A stretch of 64,000 bases of DNA. Origin: Neoarius graeffei (lineage: Eukaryota; Chordata; Actinopteri; Siluriformes; Ariidae). The translations under genes were made by a program, and so were the position numbers. Below are positions 1 to 64,000 of this stretch, in pieces (position 1 is the first letter of the stretch; every line of letters begins with the position of its first letter). A model generated the notes under the pieces. The model was not told the origin of the DNA. It did not search any database and saw nothing but the letters and a program-made list of their open reading frames with translations. Location: contig NC_083572.1 in NCBI RefSeq assembly GCF_027579695.1, positions 12,727,915 to 12,791,914 on the forward strand. The letters run 5' to 3'.

Positions 1-149
1 TCCACACAGAACTGGACTGACCCATCGGCCTCAGGAACAGTCAAAAACAACTGCACAATAACTATGAGTTCCACTATAAGCAATAGTGAACCACTGTGGA
101 CATTAGTCTGTCTTTGGTAACAGGTTAATTTAAAATACATTTACACCGA

Positions 150-620
150 TAAACCATAACATTATGCCTACTGACAGGTGAAGTGAATAACACTGATTAT
201 CTCATTACACTGGCACCTGTCAAGGGGTGGGATATATTAGGCAGCAAGAGAACAGTCAGTTCTTGAAGTTGATGTGTTGGAAGCAGGAAAAATGGGCAAG
301 CGTAAGGATCTGAGTGACTTTGACAAGGGCCAAATTGTGATGGCTAGATGACTGGGTCTGAGCATCTCCAAAATGGCACATCTTGTGGGGTGTTTCCCGT
401 ATGCAGTGATTAGTACCTACCAAAAGTGGTCCAAGGAAGGACAACCGGTGAACTGGTGAGAGGGTCATGGGTGTCAAAGGCTCACTGATTCACATAGGGC
501 ATGAAGGCTAGCCCATATGCTCCAATCCCACAGAAGAGCTACTGTAGCACAAACCACTGGGCTGCTCCAGTCACTGTGTGACTCCTTGATTAGGCCTATG
601 TCAAGCATGGCCTTGAGTTA
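150..620 (+). pseudogene. Tc1/mariner transposase relic (5' part)
   Basis: The forward translation begins [19 protein letters not shown] and continues with a helix-turn-helix-like segment (SISKMAHLVG) and a TYQKW-type segment. Stop codons interrupt it, for example straight after MVMAR-like text and after QPVNW. This matches the N-terminal DNA-binding part of fish Tc1 transposases. The leading sequence (ACTGACAGGTGAAGTG, GATTATCTCATTACA) recurs at 36238-36365, so both are ends of the same repeat family. The catalytic DDE part is missing and the relic runs into the retroelement relic that follows. It is certainly non-functional. Confidence 0.75.
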
Positions 621-1800
621 ATTCCGAAACACCTTTTTTTGTGTTCGGGCAAGCTATAAGGGCGGCTGTGCACCACCACCTCCGGGGGCGTTTCAATGTG
701 GTGTTCTATGAGGTGGGTGTGGCTGGGAAGGGGCGAGAATATGCCAGAAAATTCCTCCTGCAATTTAGCCATCTCTGTGAGTTGGGCTGGTGAGAGGTGG
801 TCTCCACAAGGGTTCAGATTGTGGTTTTGCTTGTTTTTACCTCCAGCCCCAGCTCTGCCTTCTCCAGAACTACCGACACCAATGCCACAGGGACCCCCTC
901 ATTCCAACGTTTTAATAGGTTGAGGTGGTATATTTGTAGAGCCCCAGCCCTATCTATTTGCCAAGCCTCATAGTCAGTGTCACCAACTCGCCATGTGACG
1001 TCAAAGGGCCCTTGCCACTTGGCAACTAATTTGGAACTCGATGTGGGCAATAACATGAGTACTTTGTCTCCCGGAGTGAAAACTCTAAGGCACGTGTCCC
1101 TGTTGTACAGCCGGACTTGACGTTCTCATGCCTGCCACAAATTCTCCTGGGTTAAGTGTGTGAGGGTGTGGAGCTTTGCACACAGGTGAAGAACATACTG
1201 AATTTCATTCTTACTAGGTGAAGGTCCCTCCTCCCAATTTTCCCACAGCATGTCCTAGATGCTGCGCAGCTTTCATCCATATAATATTTCAAACGGGGAA
1301 AATCTCATGGAGGCTTGCGGGACCTCTCACACTGCAAATAGCAGGGGCTCAAGCCATCTGTCCCAATTATGTACATCTTCACTTAAGATCTCATCTCATT
1401 ATCTCTAGCCGCTTTAAATTAAATTTTTAAGTGTTTGATTAAACGTCTCTACTAAACCATCCATTTGTGGGTGATAAACGCTGGTGCAGATAGATTTAAC
1501 TCCTGACAACTCGTACAGTTTGCACAGTGTGCATGACATAAACAAAGTGCCTTGGTCTGTCAGGATTTCCTTTGAAATCCTGACCCAGGAGAGAATACGG
1601 AAGAGTGCTTCCACAATATGGCGTGCTGAGATATTGTGGAGAGGCGCTGCTTCCAGATATCATGCTGCATAGTCCATCAGAACTAAAATAAAGCGATATC
1701 CTTGTGCTGACCAATCTAATGGCCCAACAAGATCCATAAGAATTCTCTCGAAGGGGGTCTCCATTAGAGGGAGAGGGCGCAGAGGCCTCTCCCTCTAACG
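545..1800 (-). pseudogene. Gmr1-like Ty3/gypsy retrotransposon relic, integrase followed by RT start
   Basis: Reading the minus strand from 1800 downward gives integrase core text (LVGPLDWSAQGYRFILVLMD, then ISKEILTDQGT, then SVYHPQMDGLVETFNQTLKN). Next come SPFELLYG and KNEIQYVL, and then an integrase C-terminal module around 1056-814 (LLPTSSSKLVAKWQGPF, IYHLNLLKRWNE). Downstream on the same strand, at about 815-550, is the start of a reverse transcriptase region (IEHHIETPPEVVVHSRPY, then ELKAMLD and ESHSDWSSPVV across a frameshift). Integrase upstream of RT is the hallmark of Gmr1-type elements; ordinary Ty3/gypsy has the reverse order. Several frameshifts and a SINE-tail fragment at 1387-1414 break it. 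No LTRs are seen. Confidence 0.75.
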
Positions 1801-1843
1801 TTTTCTGTGGTAATTGTTGCTGTTCTGAACAAAGAATGAATAT

Positions 1844-2044
1844 ATCTCATCTCATCTCATTATCTCTAGCCGCTTTATCCTGTCCTACAGGGTCGCAGTA
1901 ATTTATATATTTCTTAGGCCCTGCAATGACCTGCGACTTGTCCAAGGTGTACTCTGCCTCTTGCCGATAGTCAGCTGGGATAGGCTCCAGCTTGCGTGTG
2001 ACCCTGCACAGGATAAGCGGCTACAGATAATGGATGGATGGATA
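1844..2044. repeat. Two SINE tail fragments, head to head
   Basis: Positions 1844-1898 are the 3' tail of the tRNA-derived SINE in minus orientation (ATCTCATTATCTCTAGCCGC). Positions about 1919-2041 are a diverged tail in plus orientation, ending in GGATGGATGG. Together they are a collapsed inverted pair. Confidence 0.75.
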
Positions 2045-3470
2045 TTTCTTAGTTGTCACAAAATGTGCTGTAATGTCGTGAAATGATACTTATACATACA
2101 CGTACAGATCAGGTAAACTCACAAAACATGAAATATGTGTGTGCATGCGCAACACTGGTGCAAGCAATTGGGCAGGGGACACAGATTAGGTAACCACAAG
2201 GATTAACCACAAAGCAATCAAAGCAGTGGGAACCTGCGTTTTATTTTTGCCCCCAAATTCACAAAGTTCACCTTGACCCGCTGGAGTCACTAGAGTTTAA
2301 TTGCTTTATAACAACACCTTTCTGCACACTTGATACACTGCTTCGCTCTCATAAATAGCACAACAACACCTCACGCTCTGTTATTAAGCACACTCACTTT
2401 GCTAATGTTGTTCCATATGCTTTACGCATGTTTTCATGTTTCATGAGAACAATTAACAATACTATTTAAAGCTATTTCAAAAGCAGTTATATTTAGCTTG
2501 TCTTACCATTGTTATTAAAAGTCTAAAACTTTGGGTCCATGAATCAGGATGAGAACCCACTACCAAGCACATCTTCAATCAAGAAGGTTGTCAAATTAGG
2601 TGGGCAAGCTCTACCTGGCATGGTACATCCCAGCTCTGTGCCTGAACCTGGCCAAGACAGTGGAGGAGAGACGATCAATGCACAGGTAACAACGAATTGC
2701 ATTATTTTATATATATATTTTTTTTCATTTACATGTATTTGTAAAGTGCCATAAAAGATGGTGTAAGAACTATAAACCCTAATGATATCTTACATGCTGT
2801 CATAGCTGGCACGGATTTGGGGGGAACGCACCTAGCGGGCCCCCTGGTCAAAGAAAAATATAGTTTGAGTATTGCAGATACTGAAACATGCCCACTGTTT
2901 TTTAATTAATTAATAAGGTTAAAAAAAAATAAATAAATCATTATCAGAGGAAAATGGCCTGATTGGTTCGAGCTGTCCGGAAGAATATAGTAACTCATAT
3001 AATCACTCTTTACAACTGTGGTGAGCAAAAAAGCATCTCAGCATGCAACAGCTGAAGACCACATTGGGTTCCACTCCTGCAGCCAAGAACAGGAATTTTA
3101 GAATCAAGAACAAGTTTCTATTAAAGTGACCGGTGAGTGAATATTAACATTGTGCTTAACTAAATTACGTAATAGGAAATCCTGGGGAATCCGACTTCTC
3201 AACCAATCAGGATATACAAGACACAGGAGTTTCCTTACTACAGTGAGACTGGAATAGCGGTCTGCCATGATAATGGTGATAATGGCAGTCTGTTGAAAGA
3301 TTCCATATTTTCTGAACCGATATAACGGTTTGCAGTGGTGAAAGGATTAATATAATTGTTCAAACATGCATTCTTCAGATATAGAACATTTCCAGATTAG
3401 TTGTATACATGAAAAAGTAATTGCTCAAGTAGTTATTTTTTTCATCAGATGACTATTTACTCTTATTGAG
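2045..3470. other. Intergenic, mostly nothing recognised; one exon-like ORF
   Basis: AT-rich sequence. A 53-codon open stretch at 2539-2697 (starting MNQDENPLPSTSS) ends at a possible splice donor (ACAG then GTAACA). It has low-complexity Ser/Pro content, and I cannot assign it to any gene. Nothing else is convincing. Confidence 0.3.
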
Positions 3471-4225
3471 GGATGGCACGGTGGTGTACTGTCACCTCAC
3501 AGCAAGAAGGCTCTGTATTTGAGCCCAGAGGCCAACGTGGGCCTTTCTGTGTGGAGTTTGCATGTTCTCCCCGTGGCTGCATGGGTTTCCTCCGGGTGCT
3601 CCGGTTTCCTCCCACAGTCCAAAGACCTCATCTCATCTCATCTCATTATCTCTAGCCGCTTTATCCTTCTACAGGGTCGCAGGCAAGCTGGAGCCTATCC
3701 CAGCTGACTACGGGCAAAAGGCAGGGTATACCCTGGACAAGTCGCCAGGTCATCACAGGGCTGACACATAGACACAGACAACCATTCACACTCACATTCA
3801 CACCTACGGTCAATTTAGAGTCACCAGTTAACCTAATCTGCATGTCTTTGGACTGTGGGGGAAACCGGAGCACCCGGAGGAAACCCACGCGGACACGGGG
3901 AGAACATGCAAACTCCACACAGAAAGGCCCTCGCCGGCCCCGGGGCTCGAACCCAGGACCTTCTTGCTGTGGGGCGACAGCGCTAACCACTACACCACCG
4001 TGCCGCCCCCAGTCCAAAGACCTGCAGTTAGAAACTAGCTACTCTAAATTACCCATAGATGTGAATGTGCATGTGAATGGTTGTTTCCCAAGCCCAGAAA
4101 TGGGAGGGTTGTGGCAGGAAGGACATCCGGCATAAAACTATGCTCCAATTAGTATAACGTGGCTCAGTAGGGTCCACGTGGACCCCGACCTGGCAGTCGT
4201 GCTGGACAAGGAGGAAGAAGACGAC
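3471..4225 (+). repeat. tRNA-derived SINE (outer), split by a second SINE
   Basis: A diverged plus-strand SINE of the DANA/V-SINE type runs from 3471 to 3628 and resumes at 4024-4225 (GGAAGGACATCCGGC tail). It is interrupted at its conserved CAGTCCAAAGACCT motif by the inner SINE. Confidence 0.85.
3629..4009 (-). repeat. tRNA-derived SINE (inner insertion)
   Basis: A full minus-strand SINE: tail CATCTCATCTCAT at the left, tRNA-like head with B-box complement (GGCTCGAACCC) at the right. It is flanked by a 14-bp duplication CAGTCCAAAGACCT at 3615-3628 and 4010-4023, which proves insertion by target-primed integration into the outer SINE. Confidence 0.92.
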
Positions 4226-4632
4226 TCATTTACTCTTATTGGATTAAATTTTTCATAACTACTTTTACTTTTTCATAACTACTTTTCTAGTGCTTTTACT
4301 TAAGTCAGTAAGTTCTCTACTCTTGCTCCCAATGATACATCAGAAGAAAGGCATGCCCTTGTGTTCATTGTTAAATCAAGAGCTTATTTGCATAAGGTCT
4401 TGTATGAATGGTCTTACTGGCTCAGTTCAACACATTATTTCATCCTAAACACTCCTGAGGTTTCCTCGTTTCTGATGAAACAAATAGATTCCCTAATATG
4501 TAAAATTAGCTTTATTTTAATACTGGGTTAGCATTAGATCTTTGTTTTCTTTTCCAAAAAAAAATGTAGGTTTTTATCTTGGAACTGAAATCCAAGCACC
4601 TGCTTAGACAGACCCTTATAAAAACCTCATAC

Positions 4633-5002
4633 TATCCATCCATTATCTGTTGCTACTTATCCTGTACAGGGTCACAGGCAAGCTGGAGCCTATTCCAGCT
4701 GACTATGGGTGAGAGGCGGGGTACACCCTGGACAAGTTGCAGGTCATCACAGGGCTGACACACAGAGACAAACAACCATTCACACTCATATTCACACCTA
4801 TGGTCAATTTAGAGCCACCAATTAGCCTAACCTGCATGTCTTTGGACTGTGGGGGAAACTGGAGCACCTGGAGGAAACCCAAACAGACACAGGGAGAACA
4901 TGCAAACTCCACACAGGAAGGCCCTCGCCGGCCACGGGGCTCAAACCCAGGACCTTCTTGCTGTGAGGCAACAGTCCTAACTACTACACTACCTTACTGC
5001 CA
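4633..5002 (-). repeat. tRNA-derived SINE
   Basis: Minus-strand copy, diverged, with a CCATCCATTATCTG tail at the left and a GGGGCTCAAACCC B-box relic at the right. The region 4226-4632 before it and 5003-5402 after it holds nothing recognisable. Confidence 0.85.
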
Positions 5003-5414
5003 GCTCATACTATACCGGTATGTAACCAAATTAGGGCCTTGGATAGATTTTGGCTTTTACAGCATTAAAGTCCAACTACGCCACCCTGGGAATTTCACCC
5101 AGGGAATAGTCACTTGAATGATTAAAAAAACTTGTTATAATTGAACCTGACTCATAAAATAAAGCCGGGGGTTCCCACACAGGTAAGTTCACAAAAGAAC
5201 AGGGATGTGGTTCACTTAGTTCACAACAAAATTGAGTTTAATTTCACCTCCAAGAAAAGTAAATAATGTTAAGATTAAGAATACAAAACTAAAAGGAGGG
5301 AAAACAGCATTTTGGTTAACAGTGATGTAAAAGCTATACCAAACCCAGAAAATAAAGGTAAATATGGAGGTGTCACATTATGAGGCAGATAAATAAATAA
5401 ACAAATACACAGCA

Positions 5415-5769
5415 GGGGTGGCACGGTGGTGTAGTGGTTAGCGCTGTCGCCTCACAGCAAGAAGGTCCGGGTTCGAGCCCCGTGGCCGGCGAGGGCCTTT
5501 CTGTGTGGAGTCTGCATGTTCTTCCCGTGTCCGCGTGGGTTTCCCCCACAGTCCAAAGACATGCAGGTTAGGTTAACTGGTGACTCTAAATTGACCGTAG
5601 GTGTGAGTGTGAATGGTTGTCTGTGTCTATGTGTCAGCCCTGTGATGACCTGGTGACTTGTCCAGGGTGTATCCCGCCTTTCGCCCATAGTCAGCTGGGA
5701 TAGGCTCCAGCTTGCCTGCGAACCTGTAGAACAGGATAAAGCGGCTAGAGATAATGAGATGAGAATGAG
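5415..5769 (+). repeat. tRNA-derived SINE with 12-bp target duplication
   Basis: A plus-strand copy with A-box-like TAGTGGTTAGCGC and B-box GGTTCGAGCCC, ending in GATGAGAATGAG. It is flanked by AAATACACAGCA at 5403-5414 and 5770-5781. Confidence 0.93.
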
Positions 5770-5785
5770 AAATACACAGCAAAAT

Positions 5786-5985
5786 ACAGTGGCATGCAAA
5801 AGTTTGGGCACCCTTACTGAAAATGTCTGTTACTGTGAATAGTTAAGTGAGCAGAAGATGAACTGATCACCAAAAGGCATAAAGGTAAAGATGACACATT
5901 TCTTTTCGGTGTTTTCTGCAAGATTTGTGTATTATTTTTGTTTTGTACAATTTGGAGAGTGAGAAAAGAAAAGGAACACCATTCG
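5786..5985. repeat. Tc1/mariner terminal repeat fragment
   Basis: Begins ACAGTGGCATGCAAAAGTTT and GGGCACCC, the style of a fish Tc1/mariner inverted-repeat end. No transposase text and no second end are present. Confidence 0.5.
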
Positions 5986-6047
5986 CAGGGGCGCAGATAG
6001 GATTTTTGAACTGGGGGGGACTGAGCTGTCAGCAAATGATTCCATTT

Positions 6048-6048
<1 letters not shown>

Positions 6049-6112
<64 letters not shown>
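6049..6112. repeat. (GT)n(TA)n microsatellite
   Basis: A short GT run followed by about 26 TA dinucleotides. It abuts the 3' end of the R4-type LINE and may be its integration target. Confidence 0.95.
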
Positions 6113-6115
<3 letters not shown>

Positions 6116-6186
6116 CTCCTTCTCACCCCCGGCGGGGGGGGGGGGGGGGGGGGGGGGGGTCCATGTCATCCTCAAGCTCGGGTCCT

Positions 6187-8475
6187 CTACCAGAGGCCTG
6201 GGAGTTTGAGGGTTCTGTGCAGTATCTTCGATGTTCCTAGGACTGCGCTCTTCTGGACTGAGGCTTCAGATGTTGTTCCTGGGATTTGCTGGAGCCACTC
6301 TCCCAGTTTGGGGGTTACTGCCCCAAGTGCCCCACTACCACGGGGACCACGCAACCCTTGACCTTCCACATCCATTCCACCTGTTCTTTCAACCCTTGAT
6401 ACTTCTCAAGTTTCTCATGTTCCTTCTTCCTGATGTTGGCGTCAGCTGGGATCGCCACATCTATCACCACCACCCTCTTCTGCTCTTTGTCCACCACCAC
6501 TATGTCCGGTTGGTTAGCCAGGATCTGTTTGTCAGTCTGGAAGCTGAAGTCCCACAGAACCTTGGCCCTGTTGTTCTCAGCCACCTTCTGTGGTATGGCC
6601 CATTGGGACTTGGGTACTTCTATTCCATACTGGTTGCAGATGTTCCAGTATACTATCCCAGCCACTTGGTTGTGCCTCTCCATGTATGCTGATCCAGCTA
6701 GCATCTTACACCCTGCTACTATGTGCTGGACTGTTTCAGGGGCTTCTTTGCACAGTCTGCATCTTGGGTCTGATCTACTCTGGTAGATCCTGGCCTCTAT
6801 GGCTCTTGTGCTTATGGCCTGTTCTTGTGCTGCCATGATTAGTGCCTCTGTGCTGTCTGTCAGTCCTGCATTATCCAGCCACTGGTAGGATTTCTTGATA
6901 TCAGCCACTTCCTCTATCTGACGGTGGTACATGCCATGTAGGGGTTTGTCCCTCCAGGTTGTCTGTTCCTCCTCCACCTCTGCACTCTCATCAGGGTTCT
7001 GCTGCCTGAGACATTCACTTAGCAGTTCATCCTTTGGGGCCATCTTTCTGATGTATTCTCGGATTTTCGATGTTTCATCCTGGACCGTGGTCTTGATGTT
7101 CACTAGCCCTCGGCCTCCCTCTTTCCGCTTAGTGTATAGTCTCAGGGTGCTGGACTTGAGGTGGAACCCTCCATGCATGGTGAGGAACTTTCTAGTCTTG
7201 ATATCTGTGGCTTCTATCTCCTCCTTTGGCCAGTTTATGATACCAGCGGGGTATCTGATGACTGGTAGTGCGTACATGTTGATGGCTCGGACCTTGTTCT
7301 TACCATTCAGCTGACTTTTCAGGACCTGCCTTACTCTCTGGAGGTATTTGGCTGTGGTTGACTTCCTTGTGGCCTCTTCATGGTTTCCATTAGCCTGTGG
7401 GATCCCAAGGTACTTGTAGCTGTCTTGGATATCACCTGTGTTGCCCTCTGGTAGGTCAATCCCCTCAGTCCGGATCATCTTGCCTCTCTTTGAGACCATC
7501 CGGCCACACTTGTCCAATCCGAATGACATCCCTATGTCATCGCTGTAGATCCGGGTGGTGTGGATCAGCGAGTCTATTTCTCGCTCGTTCCTGGCATACA
7601 GCTTGATGTCATGCATGTAGAGCAGGTGGCTGATTGTTGCCCCACTACGGAATCGGTACCCGGAGCCGCTCTTCGTGATGATCTGACTGAGGGGGTTCAG
7701 GCCTATGCAGAACAGCAATGGTGATAGCGCATCTCCTTGGTATATGCCGCACTTGATGTTGACTTGGGCAATGGGTTTTGAGTTGGCCTCTAGGGTTGTC
7801 TTCCACATTTCCATTGAGTTCTGGATGAAGGTCCTTAGGTTCCTGTTGATCTTATACAGTTCCAGACATTCCAGTATCCATGTGTGTGGCACTGAGTCGT
7901 AGGCTTTCTTGTAGTCAATCCAGGCAGTGCACAGGTTGGTCTGTCTCTTCTTACAGTCTTGGGTGACTGTTCTATCGACCAGTAGCTGGTGCTTGGCTCC
8001 TCTGGTGTTACTGCCAATTCCTTTCTGTGCCTTGCTCATGTATTGAGCCACATGCTTTCTCATTTTTGCCGCAATGATGCCTGACAGGGCCTTCCATGTT
8101 GTGCAGAGACAGGTAGTTGGATGGGATGGGTCATGATTAGGACTGTCCTGCCTTGGGTTAGCCATTCTGGGTCATTCTGATCATCTGTGCTGCTAGGTGT
8201 TCATGGAGTGCAGTTAGCTTCTTCAGCCAGTACGTATGGATCATATCGGGGCCTGGTGCTGTCCAGCTCTTCATCTTTGACACTCTTTCTTGGACGTCTG
8301 CCATTGAGATGGTTACTGGTTCTGGGAGGTTGCTGTGGTCAGCTCTTAGGTCCACTAACCATTGGGCATCGGTGTTGTGTGATGCCTTTCTTTCCCATAT
8401 GTCTTTCCAGTATTTTTCCACCTCAGCTCTTGGTGGGTCTGACCGGTTGTTGTTCCCCTGCCACTGAGAGTACAC
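6187..8475 (-). pseudogene. RT plus restriction-like endonuclease of an R4-type LINE, inactivated
   Basis: A 616-codon open frame (8165-6315) carries RT motifs: TAWIDYKKAYDSVPHTWILE, then QGDALSPLLFCIGLNPLS. The catalytic box reads YMHD at residues 183-186 where YxDD is expected, so one catalytic aspartate is lost. After the thumb region comes a zinc-knuckle-like C-x2-C-x7-H-x4-C starting near residue 469 (CRLCKEAPETVQHIVAGC). It is followed by a PD-(D/E)xK-type nuclease signature (PDIVVVDKEQ, then VVVIDVAIP). This domain order is typical of LINEs with a C-terminal restriction-like endonuclease. The upstream finger region lies in another frame at 8475-8158 (SWTAPGPDMIHTYWLKKLTA). The last about 40 residues (TPKLGEWLQQIPG to LPGLW) are in a third frame at 6375-6187. 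Frameshifts and the YMHD change make it dead. Confidence 0.85.
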
Positions 8476-9229
8476 CTTGGTTCAGCTAGCTGGCTAACTT
8501 CTCTCCGTGCTGCCTTTATCTTGGCCTCTAATCATCTCTTCCATGGTGGATACTGTTTGTTATGTCCCGAGCCCACCTTGTGTCCAAGCATCTCCATGAT
8601 TACTGTTGCTGTACTGTGTATCAGCTTGTTGGTCTCAGTGATGGTTCTTGTGGAGATTGTCTTCAGAGCAGCATTCACATCTACTAGTAGATCTTCTGAA
8701 GGTACTTGGCAACTCAGCTTCGGTATTCGTCAGGGGCTCCAGGTTTCCAGTTGGGTCTTACGATCTTCCTTCTCAGGTCAGCAGCTCTTGTGTTGAGGCT
8801 GTTAGCTGTTGGGGCTTGGTACCCAATCTCTGGTTGTGGGAATGATGACATCTCCCCGCTGACCTGTCTTCCTGGCTCCCCGTAGCATCGTTGTATTTCA
8901 TTAATCCAGCTAATAGCTGTTTCTTTGTTAGCCTTGATTGTTTCAAAGTATCCAATGGTCCCACATTCGCTGCATGTATCCCCTCTCTCTGGGATTGCTT
9001 GTATAGTAGCATTCCAGCAAATCCGTATTTTCTGTCCTCGTCCATCGATGTCTTGTTCCAGTAGCCCATTTCTCATCAGTTTGCCCTGGTTCCCTAGCAA
9101 CTGACGCAGACCTTGTTGACCCGGGCGACGTATGAGCCGGTATGACTCTATCAGTTATGTCTTCACTCATTCCTGAGGTAGGCTGATATATCATGAGGGG
9201 TCTTGCCTAAGGACCCTTACTGGATGATG

Positions 9230-9307
9230 TTTTGCCCCAACCGGGATTCGAACCCCGATCTCCTGCGTCGTAGTCAGTGAGCATTACCACTGTACTATCC
9301 AGCTGTT
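9230..9307 (-). repeat. tRNA-like 5' end of the R4-type LINE
   Basis: On the minus strand a perfect B-box (GGTTCGAATCC) follows an A-box-like segment (TACAGTGGTAATGC) about 35 nt earlier, as in a tRNA. The acceptor ends do not pair well, so it is not called as a tRNA gene. It may be an internal Pol III promoter captured at the LINE 5' end. Confidence 0.6.
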
Positions 9308-9327
9308 TTATATATATATATATATAA

Positions 9328-9799
9328 GTTTGGGGTCACCTTTTTGCTTGTAAGCAACGGCGCCCTTCGCACATCTAACCCAAGACAAAAATCGCCCTTC
9401 TATGCTGAAATTGTATTGCTCTAATTAGTAAAAATGACGCTTTTGCTAGTTATTTGTTTAGTTAATTGCTTTATATAATATAGCGGGTCTTCATTATTTT
9501 GGTTTATTTCCAACAGTTTTTGGTTGTGGACACCTGGGGGCAGTAGTGGGCACAGGTAAAAGGGGAATACATAATTAAGTTCTGTTTGTTTGCTTATGTG
9601 GAATAAAAATAAATAATCTAATTTTTCATTGTATCTAAGAATACCTGAATGTAACAATGTAAGGTGTAGTGTCAAACAGCTTACCTGATTGCTTAGAGTG
9701 TGGTGTGTGCTTTGCTTGTGCTTGCCTGTGCCTCTGCTGCTTGCTGCTCTTGGCTAAACAAATACATTGGAGGACATGTAACTGATATAACTGGGCACA
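9328..9799. other. Intergenic, nothing recognised
   Basis: AT-rich sequence with only short chance ORFs between the R4-type LINE and the Tc1 element. Confidence 0.5.
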
Positions 9800-9801
9800 T
9801 A

Positions 9802-11412
9802 CAGTGGTGCTTGAAAGTTTGTGAACCCTTTAGAATTTTCTATATTTCTGCATAAATATGACCTAAAACATCGTCAGATTTTCACACAAGTCCTAAAAGT
9901 AGATAAAGAGAACCCAGTTAAACAAATGAGACAAAAATATTATACTTGGTCATTTATTTATTGAGGAAAATGATCCAATATTACATATCTGTGAGTGGCA
10001 AAAGTATGCGAACCTCTAGGATTAGCAGTTAATTTGAAGGTGAAATTAGAGTCAGGTGTTTTCAATCAATGGGATGACAATCAGGTGTGAGTGGGCATCC
10101 TGTTTTATTTAAAGAACAGGGATCTATCAAAGTCTGATCTTCACAACACATGTTTGTGGAAGTGTATCATGGCATGAACAAAGGAGATTTCTGAGGACCT
10201 CAGAAAACGCACTGTTGATGCTCATTGGGCTGGAAAAGGTTACAAAACCATCTCGAAAGAGTTTGGACTCCATCAATCCACAGTCAGACAGATGGAGTAC
10301 AAATGGAGGAAATTCAAGACCATTGTTATCCTCCCCAGGAGTGGTCAACCAACAAAGATCACTCCAAGAGCAAGGCGTGTAATAGTCGGCAAGGTCACAA
10401 AGGACCACAGGGTAACTTCCAAGCAACTGAAGGCCTCTCTCACATTGGCTAATGTTAATGTTCATGAGTCCACCATCAGGAGAACACTGAACAACAATAG
10501 TGTGCATGGCAGGGTTGCAAGGAGAAAGCCACTGTTCTCCAAAAAGAACATTGCTGCTCATCTGCAGTTTGCTAAAGATCACGTGGACAAGCCAGAAGGC
10601 TATTGGAAAAATGTTTGCTGGACAGATGAGACCAAAATAGAACTTTTTGGTTTAAATGAGAAGCATTATGTTGGGAGAAAGGAAAAGTCTGCATTTCAGG
10701 ATAAGACCCTTATCCCATCTGTGAAACATGGTGGTGGTAGTATCATGGTTTGGGCCTGTTTTGCTGCATCTGGGCAAGGACAGCTTGGCATCATTAATGG
10801 AACAATGAATTCTGAATTACACCAGCAAATTCTAAAGGAAAATGTCAGGAAATCTGTCCATGAACTGAATCTCAAGAGAAGGTAGGTCATGCAGCAAGAC
10901 AACGACCCTAATCACACAAGTCATTCTACCAAAGAATGGTTAAAGAAGAATAAAAAGTTTTTGTTTTGGAATGGCCAAGTCAAAGTCCTGACCTTAATTC
11001 AATCGAAATGTTGTGGAAGGACCTGAAGCGAGCAGTTCATGTGAGGAAACCCACCAACATCCCAGAGTTGAAGCTGTTCTGTATGGAAGAATGGGCTAAA
11101 ATTCCTCCAAGCTGCTGTGCAGGACTGATCAACAGTTACCGGAAATGTTTAGTTGCAGTTATTGCTGCACAAGGGGGTCATACCAGATACTGAAAGCAAA
11201 GGTTCACATACTTTTGCCACTCACAGATATGTAATATTGGATCATTTTCCTCAATAAATAAATGACCAAGTATAATATTTTTGCTCATTTGTTTAACTGG
11301 GTTCTCTTTATCTACTTTTAGGACTTGTGTGAAAATCTGATGTTGTTTTAGGTTATATTTATGCAGAAATATAGACAATTCTAAAGGGTTCACAAACTTT
11401 CAAGCTCCACTG
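9802..11412 (+). mobile_element. Tc1 transposon, family A copy 1 (1611 bp)
   Basis: Long terminal inverted repeats of about 200 bp start CAGTGGTGCTTGAAAGTTTG and end with the complement. TA target duplications sit at 9800-9801 and 11413-11414. The length equals that of the copy at 44316-45926. Confidence 0.96.
10172..11193 (+). pseudogene. Tc1 transposase, family A, several lesions
   Basis: This aligns throughout with the 340-codon transposase of the copy at 44683. It has a TGA at codon 3 (MA-stop-TKEISEDL), a TAG replacing Trp after KRR at 10883-10885, and a 2-nt insertion near 10950 that shifts frame. Catalytic text WTDETK and, after the shift, SPDLNSIE can be read. The tail here keeps EEWAKIPPS, which shows that the stop in the other copy replaced a tryptophan. 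Confidence 0.93.
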
Positions 11413-11649
11413 TACAGTACATACAGGAGTAGGCAGATAAGACTATTTGGATTTCATTTAATTCACCAAAACCTTACCTAAGCTTCCATTTATATTTGGT
11501 GTTTTTCTTTGCTGCTGCTATGAATCCTGGCTGATTTTCAATGAATGTCTTGAACTCAGTTCAGGACAACTGAAAGTTTAGCCTGACTTGAAGCTCAGCC
11601 TTCACCATTGCAACAGAGAGTCTGTTTCTTTTATCAGTCCAAGCACCCT

Positions 11650-11835
11650 CCATTGCCCCTTTTCCACCAAAGCAGTTCCAGGGCTGGTTCGGGGCCAGTG
11701 CTTAGTTTGGAACCGGGTTTTCTGTTCCCACTGACAAAGAACTGGCTCTGGGGCCAGAAAAACCGGTTCCAGGCTAGCACCAACTCTCTGCTGGGCCAGA
11801 GGAAAGAACAACAGCGGAGTTGTTAAGACCAACAA
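11650..11835. repeat. Probable MITE fragment
   Basis: Self-complementary GGTTC/GGGGCCAG-rich sequence starting CCTTTTCCACCAAAGCAGTT, in the style of a fish DNA-transposon end. Its boundaries are not defined. The hydrophobic minus-strand ORF over it is not taken as a gene. Confidence 0.35.
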
Positions 11836-11952
11836 GAATAACAAGACCGTGAAGGTCATGTTGAAACATGACTTGAAGGTCATGTTTTCTGACTGCCAGA
11901 AGAACGAATACCCAAGACCCAACAAATACAAGTGGTACCACCAAAGGGATGA

Positions 11953-12094
11953 AGAAAGAGAGGGAGACCCAAGAAGACATGGTGCGCCATCTTCAAAGAA
12001 GATCTGAAACAACTCAATATCACCTGGGAAGATGCAGGCGACTATGCCCAAAACCGGAATGATTAGCAACGTCTTGCTGCCCGATGTACAGGTC
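11953..12094 (+). pseudogene. C-terminal fragment of a LINE endonuclease-RT protein
   Basis: The plus frame reads RKRGRPKKTWCAIFKEDLKQ, then LNITWEDAGDYAQNRND, a TAG in place of an expected Trp (12064-12066), then QRLAARCTGQL. The pattern RGRPxKTWxxxFxEDL...DRxxWxxLVARC is the usual C-terminus of RTE-like LINE proteins. Everything upstream is missing, so this is a 5'-truncated scrap. Confidence 0.65.
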
Positions 12095-12113
12095 AACTGT
12101 ATGAGAGAAACTA

Positions 12114-12140
<27 letters not shown>
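12114..12140. repeat. (GA)n microsatellite
   Basis: A pure GA run; a second one lies at 12366-12392. Confidence 0.95.
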
Positions 12141-12145
<5 letters not shown>

Positions 12146-12429
12146 AATACATTTTAATAAGAGAAACTTCAGAACATGTTCCTCAGTGGGTTTCCCCCTC
12201 ATGTCAATCTCATGTGTTTCTAGGTGTTCTGGAATCAGCCTCGAGATGTTCAACAGCCTTTGAATTCTCAATTAGAATAGTAGAATAGAATAGAATGCCT
12301 TTATTGTCACTATACACATGTACAATGAGATTAAAGCATCTCAAATAACAGTGCAAAACAACGTGGAGAGAGAGAGAGAGAGAGAGAGAGAGGAAGGGGG
12401 GAGAAAAAAAGGGGGGGTCAGGGGGGTAA

Positions 12430-12812
12430 GGTGCACAGTCCTGAGGTGTATGTGTTGTGTTACACATTATGGAGTGAGGTATTGCTCATTGCACATATAA
12501 ATTATTGCACAGAGAGTCACATTATAAATTATTGCACGAGAGATTCACATTATAAAATAAAATATTACACATTTATGAAGTATTGCAAGGTAAGGTAGGT
12601 GCACAGACTTGAGGTGTGTGTAAGGTGCACAGTCCTGAGGTGTATGTGTTGTGTGTAAGGTGCACAGTCCTGAGGTGCATGTGCTGTATGTAAGGTGCAC
12701 AGTCCTGAGGTGAGGTGAATGTGTTGTGTTTCACATTATGGAGTGAGGTATTGCACATTATAAAAGTATTGCACATAGAGAGTCCCTTATAAAAGTACTG
12801 CACATTATAAAT
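12430..12812. repeat. Minisatellite in the L2 3' UTR
   Basis: Four to five imperfect copies of a 35-60 bp unit containing AAGGTGCACAGTCCTGAGGT, interspersed with TATTGCACATTATAA motifs. Confidence 0.8.
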
Positions 12813-12857
12813 TATTGCATGAGGAAAGTCACATAGTAAAATAAATAGACTATAAAG

Positions 12858-14897
12858 TCAGAGCATATCCAAGTTCAGGGCTGTTATGGCTTTTGGAAAG
12901 AAGCTGTTTTTGAATCGGTTTGTCTTTGTCCTGTTGCACCTGTAGCGCCTCCCTGAGGGCAACAGGTCGAACAGATCAAAGCCAGGGTGGGAGCGGTCCT
13001 TGATAATATGTTTAGCTCTGCTAAGGCAGCGGGAGGTGTAAATGTCCATCAGGGAGGGGAGAGGGCAGCCAATGATCTTCTGTGCTGCCTTAACTACCCT
13101 CTGGAGCCTCTCCCTGTCTACAGCAGTGCAGCTGCTGTACCATACTATAATACAGTACGTCAGCAGGCTCTCGATGGATGAGCGGTAGAAGGTCAGCAGC
13201 AGGTTGGAGTTTAGGTTGTACTTCCTGAGGATTCTCAGGAAGTGTAGCCGCTGCTGAGCCTTCTTAATAACTGCTGTGATGTTTACTGACCAGGAAATGT
13301 CGGCGGAGATGAGGACGCCGAGAAACCGGAAGGTGTGGACCCTCTCCACATACACGTTGTTGATGTAGAGGGGGGCTAGGTCGGTGCTGTGCTTCCTGAA
13401 GTCAACAATGAGCTCTTTGCTTTTCTTGGTGTTCAGAGCGAGGTTATTTTCTGAACACCAGGCTGCCAACTTCAGGACCTCCTCTCTGTAGGCTGCCTCG
13501 TCTCCCTTTGAGATGAGTCTGACCACTGTGGTGTCATCAGCAAACTTGACGACGAGGTTGTTGTGGGTCAAACTACAGTTGTGGGTGTACAGGCAGTACA
13601 GGAGGGGGCTCAGCACACAGCCCTGTGGAGAGCCGGTGCTCAACGTGCGGGTGGAGGAGAAGTGGGGGCCAAGTCTCACAGTCTGGGGCTGGTTAGTAAG
13701 AAAGTCCTTTAACCAGGCACATGTGAGAGGGGGGAGGCCGAGAGTGTCCAGTTTCTTAATAAGGATGTCCGGGATTATTGTATTAAAAGCTGAACTGTAA
13801 TCCACAAAGAGTATGCAGACGTAGCTCTGCTGCTGCTCCAGGTGATTTAGCGCAGAGTGGAGAGCTACGGCGATGGCGTCCTCTGTGGATCTGTTTGTGC
13901 GATATGCGAACTGGTAGGGGTCGAAGTCTGGGGGGAGGTGGTCCTTGATGTGCTGAAGAACTAGTCTCTCGAAGCACTTCATGATTACCGGGGTGAGGGC
14001 CACAGGACGGTAATCATTCAGGCTGGTGACAGGAGACTTCTTCAGCACTGGGATTATTGCTGAAGATTTTAGGCAGGGCAGGATGACTGACTGAGCCAGG
14101 GAAAGGTTAAAGATCTTGGTGAAGGTAGGGGCAAGCTGGTGGGCGCACGCTATGAGCACCTTACCAGGTACACCATCTGGGCCGGCAGCTTTCTTGGGGT
14201 TCACTGCCAGGAGCACCCGTCTGACATCGTGCTCCTGTACAGTGAAAGGAGTGGTGTGGGAACTGTGTGGTGGTGGGGGCAGGGCAGGAGCAGATGAGTG
14301 CTGCTGAGATGTTTCAAAGCGAGCAAAGAAGCGATTTAGCTCCTCTGCTAGCGGTGCACTCCAGTCTCCTGTTGGCACATCACAGTCTCTGAAGTTTGTG
14401 ATGTCCTGAATGCCCTGCCACACCTCCCATGTGTTGTTGCTGGACAGGTGGGATTCTATGCGCAGCCTGTGGTCCGCCTTGGCTTTAATTATTCCTCTTT
14501 TCAGATCAGCTCGAGCAGCTCTGTACAGAGCTCTATCACCTGACCTGAAGGCAGCATCGCGAGCCCTGAGGAGTGAGCGGACCTGGCTGGTCATCCAGGG
14601 TTTCTGGTTTGGGAAGACCCGGATGTTTTTATCCACTGTCACATTCCCGATGCAGAACTTGATATAGTCCAGCACCGTTCCTGTGAATGTCTCCAGCTCC
14701 TGGTGTTCAAATAAGTCCCAATCTGTCTGTTTAAAGCAGTCCTGTAGTTTGGAGAGTGCATTGTCAGGCCAGGTTGTGATAGTCCTTGTGGTGGGCCTGG
14801 CTATGCATCTGAGGGGGGGTGTAGGCTGGGGAGAGCAGGAGGGAAAGATGGTCTGACTGGCCGAGGTGGGGGAGGGGTATGGCTCTGGAAGTGCCAA
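12858..14897 (-). CDS. L2-type LINE reverse transcriptase, 679 aa open frame
   Basis: An uninterrupted frame with the RT blocks in order: ACxxLxPTFTKIFNLSL, LNDYRPVALTPVIMKCFERL, FVDYSSAFNTIIP, STGSPQGCVLSPLLYCLYTH, FADD at residues 452-455, and NTKKSKELIVDF. It ends at a C-terminal NRFKNSFFPKAITALN motif, as in L2/Maui elements. The catalytic residues are present. The apparent N-terminus is artificial: the true frame shifts at a G run near 14812-14818, and the upstream frame reads AIPLPHLGQSDHLSLLLSP, the usual linker between endonuclease and RT. The endonuclease itself is missing, so the element cannot move by itself, but the RT part is strikingly intact and therefore young. It has no relation to the neighbouring host genes. 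Confidence 0.85.
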   Translation of the reverse strand: MALPEPYPSPTSASQTIFPSCSPQPTPPLRCIARPTTRTITTWPDNALSKLQDCFKQTDWDLFEHQELETFTGTVLDYIKFCIGNVTVDKNIRVFPNQKPWMTSQVRSLLRARDAAFRSGDRALYRAARADLKRGIIKAKADHRLRIESHLSSNNTWEVWQGIQDITNFRDCDVPTGDWSAPLAEELNRFFARFETSQQHSSAPALPPPPHSSHTTPFTVQEHDVRRVLLAVNPKKAAGPDGVPGKVLIACAHQLAPTFTKIFNLSLAQSVILPCLKSSAIIPVLKKSPVTSLNDYRPVALTPVIMKCFERLVLQHIKDHLPPDFDPYQFAYRTNRSTEDAIAVALHSALNHLEQQQSYVCILFVDYSSAFNTIIPDILIKKLDTLGLPPLTCAWLKDFLTNQPQTVRLGPHFSSTRTLSTGSPQGCVLSPLLYCLYTHNCSLTHNNLVVKFADDTTVVRLISKGDEAAYREEVLKLAAWCSENNLALNTKKSKELIVDFRKHSTDLAPLYINNVYVERVHTFRFLGVLISADISWSVNITAVIKKAQQRLHFLRILRKYNLNSNLLLTFYRSSIESLLTYCIIVWYSSCTAVDRERLQRVVKAAQKIIGCPLPSLMDIYTSRCLSRAKHIIKDRSHPGFDLFDLLPSGRRYRCNRTKTNRFKNSFFPKAITALNLDML

Positions 14898-15225
14898 TTA
14901 GGAAGTGGTTCAGGGATTCCAGAGCAGAATTTGGCTCAGTGTCAGCAAGACACAGAGGTATATAAACGTCAAGGATCACAAGCACATAAGCAGACTCCAT
15001 AAAGTCAATTCTCAAAACTGTAAAACTGTATAATAATAGCAATGAGGTCTATTATCATTTTCTTAACTGATCTGGTTAAAAGAAAAAAAATCCCAATTTC
15101 CTTCTTGAAAAATGTAAGGCCTGTAATATAATGCACAGGTTTTATTTCTTATAAGAAATACAAAATGCAAGTACAGTATGTGAACTACAACTGTAACATA
15201 CAGTCTGGTTTTCTCCCTCTGTTAG

Positions 15226-15265
15226 GATAATGTAAACTACGTGGAATGCTGCTACTCAAATGAAT
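15226..15265 (+). CDS. apoL-like gene, 40-nt coding exon (predicted)
   Basis: Preceded by a good acceptor (TTCTCCCTCTGTTAG) and followed by a good donor (GTAAGTG). It codes DNVNYVECCYSNE plus one base. Its phase joins correctly to the next exon at 16237. Whether more exons lie upstream, beyond the L2 insertion, cannot be told. Confidence 0.5.
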
Positions 15266-16236
15266 GTAAGTGTAATAATAATATATTAATGGATTAAAAT
15301 ACTATATTGTGCATTTACTAAATGGACAGACAATTTATCCAAAGCCCAGAACACTAAGCTACCACTGCTATATGTTATATCAGGCCTGTTGTTCCCAGTT
15401 TCCTTGATCTGTATCAAATGCTTAGGAGCAGTTTTGCTTTTATAACAATATACTATGGACTATATTTAAAGCTGAATAAATTGTACATTGTGAGGATTTA
15501 ATATCAAAACTGCACATATCTCTATTCAGACATCAGATGTAACTACAGACTTGTGTGTGATTCAGAGACTTGCACAAACAGGGTGGTGTTTGTCTGAAAT
15601 TTACATGCATCAGTACCTTAATTACATGTGCCTCTGATGTGTGATTCTAAAATTTGTATTGCTTTTGCGGTCTTTAGTCCGTATTTTCTAGCCCAGCATT
15701 TTTTATCAGCTTAAAGGGAAATGCCTGTGTTTAAAGGCAGTGGTCTAGCTAGTAATTTAAAACCCTGTTTCAGACACCTTTAGCAACCTCAGAGGTGTGA
15801 ACTATCTGTGTCATGTATTTCCATTCTCAGTGTACGGTGCTTAGCACAAATCGCAGTCAGTGCGAACAGCGCTGCTTCCAGGTTTTGTATCTTTGTTTAT
15901 ATGACCATCTGCATTTTGTTTTGGTTCATGTCTTGTCTCCGCCCGTGTCCTGTCAATTTTTTGCTTCCTCATGTGTTATCACTCTCATCTGCTTTCAGTT
16001 CTTCCCTTAATTATTTTGTGGATTTAAGTCCTTGCATTTCATTGTTCCGGTGCGAATGTATCATGTGTTTCTGCGTTTTACAAAATCAGCTTTAGCAGCT
16101 GTGCAGCCCCTCTCTGGGAAAAGCATAAATTTCCCAGTGTAAATATTTGCACACATTTTAGCTGTAATTCATAGTTACTTCTGAGGTTTTCTGAAATATC
16201 TGTCAGATATTGAATATGGGCTCTCTTTGTTTTCAG

Positions 16237-16276
16237 CCGGCAACAAATCTCCTGATACAATGAATGATGATGCAAA
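16237..16276 (+). CDS. apoL-like gene, 40-nt coding exon with candidate start codon
   Basis: Acceptor CTCTCTTTGTTTTCAG, donor GTAAGTG. It codes S-GNKSPDTMNDDA plus two bases, completing a lysine codon in the next exon. The ATG at 16260-16262 is a possible translation start if the upstream exon is non-coding. Exon sizes and phases (40 nt, 40 nt, then the long exon) fit each other exactly. Confidence 0.6.
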
Positions 16277-16487
16277 GTAAGTGTGACTCTAAGAAGTGAA
16301 TGTTTGAATGAAATATGACTGTTTATTTAAATGTACAGCACAGTTTGACACTTGGGCTATTTTGGCTCTTGTTTGTGTTGGCATGATGATTGCAAAAATA
16401 AGTCCCTTGAATTCCGTAGAATTTCAACTCATTTATCCAGATCACTATTTCACCATTATGCTTGTCTTCATCTATTTCTCTCTCTAG

Positions 16488-17220
16488 AGCATTCACAAAA
16501 AAAGCCAACGATCTAAAAAAAGATCTTTGTGTATATGTTAACCTCCTATCTGAGCGAAGTGCAAATCTGCAGAGTCACATTATAGAACTACAGAAGGTGG
16601 CTGATGACATTGACAAGACCAATAAGGGGGTGAAGATAGCACGCATTACCGGGGGAACTGCAGGGGCAGTTGGAGTCGCAGCTGCTGTTGGAGGTGTCAT
16701 ACTTTCCCCATTTACCATGGGGGCTTCGTTAGCAGTGGCTGCAGTTGGAGTTGGAGTTGCAGCAGCCGGAGGGGTCACTGGAGCTGGAGCTGCCATCACC
16801 AACAAAGTCCACACCAATATGGACAGCAAGAAGGTGGAAACAATCCTGAAAGAACACTCTGCACAGTTAGAGGAAATTGAGGAATGTGTAAAATGTATTG
16901 GCACAAATATAGTGTGTTTGAAGGCATATAACCTGGCCACATTAAAAGGGGTGGATTGGAATGCAGTGAAATTGGCTAGAATGGCACATAAGGTTGGAGA
17001 CAGTGTAGGAGTGATCGGAGCAGTCAACAAGTCCTCAGGTATGATTCAAGGCTTCGCGCTGAACTTGGAAGGGTACTTCAGCAAAGAAGACTCCAAGCAA
17101 CTGAAGAAGGGCTCTGAAGCCAAATTTGCCAAACAAATCCGCAGTTTGGCAATGCAGATGCAGACCAGCCTTGATGAGTTGATGACATTTCAAGGAATGG
17201 TGAAATCTGAAGGCATATAG
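16488..17220 (+). CDS. Apolipoprotein L-like protein, terminal exon
   Basis: The exon starts after the acceptor TTTCTCTCTCTAG and encodes about 244 residues to a TAG at 17218. An N-terminal amphipathic helix (KANDLKKDLCVYVNLLSERS) leads into KVADDIDKTNKGVKIARITG. Next is a long Gly/Ala-rich hydrophobic hairpin (GGTAGAVGVAAAVGGVILSP, FTMGASLAVAAVGVGVAAAG), followed by TNKVHTNMDSKKVETILKEH. That order is diagnostic of the ApoL family, whose members associate with membranes. The C-terminal part (about 110 residues) is helical and ends MTFQGMVKSEGI. Fish carry many apoL-like genes with poorly known roles, often interferon-responsive; no regulatory site is claimed here. An apparent upstream extension of the frame through the intron acceptor is not coding. 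The paralogue is not resolved. Confidence 0.85.
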
Positions 17221-17260
17221 AACATAATTTGTGCATATATTGGATATTTGGGCTGAGATG

Positions 17261-17264
<4 letters not shown>

Positions 17265-17330
<66 letters not shown>
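17265..17330. repeat. (TA)n microsatellite in the apoL-like 3' region
   Basis: About 33 TA units just after the stop codon. Confidence 0.95.
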
Positions 17331-17335
<5 letters not shown>

Positions 17336-17375
17336 TTTTTTTTTAAGGGGCTAAGCCTAAAAGGTGCATAGGGAT

Positions 17376-17458
17376 CTACTGTGTTTGTAGCGTTCTGCTT
17401 ATTTTTATTCTGTTTATGTAACAGAATAAAAATAAGCAGAACGCTACAAACACAATAG
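17376..17458. repeat. Near-perfect 39-bp palindrome at a truncated Tc1 end
   Basis: Arm 17376-17414 (starting CTACTGTGTTTGTAGCGTTC) is complementary to 17420-17458 with a single mismatch and a 5-nt loop (TATGT). The right arm abuts the point where the Tc1 terminal repeat is cut off. Confidence 0.9.
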
Positions 17459-18878
17459 ATTTTAAATTTCATGACACATCTCAAAAAAGTTGGGACAAGG
17501 CCATGTTTACCACTGCGAGACATCCCCTTTTCTCTTTACGACAGTCTGTAAACGTCTGGGGACTGAGGAGACAAGTTGCTCAAGTTTAGGGATAGGAATG
17601 TTAACCCATTCTTTTCTAATGTAGGATTCTAGTTGCTCAACTGTCTTAGGTCTTTTTTGTCGTATCTTCCGTTTTATGATGCACCAAATGTTTTCTATGG
17701 GTGAAAGATCTGGACTGCAGGCTGGCCAGTTCAGTACCTGGACCCTTCTTCTACGCAGCCATGATGCTGTAATTGATGCAGTATGTGGTTTGGCATTGTC
17801 ATGTTGGAAAATGCAAGGTCTTCCCTGAAAGAGACGTCGTCTGGATGGGAGCATATGTTGCTCTAGAACCTTTGAGCATTGATGGTGTCTTTCCAGATGT
17901 GTAAGCTGCCCATGCCACACGCACTAATGCAACCCCATACCATCAGAGATGCAGGCTTCTGAACTGAGTGCCGATAACAACTTGGGTCGTCCTTCTTCTC
18001 TTTAGTCCGAATGACACGGCGTCCCTGATTTCCATAAAGAACTTCAAATTTTGATTCGTCTGACCACAGAACAGTTTTCCACTTTGCCACAGTCCATTTT
18101 AAATGAGCCTTGGCCCAGAGAAGACGTCTGCGCTTCTGGATTGTGTTTAGATACGGCTTCTTCTTTGAACTATAGAGTTTTAGCTGGCAACGGCGGATGG
18201 CACGGTGAATTGTGTTCACAGATAATGTTCTCTGGAAATTTTCCTGAGCCCATTTTGTGATTTCCAATACAGAAGCATGCCTGTATGTGATGCAGTGCCG
18301 TCTAAGGGCCCAAAGATCACGGGCACCCAGTATGGTTTTCCGGCCTTGACCCTTACGCACAGAGATTCTTCCAGATTCTCTGAATCTTTTGATATTATGC
18401 ACTGTAGATGATGATCTGTTCAAACTCTTTGCAATTTTACACTGTCGAACTCCTTTCTGATATTGCTCCACTATTTGTCGGTGCAGAATTAGGGAGATTG
18501 GTGATCCTCTTCCCATCTTTACTTCTGAGAGCTGCTGCCACTCCAAGAGGCTCTTTTTATACCCAGTCATGTTAATGACCTATTGCCAATTGACCTAATG
18601 AGTTGCAATTTGGTCCTCCAGCTGTTCCTTTTTTGTACCTTTAACTTTTCCAGCCTCTTATTGCCCCTGTCCCAACTTTTTTGAGATGTGTTGCTGTCAT
18701 GAAATTTCAAATGAGCCAATATTTGGCATGAAATTTCAAAATGTCTCACTTTCGACATTTGATATGTTGTCCATGTTCTATTGTGAATACAATATCAGTT
18801 TTTGAGATTTGTACATTATTGCATTTCGTTTTTATTTACAATTTGTACTTTGTCCCAACTTTTTTGGAATCGGGGTTG
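17458..18878 (-). mobile_element. Tc1 transposon, family B copy 1, one end truncated
   Basis: The right end (complement of CAACCCCGATTCCAAAAAAG) is complete, with TA at 18879-18880. The left end lacks roughly 145-165 bp of the terminal repeat present in the copy at 32151. Confidence 0.93.
17507..18570 (-). pseudogene. Tc1 transposase, family B, frameshifted
   Basis: The N-terminal part (18570-17863) has the paired HTH region (MGRGSPISLILHRQIVEQYQ; SSSTVHNIKRF, one Ile shorter than copy 2) and the first catalytic Asp ([11 protein letters not shown]). A 10-nt deletion near 17870 shifts the frame. The remainder (17867-17507) has the second Asp and the Glu ([22 protein letters not shown]) and ends KRKGDVSQW. 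Confidence 0.93.
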
Positions 18879-18889
18879 TATATAAAATA

Positions 18890-19400
18890 ACAATTATTCA
18901 CCAAAGGCGCAGTGAATATCAGTTCACCATAACTTCGGCTCGGTTATTATTCACTGATATTCACTGAGCCTGAGGCGGATAATTGTTTTAGTACAAATAC
19001 ACAGGTGACTATTTAAAAGAAAAAAAAAACTCGTATTAAAAAATTATTTATTTCAAACTTCAAAAGCGGCATACAAACGTAATAAAGGCGTGGCGCAGAC
19101 TTGTGCCACTTATCTATGCCAACTCACATAAAATACTTTGTTTTGAAATCAATAAAATAAATCACAATTCCACCTGACCTTTAGTTTTAGACCAAACTTT
19201 GTAGCATCTTTAGTACTTTTAGGAACAGCATTTTCTTTCATCATTTGTAATTCTCCTTCGCTTACGTTGACAAAGGGATTGGCTGCCGTTTTGCTAAGTC
19301 GCTCGAAGTGATTATTGAGAAATAGTCCGAATTTCTCAACCAATCAGCGCGTGCGATCTCCTATAATCACCTGCGTATTTATACTAAATGTTATTGTGAA
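18890..19400 (-). repeat. DNA-transposon end with a tyrosine-recombinase-like first exon
   Basis: Positions 18893-18985 are a palindromic end (GGCGCAGTGAATATC; TATTCACTGATATTCACTGA). From the ATG complement at 19343 the minus strand reads MVEKFGLFLNN, then VSEGELQMMKENAVPKSTKD and ATKFGLKL, and then meets a possible donor (AAAG then GTCAGG). The pattern NAVPKxTKxATKFGxKLF is what I recall at the N-terminus of DUF3504/Crypton-type tyrosine-recombinase proteins in fish. No recombinase core is present. Confidence 0.35.
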
Positions 19401-20216
19401 TGCATACTTCACACTATGTAGATGATTAGCTATTAAAAATATTTTTTTTAATTCTAGGTGGTGATGAAGGCCTAAAGGATAGTTTCATTTTCAGGCTAAA
19501 CCCATGTGACAGAGAAAGCACTAAGGAATTATTCTTGGGTCAAAGTATAGATAATGGTACTCATTGTATAATGTTCTTACCTGAACGTAAAAAGAAGGTT
19601 GCTATATTTAGAGGTATTAAAGTGTTCAAAGTGTATTATTTTAAACCTATGAAATTAAATTTGTCATTTTCATGAAAAAAAACCCCTTTCATTACATTAA
19701 AACTGCTAGAACAAAACACACTGTTTTGCCTGAAAACATCATGCAATTTCTGTATGTTTGTTGGTCATAAACCTGACTAATGCTATGAAGTTTGCTAATG
19801 AGTTAATCAGAAGTAAAATAGCATGTAAATAGCCAATATTTACGATTAGCTAGGTAACTTGATGCCTAGCCCATTACATTACCTACTGGCATAGATGCTA
19901 GTCTAGCCTGGCATTAGCAAAGATAACAGGCTAGCACACTGCAGTCTGGTGATGTTTCCAGCCATCTTCAAACCCATAATGCTTCATAAAACTTGATTGG
20001 ATGCTTTCAACTGAAATGTAAATAACTTCTACAGGAACCCTTTCTATTAATATATAGCATACTGTCATTGGCTGGATGAAAGAAAACATAATCAAGATTT
20101 GGGGGGAAAAAGTAGTCTGAAAGTCTAAATAAAATATAAGGAGTAAAAAGTATTTAGAGTAAGATTACCCATATTCAATTCCAATAACACTCAACTATAA
20201 ATACCCCCAGGATAAT
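19401..20216. other. Intergenic, nothing recognised
   Basis: AT-rich sequence without repeat hallmarks, plausible exons or long ORFs. Confidence 0.5.
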
Positions 20217-20225
20217 AATTATACG

Positions 20226-21109
20226 TAGCCTGGCAAGCCAGACTAAATGTGAATATTTAGTCTGGCCTCGATCCGTAGACATTTCCGAAGCGGGCAGGAG
20301 GAACAACCCGCTGTCTTTCAAACTGTCTCTGTGCGTATAGGCCAACGCTCTGACCAATCAGCGCAACAGTGACTGTGACGTAGTCAGAGCGACAGAAAGC
20401 AGTGGGGGAGGCCTTGAAATAAATAATTTTTCAAAATGCGTATTAATTAATAAACAGGTTCTAGATATTAAGAAGTTTGGAGATAATGACCACAAGTTTG
20501 GAGATTGTACCACATACACATTTTTTTCCAAGTGTTTTTCAAGGGTTTGCTTAAACTGTTTTTGAGAGTTTTTATTTAGTTGTGTTTGGTGAAATAATTT
20601 CCCTTAAATTTAAAATAACGGGAAAATAAGAAACAATCAAAAAGTAATGTTTCAAAGCTGTTTATTAATTCTTCGTACTGCACAAACTAGCCCCATCCTT
20701 TTGGCTACGAGCGGAGCCAGCTGGTAGATCAGACTTTTGCCATAGCCGGTCGGCAAAACAGCGAAAACGTCCTTCTTGAAAAGGAATGAGTGGAGAGCCT
20801 CTTCCTGCTCATGTTTCAATGAAAACTCCAAGTCTAATTCTTCTAAAACTGATTCCAAAGCGGAGTCAAACGCGTGCTGTTCACTAGCCGTAGCCATCTT
20901 TCCTGCTGCGCTTTCTCCAGCGTCGCGCAGCTTTGTCGTCACTCCTGCAAAAGCCCGCCCAAAGAATCCAAACAAAAACCTTGCGTTGTGATTGGCGGGC
21001 ACAATTTGATGCCCGGGGTGTTTTTCTTTATATGGTGCGAGGCTAGACCCATTCGCTAGGCAAAAAATATTTTTGGCCGCTAGGCGGGTGGGTCTAGTTT
21101 ACTAGGCTA
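20226..21109. mobile_element. 884-bp TIR transposon with 9-bp target duplications
   Basis: The ends are TAGCCTGGCAAGCCAGAC and, at the other end read inward, TAGCCTAGTAAACTAGAC. They are flanked by exact 9-bp repeats AATTATACG at 20217-20225 and 21110-21118. Each end also folds: arms 20237-20248/20255-20266 at the left and 21043-21051/21089-21097 at the right. It carries a RecQ-like helicase gene start on the minus strand. The duplication length resembles Mutator-type elements, but the superfamily is unresolved. Confidence 0.85.
20652..20897 (-). pseudogene. RecQ-like helicase N-terminal fragment inside a transposon
   Basis: An 81-codon frame starts MATASEQHAFDSALESVLEE and continues through FSLKHEQEEALHSFLFKKDV to a Walker A motif in FAVLPTGYGKSLIYQLAPL. 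The order 'KxEQxxAL...KDVFAVLPTGxGKS' is helicase motif 0 followed by motif I of the RecQ family. Homology stops after LVAKRMG; the last 14 residues (LVCAVRRINKQL and stop) look like non-coding sequence read through an internal deletion. Motifs Ia-VI are absent, so no helicase activity is possible. The ATG is well placed and the frame is clean, so the parent element probably encoded a full helicase. An extended in-frame start at 21002 exists but runs into terminal sequence. Confidence 0.7.
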
Positions 21110-21118
21110 AATTATACG

Positions 21119-21842
21119 GGTGCAAAGTACTCAAGTATTTTACATTTTCCAAGTATCTCCACAAGTATTTGATGTGTAGTGTAAATGATCCTCGGTGCAA
21201 TTTATCGAAGTTTAAGTTGACTGAGATAAACTTTTCTGTGTAAAGGTAAATTGTGCTCAGCCGAGGCACAAGAGGCAATCACGGAAAGAGTTACACTAGA
21301 ACAGGAAATATGTTCTTCCCTTAGCGCAGAGCTTCTTCGAAAAGATGTCCGTGGGGTCTTTTTTTGTTCAGTGAAGTCTTCAGATCAATTAATAAACTCA
21401 CTACTAAGCTTTGTCTTTTAATGACTCACCCTGAAAGGGTTTCAGTTTATTAAAAGTATATAAAGCCATTAGTATAATCTTTGAGTACACAATTAATCTG
21501 AAACCATAGTAAAAAATTAAATAGAAACGGCTACAACGAGCAGTTCTATCAACAGTAGACCCATGATAAGCTAAGCAGCATGTCTGAGAGCAAATAAAAG
21601 ATTGACAGATAAACTGTCAGCAAAAAGGTTTCTACATAATGCCTTTAAAAATGAGGATTATAGAACCTGAGTTATTAGCATCCTAAACCCCTAGGCAACC
21701 CAAAACCTACTGGGGTTTGCTGTGTGTCTTTTATAGTTAATGAGCCAAGCCAAAAATAAATCATAAATAAATTATAGAACATCCTTATGACATCAGCAAG
21801 TGGCTTTCAAAAAGAATTTTAACATTAACATCTTTTACAAGT
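21119..21842. other. Intergenic, nothing recognised
   Basis: AT-rich; no repeats or exons that I can support. Confidence 0.45.
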
Positions 21843-21986
21843 GGGGGCAGCATGGTGGTGTAGTGGTTAGCACTGTCGCCTCACAGCAAGAAGGTCCTGG
21901 GTTCGAGCCCAATGGCCGACGAGGGCCTTTCTGTGTGGAGTTTGCATGCTCTCCTGGTGTCCGCATGGGTTTCCCCTACAGTCCAA

Positions 21987-23498
21987 CAGGGCCGGCTCTA
22001 GGCCTTTGGCTGCCCTAGGCGAGATTGAGTTTTGGCGCCCCCCAAGAAAAAAAACCCTCTAATAACATCTAAATAACACTTTAATCTAATCACTCTGTTC
22101 TATTACTGTTAAACAATGTACGGTGCATGGACAATAAACAAGAAGTCATTTTTATCTTTTTCATTATTGTTATTATTGTTATTATTATTAACATAAAGTG
22201 TCACAAAGTAAAATGACCACACAAATTCAATACATATCTCCTTATAATGGGCAAAAACTCTTCCGCACCCTGTTCAAAGTGTAGTGCATGGACAATAAAC
22301 AAGAAATGTTTTAGTTTCTTTTTTGCTATTAAAAGTTAAGTCATCTCTGAAGAATTAACAAATTAAATGAATAAAAAATTCTACAATTCTAAATTGTGCA
22401 AACTTAAGCACCCTGTTAGGACATCAATGGGCTGTATTTTCAAACAAAAGTGCTATTATGGGTACTTTGTTATTGAAGTCTATTGCTGTTTGCATCTAGT
22501 TAGCTAGGCAGACATTGATTCAGGCGTCTAAAATATTAATTTGCCACTATAATGGTTGATATGAGAGATTAGATCAGATTTACCTCTATACTTGGCTCTA
22601 TTTGTTTCTTCCTGTAGCCTTCATTTGCGCCCTTGCGCACCCGAGAGTTTGGATTTCTTCATTTAAGCACTTGTAGTCTGGGCTACTTTTTGCAGTGAAT
22701 AGCCATTCTCATTCCCCGATGAACACCGCTCCCCCCGCCCCCCTTATAACCTATCATTGTGCATTTTTAGTAGGCATAAGGAAATCACCGATCACTACTG
22801 CGTAGGCTACACTTGTTTTTCAACCTTTTTGAGCCAGGGCGCACTTTTTTCAATGAAAAAATCTCAAGGCACATCACCAATAGAAAATGTTGACTGAAAC
22901 TAAAACGCTGTTGCCAATATTTACAATATACAGTCATTTTATAATTTTCCACGGTACACTTGGTGATCTCTCACGGCACACTAGTGTTCCGCGGTACTAG
23001 AGTTCGGCAGCACAGTGGTTGAAAACACTGTACACCACTGATGCACTTGGTAACATCTCCATTCAATAACTCCATCCCTCCTTTTTGGTGGGGTTTTAGT
23101 CGCCCTTGGTGCCCCTGGGCACACTTTGCGCTCTAGACAATTGCCTAGGTCGCCTATAGCAATCGCCGGCTATGATTACATGGCCAAAACAGAGAATAGC
23201 CGCGGATGCGCACTTGCGCGCCCGAAGACACACTATAGACAGGGCGAACCACTGTTGAGCGCTTATTGTTTCATGATTAACAACCACTACCACCCCACCC
23301 CACCCCGCTTTTTTTTTTGACAAATCGCACCCTGACTACATGCTTTGCTGTACAATTAAATTAGGCTAAGACATTATAATGCTGACTCGTTTTCAGAATA
23401 GTGGAAGTCATAATTTTTCTCCCCCCGTTTCTGCGCCCCTGGATGGATGCAGCGCCCTTAGCATTTGCCTATATTGCCCATGCCACGGGCCGGCTCTG
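21987..23498. mobile_element. Non-autonomous hAT transposon, 1512 bp
   Basis: The terminal inverted repeats are CAGGGCCGGCTCTAGGCC and, at the far end read inward, CAGAGCCGGCCCGTGGCA. The 8-bp target duplication CAGTCCAA occurs at 21979-21986 and 23499-23506. Interior sequence is AT-rich with no transposase frame. The 8-bp duplication and CAG ends define the hAT superfamily. Confidence 0.93.
22810..23030. repeat. Probable second hAT MITE nested inside the first
   Basis: Ends read CACTTGTTTTTCAACC and, inward from the right, CAGTGTTTTCAACC. The interior contains CACGGCACACTAGTGTTCCG, typical of a widespread Charlie-like fish MITE. No clear target duplication is left. Confidence 0.55.
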
Positions 23499-23823
23499 CA
23501 GTCCAAAGGCATGCAGGTTAGGCTAATTGGAGGCTCTAAATTGGCCGAAGGTGTGAATGGCTGTCTGTGTCTATGTGTCAGCCCTGCGATGACCTGGCGA
23601 CTTGTCCAGGGTGTACCCCACCTCTCGCCTGTAGTCAGCTGGGATAGGCTCCAGCTTACCTGCGACCCTGTAGGACAGGATAAGCGGTTACAGATAATGG
23701 ATAGATGGATGGATCTTTTGCAAGGCAGACTAAATATAGTTCTTCCGCCGCAAGACAGGCTAAATATATTTCTTTACTCATAACCCCTCAGTTTGTTTAC
23801 ACAGACGAGAAACACTCTCTTCT

Positions 23824-24093
23824 CTAGTCATCAGAAGCCGCAAGCGCAGGGGGATTCCCCAGCTCCATTGAGGTTTCTATACCAGACACAAAGTTCATAG
23901 AATGCAGTCGAGCAGACAAAGTTTCAATTTCGTTAGTCAGCCTAAAGATTTGCTGGCGATAAGGAGCACTTTGCAGTTTCCACTGGTTGTTTTCACAAAG
24001 TCTCCTAAGAGCCCTTCTTCTTTTGTTTCGGTGACGCTTTCTGCGATGCTTCTTGGCTTCTCTTTTCTCCTGTCTTTCTTCCTGCTTTGGGAT
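23824..24093 (-). CDS. Unassigned exon-like frame, 89 codons
   Basis: On the minus strand an open frame follows a possible acceptor (TTGTGCATTTAG) at 24094-24095 and ends with TAG at 23824-23826. It reads IPKQEERQEKREAKKH, then RRKRHRNKRRRALRRL, a very basic stretch, then SAPYRQQIFRLTNEIETLSA, a likely amphipathic helix, and ends PPALAASDD. I do not recognise a family. It may be the terminal exon of an unknown gene, a transposon-encoded basic protein, or chance. The acceptor has a weak pyrimidine tract. No partner exon was found within the surrounding repeats. Confidence 0.25.
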   Translation of the reverse strand: MPKQEERQEKREAKKHRRKRHRNKRRRALRRLCENNQWKLQSAPYRQQIFRLTNEIETLSARLHSMNFVSGIETSMELGNPPALAASDD

Positions 24094-24271
24094 CTAAATG
24101 CACAAATTCCATGAGAGTAGGGTGGTGCAGAATTATTAAATCTCTATCAAATAAAATGACAACACATACAATATATTATATAATAATCAGTATTTATATG
24201 CGCTAATATTATGTGGACATGAGTGTTTTACTGGGAAATACGCCAATTGTATTTTTCATATGAGCTACATC

Positions 24272-24636
24272 CAGTGGTTAGCGCTGTCGCCTCACAGCAA
24301 GAAGGTCCTGGGTTCGAGCCCCGGGGCCGGTGAGGGCCTTTCTGTGTGGAGTTTGCATGTTCTCCCCGTGTCCGCGTGGGTTTCCTCCGGGTGCTCCGGT
24401 TTCCCCCACAGTCCAAAGACATGCAGATTAGGTTAACTGGTGACTCTAAATTGACCGTAGGTGTGAATGTGAGTGTGAATGGTTGTCTGTGTCTATGTGT
24501 CAGCCCTGTGATGACCTGGCGACTTGTCCAGGGTGTACCCCGCCTTTCGCCCGTAGTCAGCTGGGATAGGCTCCAGCTTGTCTGCGACCCTGTAGAAGGA
24601 TAAAGCGGCTAGAGATAATGAGATGAGATGAGATGA
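24272..24636 (+). repeat. tRNA-derived SINE, head slightly truncated
   Basis: Starts at CAGTGGTTAGCGCTG, lacking the first about 15 bp of the usual head, and ends in GATGAGATGAG. Flanking GAGCTACATCC and GAGCTATATCC look like a diverged target duplication. Confidence 0.92.
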
Positions 24637-24880
24637 GCTATATCCGGGACATGAAGATCCAAAACCATGTCTCTATATGTCACTTGTGAGGAAATCAATG
24701 AATTGTTTTGATAAATCTGGGTACTTTTTGTTTGTGAATGTGTCAATATAATAAAAAGAAAATGTCATGTTGGCTTGAAGACATGAAGTTTATCTTCTCA
24801 TGTTGAAAAACTTGCATTTTTCATATGAAATACATTACAGATCTGAATGACATATTTAAATAATATTGGCAGGCTTTGAG

Positions 24881-24979
24881 TGGTCTGACAGATATACTCC
24901 ATTCAGCTAGCATGATACTGAACGAGTTGAAGACAAGTTCAGTATCATGCTAGCTGAATGGAATATATCTGATAGACCA
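24881..24979. repeat. 43-bp palindrome within a dispersed repeat
   Basis: Arm 24881-24923 (TGGTCTGACAGATATACTCC...) pairs with 24937-24979 across a 13-nt loop, with a few mismatches. The surrounding sequence (about 24640-25040) looks like a DNA-transposon-derived repeat. Confidence 0.85.
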
Positions 24980-25217
24980 TGAAAAAAGCCAGCTAATCTT
25001 ATTATTATAATAATACATACACACTCTCTTCATATCAGCATTCTCGAAGGCCAGCGCTAGCTTACCCATGACTCCGTGCTGTTAGTGCGGCAGTCCAGCC
25101 AGTGTGCCATTCGTTACTAGTGTTAGCAAAGGCTAACGTGAGCTTCTCCCCTTTTTCTTCCTTCTACCTCAAATCCAGTGGTGATGGGTTACAGGCGGAT
25201 GAAGCAGACCTAGTGAG

Positions 25218-25466
25218 ATGAAAGCCCCTAGCACTGACCCACATAGGCCTGGGAACATTCAGCTTCACACCGTCCGATCTGGAAATAGATCATCAGCGAT
25301 GGAGTTGATAAGCTGGAGGAAGACCGAAGATGGGACAACGAGGAAAGACACTGATGAAGGAAGCCTGCATGGATTCCTTGCCCGCATTGTCCTTGACCCT
25401 TCTATTCTCATCTGGGTCTTAATTATCGCCATTGCCACTTACCATCTACCATTCCAAAAGCATTGA
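25218..25466 (+). CDS. Small ORF with a C-terminal membrane segment (speculative)
   Basis: 82 codons; an internal ATG gives a 55-residue form starting MELISWRKTEDGTTRKD. The C-terminus contains one strong hydrophobic helix (SILIWVLIIAIATYHLPF) then QKH, which would make a tail-anchored micropeptide. I do not recognise a family, and there is no second line of evidence such as splice sites. It lies between two repeats, so it could equally be part of an old transposon. Confidence 0.15.
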   Translation: MKAPSTDPHRPGNIQLHTVRSGNRSSAMELISWRKTEDGTTRKDTDEGSLHGFLARIVLDPSILIWVLIIAIATYHLPFQKH

Positions 25467-25603
25467 CCAATTAAGGGTGATTTGGATGTGTGGATGCCGT
25501 TGATGACAGTTATTTGGACGTTTGTAGAAGATGGCAGTGCTACCAATCTAGAGCACTCATTCTGTTCCCAAAACAGATAATTTATCTGAATGTATGAACA
25601 TGC

Positions 25604-25974
25604 GGGCGGCACGGTGGTGTAGTGGTTAGCGCTGTCGCCTCACAGCAAGAAGGTCCGGGTTTGAGCCCCGTGGCCGGCGAGGGCCTTTCTGTGTGGAGTT
25701 TGCATGTTGTCCGCGTGGGTTTCCTCCGGGTGCTCCGGTTTCCCCCACAGTCCAAAGACATGCAGGTTAGGTTAACTGGTGACTCTAAATTGACCGTAGG
25801 TGTGAATGTGAGTGTGAATGGTTGTCTATGTCTATGTGTCAGCCCTGTGATGACCTGGTGACTTGTCCAGGGTGTACCCCGCCTTTCGCCCGTAGTCAGC
25901 TGGGATAGGCTCCAGCTTGCCTGCGACCCTGTAGAACAGGATAAAGCGGCTAGAGATAATGAGATGAGATGAGG
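25604..25974 (+). repeat. tRNA-derived SINE with 11-bp target duplication
   Basis: Full copy flanked by TATGAACATGC at 25593-25603 and 25975-25985. Confidence 0.94.
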
Positions 25975-26061
25975 TATGAACATGCTGAATGTTTTATTTA
26001 TTTATTTATTTATTTATTTAAAAATCTTGTATTTAATTAAATTTTGATCATCCTATAAATC

Positions 26062-26424
26062 GGGCAGCACGGTGATGTCGTGGTTAGCACTGTCGCCTCA
26101 CAGCAAGAAGATCCTGGGTTCAAGCCCAGCGGCTGGCGAGGGCCTTTCTGTGTGGAGTTTGCATGTTCTCCCCGTGTCTGCGTGGGTTTGCTCCGGTTTC
26201 CCCCACAGTCCAAAGACATGCAGGTTAGGTTAATTGGTGGCTCTAAATGGACCGTAGGTGTGAATGGTTGTGTGTCTCTATGTGTTAGCCCTGCAATAAC
26301 CTGATGACTTGTCCAGGGTGTACCCCGCCTCTCGCCCATAGTCAGCTGGGATAGGCTCCAGCTTGCCTGCGACCCTGTAGAACAGGATAAGCGGCTACAG
26401 ATAATGGATGGATGGATAGATGGC
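26062..26424 (+). repeat. tRNA-derived SINE (older subfamily)
   Basis: Diverged copy ending GGATGGATGGATAGATGG; flanks CTATAAATC are duplicated. A (TTTA)n run lies just upstream at 25991-26020. Confidence 0.92.
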
Positions 26425-26899
26425 ATTCTATAAATCTAAGTCCAATCATGTTGTTGTTATTTTACTGAAAGTCTATAGAGGGCAGCATTGTACTATTTAC
26501 TGTACAAGTATAGGCTATTGCTCCCTATTGCCTCAGTTTCCGTTAAGGCCAAGAAATGATGAATGGATTGAAAAACTAATTATGATTTGGTGTTTAAAGT
26601 TGTATTGAAATGTTTAAAGTGGGTAAAAACCAATATTTGATATATATAAGAGTAACAAAAAAGAGTATGAAGTCTGAATATGAAACCCTGCCTTTGTGTT
26701 CATTGTCCTCATGTATTGTAATTGGTCACATTAAATCAAGGGTCTTGTCCTAAACATTTTCGTGTACCAGTGATATATGAAAAAATCAAATCAAATAATT
26801 TCCCCGAAATCCAAAACCAGCCTTGTATGAACAGTGTTTTGGTGCTGTCTGGGCTTTGTGTCCTAGTCTCAGCACGACCTGAAAATACCTGAATCTATT

Positions 26900-27097
26900 C
26901 ACGTGACTTGGCCTTGTCAGGGCTCGAGACTGTTTTGAGAACTACTTTTTTGCACAACAAACCACACCCTGACGACTCACAGAGCCAATCAGATTCGAGC
27001 GCTCCGCGCGGAGTGATACGGATATGTCGAGACAGTGGAAGGATATCACCGGGTGTTGAGCGGCAGTATATAAAGTCATGTGACCTGGTCCTTCTGT
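26900..27097 (+). promoter_or_regulatory. atf4: atf4 promoter region
   Basis: A TATA box (TATATAAAG, 27067-27075) lies about 25-30 bp before a pyrimidine-rich likely start (CTTCTGTTTCTTTCTGTCCC). Two E-box elements of the CACGTGAC/CATGTGAC type sit at 26900-26907 and 27077-27084, the kind bound by USF/MITF/TFE factors. The GC content rises locally (GCGCTCCGCGCGG). The transcription start itself is inferred. Confidence 0.6.
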
Positions 27098-27157
27098 TTC
27101 TTTCTGTCCCGCCACACAGCTGATATACCGTTTTGAGCACATAGCTCCCTGCTCAAA

Positions 27158-27169
27158 ATGGCAGTGTAG
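27158..27169 (+). promoter_or_regulatory. atf4: atf4 uORF1 (3 codons)
   Basis: ATG GCA GTG TAG in exon 1, encoding Met-Ala-Val. Vertebrate ATF4 has a 3-codon uORF1 that promotes re-scanning. It is the first ATG after the predicted transcription start. The stop is 74 nt before the uORF2 start. Confidence 0.85.
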
Positions 27170-27243
27170 CGGCTTGCAGCGGAAAACTCGCAGCGGCAAC
27201 ACCTGCAGTGCAACGGCGATTTGCACTGGTTCTATTTTTCAAA

Positions 27244-28389
27244 ATGGCGTAAGTACAGTTTCATAATTTGAATACAAAAGTTAGGCAACAATATGGTGGG
27301 GGTTTAGCCATATGTTGTTAATATTTTGCTAACACGTATCAGAATTATTTGTTCCAGAAAAAAAAAATTCATCCTTGTCAAAAAAAATTTATTAGCTGTC
27401 ATTTAAAATTAAAATAAAACCCGGGCTGGTTGATAAGGATGCTAATGCTAGCCGTGTTCCTCATTTTCATCACCTCTTTCTGGGATCAATTGTTAATCGA
27501 GTATATTTGGCTTACTAATCAGTTTAAGTTGGCGGACAAATTTAATAGATGACCAGAAATGGTATTCAACATTCGATGTTGATTTAAAAAGAAAAAAGGC
27601 AGAGTTTTTCATTGTTTTCGTCAAGACAACGTGGCACATTCAAAATGGCGCACGCTTTACTACTAATGACACGGAGTGCTTTTGTTATGAAAATGGCGCG
27701 CGCGCCAAGGGCACCGCCACCTAAAAGCGGAAGTGAAGGCGGGGCGATCGGCTACTCATGACCATATTAAGAAATCTGGTTATACTCAAAAGGGCGGGGA
27801 TTTACAAGCATATCATGGCTTTTTCTAAACATGCGCCAACAGATATTTACCATTAGGCACCACGTTGACTTTTGAATAGTAAACTGAACATGTAGCCGCA
27901 CCTTTTTGCCACTGAAGAATGTGAATTCCACTCTTGTTTAAGGAAGCTATATTCCATTATAGTGGAGTGCCTCAGGCATTAGTGAACTGATTAAACATGA
28001 TTAATGCCAGTCCACCATTTTGTCCTTTGTATGTAGGCAATATCAGTTCCTCATTCCACTTCCATCAATATGGTTTTCATTTTGCCTAAATGGAGTTCAC
28101 ATGACATGCATACATTAAACATTTTATTTATATATATATGTGTGTGTGTGTGTGTACTTATTTGTTTTGGGTTCAAACTTGCCCCTTTACCATTCTTTTT
28201 AATCTTCTCAGGTCCCTCGAGGCAACCACCCTCAGCACTGCTGCATTTGACAGCAAATCAAGCCTTCTTGACTCCTCAGAAGACCTGTTTTTGAGTCTGT
28301 CTCTGACCAAGCACCATGACTCTGAGCTTACAGATGTGCGCGGAAGAAATGGGGACCCTGTTCTTGGGGTCCTCGACTCTGATGGCTGA
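27244..28389 (+). promoter_or_regulatory. atf4: atf4 uORF2 (60 codons, spliced, overlaps CDS)
   Basis: ATG at 27244 with AAA before it. Exon 1 ends at 27248 (GC then GTAAGTAC), and exon 2 begins at 28212 after TTCTCAG. The joined frame reads MASLEATTLSTAAFDSKSSL and ends in GVLDSDG at 28389. That is 60 codons, against 59 in human as I recall. It overlaps the main start (28316) out of frame by 74 nt, so ribosomes that translate uORF2 miss the CDS. Under eIF2 phosphorylation, delayed re-initiation would skip it. No other ATG lies between uORF2 and the main start on the spliced message. Confidence 0.85.
27249..28211 (+). other. atf4: atf4 intron 1
   Basis: GT-AG intron splitting uORF2 after its fifth base. 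It contains a TA/TG microsatellite (28131-28156) and a CpG-rich patch near 27640-27750 (GGCGCGCGCGCC). No exon or transposon is recognised in it. Confidence 0.8.
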
Positions 28390-29634
28390 CCACTTTGGGC
28401 CCCTTCTGGACGAAGATGAAGAGAGAGCTCTATCTGAGGGGTCTTCATCACCCCTCTCCTTCTCTTCATATTCTGATTCCTACTCCTCCTCCCCGTTTTC
28501 TTCCTCCTCAGCTCCTGATCCTCTAAGATGTAAAGGCGGGTGTGATGTGCCATTCCCCTGGCTGTCTGCTGGTGAGCAGATTGATGCTCATTTTAGGGCA
28601 GACCAGAGAGAAGGTGAAGATGTAACACCAAAGTGCACTAATGGTTTCACTTGTAGTTAAATAAGTGTCATTATTTTACTGTTATGCATTTTTATTCAAA
28701 AGGAAAGGTTAATGAACATTTTGTTACAGGGGGTGCGTTTTCAGGCATGGACTGGATGACCGAGAAGCTCGACCTCAGTGATTTTGATCTGGATTCACTC
28801 ATTGGCTCCTGTGATTTGGATGAGCCTCCCAGCTCTCCGGAGGAGCTACTGGCATCCCTGGAGTCCCAAGTGGATCTGGATTTGGCTTCGCTCCCATTCC
28901 AGTCAGCATCCACACCTGTTACGGAAGAGGTCAACCTGCCTCCTTTCCCTGTAGATCTACCAGTTGAGTCAGAGATCCACCCTGAACCTGTTTCTGTTGA
29001 GATCAAATCTGAGCCAGTCTCTCCAGCTCCTGCTCCTCAATCACCTTCATTCACACTAGAGTTGGGTAGTGAAGTTGACATCTCCATCTCAGAGCTGGAG
29101 AAAATGCCCAAGGTCAGTGCTGACAACCAGACCCCCAGTTTTGTGCTCACCCTCTCCCCTGCCCACATAGTTGTGGTTCTCGCTCCCAAAGAAGAGCTGA
29201 GCATTTCCAACTCTTCTTCAGACCAATCCGACAGTGGTATTGAATCTGGATCCAGTTCTCCTCCATATGTACAGAGTCCTGTTCCATCTCCCAAACCTGC
29301 TGGTGCCTCCAGAACCAAACCCTACTCCAAACCTGACCCTGATGCAACTTTAGAGGTTGTTAGTAAAGTTAAGACTGTATCTGGAACGACCAAAACAGTA
29401 GATAAGAAACTGAAGAAAATGGAGCAGAATAAGACGGCAGCTACTCGCTACAGGCAAAAGAAAAGGGTGGAGCAGGAGAGCTTGAATGCGGAATGTACTG
29501 AGCTGGAGAAGAAAAACCGAGAGCTGGCAGAGAAGGCAGACTCGATCAGCCGGGAGATCCAGTACCTCAAGGATCTCATTGAAGAAGTCCGTTCAGCAAA
29601 GAACCGAAAAAAGTCCAAGGACACCTCTTCATAA
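28316..29634 (+). CDS. atf4: Activating transcription factor 4 (bZIP)
   Basis: CDS joins 28316-28571 and 28730-29634, 386 residues (human is 351). The donor at 28572 (GTGAGCAG) and acceptor TTTTGTTACAG at 28729 keep frame as ...WLSA-G-GAFSGMDW. The first exon part starts MTLSLQMCAEEMGTLFLGSS. The acidic middle contains LSDFDLDSLIGSCDLDEPPS. A beta-TrCP degron DSGIES lies at residues 253-258. The basic region MEQNKTAATRYRQKKR (about 316-331) is followed by a leucine zipper with heptad L337, L344, L351, I358, L365 and V372. ATF4 is a nuclear activator of amino-acid synthesis, redox and ER-stress genes and dimerises with C/EBP-type partners. Two upstream ORFs in the leader control its translation. 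Fish have two paralogues (a and b), and I cannot say which this is. Reading through the intron gives a false stop at 28658. Confidence 0.95.
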
Positions 29635-30008
29635 GATGGAGGCATCTGTGATTGGCATGATTTCATAAGAAAGGCACAGGAGGATTCAGTAGGAGTATCT
29701 GTGCTACAGTTCCCCCACGCCCTCACATTTCATGATGGTTGTGCAGTTAAAACATGTACTACTTGCAGTAGATTATGCACAAATTCATTACGCACCCAAA
29801 GCCCGTCACTTCCAATCTTTAACTTTCTCAACTCTTAACATCATTGTCCAGTAAGGGGCCTCATATCAAACAGTGGATATTTTTGTTACACTGAATATTG
29901 CTCTTTTTGCATGTACATAGCTTCAGCTGCACTCTTCAGCTTTATTTAAAACTCTGGTGTTAGGTGTGTGTATGGTGTAGCTTGCTGTTGTGTTTTCTTC
30001 TGTTTTCT

Positions 30009-30014
30009 AATAAA
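30009..30014 (+). terminator. atf4: atf4 poly(A) signal
   Basis: AATAAA 375 nt after the stop codon, followed within 40 nt by a GT/T-rich stretch (TTTTGTGTACTTTTTTTTTC). A second AATAAA near 30772 could serve a longer 3' UTR. Confidence 0.75.
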
Positions 30015-30059
30015 GCTTCTGAACTTGATTTTGTGTACTTTTTTTTTCAGAGGTGTGGG

Positions 30060-32148
30060 TGGGTGTTTTTTTTTTTTTTTCTTCCCCTGAAACAAGTGGT
30101 TGAAGCGCAAGGCATTTAAATGGATGACTTTGCATGAAGTGTTCTTGTAGGTGAATTCCCAGCTCGATGTTGCATGCAAATGTCAGGTGCAGAATGAAGA
30201 AATCGATACCAGCTGCTGTCTCTTACTCAGAGTAAAGGGTGGTGGGTGTGAGAGTTACAGGATTACACGTCACTGAAAGTTTCAGGCTAGTTCCTTTGAA
30301 AATGATAGGTGTAAAAAGTTGACTCCATCTGGGTAAACAGAAGAGCCTTCCTATTGGTAACACTGCCAACCCAGTCTACTTCCTGCTGACTAGTTAAATA
30401 TAAACCTTGATATATGGTTCATAATTGGCCATACAGTTGAGACGAGAAAATAAAATTGAATTTGTGATCCTAGGGGTTTCTACTCTGGGGGGGGAAAAAA
30501 AACCACCTTGGAATATTCAAAGATGCGATAGTTAACTTGCATTTTAAATTGGATTAACAGAAATCCATCCTACTGATATTGTTCAAAACCAAAAGTGTAC
30601 ATTTTCCTGGTGTTAAATCGTATGTGGACTTGTACACCAAAAAGATTGCTTTTTATTTATTGTGTTGACTTATGTTCAGTTTTCCATTTGTGTGTATTTT
30701 TAAATTGAATTGATGTCTCGTTTGAACATTAATATAACTTGTACTGTATGATTACACCCTTTTTTTTCTGCAATAAATTCAATAATTAACTTCAGTACTC
30801 ATGTGGCTGTTAAACTTGTTATACTTCATTGTTCAAGGCATGAGTACTTGTCCAACCTGACACGTGAGTGGTTAATGCGGTCTCTAACATGGTGCCTAGA
30901 TTGGATCCAACATGTCTGCCTTTATGTAGTAAATACAGCTCTTCGTTCATGGCTACTGCTGTGTTCAGAAGTGCGTATTACCCACCTGCATACAAAGCCT
31001 TGCTGAGTCATTTGGCTCAGCACACCAACAGAGTTGACTTTCCGCTCCAAAATAGAGTAGCTTGTTGCTATTATTTCTAAGCTGGACTAAGTTTGAGATA
31101 TTTTGACCAGTGAATGTGTTTCTTTACCCAACTTTTAACTGAAATAGTTTCATGAAATCCTACTCCACCTTCTAATCAATATAAACATAAAATATTTTTT
31201 TGAAAAACAATGTAATGTAACTAAAATCAGCAAGGCACTAGATATGAATTGAAAAATACAGCAAGCAACGCTGCATTAATGTAACTGCTGCTGTTTGTGC
31301 AACATTAGGAAGACTTTTTTCTTCACCCTGGAAACTGAACATCTTGCTTCACATACTGTAGAGTACATATTCAACAAGTTCAGGTATTGAAATGCAGTTT
31401 CTTTGGAAGAATTATTGAATAACACTGCGAGAATAATTGCATTGCCTACATTTATGACAAAATTCATGAACAAAGAATTAAACAACGCACCAGTAGGCAA
31501 GAGAATGCTTGTTACCTAATGGTGAAGAGAAAGAGAGATGACTCGGAGGGGGAGGATTATATTTAGCAATTTGGCCGTTAAAACAACTTTGAATGCAGGC
31601 ACTCAATTATCTCTGTGGTGCAAGGAGAATTTGCGCGCCAAACAAAGACATGCCTCTTTGAAATTTGACTCTAGACCATCACGAGAAACCAGAAGAGAGA
31701 TGGAAATGATAGGTTTCTCACACTCCCTGTCATTCTTCAGGCTCCTTTTAATCAGCAAACCTGTAAAAAATAAAAAGGGTTTATATACACACTAAAAGCC
31801 TCCATCTCGTCTGGAAAAGGGACCACAAGGTGGTGGACCATTTTTATTTTGGTGCTGGTATGAGCACTGTTAAAAGGATTTCCCCCCACCATCACTGCTG
31901 GGTAGTGAACCAGGCCAACAATGATACTGTGGTCAGAAACTGAATACTGCAATACTTGATCTGACCAACTAACAAAATACAGGTTGAGTTGGTTAAGCTG
32001 GTCAAAATATATTCCAGTGTCCTTATTACTTAAAAGTGATAGTTTCAAGAGTTTCTCTTGACCTTCGTGTTCTGCTATTTCCTTTAAAATGATTTGTCTG
32101 TGATATACACTGCCTGGCAAAAAAAAAAAAAAAGTTGCCATTTGGATT
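30060..32148. other. Downstream of atf4, no gene recognised
   Basis: The long stretch between atf4 and the next Tc1 holds homopolymer runs (T at 30067-30080, A at 32120-32133), an alternative atf4 poly(A) signal and small chance ORFs. I see no repeat hallmark or exon. Confidence 0.45.
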
Positions 32149-32150
32149 TA

Positions 32151-33750
32151 CAACCCCGATTCCAAAAAAAGTTGGGACAAAGAACAAATTGTAAATAAAA
32201 ACGGAATGCAATGATGTGGAAGTTTCAAAATTCCATATTTTATTCAGAATAGAACATAGATGACATATCAAATGTTTAAACTGAGAAAATGTATAATTTA
32301 AAGAGAAAAATTAGGTGATTTTAAATTTCATGACAACACATCTCAAAGTTTGGACAAGGCCATGTTTGCCACTGTGAGACATCCCCTTTTCTCTTTACAA
32401 CAGTCTGTAAACGTCTGGGGACTGAGGAGACAAGTTGCTCAAGTTTAGGGATAGGAATGTTAACCCATTCTTGTCTAATGTAGGATTCTAGTTGCTCAAG
32501 TGTCTTAGGTCTTTTTTGTCGTATCTTCTGTTTTATGATGCGCCAAATGTTTTCTATGGGTGAAAGATCTGGACTGCAGGCTGGCCAGTTCAGTACCCGG
32601 ACCCTTCTTCTACGCAGCCATGATGCTGTAATTGATGCAGTATGTGGTTTGGCATTGTCATGTTGGAAAATGCAAGGTCTTCCCTGAAAGAGACGTCGTC
32701 TGGATGGGAGCATATGTTGCTCTAGAACCTGGATATACCTTTCAGCATCGATGGTGTCTTTCCAGATGTGTAAGCTGCCCATGCCACACGCACTAATGCA
32801 ACCCCATACCATCAGAGATGCAGGCTTCTGAACTGAGCGCTGATAACAACTTGGGTCGTCCTTCTCCTCTTTAGTCCGAATGACACGGCGTCCCTGATTT
32901 CCATAAAGAACTTCAAATTTTGATTCGTCTGACCACAGAACAGTTTTCTACTTTGCCACAGTCCATTTTAAATGAGCCTTGGCCCAGAGAAGACGTCTGC
33001 GCTTCTGGATCGTGTTTAGATACGGCTTCTTCTTTGAACTATAGAGTTTTAGCTGGCAATGGCGGATGGCACAGTGAATTGTGTTCACAGATAATGTTCT
33101 CTGGAAATTTTCCTGAGCCCATTTTGTGATTTCCAATACAGAAGCATGCCTGTATGTGATGCAGTGCCGTCTAAGGGCCCGAAGATCACGGGCACCCAGT
33201 ATGGTTTTCCGGCCTTGACCCTTACGCACAGAGATTCTTCCAGATTCTCTGAATCTTTTGATGATATTATGCACTGTAGATGATGATATGTTCAAACTCT
33301 TTGCAATTTTACACTGTCGAACTCCTTTCTGATATTGCTCCACTATTTGTCGGTGCAGAATTAGGGAGATTGGTGATCCTCTTCCCATCTTTACTTCTGA
33401 GAGCTGCTGCCACTCCAAGAGGCTCTTTTTATACCCAGTCATGTTAATGACCTATTGCCAATTGACCTAATGAGTTGCAATTTGGTCCTCCAGCTGTTCC
33501 TTTTTTGTACCTTTAACTTTTCCAGCCTCTTATTGCCCCTGTCCCAACTTTTTTGAGATGTGTTGCTGTCATGAAATTTCAAATGAGCCAATATTTGGCA
33601 TGAAATTTCAAAATGTCTCACTTTTGACATTTGATATGTTGTCTATGTTCGATTGTGAATACAATATCAGTTTTTGAGATTTGTAAATTATTGCATTCCG
33701 TTTTTATTTACAATTTGTACTTTGTCCCAACTTTTTTGGAATTGGGGTTG
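32151..33750 (-). mobile_element. Tc1 transposon, family B copy 2, 1600 bp, both ends intact
   Basis: Terminal inverted repeats start CAACCCCGATTCCAAAAAAA at the left and the complement at the right, with TA at 32149-32150 and 33751-33752. It is the best-preserved family B copy. Confidence 0.96.
32321..33442 (-). pseudogene. Tc1 transposase, family B, one nonsense codon
   Basis: One frame from the ATG at 33440-33442 to 32321 is broken only by a TAG at 32945-32947, which replaces the Trp that copy 1 keeps (LKWTVAKWKTVLW). All catalytic residues are present: [25 protein letters not shown]. The N-terminal HTH pair (IVEQYQKGVRQCKIAKSLN) and the linker RKGQGRKTI are intact. The normal stop after KGDVSQW is changed to CAA, which adds 17 residues. 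The remaining half, from [17 protein letters not shown] on, is an open frame. Confidence 0.92.
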
Positions 33751-33869
33751 TAATAAGCAAATACTCAAGAGTCTTTGACTGAATAATTACTGCAGCGATT
33801 AATATGTTTCAGCTGGCAACAATTCCTTTATCACTAACTGACTGATGCAGTGAGTAGCTTCTCATTTCT

Positions 33870-34545
33870 TAAATAACCCTGTTGGAAGAGGTATCCTGCG
33901 GTCATGGAAAAGATATTACTGTGTTTCAGAAGGGTCAAATTATTGGCCTGCATCAAGCAAAGAAAACAACTAAAGAGATTGCTGAAATGAGTGGAATTGG
34001 GTTAAGAACTGTCCAACGCATTATTCAAACTTGGAAGGATAGTGGTGAACTGTCAACTTCATGGAAGAAATGTGTTTAGGAAAAACTCTTGACTGACTGT
34101 GATCAGAGATCATTTAAACGTTTGATGTTGAATTGTAAAAAAAAATCAATAGAGCTCACGGCTGTGTTTAATAGTGAAATTAAGAGCATTTCCACATGCA
34201 CAATGCAACGACAACTCACAGGATTGGGACTAAACAGCTATGTGGTCAAAAGAAAACCACTTGTTAGTGAAACTAATCATAAGAAAGGGCTTTGATTTGC
34301 TAGGGAGCCTAAAGATTGAACTCTGAAGCAATGGAAAAAGTTAATGTGGTCTGATGAGTCCAAACTGACCCTATTCCAGCATGATAGGTGCGTCAAGGAA
34401 AGAAGGGAAGCCCATGAAGAGATGCACCCATCATGCACAGTGGCTACTGTACAAGCCTCTGGAGGCAGTGTTATGATCTGGGGTTGTTTCAGTTGGTCAG
34501 GTCGAGGCTTACAGTAATTTGAATATATATTCAATGGTATCTAGT
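33870..34545 (+). pseudogene. Third Tc1 family relic
   Basis: The frame starts near 33905 with GKDITVFQKGQIIGLHQAKK, then SGIGLRTVQRIIQTWKDSGE. Across stops and a frameshift it reads LGLNSYVVKRKPL, WSDESKLTLFQ and GGSVMIWGCFSWSG. This is a Tc1 transposase from another family, cut off before its second catalytic Asp. Confidence 0.85.
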
Positions 34546-34604
34546 GACTTACTCCAAATGATGTTTCACTGTACTTGTAGGGTAACAATCTTGTCAGTGT
34601 ACGC

Positions 34605-34880
34605 TATATATACTGTATATGACCAAAAGTTTGTGGACACCTGACCATTACACACGTGCTTTTTGAACATTCCATTCCAGATTTAGTCTATACTTGCTCC
34701 TAAAATAACCTCCACCCTTCTAATGGAGTGTAGGGTTTCCAGCTTCCTGAAATGGAAATTAGGAATGGGAGTGTTGAACTAAGGCACTCCAACTACTGTG
34801 GACCTACAGTATAACAAATCTTTGCTCACAATAATGCTTATTTTGTCCAAAACATTAGGTTTTACACCTGCATTATCCTT
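34605..34880. repeat. Tc1/mariner MITE fragment
   Basis: Starts TATGACCAAAAGTTTGTGGA then CACCTGACCATTACAC, a common fish Tc1/mariner end. The other end is not found. Confidence 0.6.
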
Positions 34881-34899
34881 CAGCTGGAGTCTTGTCTAA

Positions 34900-35581
34900 G
34901 GCCCTGTCCACATGGCAACGGATTCAGGTGAATCCGATAAAATTTTTTATCATTTCGGCCTGGCGTCCACACGACACCAGCGTTTTGGGTGCCCCAAAAC
35001 GATATTTTTTGAGAACGGTTTCCAGAGTGGAAAAATCTGGCAACGGCGCCGTTGCGAAGTCGTCTGGATGAGTAGAACGGATTTGTTTATGATGACGTCA
35101 CGACCACATGACTAGAACAAGCAGCACTCTCGCGCGCATCATTCATAACAACAACAGCAACAATGGCGGACCCCAGAGTAGTAGTAGTTTCAGTGCTGCA
35201 GTCGCTGCTAAGTTTTATAGTTCAGAGTCACTCGCAGGAGTAACTCCACCTCGTCATCGGTCCAGACAAGAGAGTCGGTTTTTCCTCGCGTAGTTGCAGC
35301 CATCTTCTTCTTGTTGTTGTGTGTTTGTTCCTGTGAGTGCTTCACGCCGGGTAGAAGAAGGGGTTTATGCGCATGCGTCCTACTTCTTCTATTGTTCTGG
35401 TGTCTCCGATGGGACCGTCTTACAGCGCACGTAGAGGTGTGGCATGTGTATTGCATTGTTTTCAGCAAGCGTTGCGTTGTCATATGTATCTGATATTTTA
35501 CTGATCTGTTGCCCATGTGGATGCGATATTTTTTTACCCGCTAAAAAAAAATCTCGTTGCCGTTGTCGTGTGGATGTAGCC
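34900..35581. mobile_element. Harbinger-type MITE, 682 bp, TAA duplication
   Basis: Ends GGCCCTGTCCACATGGCAAC and, inward from the right, GGCTACATCCACACGACAAC. TAA lies at 34897-34899 and 35582-35584. A 3-bp TAA duplication is typical of PIF/Harbinger. It keeps a fragment of a Myb-like gene. Confidence 0.82.
35208..35303 (-). pseudogene. Myb/SANT-like protein N-terminus in a Harbinger MITE
   Basis: From an ATG at 35301-35303 the minus strand reads MAATTRGKTDSLVWTDDEVE, then LLLRVTLNYKT. 'WTDDEVELLLRVTxxYK' is the first helix of the Myb/SANT-like DNA-binding domain, which Harbinger elements encode as their second protein. The rest of the gene is deleted. The longer upstream frame (to 35516) is not supported. 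Confidence 0.6.
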
Positions 35582-35843
35582 TAAAGATACAACATAAAGT
35601 CTGTATACTTGGTTGTGAGAAGTCCTATCCATACCATACAAAATCATATCAAGGAAACTGCAATAGCTTCACCCATTTATCAGATCTACATGCCCATGTA
35701 TTAAGACAAGAAAACACACAAACCTGAATTTGACTTTTGAGCAATAGGAATGTGCGTGGAACATTATCATTCAAGAATTTTATTCTGGCTGTGCAAAACA
35801 ACAGTTTAACATATATTATTTTCTTTCTTTAGAAACAGAACTG

Positions 35844-36185
35844 GGGTGGCACGGTGGTGTAGTGGTAAGCACTGTCGCCTCACAGCAAGAAGGTCCGGGG
35901 TTCGAGCCCAGTGGCTGGCGTGGGCCTTTCTGTGTGAAGTTTGCATGTTCTCCCCGTGTCTGCGTGGGTTTCCTCTGGGTGCTCTGGTTTCCCCCACAGT
36001 CCAAAGACATGCAGGTTAGGCTAATTGGTGGCTCTAAATTGACCGTAGGTGTGAATGGTTGGTTGTCTCTGTGTCAGCCCTGCGATAACTGGGTCCAGGG
36101 TGTACCCCGCCTCTTGCCCATAGTCAGCTGGGATAGGCTCCAGCTTGCCTGTGACCCTGTAGAACAGGATAAGCAGCTATGGAGG
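35844..36185 (+). repeat. tRNA-derived SINE with 13-bp target duplication
   Basis: Flanked by AGAAACAGAACTG at 35831-35843 and 36186-36198. The usual GATGA tail has been lost. Confidence 0.93.
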
Positions 36186-36231
36186 AGAAACAGAACTGTA
36201 GTTTTAGAAATTTATATACGTATGTATACAC

Positions 36232-36365
36232 ACACACACCAATCAGCCATAACATTATAACCAGTGACAGGTAAAGTTGATAACGTTGATTATCTCATTA
36301 CAATGGCATCTGTCGAGCAGTCAGATATATTAGTCAGCAATAGAACAGTCAGTTCTTGAAGTTGA
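36232..36365 (+). repeat. Tc1 terminal fragment, same family as 150-300
   Basis: Reads CAGCCATAACATTATAACCA, GATTATCTCATTACAATGGC and AACAGTCAGTTCTTGAAGTT, matching the start of the relic near position 150. Transposase sequence is absent. The following 36366-37380 contains nothing I recognise. Confidence 0.75.
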
Positions 36366-37422
36366 GGTGTTGTCATAGCGAATCTTTTTTTTTTTCTCAG
36401 TTTTCATTGTTCATGATCACCAGAGCGTGTTTGGTTTTTACAAATACTGGCGCAATTTGTTGTAACATGTGACCTCATTACCGATCGGCTAGAACTATAA
36501 TGAGAACCAGTAGAATGGCGCAATAGAGTGATACAATTTAGATTCAGTGTCATTATTGCACCATGCCATTGGCTTTCGGCTTCACTTAATATGACTATTT
36601 GATGCTATATACTTGTATCCCCAGTGCCAAAAACAGCTAAAGCGAGGTCCAAAGAGCAAATCCAACAGTGTTCGCTGATTATTTTGTCATGCAGTGTTTT
36701 TTAGAACTACAAGCAGGAGGCAGTATTCACCTATCAAAAGCCATGTGACTACCATGTGAATTGGTCGAGTTGGCAAGTATGTAGTTATGGAGTGTGCTTT
36801 GCGCACGGGGGTTATTGTCATAACATTTATCTCAGATCAGATTCAAAAGCTCTCTCAGGAATATCATGGAAGAATTTTATTCCGTATTGCTAGAATTTTG
36901 CTATAAAATGAACGTTTTCTTGTCATGGTTCACTCGGTTGTTGTTATAATTTTAACACGTGTATTACCATTTTGCTTCTTGGAGCGCCAGCAAAATTATA
37001 CAATAGAAACAATCCAGACTGGGAACCCACTCAGAAAATGGGCTATGTTTTGTCCAAGGTCAGACTTGATTCTTCGGCAGCCAAACCAGATAGAACATGT
37101 TATCTGGGTACTCGATGGTTAGTAGAAGCGTCTTATCTTCGGAAAAGTCTGAATTTTTCAAATAATATGGGTCAAAACCATTCTTCATATCGAATCTTCA
37201 CTCGACCGTTCAAATCGTGGTAATACTGAAGAAAATTCAGCATCATTTACAGACACGCTTTCAGTGGCTGCCATTCTAGTTGCTTTGTATATCCACCATC
37301 ATGGCACATTTTGATCACGTGGCTGCAAGTCATCTACGGTGTGCTTCCAACTTTGTGGCGACATTTTGGAATATAAACATTTGGGTCACTTGATAAAGAA
37401 TTTATTGCACACTTCAAGCACA

Positions 37423-38488
37423 AGGGCGGCACGGTGGTGTAGTGGTTAGCGTTGTCGCCTCACAGCAAGAAGGTCCGGGTTCAAGCCCCGTGGCCGGCGA
37501 GGGCCTTTCTGTGCGGAGTTGGCATGTTCTCCGTGTGGGTTTCCTCTGGGTGCTCTGGTTTCCCCCACAATCCAAAGACATGCAGGTTAGGTTAACTGGT
37601 GACTCTAAGGTGGGGTTTACATTAGACCGTATCAGCGGATCATCAGATTAATGTTTTTAAAACGATTAGTGTGCACACAGCAACACCAATACACGATTCG
37701 CGTGCACACAGCAACACCAATATACGGATACGCTCGGCTCCGCAGGCATCCTGCGCTCCAAATCACTCCGCCCTGAACAGCGAGTGCCCTCTGGAGGGTG
37801 CGTACTCCGGCCCTGCGCAGCTCACAGAGCGCGCGAGTGAAGTGCACAAGCAGTAATTCGGGACTGAGCCGCTGTGTGTGTGATCCCAGCGCATATCACT
37901 TACCACTTGCAAGTGGAAGGATGGCAAGCCTAAAGACAATCATAACTACACAATGGGCAGTATTTGCATCAGTATTTGCAGTATTTTCATACTTTTATAC
38001 TCTTTAATGAAAGGTGATACAAGGTGGAAGTCCACGCCGTTTTTCAGCAGTCGCGTCACATGACCAACGCCAGCGAATCAGGAAGGTGGATGTCACAGTG
38101 ACGTTGTCCAATGACGACGCCAGCTAGAGCTCAGCACAGCGTATCCGCGTATTCTCAATGTTTACACAGCACCGGACCAGACACAATCTGGATTGAATAC
38201 ATGGACGCTGGCGGATTCCCGTTTCCCGGTGTTTCCAGGCGTTTTAATGTAAACGGACAGTGCATCCGCGAAGAAAATGAGACAGATACGGTCTAATGTA
38301 AACTTGGCCTAAATTGACCGTAGGTGTGAATGTGAGTGTGAATGGTTGTCTGTGTCTATGTGTCAGCCCTGTGATGACCTGGAGACTTGTCCAGGGTGTA
38401 CCCCGCCTTTTGCCCGTAGTCAGCTGGGATAGCTTGCCTGCGACCCTGTAGGAGGACAAAGCGGCTCGAGATAATGAGATGAGATGAG
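37423..38488 (+). repeat. tRNA-derived SINE nested in the older SINE, itself split
   Basis: Target duplication ACTTCAAGCACA at 37411-37422 and 38489-38500. The SINE body is interrupted at GACTCTAA by the Harbinger MITE and resumes at 38310. Confidence 0.94.
37609..38309. mobile_element. Harbinger-type MITE, 701 bp, inside a SINE
   Basis: The right end read inward is GGCCAAGTTTACATTAGACC; the left end is GGTGGGGTTTACATTAGACC. TAA is duplicated at 37606-37608 and 38310-38312, and the SINE consensus confirms the empty site. A short internal frame (MASLKTIITTQWAVFASVFA...) encodes a hydrophobic peptide and may be a captured scrap. Confidence 0.9.
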
Positions 38489-38805
38489 ACTTCAAGCACA
38501 GTGAAATTCATCCTCTGCATCTGAAGCAGTGAACACACACACACCCAGAGCAGTGGGCAGCTATACTAGAGCACCCAGGGGTTAGGTACCTTGATCAAGG
38601 GCACTTCAGCCCAAGGCCACCCCACATTAACCTAACTGCATGTCTTTGGACTGTGGGGGAAACCGGAGCACCCGGAGGAAACCCACGCAGACACGGGGAG
38701 TACATAAACTCCACACAAAAAGGCCCTCGCCGGCTGCTGGGTTTGAACCCGGAACCTTCTTGCTGTGAAGCGACCGTACTAACCATTACACCACCGTGCC
38801 ACCCA

Positions 38806-39783
38806 TGGTAAAGCAGGGTGGCGAGACTCAGAAAGCCAACCAAAAACATCCAACCGACATTGATGTTATAGTCAGAATCTGGATTCGGATCAAGAGCGAC
38901 AGAACCGTCCAGTGAAAAAAGACAAAGTGTCCACCAAAAAGATGAGCCTCATAACACAACCAAGAAAACCACATTTGTCTTTTCCCTCAGCCTCCACTCT
39001 ACACCGAACCTAATAAACCACCTCTGACTGTCTAACTATATAATTTATGACAATTATTCTAATTCTTGTGGGCAGAAGAGTAGGAAGGAAAAGTCCAAAA
39101 TAATTACAAGGCACAAGAAAACTATCTGCCTCCTATTCTAATTCTGCACAGAGGCTTCGTGTCAGGCAGATCCGTTGCCCCTGAGGGATTAGAGTGGGTG
39201 TGTGAGACTGGGAGCTGCTAGAGGAGACCGGCTCAAACCGGATCACACCGGTTTTGTCAAACAGGAAACTCCAAGCTAATACAACAGAAGTTAGTCACGC
39301 CCTTCAGATAGCAGCCAGTGGCTGAGTAATAAGACAACATTGCCAGAATTATCGATATTTTCGACTTGTATAATCATCCAGGTCACGTTACCGAATGGAA
39401 AATTCCGATATCGTGGAAACAGAAACATGTTGTGATAAACCAGCGCAGTTTATTTCACCCCTAACCGCCCTGAATGATTAAATCGAGAGTCACTTCCTTC
39501 CATGACGTTTCAAGTTCATCTAGTCCTTCGGTAAGCTTTTATAGACTTCTTCTCGCGCGTGAAGAGTGAGTGGACGTTTAAACTGCGCTGATTGGACAGT
39601 TCAGATGCCATTCATTCATGTCACCATAACAACCAGAGAGCGCAGCAAGCTCGCGCCTGAGTCATTCAAACGAACCTGGTGAATCTATTAGAGATCCCTG
39701 GCGCCCTCTAGCGGATAAACAACAAACAGCGACATTTTAAAGGACTTGTAATTTATCTGATTGTAATAAATACAACTTTCTCA
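38806..39783. other. Intergenic, nothing recognised
   Basis: No transposon ends, long ORF or exon signals that I can support. Confidence 0.45.
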
Positions 39784-39912
39784 CTCAGTTACAGAGATGG
39801 ACAAAGTCCCCAACTTCATTACTTAAGTCAAAGTACAGATCCCACTGATCAAATGTTACTCCGATACAAGTGAAAAGTTGTACAGTCAATTATTTACTTA
39901 AGTAAAAGTAAG

Positions 39913-40371
39913 CAGCATGGTGGTGTAGTGGTTAGCACGGTTGCCTCACAGCAAGAAGGTCCGGGTTCGAGCCCCGTGGCCAGCGAGGGCCTTTCTGTGC
40001 GGAGTTTGCATGTTCTCCCCGTGTCCGCGTGGGTTTCCTCCGGGTGCTCCGGTTTCCCCCACAGTCCAAAGACATGCAGGTTAGGTTAACTGGTGACTCT
40101 AAATTGACCGTAGGTGTGAATGGTTGTCTGTGTCTATGTGTCAGCCCTGTGATGACCTGGCGACTTGTCCAGGGTGTACCCCGCCTTTCGCCCGTAGTCA
40201 GCTGGGATAGGCTCCAGCTTGCCTGCGACCCTGTAGAACAGGATAAAGCGGCTAGAGATAACGAGATGAGATGAGAAATGATATCATATGTTTAAAGACT
40301 TTAATTTTCTGTAAAGCTGCTTTGTGATGATGTCTGGTGTTAAAAGCGGCTAGAGATAATGAGATGAGATG
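39913..40371 (+). repeat. tRNA-derived SINE with an extra tail segment
   Basis: Flanked by AAAAGTAAG at 39904-39912 and 40372-40380. After the usual GATGAGATGAG tail (to 40275) comes GTAAAGCTGCTTTGTGATGA and a second copy of the tail, so the inserted unit is composite. Confidence 0.88.
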
Positions 40372-40380
40372 AAAAGTAAG

Positions 40381-40706
40381 CGGCACGGTGGTGTAGTGGT
40401 TAGCACGGTCGCCTCGAACCCAGCAGCCGGCGAGGGCCTTTCTGTGTGGAGTTTGCATGTTCTCCCCATCTCTGCGTGGGTTTCCTCCGGGTGCTCCGGT
40501 TTCCCCCACAGTCCAAAGACATGCAGTTAGGTTGACGTGGGGCAGCCTTGGACTGAGGTGCCCTTGAGTAAGGTACCTAACCCCTGACTGCTCCCCGGGC
40601 GCTCTGGTTTGTGTGTGTTCACTGCTTCAGATGGGTTAAATGCAGAGGATGAATTTCACTGTGCTTGAAGTGTGCATGTGACAAATAAAGGTTTCTTCTT
40701 TCTTCT
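40381..40706 (+). repeat. SINE of the alternative-tail subfamily
   Basis: Shares the tRNA-like head, but after CAGTTAGGTTGACG switches to CAGCCTTGGACTGAGGTGCC and ends TGACAAATAAAGGTTTCTTC, a different 3' tail that would recruit another LINE. Confidence 0.88.
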
Positions 40707-40785
40707 TTAAAAATACTTAAGTATTAAAAGTACATTTTCTGCCAGTGCATTGTTGTATTATTGCCACAACGCTTACAAAACCTAA

Positions 40786-41230
40786 GGGTAGTATCTCACT
40801 GGGCTGCGACAGCCTGCGACTAGTTGGAGAACAATTGCGATAAAATACGCGAATTAGCGACAATTTTCACTTGGAATCACACTCAATTGATATTCACATA
40901 TTTTATCGCAATTGTTGTGTCTCCAACTAGTCGCAGGCTGTTGCAGCCCGGTGAGATACACTTGCACTTCCTGTCTCACGGAAACTGACTTAAGAAGGGT
41001 TCGTGACGGCTTTGTGACACCAGCGATGCATTTGCGGCTATTTTGAGAGAAATTTTGTCGCACAAATTTTTTGAACATGTTCAAAATTTCAGCGACAAAG
41101 GAGCGACACTTTGCGACTCATGCGAGGAAACTGAGAAGCCCCGCAAATGTTTCAAGACACTTTTGAAACTCTCTCGCGAATGACATTCGCAATTTGTCGC
41201 AAGCTGTCGCAGCCCAGTGAGATACTGGCT
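40786..41230. mobile_element. Harbinger-type MITE, 445 bp, TAA duplication
   Basis: The ends share AGTATCTCACTGGGCTGCGA in inverted orientation; TAA at 40783-40785 and 41231-41233. Its left part is itself a palindrome (40791-40847 against about 40901-40961). Confidence 0.88.
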
Positions 41231-42271
41231 TAACGCTGTTACCAAAGACAGAAATGTGAATTCACAAAATGAACGCATGCTGTGCCAGCATGGTGGTTTA
41301 ACGTTAAGCTAGCTCGTCAGTGAAATGCTAGAAAACTCTTTTCAAACTCAAAATCATATTATGTAGCCAACGCTACTAGAAAAGAAAGATGTCTACATTG
41401 TTTATTTGGCAAGATTATGCTAAGACATATTTCTAAAAGGACTTCAGATAAGTTAACATTATTCATGTTAGTGTAACTCCATTTTTACATGCTAACTAAC
41501 AGTGTCCAAGTTAACTAGCTATGTGTAATCGTTAGCCGTGGACAAGGCTGTGGTAATTTGGCAGGCAAATCCATAGAAAGTCATTTGACTAACCAGACTG
41601 CATAGCTATTGTAATGTTATCGCTAGCTCTAAACGCACAGACAACTTCATTGCAAGCTTGGTCTTGGAATAAAACATTTACATACCTCAATATGCTTCCG
41701 CAGGTCAGATGGCAAGTTTTTGTAGGCTGTGATGTGGTTCCTTTTAGGCAAACAAAGCAAACATTTAAAACAAAACGAATATTTAATCCTTTCAGAAAAC
41801 TGAAACATGGGTTCATGGGCCATGGGTGCGTGCATTCCCCAGAAGAACCGCCTCCTTCTATTCTGCCATCAACTGATCATGTTCAAATAACGCTGCTGAG
41901 AACTCATTGAACTTGATTTTATCCAGTCTATGGATGTGACGTGACCCTAATGATTACTGACAGGCCGTCTCAGTGTCACCTGCAAAAAAACCAAACATGT
42001 TTTAGAAAGGAAAAGACAGAACGTCCACTTTCAAAGCTGCTTCTTAGTAACGAGGACCTTGATAGAAATGTAGTGGAGTGAAAAGTACGATATTTGCCTT
42101 TCAAATGTAGTGAAGTTAAAGTCATAAGTTTCCAAAAAAAAAATAATACTCAAGTAAAGTACAGATACTCAAAAAGAGTACTTAAGTACAGTACTCAAGT
42201 AAATGTACTTCGTTACTGTCCACCTCTGCTCAGTTACATTTCCACTGCAAAAGCATATTTTTAAACTTTTG

Positions 42272-43132
42272 TTGTTGTTTAATCTTCTTCTTTTGGCTGC
42301 TCCCAATTAGGGGTCGCCACAGCGGATCTTTTGTCTCCAATGCTCCCTGTCTTCCGCATCCCTGCCACTTTCATGTCCTCTCTCACCACATGTATCTCCT
42401 CTTTGGCTTTCCTCGTTTTTGTTTGCCTGGCAGCTCCATCCAACATCCAACATCGTTTTTGTTTGCCTGGCAGCTCCTTCCAACATGCTCTGCATCTTTT
42501 CTCAGGATGTGCCCATACCATCTCAGTCTCATCTCTCTTAGCTTAATTCCCAAGCTCTCTACATGTGCTGTCCCTCTGATGTGCTCGTTCCTTATCCTGT
42601 CCAACCTTGTCACTCCCATCGCAGACCTTAAAATCCTCAACTCTGCCACCTCCAACTTTGCGTCCTGTCTCTTCGTTAAGGCTACTGTCTCTAATCCATA
42701 CATCACAGCTGGTCTCACTACTGTCCTATACATCTTACCTTTCACTTTTGCTGGGACTTTCCTATCACAAATGACTCTCGAAATCCTTCTCCAGCTGCTC
42801 CACCCTGCCTGCACTCTCCTTTTCACCTCACTATCGCAGCCCCCATTTCCCTGCACAGTTGACCCCATGTACTTGAGTTCACCAACCTTCTTTACGTCTA
42901 CTCCTTGCATCTTCACTACACTCTCATCCCCGTTCTCACTGATGCAGATGTATTCTGTTTTGCTACTGCTCATCTTCATTCCTCTTCGTTCCAATGCATA
43001 CCTCCATCTCTCTAAACCCAGCTCAACCTCCTTTCTACTTTCACCACATATCACAATATCATCCACAAACATCATGTTCCATGGTGACTCTTGCCTCACT
43101 TCATCCGTCAAGCTATCCATCAATATGATGGA
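42272..43132 (-). pseudogene. RTE-type LINE, 5'-truncated, RT C-terminal part
   Basis: The minus frame from 43123 reads QESPWNMMFVDDIVICGESR, where the catalytic box is FVDD. It continues through KMSSSKTEYICI, MGSTVQGNGGCDSEVKRRVQ, RKVPAKVKGKMYRTVVRPAV and RLRWYGHILRKD. The end (42279) reads WEQPKEED, as in fish RTE/Rex-type endonuclease-RT proteins. A tandem duplication of about 46 bp near 42410-42480 (GTTTGCCTGGCAGCTCC twice) disrupts the C-terminus. The tail is TCTTCTTCTTTTGGC in complement. The 5' part was never copied. Confidence 0.85.
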
Positions 43133-43146
43133 AAGGTTGTTGTTTA

Positions 43147-43525
43147 GGGCGGCACGGTGGTGTAGTGGTTAGCGCTGTCGCCTCACAGCAAGAAGGTCCT
43201 GGGTTCGAGCCCCGTGGCCGGCGAGGGCCTTTCTGTGTGGAGTTTGCATGTTCTCCCCGTGTCCGCGTGGGTTTCCTCCGGGTGCTCCGGTTTCCCCCAC
43301 AGTCCAAAGACATGCAGGTTAGGTTAACTGGTGACTCTAAATTGACCGTAGGTGTGAATGTGAGTGTGAATGGTTGTCTGTGTCTATGTGTCAGCCCTGT
43401 GATGACCTGGCGACTTGTCCAGGGTGTGCCCCGCCTTTCGCCCGTAGTCAGCTGGGATAGGCTCCAGCTTGCCTGCGACCCTGTAGAACAGGATAAAGCG
43501 GCTAGAGATAATGAGATGAGATGAG
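43147..43525 (+). repeat. tRNA-derived SINE with 11-bp target duplication
   Basis: Nearly consensus copy flanked by GTTGTTGTTTA at 43136-43146 and 43526-43536. Confidence 0.95.
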
Positions 43526-43563
43526 GTTGTTGTTTAATAATATAATAATTAATAATTGATTTC

Positions 43564-43942
43564 GGGCGGCACGGTGGTGTAGTGGTTAGCGCTGTCACCT
43601 CACAGCAAGAAGGTCCTGGGTTCGAGCCCCGGGGCCGGCGAGGGCCTTTCTGTGTGGAGTTTGCATGTTCTCCCCGTGTCCGCGTGGGTTTCCTCCGGGC
43701 GCTCCGGTTTCCCCCACAGTCCAAAGACATGCAGGTTAGGTTAACTGGTGACTCTAAATTGACCGTAGGTGTGAATGTGAGTGTGAATGGTTGTCTGTGT
43801 CTATGTGTCAGCCCTGTGATGACCTGGCGACTTGTCCAGGGTGTACCCCGCCTTTCGCCCGTAGTCAGCTGGGATAGGCTCCAGCTTGCCTGAGACCCTG
43901 TAGAACAGGATAAAGCAGCTAGAGATAATGAGATGAGATGAG
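43564..43942 (+). repeat. tRNA-derived SINE with 12-bp target duplication
   Basis: Nearly consensus copy flanked by ATAATTGATTTC at 43552-43563 and 43943-43954, 26 bp from the previous SINE's duplication. Confidence 0.95.
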
Positions 43943-44120
43943 ATAATTGATTTCAAAGCATCTCACAGAGTCTCAATGCTCTAACAATAAAAATAATAAT
44001 GATATGAACAAATAATACATTATAACAATAAAAGCGCATGTATATTAGTGTTTACATGGATTAAAAATTATGAAAACAGATTAATCGACACAAAGATTAG
44101 TATTCAAATTGTAAGAAAGC

Positions 44121-44130
<10 letters not shown>

Positions 44131-44153
<23 letters not shown>
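44131..44153. repeat. (AAT)n microsatellite
   Basis: Seven to eight AAT units. Confidence 0.9.
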
Positions 44154-44154
<1 letters not shown>

Positions 44155-44315
44155 CTCAAAGTATTCATTATTAACTCCAGACAAAGTTAAAATAATCAGA
44201 TAAATTCCTAATCATATTTGTGGAAGGAACACACACTCTCAGAAAATAAAGTTCATTATTGTACCTGTAGCAGTACAATGGCTTGTTACTAGAGCAGTAC
44301 CCTCTAAGGTACTTA

Positions 44316-45926
44316 CAGTGGTGCTTGAAAGTTTGTGAACCCTTTAGAATTTTCTATATTTCTACATAAATATGACCTAAAACAACATCAGATTTTCACA
44401 CAAGTCCTAAAAGTAGATAAAGAGAACCCAGTTAAACAAATGAGACAAAAATATTATACTTGGTCATTTATTTATTGAGGAAAATGATCCAATATTACAT
44501 CTCTGTGAGTGGCAAAAGTATGTGAACCTCTAGGATTAGCAGTTAATTTGAAGGTGAAATTAGAGTCAGGTGTTCTCAATCAATGGGATGACAATCAGGT
44601 GTGAGTGGGCACCCTGTTTTATTTAAAGAACAGGGATCTATCAAAGTCTGATCTTCACAACACATGTTTGTGGAAGTGTATCATGGCACAAACAAAGGAG
44701 ATTTCTGAGGACCTCAGAAAAAGCGTTGTTGATGCTCATCAGGCTGGAAAAGGTTACAAAACCATCTCTAAAGATTTTGGACTCCACCAATCCACAGTCA
44801 GACAGATTGTGTACAAATGGAGGAAATTCAAGACCATTGTTACCCTCCCCAGGAGTGGTCTACCAACAAAGATCACTCCAAGAGCAAGGCATGTAATAGT
44901 CAGCGAGGTCACAAAGGACCCCAGGGTAACTTCTAAGCAACTGAAGGCCTCTCTCACATTGGCTAATGTTAATGTTCATGAGTCCACCATCAGGAGAACA
45001 CTGAACAACAATGGGGTGCATGGCAGGGTTGCAAGGAGAAAGCCACTGCTCTCCAAAAAGAACATTGCTGCTCATCTACAGTTTGCTAAAGATCACATGG
45101 ACAAGCCAGAAGGCTATTGGAAAAATGTTTTGTGGACAGATGAGACCAAAATAGAATTTTTTGGTTTAAATGAGAAGCGTTATGTTTGGAGAAAGGAAAA
45201 TGCTGCATTCCAGCATAAGAACCTTATGCCATCTGTGAAACATGGTGGTGGTAGTATCATGGTTTGGGCCTGTTTTGCTGCATCTGCGCCAGGACGGCTT
45301 GCCATCATTGATGGAACAATGAATTCTGAATTATACCAGCAAATTCTAAAGGAAAATGTCAGGACATCTGTCCATGAACTGAATCTCAAGAGAAGGTGGG
45401 TCATGCAGCAAGACAACGACCCTAAGCACACAAGTTGTTCTACCAAAGAATGGTTAAAGAAGAATAAAGTTAATGTTTTGGAATGGCCAAGTCAAAGTCC
45501 TGACCTTAATCCAATTGAAGTGTTGTGGAAGGACCTGAAGCGAGCAGTTCATGTGAGGAAACCCACCAACATCCCAGAGTTGAAGCTGTTCTGTCCGGAG
45601 GAATAGGCTAAAATTCCTCCAAGCCGGTGTGCAGGACTGATCAACAGTTACCGGAAATGTTTAGTTGCAGTTATTGCTGCACAAGGGGGTCACACCAGAT
45701 ACTGAAAGCAAAGCTTCACAAACTTTTGCCACTCACAGATATGTAATATTACATCATTTTCCTCAATAAATAAATTACCAAGTATAATATTTTTTGTCTC
45801 ATTTCTTTAACTGGGTTCTCTTTATCTATTTTTAGGACTTGTGCGAAAATCTGATGATGTTTTAGGCCATATTTATGCAGAAATATAGAAAATTCTAAAG
45901 GGTTCACAAACTTTCAAGCACCACTG
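44316..45926 (+). mobile_element. Tc1 transposon, family A copy 2, 1611 bp, both ends intact
   Basis: Long terminal inverted repeats (about 210 bp, start CAGTGGTGCTTGAAAGTTTG) with TA at 44314-44315 and 45927-45928. Same length as the copy at 9802. Confidence 0.97.
44683..45705 (+). pseudogene. Tc1 transposase, family A, 340 codons with a single stop
   Basis: Start ATG at 44683 (MAQTKEISEDLRKSVVDAHQ); an earlier in-frame ATG at 44605 lies in untranslated sequence. There are two HTH motifs (GYKTISKDFGLHQSTVRQIV; RVTSKQLKASLTLANVNVHE) with a GRPR-like linker region between. The catalytic triad is DD34E: WTDETK, QQDNDPKH, SPDLNPIE. The only lesion is TAG at codon 308 (45604-45606), where the copy at 9802 has Trp (EEWAKIPPS). 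The frame then continues to GGHTRY and stop. The lesion removes only the last 33 residues, beyond the catalytic core, so partial function is conceivable but unproven. Confidence 0.95.
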
Positions 45927-46241
45927 TATTTGTACCCTTTATATACTGCTTGGGAACATATATGTACCTTTTTGGCTGTAAAAAGGTACATATAATTACC
46001 TCAAGGTCCAAAAATGAGCCGTAGGGGATACATTAGTGTAGATTGTACCTTGGGGGACAGAAATGGACTCCTACTGTAGCCCTATTGCTGACAGTGCACA
46101 GACCGATCAGTCCCACTTACTGTTCATTTATCACAATTACTTAAAAAAGTGACACAAATGTAAACAACGGTTAGATATTGTGTGATGTCAAATCTAGCTT
46201 GAATCTCAGTCTGAACATCTTTTCACAACGAACAAACAAGT

Positions 46242-46374
46242 CTCATCTCATCTCATTATCTCTAGCCGCTTTATCCTGTTCTACAGGGTCGCAGGCAAGC
46301 TGGAGCCTATCCCAGCTGACTACGGGTGAAAGGCGGGGTACACCCTGGACAAGTCGCCAGGTCATCACAGGGCT
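46242..46374 (-). repeat. 5'-truncated SINE with 12-bp target duplication
   Basis: Only the 3' 133 bp are present, flanked by GAACAAACAAGT at 46230-46241 and 46375-46386, so it was truncated when it integrated. Confidence 0.93.
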
Positions 46375-46375
46375 G

Positions 46376-47115
46376 AACAAACAAGTAAACAACTAAATAA
46401 AACCAAGGAAACAAAAACAAGCAAATTAATGAATAAATGAACAAACAAGTAGATAAATCAGTGTAAGAAAAAATGTAAACAAATATGCAAACAAACATAG
46501 AAAACCAAGGAAGCAGACAAATAAAAAAATGTAAATAAACTAAGAAAGCAAATAAAGGAAAGACACCTAAACAAATAAACAAAAGAAAGGAAACATGTAC
46601 AAATAGGTAAATGAAACCAAATACAAAACACACAAACAAGCAAATAAATGAATCAATTAGTAAATAAAGGAAAAATACATAAACAAATCAGCAAATAAAT
46701 AAATAAAACCAAGGAAGCACACAAACAAACAAAACAAACAAATGAATGAATGAATAAATCAATAAACAATCAAAACAAATAAATGAATGAATGAATGAAT
46801 CAGTAAACAAACAAACAAAACAACACAGAAAACCAAGGAAGCAGACAAATTTTAAAAATGTAAATAAACAAAGAAAGCAAATAAAGAAAAGACACTTAAA
46901 CAAAAAACAAAAGAAAGGAAACATGCACAAATAGGTAAATGAAACCAAATACAAAACACACAAACAAGCAAATAAATGAATCAATTAGTAAATAAAGGAA
47001 AAATGCATAAACAAATCAGCAAATAAGTAAATAAAAGGAAGCACACAAGCAGACAAAACAAACGACTGAATGAATGAATTAATTAATTAATTAATTAATC
47101 AGTAAATAAAGCAAA
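46376..47115. repeat. A-rich minisatellite built on AAACAAATAAA-type words
   Basis: Imperfect short repeats (AACAAACAAG, AAATAAATGAATG). A longer block (ATACAAAACACACAAACAAG...) occurs at about 46619 and again at about 46948, giving a roughly 328-bp duplication. The hydrophobic minus-strand frames here are by-products of the base composition. Confidence 0.8.
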
Positions 47116-47351
47116 GACACCAAAGCGTCAAATAAAGACGTCCTGACAGTTTAAATAATTTCTACTTTTATTTTAAAATACTCGAGTATAATTGAGTATG
47201 GACACTACTTCAACTTCACTTCAGTATAATTTTGACTAACCACGCCCACTCAATCCCATTCTGAAGTCCATTCTTTCATTAAAGTGTCATTTCTCTCCTT
47301 TTTCCTACGGAAGCCAAGAGAGGCCCTTCGTATTATCTTTTTTTATTCAGC

Positions 47352-50300
47352 TTGTTATCCTGAGATAATGACATAATTAATTCAGGATCTTGAGAAAACA
47401 ACACAACTAATTCGAGATCTCGAGAAAACAAAACCGTTATTCCGAGATAACGACATAATTAATTCGGGATCTCAAGAAAACAACACAACTAATTCGAGAT
47501 CTCGAGAAAACAAAACCGTTATTCCGAGATAACAACATAATTAATTCAGGATCTTGAGAAAACAACAGAACTAATTCGAGATCTCAAGAAAACAAAACCG
47601 TTATTCCGAGATAACAACATAATTAATTCAGGATCTCGAGAAAACAACACAACTAATTCGAGATCTCGAGAAAACAAAACCGTTATTCCAAGATAATGAC
47701 ATAATTAATTCGGGATCTCGAGAAAACAACACAACTAATTCGAGATCTCGAGAAAACAAAACCGTTATTCCGAGATAACAACATAATTAATTCAGGATCT
47801 TGAGAAAACAACAGAACTAATTCGAGATCTCGAGAAAACAAAACCGTTATTCCGAGATAACGACATAATTAATTCGGGATCTCAAGAAAACAACACAACT
47901 AATTCAAGATCTCGAGAAAACAAAACCGTTATTCCAAGATAACGACATAATTAATTCAGGATCTTGAGAAAACAACAGAACTAATTTGAGATCTCAAGAA
48001 AACAAAACCGTTATTCCGAGATAACGACATAATTAATTCAGGATCTCGAGAAAACAACACAACTAATTCAAGATCTCGAGAAAACAAAACCGTTATTCCG
48101 AGATAATGACATAATTAATTCGGGATCTTGAGAAAACAACACAACTAATTCGAGATCTCGAGAAAACAAAACCGTTATTCCGAGATAACGACATAATTAA
48201 TTCAGGATCTTGAGAAAACAACAGAACTAATTCGAGATCTCGAGAAAACAAAAACGTTATTCCGAGATAACGACATAATTAATTCGGGATCTCGAGAAAA
48301 CAACACAACTAATTCAAGATCTCGAGAAAACAAAACCGTTATTCCGAGATAACGACATAATTAATTCAGGATCTTGAGAAAACAACAGAACTAATTCGAG
48401 ATCTCAAGAAAACAAAACCGTTATTCCGAGATAACGACATAATTAATTCGGGATCTCGAGAAAACAACACAACTGATTCGAGATCTCGAGAAAACAAAAC
48501 CGTTATTCCGAGATAATGACATAATTAATTCGGGATCTCGAGAAAACAACACGACTAATTCGAGATCTCGAGAAAACAAAACCGTTATTCCGAGATAACG
48601 ACATAATTAATTCGGGATCTCGAGAAAACAACACGACTAATTCGAGATCTCGAGAAAACAAAACCGTTATTCCGAGATAACGACATAATTAATTCGGGAT
48701 CTCGAGAAAACAACACAACTAATTCGAGATCTCGAGAAAACAAAACCGATATTCCGAGATAACGACATAATTAATTCGGGATCTCGAGAAAACAACACAA
48801 CTAATTCGAGATCTCGAGAAAACAAAACCGTTATTCCGAGATAACGACATAATTAATTCGGGATCTCGAGAAAACAACACAACTAATTCGAGATCTCGAG
48901 AAAACAAAACCATTATTCCGAGATAACGACATAATTAATTCGGGATCTCGAGAAAACAACACAACTAATTCGAGATCTCGAGAAAACAAAACCGTTATTC
49001 CGAGATCACGACATAATTAATTCAGGATCTCGAGAAAACAACACAACTAATTCGAGATCTCGAGAAAACAAAACCGTTATTCCGAGATAACGACATAATT
49101 AATTCAGGATCTCGAGAAAACAACACAACTAATTCGAGATCTCGAGAAAACAAAACCGTTATTCCGAGATAACAACATAATTAATTCGGGATCTCGAGAA
49201 AACAACACAACTAATTCGAGATCTCGAGAAAACAAAACCGTTATTCCAAGATAACGACATAATTAATTCGGGATCTTGAGAAAACAACAGAACTAATTTT
49301 AGATCTCGAGAAAACAAAACCGTTATTCCGAGATAACGACATAATTAATTCGGGATCTCGAGAAAACAACACAACTAATTCGAGATCTCGAGAAAACAAA
49401 ACCGTTATTCCGAGATAACGACATAATTAATTCGGGATCTCGAGAAAACAACACAACTAATTCGAGATCTCGAGAAAACAAAACCGTTATTCCGAGATAA
49501 TGACATAATTAATTCGGGATCTCAAGAAAACAACACGACTAATTCGAGATCTCGAGAAAACACAACCGTTATTCCAAGATAACGACATAATTAATTCGGG
49601 ATCTTGAGAAAACAACAGAACTAATTTTAGATCTCGAGAAAACAAAACCGTTATTCCGAGATAACGACATAATTAATTCGGGATCTCGAGAAAACAACTA
49701 ATTCGAGATCTCGAGAAAACAAAACCGTTATTCCGAGATAACGACATAATTAATTCGGGATCTCGAGAAAACAACACAACTAATTCGAGATCTCGAGAAA
49801 ACAAAACCGTTATTCCGAGATAACGACATAATTAATTCAGGATCTTGAGAAAACAACAGAACTAATTCGAGATCTCGAGAAAACAAAACCGTTATTCCAA
49901 GATAACGACATAATTAATTCGGGATCTCAAGAAAACAACACAACTAATTCAAGATCTCGAGAAAACAAAACCATTATTCCGAGATAACGACATAATTAAT
50001 TCAGGATCTTGAGAAAACAACACAACTGATTCGAGATCTCGAGAAAACAAAACCGTTATTCCGAGATAACGACATAATTAATTCAGGATCTCGAGAAAAC
50101 AACACAACTAATTCGAGATCTCGAGAAAACAAAACCGTTATTCCGAGATAACGACATAATTAATTCGGGATCTCGAGAAAACAACACAACTAATTCGAGA
50201 TCTCGAGAAAACAAAACCGTTATTCCGAGATAACGACATAATTAATTCAGGATCTCGAGAAAACAACACAACTAATTCGAGATCTCGAGAAAACAAAACC

Positions 50301-50790
50301 GTTATTCCAAGATAACGACATAATTAATTCGGGATCTCGAGAAAACAACACAACTAATTCGAGATCTTGAGAAAACAAAACCGTTATTCCGAGATAACAA
50401 CATAATTAATTCAGGATCTCGAGAAAACAACACAACTAATTTGAGATCTTGAGAAAACAAAACCGTTATTCCGAGATAACAACATAATTAATTCAGGATC
50501 TCGAGAAAACAACACAACTAATTCGAGATCTTGAGAAAACAAAACCGTTATTCCGAGATAACGACATAATTAATTCAGGATCTCGAGAAAACAACACAAC
50601 TAATTCGAGATCTCGAGAAAACAAAACCGTTATTCCGAGATAACGACATAATTAATTCGGGATCTCGAGAAAACAACACAACTAATTCGAGAGCTTGAGA
50701 AAACAAAACCGTTATTCCGAGATAACGACATAATTAATTCAGGATCTCGAGAAAACAACACAACTAATTCGAGAGCTTGAGAAAACAAAA
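47352..50790. repeat. 82-bp tandem array, 42 units
   Basis: The unit reads CCGTTATTCCGAGATAACGA, then CATAATTAATTCGGGATCTC, GAGAAAACAACACAACTAAT and TCGAGATCTCGAGAAAACAAAA. From 47434 to 50791 the distance is 3357 bp, which equals 41 units of 82 less 5 bp; one unit near 49695 lacks ACACA. A variant first unit precedes them. Each unit has three related sub-blocks starting ATTCCGAGAT, ATTCGGGATC and ATTCGAGATC. The repeated AGATCTCGAG contains overlapping BglII and XhoI sites. Confidence 0.97.
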
Positions 50791-50944
50791 CCGTTATTTC
50801 GAGATCTCGAGAAAACAAAACAATTATTTCATGATCTCGAGTAAACAGCTGAGAAATGGTTCATTCAGGTGCGCCAAGAGACTTGTGATATGCTGACTTT
50901 GGGGCTATTTCTCATTCTGTATAGACGCAACTTTGGTCATTAGA

Positions 50945-51130
50945 ATGTCTGGAATAATCGATCACCTAATAAGGCAATATTTTGATCAGGGGTTGACGCA
51001 GGGAGAGATTGTATTAAGTCTTTTAATAAGGGATAATTTCAAAATTAGTCCGCGGCACCTCCGCAGAAGACTGGCCCGGCTTCGTCTCTACCGACGGAGA
51101 TACAGTGATCCAGCTGAGATCATGAAATAA
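50945..51130 (+). pseudogene. Transposase N-terminal fragment (HTH-like)
   Basis: The frame from the ATG at 50945 reads MSGIIDHLIRQYFDQGLTQG, then EIVLSLLIRDNFKISPRHLR and RRLARLRLYRRRYSDPAEIM, and stops where the right terminal repeat begins. It has a helix-turn-helix look (LTQGEIVLSLL...ISPRHLRRRLARL) and a basic tail. I recall this as the N-terminus of fish proteins with an integrase core, but the core is absent here. The preceding in-frame ATG at 50933 adds four residues and is less likely. Confidence 0.65.
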
Positions 51131-51379
51131 TTGTTTTGTTTTCTCGAGATCTCGAATTAGTTGTGTTGTTTTCTCGAGATCCTGAATTAATTATGTCGTT
51201 ATCTCGGGATAACAAGGTGAATAAAAAAAAGGATTATATGAAGGGCCTCTCTCGGCTTCCGTATTTTTCCACCACGCGCACATCACTTTATTTTTTTCAT
51301 CCTCCAAAACAAGTGGTGGCGCTGTTGAATTCAGTTTGTCGAACATCCGGGTCAAACAAAATTAATAAACAAAGAGGAA

Positions 51380-51500
51380 AGGCTGTGTTCCAATCGCGTG
51401 CTTACTTGCTACACATGCATTCTATGTAAGGTATTGATGGAAATGTCATTATGCACACTATGTAGTGCTCTAGATAGTCAAAATGGAGTCGTTTGGGATT
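51380..51500. repeat. Probable MITE fragment
   Basis: GGCTGTGTTCCAATCGCGTG...GGAGTCGTTTGGGATTCAG resembles the end of a fish MITE whose termini carry 'tgtgttccaa'. The rest of 51271-52000 has no assignable feature; it should contain the 5' flank of the HIT-like gene. Confidence 0.35.
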
Positions 51501-52016
51501 CAGGACAAACTCCAACTCAAGAGTTTCATCATTTGAGCTCCGGTCATTTTAATGAAGGTTTTCTTCTTCAAAAGTTTGTTTGGAAGTTCAGCGATTTGGT
51601 GTATCATATTTAGCAGTGTTTTACGGAGGTAGGCTTCGTCATTTAATTAATATCAAACAACAAAAAATGTCAAAAATGACTAAAATCAGACATGACTGGA
51701 TATATTTGTGTTTATTTCCGGATATTAGACTGTTTTTTGTTTTGGTTCAACAGATTTTCATTGATACTTCAGTATTTCATGCTAATTCAAATATTTAATC
51801 TTTTTAAACATTTTTAGTATGTTAAGTGTTGGTTTAATATTAATTAAGGGAATGTTACCATTGGTGGTTCAAGAGTGACATCATCTAAACAAACACATCT
51901 TGACTTCCACAATGAAAATTATTTTCTTTCAACCTGCTTCTTTCTAAAATAAATAAGTAAAACTTGTTGTTGTGGTTATGTACAATACATTTTCCCAAAA
52001 CAGAACATCATCCAGC

Positions 52017-52946
52017 ATGTCCTGCCCAGAGAATTACGTGATTTGGAAATCAGGTCACGTAAAGGCGTACCTTCATCCTTCTCCATGGACTCCAGGGGCC
52101 ACAGTCGTGACCCACAATCCCCCTGAAACCCCAAACAACCTTTTCCGCTTATCCGAATCCTCCTTCCTGAGCCTTCTCTTGGGAGCACGGGCAGTCGGAG
52201 ATCTCCTCTGCAAGCGTCTCTGCGTCCAGCGCTGCGCTCTCGTCTACAAACCCGATTGTGATCACAGCACACCTGCAAATCTGCTGCTTCTTCCTCTTCA
52301 TGGCTTGGAGGACAAGTGGAGGCCGCATCTGGCTCCTGAGGAAGACTTTCAGCCTTATGATCCCGGCTATATAACTTCCAAAAGCGGTCCACGATGGACT
52401 GATCTTAACCTGGAAGCTGTTAAAGGTAGAATTCGGGTCAGACTGCCTTCTCCAGACGCCCCTCTTAACTACACGTTCCTTGGAGAACCGTCACACCCAG
52501 GGTTGTTTTCTCGTATCGTACGAGGAGAGGAGAAGCAGTGGAGGGTTTGGGAGGATGAAGGCCATGTTGCCTTTCTCACACCATTCCCCAACACTCCAGG
52601 TCTCACGGTGGTGATTCCACGCAAACCGCTCACCAGTGACATCCTCCGACTAGAGGATGGGGATTACACAGAGCTGGTGCTGGCAACCCGGAAGGTCGCG
52701 AGGTTCCTAGAAGAAGCACTGGGAGCATGGGGAGTGGGGGTCATATTTGAGGGGTTTGAAATTGACTATGCTCATGCTAAACTGATTCCTTTGGTTTCAC
52801 CACCAGGCAATGTGACGCAGAGTGATGTGTGCTCAGTACCAGAGTTTTATGATGTGTATCCCGGGTTTGTGAGCTCAGCTAACGGGCCGCCAGCTAGTTC
52901 TGCACATTTAAGTCAGATCCATGACAAAATCACCAAAACGTCCTAA
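52017..52946 (+). CDS. Tandem HIT-like domain protein, 309 aa
   Basis: Start MSCPENYVIWKSGHVKAYLH; an upstream in-frame ATG at 51972 is separated by an acceptor-like TTTTCCCAAAACAG, so 52017 is preferred. Two halves resemble each other and the histidine-triad fold. Residues 7-97 run YVIWKSGHVKAYLHPSPWTP...NLLLLPLHG. Residues 175-262 run WRVWEDEGHVAFLTPFPNTP...GLTVVIPRKPLTS...FEIDYAHAKLIPL. HIT hydrolases use H-x-H-x-H. Here the second half has Tyr251, His253 and Lys255, so only the central His (the usual nucleophile) remains; the first half has none. A two-domain HIT layout recalls GalT and Ap4A phosphorylase, but those signatures are not seen. The role is unknown: perhaps a weak nucleotide hydrolase or a binding protein. 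GC-rich, intron-free coding here contrasts with its AT-rich flanks. No signal peptide. Confidence 0.75.
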   Translation: MSCPENYVIWKSGHVKAYLHPSPWTPGATVVTHNPPETPNNLFRLSESSFLSLLLGARAVGDLLCKRLCVQRCALVYKPDCDHSTPANLLLLPLHGLEDKWRPHLAPEEDFQPYDPGYITSKSGPRWTDLNLEAVKGRIRVRLPSPDAPLNYTFLGEPSHPGLFSRIVRGEEKQWRVWEDEGHVAFLTPFPNTPGLTVVIPRKPLTSDILRLEDGDYTELVLATRKVARFLEEALGAWGVGVIFEGFEIDYAHAKLIPLVSPPGNVTQSDVCSVPEFYDVYPGFVSSANGPPASSAHLSQIHDKITKTS

Positions 52947-53103
52947 GATTCATATTTACATGTCCTGTCCACTCTTGGCAGTGAAGTGTATGCACTTTGA
53001 GCGAATTTTTTTTTTTTTCTTCTGATCCCTGGACAGAGAGACCAATTTTTTAACACCTGGACACCTTTTATATCGGGCATAAACAGTAATTAGCCATGTT
53101 TGA

Positions 53104-53109
53104 AATAAA
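53104..53109 (+). terminator. Poly(A) signal of the HIT-like gene
   Basis: AATAAA 157 nt after the stop, followed by a GT-rich stretch (TTTTCAGTTTGTGGTG). Confidence 0.65.
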
Positions 53110-53500
53110 ATCCCCAAATATTTTCAGTTTGTGGTGATTTAAAATTGTACATGTAATTGCTGAAGTAATTCATGTCATTGTAATTCAAATGTCATATCGA
53201 CCTTAGTTTAATACTTACATTAAAGTGCTGATGACACGTTTTTGACATCTTTGGCGATGTTTTATAACATAAAAAGTAATTCCCGATGATCCATATATTA
53301 ATTCATGAAGGCGCCTATTTTACAAGTTATGATAAAAAACGCGGCTATTTGGGCAAATTTGACGGGGCTGCAGCACCCAGGAGACGAAAGAGGAGGAGGA
53401 GCTATATGACGTCAGCGAAAGAACCTTCCTCCTAACTTACCAGTTTGTTGTTGATGCGACAGGTGTTCAGTTTATCATTATTAGTATTATTATTATACAT

Positions 53501-53504
<4 letters not shown>

Positions 53505-53552
<48 letters not shown>
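53505..53552. repeat. (TA)n microsatellite
   Basis: About 24 TA units immediately before the THAP start codon. Confidence 0.95.
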
Positions 53553-53555
<3 letters not shown>

Positions 53556-54102
53556 TTCGCGTTGTGTTGCCGGCTTTTGCTCCAAAACCTACAAGGATGG
53601 GGTAAGTTTATTCAAGTTTCCCAGCGATCCCGAGCTGCATGCAAAGTGGGTGAAGCAAGTCAGGCGCACTCGTGACAATTGGGAGCCCTCACCAACATCC
53701 GTCCTGTGCTCTGAACACTTCGATTTGGATTGTTTTGACACCCTTCCCAGCTTAAAAGAATCTCTTGGGTGTTCAGTTCAGCACAAACGTGTGTTACTAC
53801 CATCAGCAGTGCCTACACAGTGTTGCCAGATTGGGAGGTTTCCCGCCCAGTTGAGCGGTTTCAAGTGCATTTTGGTGGGTTTTGAACATATTTTGGGCTG
53901 GAAACGTCAGCAGTATCTGTTGCCAGATACTGCTGAAGTTTTCCAGCCCAAAATATGTTCAAAACCCACCAAAATGCACTTGAAACCGCCCAACTGGGTG
54001 GGATTCCTCCCAATCTGGCAACACTGCCAGTATTCCGGAGGGGGTCTACTAGTAACTATGCCGGATCCAAAGACAGTCCTCCTGTCAGAACATGTGTTGT
54101 GA
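53551..54102 (+). pseudogene. THAP-domain protein of a Kolobok-like element, interrupted
   Basis: MPSRCVAGFCSKTYKDG begins a THAP zinc finger with C5, C10, C53 and H56 (C-x4-C ... C-x2-H). It has the invariant Pro24 and Trp33 regions (FKFPSD, KWVKQVRR) and closes with LLPSAVPT, the AVPTIF box. At that point a hairpin MITE (53818-54026) is inserted. Beyond it the original frame resumes as VFRRGSTSNYAGSKDSPPVR and CVVKRHMIK. THAP domains bind DNA and serve as the recognition domain of P- and Kolobok-type transposases. No catalytic domain follows before the element's end, so the gene is both internally deleted and disrupted. The open frame across the MITE is accidental. Confidence 0.85.
53818..54026. 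mobile_element. Hairpin MITE, 209 bp, in the THAP coding region
   Basis: Starts CAGTGTTGCCAGATTGGG and ends with its complement. The two arms (about 101 bp each) are complementary almost throughout, with a loop of a few bases at about 53920. No clean target duplication is visible. Confidence 0.85.
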
Positions 54103-54701
54103 AACGGCATATGATAAAGGTACGTAGAGCTATAGATTCTACATGATAATCATAACTGTAATCATAAAGTCTGCGTGATATCAGTCATGTATTTGCTTGT
54201 GAAAGCTTGCGGCTTTCATGTAACTGCCGCCTAGCAACGAGAGGCAAAGGGTAAAGAGGGTAGGCTATCATAGATTCTATTCGGAAGAGATCAACACAAT
54301 TCTAGACTCCCAGAAGAGGAAGAGCTAGCACTAGAGAGTTCACCGGCGTTTTCATGCGCCATTTCCATTGAGTAGAACCAGAGTAGAACAGCCAGTGAAC
54401 CGCAGCGTGTTCTCCCGCTGACGTCACGACATGGCCGCGAGCCACGGACCCAATTTTCTTGCGCTGTGCAATTAAAAGTTGGATATTTGCGTAACAACAG
54501 CTTCTTTTCACGTAATTATAACAGAAATCTAACATGTTTGCCATGTTGTATAGTTTATTTAAGAAATTGCATAGAGTCATGTTCGTGTCATCAGCCCTTT
54601 AAGTCTGTGCTGTGACTTCATGTCAGCTGTACAATGTTGGATTTGAATGAATGCTGGAATCCGATTTGTCAGAAGGTGGTAAATCACAGGTGTATATTAA
54701 A

Positions 54702-55657
54702 CAGACCCTCCAGGATTTTGCGATGTTGTGATTTGCAACTTCAACGCAAATTCAACCAATCCCCGCAAATTCAGGCCGGTGTTTCAATTATATCCAATCA
54801 CCGCAACTTTCTCGCAAATTTGACCAATCGTGGGCGTCGTCTTGAGGTGACGTTGACAAACTACCTTCTGCCTTACTTCCGTGTATACGTTCAAGAGAAG
54901 CAGCATGTGCGAGTCAAGTGTTTATGTAGGCTTAAATTCTGTTACTGAAAGTGTTATGTTTACAGTGAAGGACTGTGTGCACTTTACATTATTTTTTTAC
55001 TTAATACAAGAAATTAATGGATGCCAACATTTTTGCCAAAATGGTATTTTATTTTCCATTGTTTAGGCAGCTTCAGCATCACACTGTGAGATTCTGTTCA
55101 AATTGAGTTTTTTTTTTTCTTCTATGAAGCCTGAGCCATTTATTTTATTAGTTTATAATTATTGTTTAATTTAGTCTTCAGGAGAGACTGCCTGCACACA
55201 GTACTAGTATTAATATTTTTTTTTCTTACATGAAAGCTGAGGCATTTATATTATATTTTAAGGTAACTTCATGTTGTGCTGTGAGGTTCTATACACTTTA
55301 ACTTTTGAACCAACAGGTGCATTTGGATAAGTAAAGCCTATTTTTCTGCATATTTGTAGTCCTGGTAATCTTTTATATTGGTAAAGTTGTTTATAGGACC
55401 ATTTCTCAGTGTCTGTTTTTTTAATCAATAGTTTTTCAGTAATAACTTAATATTTAACATATCACTCAATTTTAATCACAAAAAGAGAAAATCGCAACAA
55501 TTTCTCGCAACTTTCACTTCCTCCCGCAATGTAATCGCAACAAAAACCTAAAAAACACCGCAACTTTCATTGCAATTTTTTGGAAACCCCCCTGCAACAT
55601 CAGACATTTTAGCCCGCAACAATCACAAAAAAGGCCTGTGAAATCCTGGGGGGACTG
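54702..55657. repeat. MITE-like repeat, CAGACCCTCCAGGATTT ends
   Basis: Left CAGACCCTCCAGGATTTTGC and right, inward, CAGTCCCCCCAGGATTTCAC form imperfect inverted ends. Internal GCAAATTC/TCGCAAC words are repeated at both sides. Flanks (TATTAAA / ATTTAAA) are only similar. hAT-like is a guess. Confidence 0.55.
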
Positions 55658-55799
55658 ATTTAAAGTGCTTGTTCTAATATGTTCATGTTTCTGTAGTCAC
55701 AACATATGCAGGGGATTATAGGGCAGACTCTCTATATTAATGAAATGGAAAAACAGTAGCAACAACAAACTAGAAGGGCACTCAGTAGAGTGCAAATCT

Positions 55800-56240
55800 C
55801 CACCAAGCCACATGTTATCAAAATCAAGTCACTTGATCCTAGGATAATACTAAAGCTGCCCACCAAATTTTATCCAAATCCGTTCACTACTTTTTGAGTT
55901 ACGTTGGGAACAGAGAAAAAGATCCTGGATCTACATACATACCTGGATTTGCCTCAAAATCTAATCGCTTGTTCCTTGGCCCATGGTCCAACTTTCCACC
56001 AAATTTCATCCAAATCCATTCACGACTTTGAGTTGCGTTGGGAACGGACAAAAACATCTTGGATCCGCATACATACATATCTGGATTTGTATCAAAATCT
56101 AATCAATTGTTCTTTGGCCCATGGCTCACCTTTCCACCAAATTTCATCCAAATTCATTCACTACTTTTTGAGTTACGTTGGGAACAGGCAAACAAATGGA
56201 GGCGAAAACCCAACCTCCTCCAACAAAGTTGGCGGAGGTA
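55800..56240. repeat. Tandem repeat of about 137 bp, three units
   Basis: The motif CCACCAAATTTCATCCAAAT recurs at about 55861, 55998 and 56134, each followed by TTTTGAGTTACGTTGGGAAC (or close). It ends in CCTCCAACAAAGTTGGCGGAGG. The frames here are by-products of the repeat. Confidence 0.88.
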
Positions 56241-56556
56241 AAAAAAAAACAAGCAAAAACAAACTGTAATTGTTGATATGCGTAAGCTTTCTATAAGATG
56301 TTAATTTAGCAGTTTGGAAGGAGTCTCCAGTATAGGTCCTTTCTTATAACTAGACATAAAATTGTTTCAGTTTTCCAACCCAGGAAATTCTTCAGGATGG
56401 AGGACTTTGAGCTTTCCTGTTAACATGACATTTGTTTGATTAACTTCAAGAAAGAGAAAAAAATAAAGGTAGACTGACTTTCAGATTTTTCAAGTTTAGG
56501 TCATAAAAAGAATTTTCCCTGGCACCCAGTTGTTTTTGTTTAGTGGACTGAAAGCT

Positions 56557-56925
56557 CATCTCATCTCATTATCTCTAGCCGCTTTATCCTTCTACAGGGT
56601 CGCAGGCAAGCTGGAGCCTATCCCAGCTGACTACGGGCGAAAGGCGGGGTACACCCTGGACAAGTCACCAGGTCATCACAGGGCTGACACATAGACACAG
56701 ACAACCATTCACATTCACACCTACGGTCAATTTAGAGTCACCAGTTAACCTAACCTGCATGTCTTTGGACTGTGGGGGAAACCGGAGCACCCGGAGGAAA
56801 CCCACGTGGACACAGGGAGAACATGCAAACTCCACACAGAAAGGCCCTCACCGGCCCCGGGGCTCGAACCCAGGACCTTCTTGCTGTGAGGCGACAGCAC
56901 TAACCACTACACCACCGTGCCACCC
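56557..56925 (-). repeat. tRNA-derived SINE with 12-bp target duplication
   Basis: Flanked by GGACTGAAAGCT at 56545-56556 and 56926-56937. Confidence 0.95.
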
Positions 56926-56989
56926 GGACTGAAAGCTTCTGAATTCAAATCACAGACTTCCAATTTTGTTTTTTGTTTTTTTTTAAATA

Positions 56990-57332
56990 GAACAATTAAT
57001 GAATTTAGGGCTACGTGGCCCTAAATTCTCGGGTGTTTGTTCCTGCTTCACCATGACACAATCAAATATACTATGTCATGCATCACGTGGTGGGCTTTCC
57101 CCGTTCGCGCAAGGCATTGTGGGATGCAAATTTGAAACAGGAGAGAAAAATGGAGGACACGAATGAAACGTGAAAGACCAACTACAGTAACGGAAAGCGA
57201 GAAGAAAAGACTTTATGCTGCAAAGGAAAAGAAACGCAGGACTAAACTAATAAATATCGGCGGTCAGCGAGCACCTCGGTGTGATCAGCTGTTCGTTTAG
57301 TGACAGAATGATATAATTGTCAGTGCATGGTT
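56990..57332 (+). repeat. Unclassified transposon-like sequence, 5' part
   Basis: Opens with a palindrome (TTAGGGCTACGTGGCCCTAA). Near 57160 a short frame reads MKRERPTTVTESEKKRLYAA, then KEKKRRTKLINIG, a highly charged sequence of the sort fish transposons encode. It resumes at about 58810 beyond the L1 insertion. Confidence 0.35.
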
Positions 57333-57347
57333 AAGGTAAACCTGTAG

Positions 57348-58794
57348 GTCACAGAATCACTCTCTACTATTCTTGGCTGTCACATCCCAGCAACCCCTTC
57401 CCTATGTATACTTGGTGATACAACCGCAATCAATATAAGCACCTCATGCAATAAAATACTGCTAGTAGCGCTGACTATGGCCAAGAAAACAATCCTCATG
57501 AACTGGAAATCAAGGAATACTGTACACATCACTCATTGGAAAAATCTATCGGATTACATATCATTGGACAATATATCCACTCCAAACTTAAATAACACTC
57601 AGAATACACCCTTCATCACCTTCTTACAGTTATGACATGACCTGACCCTCTGCACCTGAGATCCAACTCACAACTTTACATCCACATGTAAATAGCTATA
57701 TAAAATAGAGCAGCGGATGGTAGCTGGAACAATATAATCTCTCTTTCCCCCCTCCTTTTTTTTTGGCTTAAATTTTATTTATTTATTTTTTTCATCTCCT
57801 TTCTCTTTCCCTCTGCCTCTCTCTACTTCACTCATCCCTGTTCTGCCTGGGCCCCATGGGTGGCTCGGGCGGCCCGGTCCTGTCAGGTTGCCATGTGGGA
57901 CCGGTGCTGTGGGGTATTCATGGGTTCTGGGCCCCCGTCGCACACTCGCCCTTTGCGTGTGCACACACACCTCTTCCTGGCAATACGCAACACGCTTTAT
58001 TCTCTTTTAAATGCACTACATATTAGTTTGCATACATCATACATCTACCAATAACAAGAACAACAAATAGACTAGGGCAAGCAAGGCGTGCATGCAGATG
58101 CCTCGGCAGGTGTTTCACTGCACGCCTTGCTTCTTTTAATGCTTACACAATTTAGAGGAGGCATATATCCATGAGTACGCGGGGTTGTTGTGGCGTGCAG
58201 GGCTAAATCTGGGCACAGACTCACCCTGAGCGCACACTTCTTTTAATGCAATACATTAGAGAAAGCCCACAATATAGCCATTTACATTCTTATATAGGAC
58301 AAATACGGCGTGTCTGGAGTTGAGGTGTGGTGGGTCGTGGGGAGGAGGCGCTGGGGGCCAAGGGCCGTGGGCTGGTTAACATGCAGGGCCTTCCCTCTGC
58401 CATCTCATTGTGGTATATCTTGTGTGGGGTGGGACAACACTGTGGTCATACTTGGGTGCCCAGGCAATCCTTATAATCAGTCAATCAATTTTTTTTTCTT
58501 ATTCTTATCCCTATTCTTATTTCTCTTATTATTATCCTACATAAAGATAATATTACTCATTTCCTTTGTAACCCTCCTTCTCTGCAATCTAGCCTCCATC
58601 TCCCCGGTCCAACAGTAAGTCAGTACTACTCCTTATACACACACACGGACATCTCCATATACACATTATTCCTCACTGTTGATTTTGGTTTTTCACTCAA
58701 CTTTAAATTCGCTGTTGTGTTTGAATTCTGGTTTTTTGTGTAGTTGTATTGTCATTGTTTTGTATAATTGTATTGTATACGAATAAATAAAAAA
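57348..58794 (+). mobile_element. L1-type LINE, 3' end, with 15-bp target duplication
   Basis: AAGGTAAACCTGTAG at 57333-57347 and 58795-58809 bounds a 1447-bp insert ending in GAATAAATAAAAAA. Its start encodes the C-terminus of an L1-like ORF2 (TMAKKTILMNWKSRNTVHIT, then HWKNLSDYISLD). The rest is a pyrimidine-rich 3' UTR. It is truncated at the 5' end. Confidence 0.85.
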
Positions 58795-58809
58795 AAGGTA
58801 AACCTGTAG

Positions 58810-59290
58810 ATGGCAGTAATGCAACACTGTGGATGCCAGCTGCCAAAAAAGAAGGTAAACCTGCACATGCGCACACGGACTTCCTCTGTCTGCTTGACTG
58901 CGCAAAGCGAGCGATTTCATGCACATCATTTGTTCAGGAATCCTGTCAAATTGAATAACTTCCAAGCCACAGAATGGCCTGATATTTTGTGAGATATTAC
59001 ATAAACATGTATCACAATGCCCGAATTTTAGAGGGAACTAAATTTCACCAATTTTCTGAAATCGAAAGGCCGTCTAGCTTTAAGGTTGGTGAGGGAATGC
59101 CCATTTCTAGCTGCTTTAACATAAAAATAAATAAATAAAATCAGAAACAGCCATAAACATGACCTTGTTTGGCAGACTGTTTCTAAATGGATTGAAATTA
59201 CATATATTGTGTCGTTTAATAAATCAATTGTTCTAATCATCAGCAAATTGTTGTGATGTAAGATCAATGAAACACTTCATCGTGCTGTTA
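58810..59290. repeat. Unclassified transposon-like sequence, 3' part
   Basis: Follows directly on the second copy of the target duplication of the L1 insert, so it continues the host repeat of 56990-57332. No second end was identified. The region 59291-59694 shows nothing recognisable. Confidence 0.3.
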
Positions 59291-59694
59291 CTGGAAATTA
59301 ATCTTCATGATAGGCTTCTGCTTGCACTGGGACGAATTCTCTTGAGTTATAAGTCAACATTTACGGGAACTGGAGCTATGGATTTACAGGTTCAACCTGA
59401 AAACTATGCTTTTCTGCTTTTTCAGCTCAAGTAGTGCTCAGATGAGACATGAATAAAATTCCCCCAGCAAAAAAAAGTCAATCCAGGTTGCAGGATGTGG
59501 AAGAGGTACATTTGCTTCTAGTAGCAGTTGCTTTTGCTTTTCTGCCAGCTTTATCTTGGGGATCCTTGACCTTTCAAGCATGAACCTTGGTCTTGTGACC
59601 CAATAGAAACCAAGTGGGTGGGATCTGTCATCTTTTTGGTTGGTAAACAAATAACCCCAATTTGGCGAGCTTGTTTTTCGGCAACAGCCTCCAG

Positions 59695-59877
59695 ATGGTT
59701 GTAAAACAGTGGTACGAGAACGCCATGTGCTCCAGAGGACAGCGCTATCAGAAGTCCGTTGCAGACTTTTACATAATCTTTAACGTCTTGATCAAGGTGG
59801 TACCCATCATCCCGGCATTCTTGCTCGCGCGAATTGGAGACAAGGGCTACCAGAAGGTTCCTGTAGTAATCCCTGGA
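59695..59877 (+). pseudogene. SLC46/MFS-like transporter gene fragment
   Basis: A 61-residue stretch reads QWYENAMCSRGQRYQKSVAD, then FYIIFNVLIKVVPIIPAFLL and ARIGDKGYQKVPVVIP. A luminal cysteine-bearing loop, a membrane helix, and the cytoplasmic signature GDKGYxKVP (compare G-x-x-x-D-x-x-G-[RK]-[RK] of the major facilitator superfamily) resemble SLC46-type transporters, in particular the SLC46A2 style. The homology ends abruptly at VVIP, where membrane helix continuation is expected. No other exon is near. It may be a duplicated exon or retro-fragment. The long overlapping minus-strand frame is taken as a shadow. Confidence 0.4.
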
Positions 59878-59891
59878 ATCTGGAAACCAAA

Positions 59892-60019
59892 CGACAGCAC
59901 AGAAAAGAGAAAGAGGCGCAACCCCAATCACCATTGACCTTTCAGTGCCACCAATGCCCCCGAGTTTTCAGAGCTAGAATCAGGCTCATCAGCCATCAAC
60001 GAGCCCACCATCAGATGTG
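59892..60019 (+). pseudogene. C2H2 zinc-finger tail of a LINE-type protein
   Basis: The frame reads QHRKEKEAQPQSPLTFQCHQ, then CPRVFRARIRLISHQRAHHQ and M-stop. C-x2-C-x12-H-x3-H with 'FRARIxLISHxRAH' is the zinc finger at the C-terminus of some fish LINE ORF2 proteins. The remaining LINE is absent. Confidence 0.55.
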
Positions 60020-60089
60020 ACCGGAAGGAATGAACTCCTTGGGTACGAGGAATCGCCGCCGTCGATGATGTGTAAAGCGTCAACATAAA

Positions 60090-60240
60090 CGGTGGCTACT
60101 TTGAATAATCTGAAATATCAAACGTTTTGTTGACCGTGTTTATTGCATAGTTTTGATGTCTTCAGTTTTGTTCTACAATGTAGAAAATAGTCAAAAACCT
60201 ATGAATGAGTAGTGGTGTACAAAATTTTGACAAATACTAA
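60090..60240. repeat. Tc1 3' terminal fragment (salmonid-type family)
   Basis: TACTTTGAATAATCTGAAAT, TTGCATAGTTTTGATGTCTT and TCTACAATGTAGAAAATAGT follow the right end of a well-known fish Tc1 family. Only the end is present. From 60241 to 60578 the sequence resembles an anonymous dispersed repeat (CTGGGGAGGATGACGTCCAA). Confidence 0.65.
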
Positions 60241-60578
60241 TCAACAGCTACCAACTGGGGAGGATGACGTCCAACACATGCTTCCTCCAAGACACGTGAA
60301 TGCCAGCCAGTCACATCTTTTCCAACTGCTGCTCATACTGCGTTAAGGAAAGCGCTATCTGCCCTCTTCTGTATACATGAACTCGGAGACGCCCACTTTT
60401 TGGCTAGTGTCACTGTGACTGACATTGGAGGCGGAGCATATCAATCATTCCCATCCAGATAGCATAGTCATTCTTTGCTCGCTTTTCTCCCGGCCACAGA
60501 TGGCTGTGGCAATTTGCGATCTAAAGACACTGGACATCTTTCTAGCTGTTTTCTTCTTGTTACTAGGGTTTCCTGTTA

Positions 60579-61684
60579 CAACCCCGATTCCAAAAAAGTT
60601 GGGACAAAGTACAAATTGTCAATAAAAACAGAATGCAATGATGTGGAAGTTTCAAAATTCAATATTTTATTCAGAATAGAACATAGATGACATATCAAAT
60701 GTTTAAACTGAGAAAATGTAGCATTTAAAGAGAAAAATTAGGTGATTTTAAATTTCATGACAACACATCTCAAAAAAGTTGGGACAAGGCCATGTTTACC
60801 ACTGTGAGACATCCCCTTTTCTCTTTACAACAGTCTGTAAACGTCTGGGGACTGAGGAGACAAGTTGGTCAAGTTTAGGGATAGGAATGTTAACCCACTC
60901 TTGTCTAATGTAGGATTCTAGTTGCTCAACTGTCTTAGGTCTTTTTTGTCATATCTTCCGTTTTATGATGCGCCAAATGTTTTCTATGGGTGAAAGATCT
61001 GGACTGCAGGCTGGCCAGTTCAGTACCCGGACCCTTCTTCTACGCAGCCATGATGCTGTAATTGATGCAGTATGTGGTTTGGCATTGTCACTTCGGAAAA
61101 TGCAAGGTCTTCCCTGAAAGAGACGTGATCTGGATGGGAGCATGTGTTGCTCTAGAACCTGGATATACCTTTCAGCATTGATGGTGTCTTTCCAGATGTG
61201 CAAGCTGTCCATGCCACACGCACTAATGCAACCCCATACCATCAGAGATGCAGGCTTCTTCAGAGATGCAGGCTTCCACTATTTGTCGGCACAGAATTAG
61301 GGGGATTGGTGATCCTCTTCCCATCTTTACTTCTGAGAGCCGCTGCCACTCCAAGATGCTCTTTTTATACCCAGTCATGTTAATGACCTATTGCCAATTG
61401 ACCTAATGAGTTGCAATTTGGTCCTCCAGCTGTTCCTTTTTTGTACCTTTAACTTTTCCAGCCTCTTATTGCCCCTGTCCCAACTTTTTTGAGATGTGTT
61501 GCACTCATGAAATTTCAAATGAGCCAATATTTGGCATGAAATTTCGAAATATCTCACTTTCGACATTTGATATGTTGTCTATGTTCTATTGTGAATACAA
61601 TATCAGTTTTTGAGATTTGTAAATTATTGCATTCCGTTTTAATTTACAATTTGTACTTTCACAACTTTTTTGGAATCGGGGTTG
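60579..61684 (-). mobile_element. Tc1 transposon, family B copy 3, internally deleted
   Basis: Both terminal repeats are present with TA at 60577-60578 and 61685-61686. It is 1106 bp, against 1600 bp for the copy at 32151. The deletion junction is near 61275, where GCAGGCTTC is followed by CACTATTTGTCGG. Confidence 0.96.
60949..61242 (-). pseudogene. Tc1 transposase C-terminal part, family B
   Basis: The frame contains [20 protein letters not shown], then [20 protein letters not shown] and [18 protein letters not shown], and then a stop. The N-terminal HTH region and first catalytic Asp were lost in the deletion. This is a non-autonomous derivative that could only be moved by a transposase from elsewhere. 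Confidence 0.92.
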
Positions 61685-61928
61685 TACAATGGTATAAACA
61701 TATCAAAACTTCGGACACTTGGATGCCATTTCTATCAGATATGGACAGAAGTTAGACTCTTCCAGCGTCCAACAAAAAGAAGAAAAAACTCTTTTATTCA
61801 AATTAGCATTTCAAACACACAGTTGTCCTGTTTTTAACACAAGGAAAGCATTTTACATGAGATTAATACAGTATCTTTTAATATAAGCTTAATCCATGAT
61901 CCAAATATTCAACAACCCTGCTTTTTAT

Positions 61929-61944
61929 ATATATATATATATAA
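61929..61944. repeat. Short (TA)n run
   Basis: Eight TA units. Sequence from 61687 to 62014 is otherwise featureless. Confidence 0.85.
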
Positions 61945-62070
61945 ATACCCCCACTCCGAAGGAGGGAGAATATAGTGATTTACCTCTGTCCATCCATCCG
62001 TCCATCCAAAACACCCTTTTACTCAGCAACCACAAATCATAGCCACTTGGTACCAAACTTCAGCTTGGGG

Positions 62071-62147
62071 TTAGATTAGATTAGATTAGATTAGATTAGA
62101 TTAGATTAGATTAGATTAGATTAGATTAGATTAGATTAGATTAGATT
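62071..62147. repeat. (TTAGA)n microsatellite, LINE 3' tail
   Basis: About 15 units of TTAGA ending TTAGATTCACTTTATTCATC. This is the complement of the tail of the LINE that follows. Confidence 0.93.
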
Positions 62148-62993
62148 CACTTTATTCATCCCACATCGGGGAAATTCACATGTTACAGTAGCAAGAAAAT
62201 GTCAAACAGATAACAAATAAAACTGAAATAAAAATGAGACAAATGAAGGATTAAATACAGAGGGCTATTTGCATTATCTACCGTGAAAAAGTATAGAAAA
62301 ATTGCCTTATTGAGAGGCTCGGAAAAATTGCACATTACAGGTAGACTCTGTATATATACACACACTCACACATCGTATTTATATATAAATATAAGTATGC
62401 ATAAAAATAGTTTAAGGCCTATATTATTGCACATAATAATTGCATCGATGAGAGATGGCAGATGTAGTAGTGGTGAAGTAGTGCAAATATAACGACAAAC
62501 AGGTTATTGGTGCTACGTTACAAGTTGTGGGTGTTATACAGTCTGACAGCAATAGGTATGAATGACCTGCGGTATCTCTCCTTCTTACACCGTGGGTGTA
62601 GCAGTCTACTACTAAGAGAGCTGCTTAAAGTCCCCACAGCCTTTAAGGGGGGTGAGGGGGTTCTCCATGATTGAGGTCAGCTTGGCTAACATCATCCTCT
62701 CACCCACCACCTCAATGGAGTCCAGACAACAGTCCAAGACTGAGCCAGCCCTTCTGACCAGTTTATTAAGTTTCTTCCTGTCCCTCTCTGAACTTCCGCA
62801 GCCCCAGCAGACCACAGCGTAGAAAATCGCTGATGCTACCACAGAGTCATAAAAGTCCTAAGCAGTGTCCTGCACACACCAAAAGTCTTCTCAAGAGGTG
62901 GAGACAACTTTGGCCCTTCTTGTACAGGACATCTGTGTTGTTAGTCCAGTCCAGTTTGTTGTTGAGGTGAACACCCAGGTATTTGTACTCTAT
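62071..62993 (-). pseudogene. CR1/L2/Rex1-group LINE, 5'-truncated 3' end
   Basis: Minus-strand text in order: IEYKYLGVHLNNKLDWTNNT, DVLYKKGQSCLHLLRRL, then in another frame VASAIFYAVVCWGCGSSERD, RKKLNKLVRRAGSVLDC and LDSIEVVGERMMLAKLTSIM. This is the C-terminal part of a CR1/L2-type RT. The 3' tail is the (TTAGA)n run. Comparison with the uninterrupted unit at 63503-63530 shows where it landed. Confidence 0.8.
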
Positions 62994-63064
62994 ACCGTGT
63001 ATACCGTTTTCAGGTCTGTCACACATTGACTTCCTGGTTACCGACTGAATGTATTTACGAAACA

Positions 63065-63425
63065 TCTCATCTCATTATCTCTAGCCGCTTTATCCTGTTC
63101 TATAGGGTCACAGGCAAGCTGGAGCCTATCCCAGCTGACTACGGGCGAAAGGCGGGGTACACCCTGGACAAGTCGCCAGGTCATCACAGGGCTGACACAT
63201 AGACACAGACAACCATTCACACTCACACCTATGGTCAATTTAGAGTCACCAGTTAACCTAACCTGCATGTCTTTGGACTGTGGGGGAAACCGGAGCACCC
63301 GGAGGAAACCCACGTGGAGAACATGCAAACTCCGCACAGTAAGACCCTTGCCGGCCACAGGGCTCGAACCCAGGACCTTCTTGCTGTGAGGCAACAGCGC
63401 TAACCACTACACCACCGTGCCGCCC
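63065..63425 (-). repeat. tRNA-derived SINE
   Basis: Minus-strand copy, tail CATCTCATCTCAT at the left and head ACCACCGTGCCGCCCC at the right. It is inserted at GAAACAT / ATTTACAAAA of the tandem repeat. No clear target duplication remains. Confidence 0.92.
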
Positions 63426-63655
63426 CATTTACAAAATTTCGTAACACTTTTCTCAGCAACTACAAATCACAACTGCTTGATCTTTGGTACTGAGCTTCAG
63501 CTTGGGGTTCTATACCGTGTATACCATTTTCAGGTCTGTCCCACATCAACTTCCTGTTTACCGACTGAATGTATTTACGAAACATAGGGTAGATTTACAA
63601 AATTTTCGTAATACTTTTCTCAGCAAGTACAAACTATACTGCTCTTTACTTGTTT

Positions 63656-64000
63656 CAGGGTTAATTATTTGTTGAAGTCAACATTCATAATAAGTGTCCT
63701 ATTCCTTCGGTTGTTTGCATTCTGATATAAGCGAGAGCGAGGGTATATGTAAGTGAGCAGTAGCTCACAGTTGATCTTGTTTTTTTTTTATTATTATTAA
63801 TGCTAATGTTTACGTGTCATCTAAAAACACCTAACCCACTTGTGTTGTCCACTCTGAACTAACACTACTGTAAGAATTAACGTCAGCTGCCTGCATGTGG
63901 GACCGAATATAATGCAACTTTTACCACCGTCCCCATGGGACATGATTACACACGTCTGTACACACCTAATGATGGGGAGAAATGAATAGGTTACGGAGAT
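63656..64000. other. Window end, nothing recognised
   Basis: AT-rich with a T run at 63780-63789; no feature supported. Confidence 0.45.

Follow-up and report, generated by a model that had tools for sequence, protein, structure and literature searches.

Tandem expansion within one terminal inverted repeat of a non-autonomous, probably rva_4/IS3EU-type transposon of Neoarius graeffei

INTRODUCTION

Galileo, a member of the P superfamily in Drosophila, has long terminal inverted repeats (TIRs) with internal direct tandem repeats, whose number, in the sections cited here, differs between the two TIRs of one copy (PMC3573991). Its authors suggest there that the tandem repeats contain secondary transposase-binding sites (PMC3573991). 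In Tetris/TIR-220, a foldback-like element of Drosophila virilis, repeats internal to the TIRs are described as amplified into arrays of up to 66 copies (PMC4079207), and unequal crossing-over and a route from transposon to satellite were proposed in the same sections (PMC4079207). Among vertebrates, the Xstir and miDNA4 MITEs of Xenopus are reported to carry internal or TIR-derived tandem repeats in variable number (PMC12628747, PMC9659126).

The IS3EU elements are described with TA..TA ends (TAYGG..CCRTA in a fungal set) and usually a 6-bp target duplication, and they are present in zebrafish (PMC10045372, PMC12730594, PMC4746887). Two oyster satellites, CgiSat35 and CgiSat47, are annotated as DNA/IS3EU (PMC8268682), and one half of the Tribolium repeat TCAST10 is said to resemble an IS3EU element (PMC5844308). 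The parts of the literature covered by our search gave no account of arrays in IS3EU-type TIRs. The sequence of the unit described below had no match in literature text, where a 10-base string of the element end was the only one to be matched.

RESULTS

Array growth inside one arm of a complete element

The window (the whole stretch of DNA that was analysed, 64 kb long) contains an element of 3,958 bp, spanning 47306-51263, with 42 units in its left arm and one inverted unit in its right arm (Table 1). It starts with TACGGAAGCC at 47306, and the complement of TACGGAAGCC ends at 51263. The matching ends, the 7-bp duplication and both unit counts had been given in the original prediction and are exact to the base. 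The outer arms (48 and 50 bp, unit excluded) align at 88% over 50 columns, and the arms with their first unit at 92% over 137 columns; the right-arm unit differs from the array consensus at 3 of 82 positions. The tail at the inner boundary of the array, CAATTATTTCATGATCTC, recurs at the inner edge of the right arm, which argues that the array grew within the TIR and is not merely adjacent to it. Matching ends, flanking duplication and shared inner boundary together support the predicted transposon with an array grown inside one TIR.

A match of the flanking 7-mers would occur by chance with a probability of about 7e-5 (one pair of 7-mers, independent bases), and TTTTTCC is a somewhat common word in the window, with 5 and 13 occurrences on the two strands. 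No second copy of the element was found elsewhere in the 64-kb window, the best match outside the element having an E value of 0.30. A 328-bp AAAC-rich tandem repeat lies upstream (46475-47087). Its period is 4 x 82, yet its sequence is unrelated to the unit, and it was rejected as a relative of the array.

Table 1. Features of the element and its flanks (positions in the window)
Feature	Position	Strand	Remarks
Left flanking duplication, TTTTTCC	47299..47305	.	directly outside the left end
Outer left TIR, TACGG terminus	47306..47353	+	48 bp
Array, 42 units (41 x 82 bp, 1 x 77 bp)	47354..50792	+	unit of 22 + 30 + 30 bp sub-repeats
Unit 29, 77 bp (5-bp deletion)	49650..49726	+	
Inner end of the left arm: extra ~30-bp sub-repeat starting GTTATTTCGAG, then tail common to the right arm	50793..50852	+	
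Unique core	50853..51117	+	whole or partial in other family copies, 96-100% identity
61-aa ORF, like the N-terminus of rva_4 (PF24764) transposases	50945..51130	+	stop within the inner right arm
Single 82-bp unit of the right arm, inverted	51132..51213	-	
Outer right TIR, CCGTA terminus	51214..51263	-	50 bp
Right flanking duplication, TTTTTCC	51264..51270	.	directly outside the right end

A high-copy family in the same genome

The genome of the window (2.34 Gb in 38 contigs) was searched with the left end (best 40 scored regions of 1,622 candidates), with the 61-aa open reading frame (ORF; best 150 scored places of 3,123 first-look candidates) and with two units of the array (best 40 scored regions of 568). 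Copies were called complete when both ends were recognised by a 24-bp end pattern with at most 6 mismatches. This gave 40 distinct complete copies, among which frequencies are biased and lean towards arrays, since the copies were chosen by similarity to the left end, the ORF or the array. The element is a member of a non-autonomous family that is present in many copies, homogeneous and without a full transposase, as are MITEs and non-autonomous deletion derivatives. At least 150 places carry the ORF, with 98-100% identity among the matches listed and mostly with 77 codons in open frame. Hitch-hiking within another repeat accounts for part of the copy number.

Both ends belong to one family in the 40 complete copies, as the original prediction required. 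The termini are TA..TA in all 40 and the full TAYGG..CCRTA in 34, a likeness that is partly by construction, since the copies were found through the end pattern. An exact flanking duplication of 6 bp is present in 24 copies and one of 7 bp in two (the window copy and L057), so that the predicted 7 bp is true of this copy and the usual length in the family is 6 bp. The expectation that relatives would share the duplication held in part, as 14 of the 40 have no exact duplication of 5-8 bp. Four of these (C5, L066, L044, L017) match at 5 of 6 flanking bases. Six others (L024, L027, L032-L035) have identical flanks, the element lying inside another repeat and having been copied along with it; L037 looks like a seventh copy with those shared flanks. 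The last three (L013, L028, L052) have no sign of a flanking duplication. Lengths of 553-933 bp are found in 24 of the 40 complete copies; in 21 of these 24, each arm contains 1-3 unit starts.

Expansion of either arm in separate copies

Unit counts depend on the threshold: allowing at most 4 mismatches to a 23-bp unit start gives 42/1 for the window copy, and allowing 5 also counts the inner partial repeat, giving 43. At the stricter threshold, 15 of the 40 copies combine an arm of at least 7 starts with an arm of no more than 3, a proportion that is no frequency, the copies having been picked by likeness to end, ORF or array. Expanded arms range from 7 to 94 units across thresholds. The 5' arm is expanded in eight copies (window, L052, L055, L065, L067, L047, L057, L056) and the 3' arm in seven (C5, L059, L043, L066, L045, L068, L028); the assignment to an arm is less certain for L055 and L052, their cores being inverted or nested and L052 being without a duplication. 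With up to 5 mismatches there are 16 one-armed copies, L051 being added owing to its 30-mers. We considered a preference for one arm and rejected it, the counts being 8 vs 7 of 15 copies and, with 5 mismatches allowed, 9 vs 7 of 16. Nor can it be claimed that expansion of one arm excludes that of the other: with 16 of 80 arms expanded, chance would leave no copy doubly expanded with a probability of 0.15, and sampling was biased. In the C5 copy, 8,222 bp in length and with both ends present, the flanks are GTCAAA/GTCAAG, and the count is 79 units at ≤4 and 94 at ≤5 mismatches. This copy has a higher-order period of ~1,060 bp above the unit, and also periods of 2,038 and 2,120.

A hybrid junction between units

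One 22-bp and two 30-bp sub-repeats make up the 82-bp unit. The autocorrelation of the right arm is 0.688 at lag 30 and 0.477 at lag 22, and neither value was reached in 2,000 letter shuffles at any lag from 20 to 39. Among the 43 starts of the left arm, the outermost is GTTATCC, the next 41 have TC at bases 6-7, and the final partial repeat is GTTATTT. Compared with both parental sub-repeats, all 41 internal junctions are of the inner type through base 6 and of the outer type from base 7, scattered single-base departures aside. A single unequal exchange or slippage event involving two related ~30-bp sub-repeats would be expected to yield such a hybrid. Read from the bases themselves, the founder junction looks like one unequal exchange of this kind, with the extra inner sub-repeat starting GTTATTTCGAG as the presumed partner; the T at base 6 could alternatively be a point mutation in the founder. 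The junction records one ancestral event, not 41.

That the founder exchange took place within this very copy was rejected, since many copies have this junction in both of their arms. In 79 arms of the 40 complete copies, the outermost start has CC in 74 and TC in 5, and the 409 inner starts have TC in 333, TT in 60, CC in 14 and CT in 2. Given the founder junction in both arms of most copies, the two-unit state would be common by descent or conversion and separate growth would have followed. The two-unit state probably predates this insertion, because it is common to other copies.

Separate growth of the arrays

Clustering was analysed on 212 units from nine arrays, after the outermost units and units of other lengths had been dropped. 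The nearest neighbour of a unit was in the same array in a fraction of 0.753, against 0.202 in 200 label permutations (maximum 0.268). Units thus cluster by copy, which indicates that the arrays grew separately. Private variants, shared by at least 3 units and absent elsewhere, were found in five of the nine arrays (window, C5, L059, L043, L055): 51G in 8 and 17A in 6 of the 40 units used of the window copy, and 21C in 19 of 76 units of C5. No private shared variant was found in L045, L047, L056 and L057, for which 3-11 units each were used. Two related copies, L050 and L055, have a common inverted core and align at ~89-92%, and their arms have 1/3 and 22/1 units, respectively. The array of the window copy was absent from every other copy examined.

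Within this array, the CpG observed/expected ratio is 2.22, vs 0.48 in the rest of the window. Of the 86 substitutions by which units 2-42 depart from their consensus, 65 are CpG transitions and 67 fall on CpG positions, which number 14 among the 82. Over the 40 full-length units, the mean pairwise difference is 1.27% outside CpG positions and 19.3% at CpG positions, and 31 of the 40 are distinct sequences. Neighbouring units were no more alike than others (lag 1, z = 0.04; 1,000 permutations), and among the 20 lags the lowest values were z = -3.49 at lag 5 (P = 0.003) and z = -2.41 at lag 20 (P = 0.013).

The ORF and the superfamily

The length of the 61-aa ORF is unremarkable, as 12% of 2,000 dinucleotide shuffles reach 60 aa. 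In alignments made in a two-sequence database, it has 27/52 and 23/48 identities with two rva_4 (PF24764) ORFs of the same genome, which supports the earlier call of a transposase fragment by its resemblance to the rva_4 N-terminus. Both alignments begin near the first residues, and in both rva_4 ORFs the rva_4 domain is above cut-off downstream; these homologous ORFs run on, and the ORF of the element ends at a stop codon within the inner right arm. At six other rva_4 places (L072-L077), those at the head of the list of rva_4 matches, there was no N-terminal match at E ≤ 1, and the ends of the family were absent at ≤7 mismatches, two places having a stretch at 8 mismatches. The rva_4 link thus comes from 2 of the 8 rva_4 places examined, at ~50% identity. 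No autonomous partner with these ends was found among the copies and rva_4 places examined in this genome.

Pfam gave Clr5 (E = 0.023) and one weaker match for the 61-aa ORF, both below cut-off, and Clr5 was again weak (E = 0.0046) for one of the two rva_4 ORFs. The AlphaFold model of residues 2-61, for which no alignment was used, has three helices (mean pLDDT 80, pTM 0.62). A fold search of the PDB with this model returned 29 matches at E ≤ 10 and none at E ≤ 0.001, and a sequence search of the PDB gave no better than E = 0.0054 among 13 weak matches, most of them to phycobilisome proteins, which we took as chance. Rfam at gathering thresholds, NCBIfam and PHROGs gave 0 matches each, and nothing was found in the viral contigs and prokaryote genome contigs searched.

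The superfamily, called unproven in the original prediction, is now indicated as rva_4/IS3EU by the sequence of the ORF and the ends and by the duplication length. The termini of the window copy are TACGG..CCGTA, and the usual 6-bp duplication of IS3EU is that of the family (24/40), the window copy itself having 7. With regard to an IS3/IS481-like DDE transposase, the element is without the catalytic core, and its ORF aligns with the N-terminus of two rva_4 ORFs and of none at the six other places. We take rva_4 proteins to be the IS3EU transposases.

Arrays and free satellites

The array regions examined were 15 of the 32 distinct regions among the two-unit matches listed. At ≤4 mismatches, 19 distinct arrays have 7 or more unit starts. 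A transposon end adjoins the first unit in 18 of them, of which 15 have both ends and three (L064, L069, L071) extend past the stretch examined; the outer end of the L012 array is gone. These 19 long arrays yielded no free satellite. The suggestion that the element seeds satellite DNA found no support in the sense of a free satellite, as 18 of the 19 still have the transposon end at their outer edge.

DISCUSSION

The element is very probably an rva_4/IS3EU-type non-autonomous transposon in which an ancestral 82-bp duplication was followed by separate one-armed expansion, to 42 units here. It would be a MITE-like deletion derivative, presumably mobilised in trans by a transposase for which it has lost the coding sequence, with TIRs built from ~30-bp sub-repeats. 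In an ancestor of the family, one unequal exchange or slippage between the outermost GTTATC|CCGAG and the inner GTTATT|TCGAG would have duplicated the 82-bp block and left the hybrid GTTATT|CCGAG between units, a signature that is seen in the sequence. Copies with few units may then have spread. Later, to judge from the clustering of units, the block of one arm would have expanded separately in each copy, by repeated unequal exchange or slippage, with outcomes from 7 to ~94 units and, in this copy, 42 in the ORF-proximal (5') arm. Growth of this kind needs no function of the units.

The array might instead have expanded once in a master copy and spread by transposition, with later contraction alone separating the copies. 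Nearly all copies have an identical founder junction, and it is found in both arms, so the two-unit state did spread, and four of the nine arrays are without a private shared variant. Against this, units cluster by copy and five of the nine arrays do have private variants, of 15 copies, eight have the long array in the 5' arm and seven in the 3' arm, and the related L050 and L055 differ in their unit numbers. Expansion in a master copy is largely refuted for the long arrays, and we regard it as very unlikely. That repeat assembly produced the array length is highly improbable: exact unit numbers in assembled tandem arrays are often wrong, but the 40 full-length units include 31 distinct sequences, private variants are present, and the expansion occurs at 15 or more separate places of an assembly of 38 contigs for 2.34 Gb. 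Insertion of the transposon into or beside an older satellite, for which the tandem organisation alone would speak, is extremely improbable, as the duplication lies outside the array, the flanks of the array run into the TIR on both sides, the right arm holds the same unit inverted, and units are absent from the rest of the window.

Separate one-armed growth might also have been selected, if extra putative transposase-binding sites aided mobilisation or, in excess, titrated the transposase. The sub-repeats are dyad-like (GTTATC..GATAAC, CGAGATCTCG), the unit folds as a single strand better than shuffles (z = -2.92), and the cited sections on Galileo attribute secondary transposase-binding sites to its TIR tandem repeats (PMC3573991, PMC4079207). 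However, 21 of the 40 copies have just 1-3 unit starts per arm despite a sample that leans towards arrays, the variation within the array is mainly CpG decay (65 of the 86 substitutions), and the outer arms fold no better than shuffles (z = -1.20 and -1.16). Selection of the expanded arm appears unlikely to us. We consider it rather improbable, too, that one-armed expansion is a by-product of transposition, in which the transposase would nick or partly excise one end and gap repair from the sister copy would slip among the ~30-bp sub-repeats, each failed excision lengthening the arm under repair. If this were true, the family would generate nascent satellites by its own activity, and the other arm would serve as an internal control.

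The step from transposon end to satellite array had been proposed from a number of insect, frog and other families; here, a single family in one genome covers 1 to ~94 units, the expansion may be in one arm or the other, and the unexpanded arm serves as an internal control. Most copies examined have a recognisable flanking duplication, and the first duplication of the block is readable at the base level. The rate, step size and arm choice of growth, and any effect of the transposase on it, thus become testable in one species.

The ends and the duplication length of the family agree with the descriptions of IS3EU in the sections cited (PMC10045372, PMC12730594). The family also has the foldback-like trait of variable-number tandem repeats inside TIRs. 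As described, Galileo belongs to another superfamily and has ~210-bp repeats in up to three copies, in contrast to the 42 to ~94 units of 82 bp found here. Xstir and miDNA4 are vertebrate MITEs, like this element, but are assigned to other families in the reports cited. For Tetris, the cited sections give the transposase as unknown and many arrays as lying apart from transposon ends (PMC4079207); unlike Tetris so described, the present element is of the rva_4/IS3EU-type MITE kind indicated above, its arrays are for the most part still enclosed by transposon ends, and its founder junction is readable. The transposon-to-satellite idea and the asymmetry of the arms are already in print. Three features appear to be new: how far a single arm has expanded, how many one-armed expansions have arisen separately within one genome, and a founder junction that can still be read.

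Element ends and surrounding features in the window

In either arm of the element, the outermost 27 bp (47306-47332 and 51237-51263) are by themselves an imperfect palindrome. The AAAC-rich tandem duplication lying immediately upstream of the element has a period that equals four units (328 = 4 x 82), but its sequence has no relation to the 82-bp array. Further transposase ORFs and reverse-transcriptase ORFs are found in the window besides the Tc1-like frame, and the bZIP ORF presumably corresponds to an ATF4-like protein.

Tandem duplications and open reading frames of the window
Feature	Coordinates	Remarks
Apolipoprotein L ORF	16462-17217	
bZIP ORF	28684-29631	
Tandem duplication of a 417-bp repeat	43143-43942	1.9 copies, 98% matches
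Tc1-like transposase, 333-aa open frame	44605-45603	domains: HTH (Sleeping Beauty type) and DDE_3
AAAC-rich tandem duplication	46475-47087	period 328
HIT-domain ORF	51972-52943	about 0.7 kb from the right end of the element

Array expansion and copy number in the family

A second copy with a long array (L059, C4:12223100-12226900) carries 31 units in one arm and 1 in the other. It is located on the same contig as the window's element, about 0.55 Mb away, and the units of the two are up to 99% alike. The expansion of the 5' arm of L051, another family locus, involves the 30-bp sub-repeat and not the 82-bp unit, as revealed by 32 30-mers versus only 1-2 strict unit starts. The copy on contig C5 (L062/L060/L063, C5:5403253-5411474) spans 8.2 kb and holds about 94 units. 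Within one of its arms, a longer periodicity of roughly 1,060 bp is superimposed on the unit and constitutes a nascent higher-order structure. Locus L012 (480-510) has lost the outer ~50 bp of an arm whose array numbers about 11-12 units, and unrelated sequence directly adjoins the first unit. Such an array without its outer end is a possible first step to a transposon-free array.

Many copies of a family element of about 600 bp are inserted at the identical position within a different repeat, about 1.15 kb in length; this arrangement is seen in L027 (639-2391) and in 17 of the 28 other loci of L009-L038, L010 excluded. This host repeat has carried the element along when copied, and hitch-hiking accounts for part of the copy number of the family.
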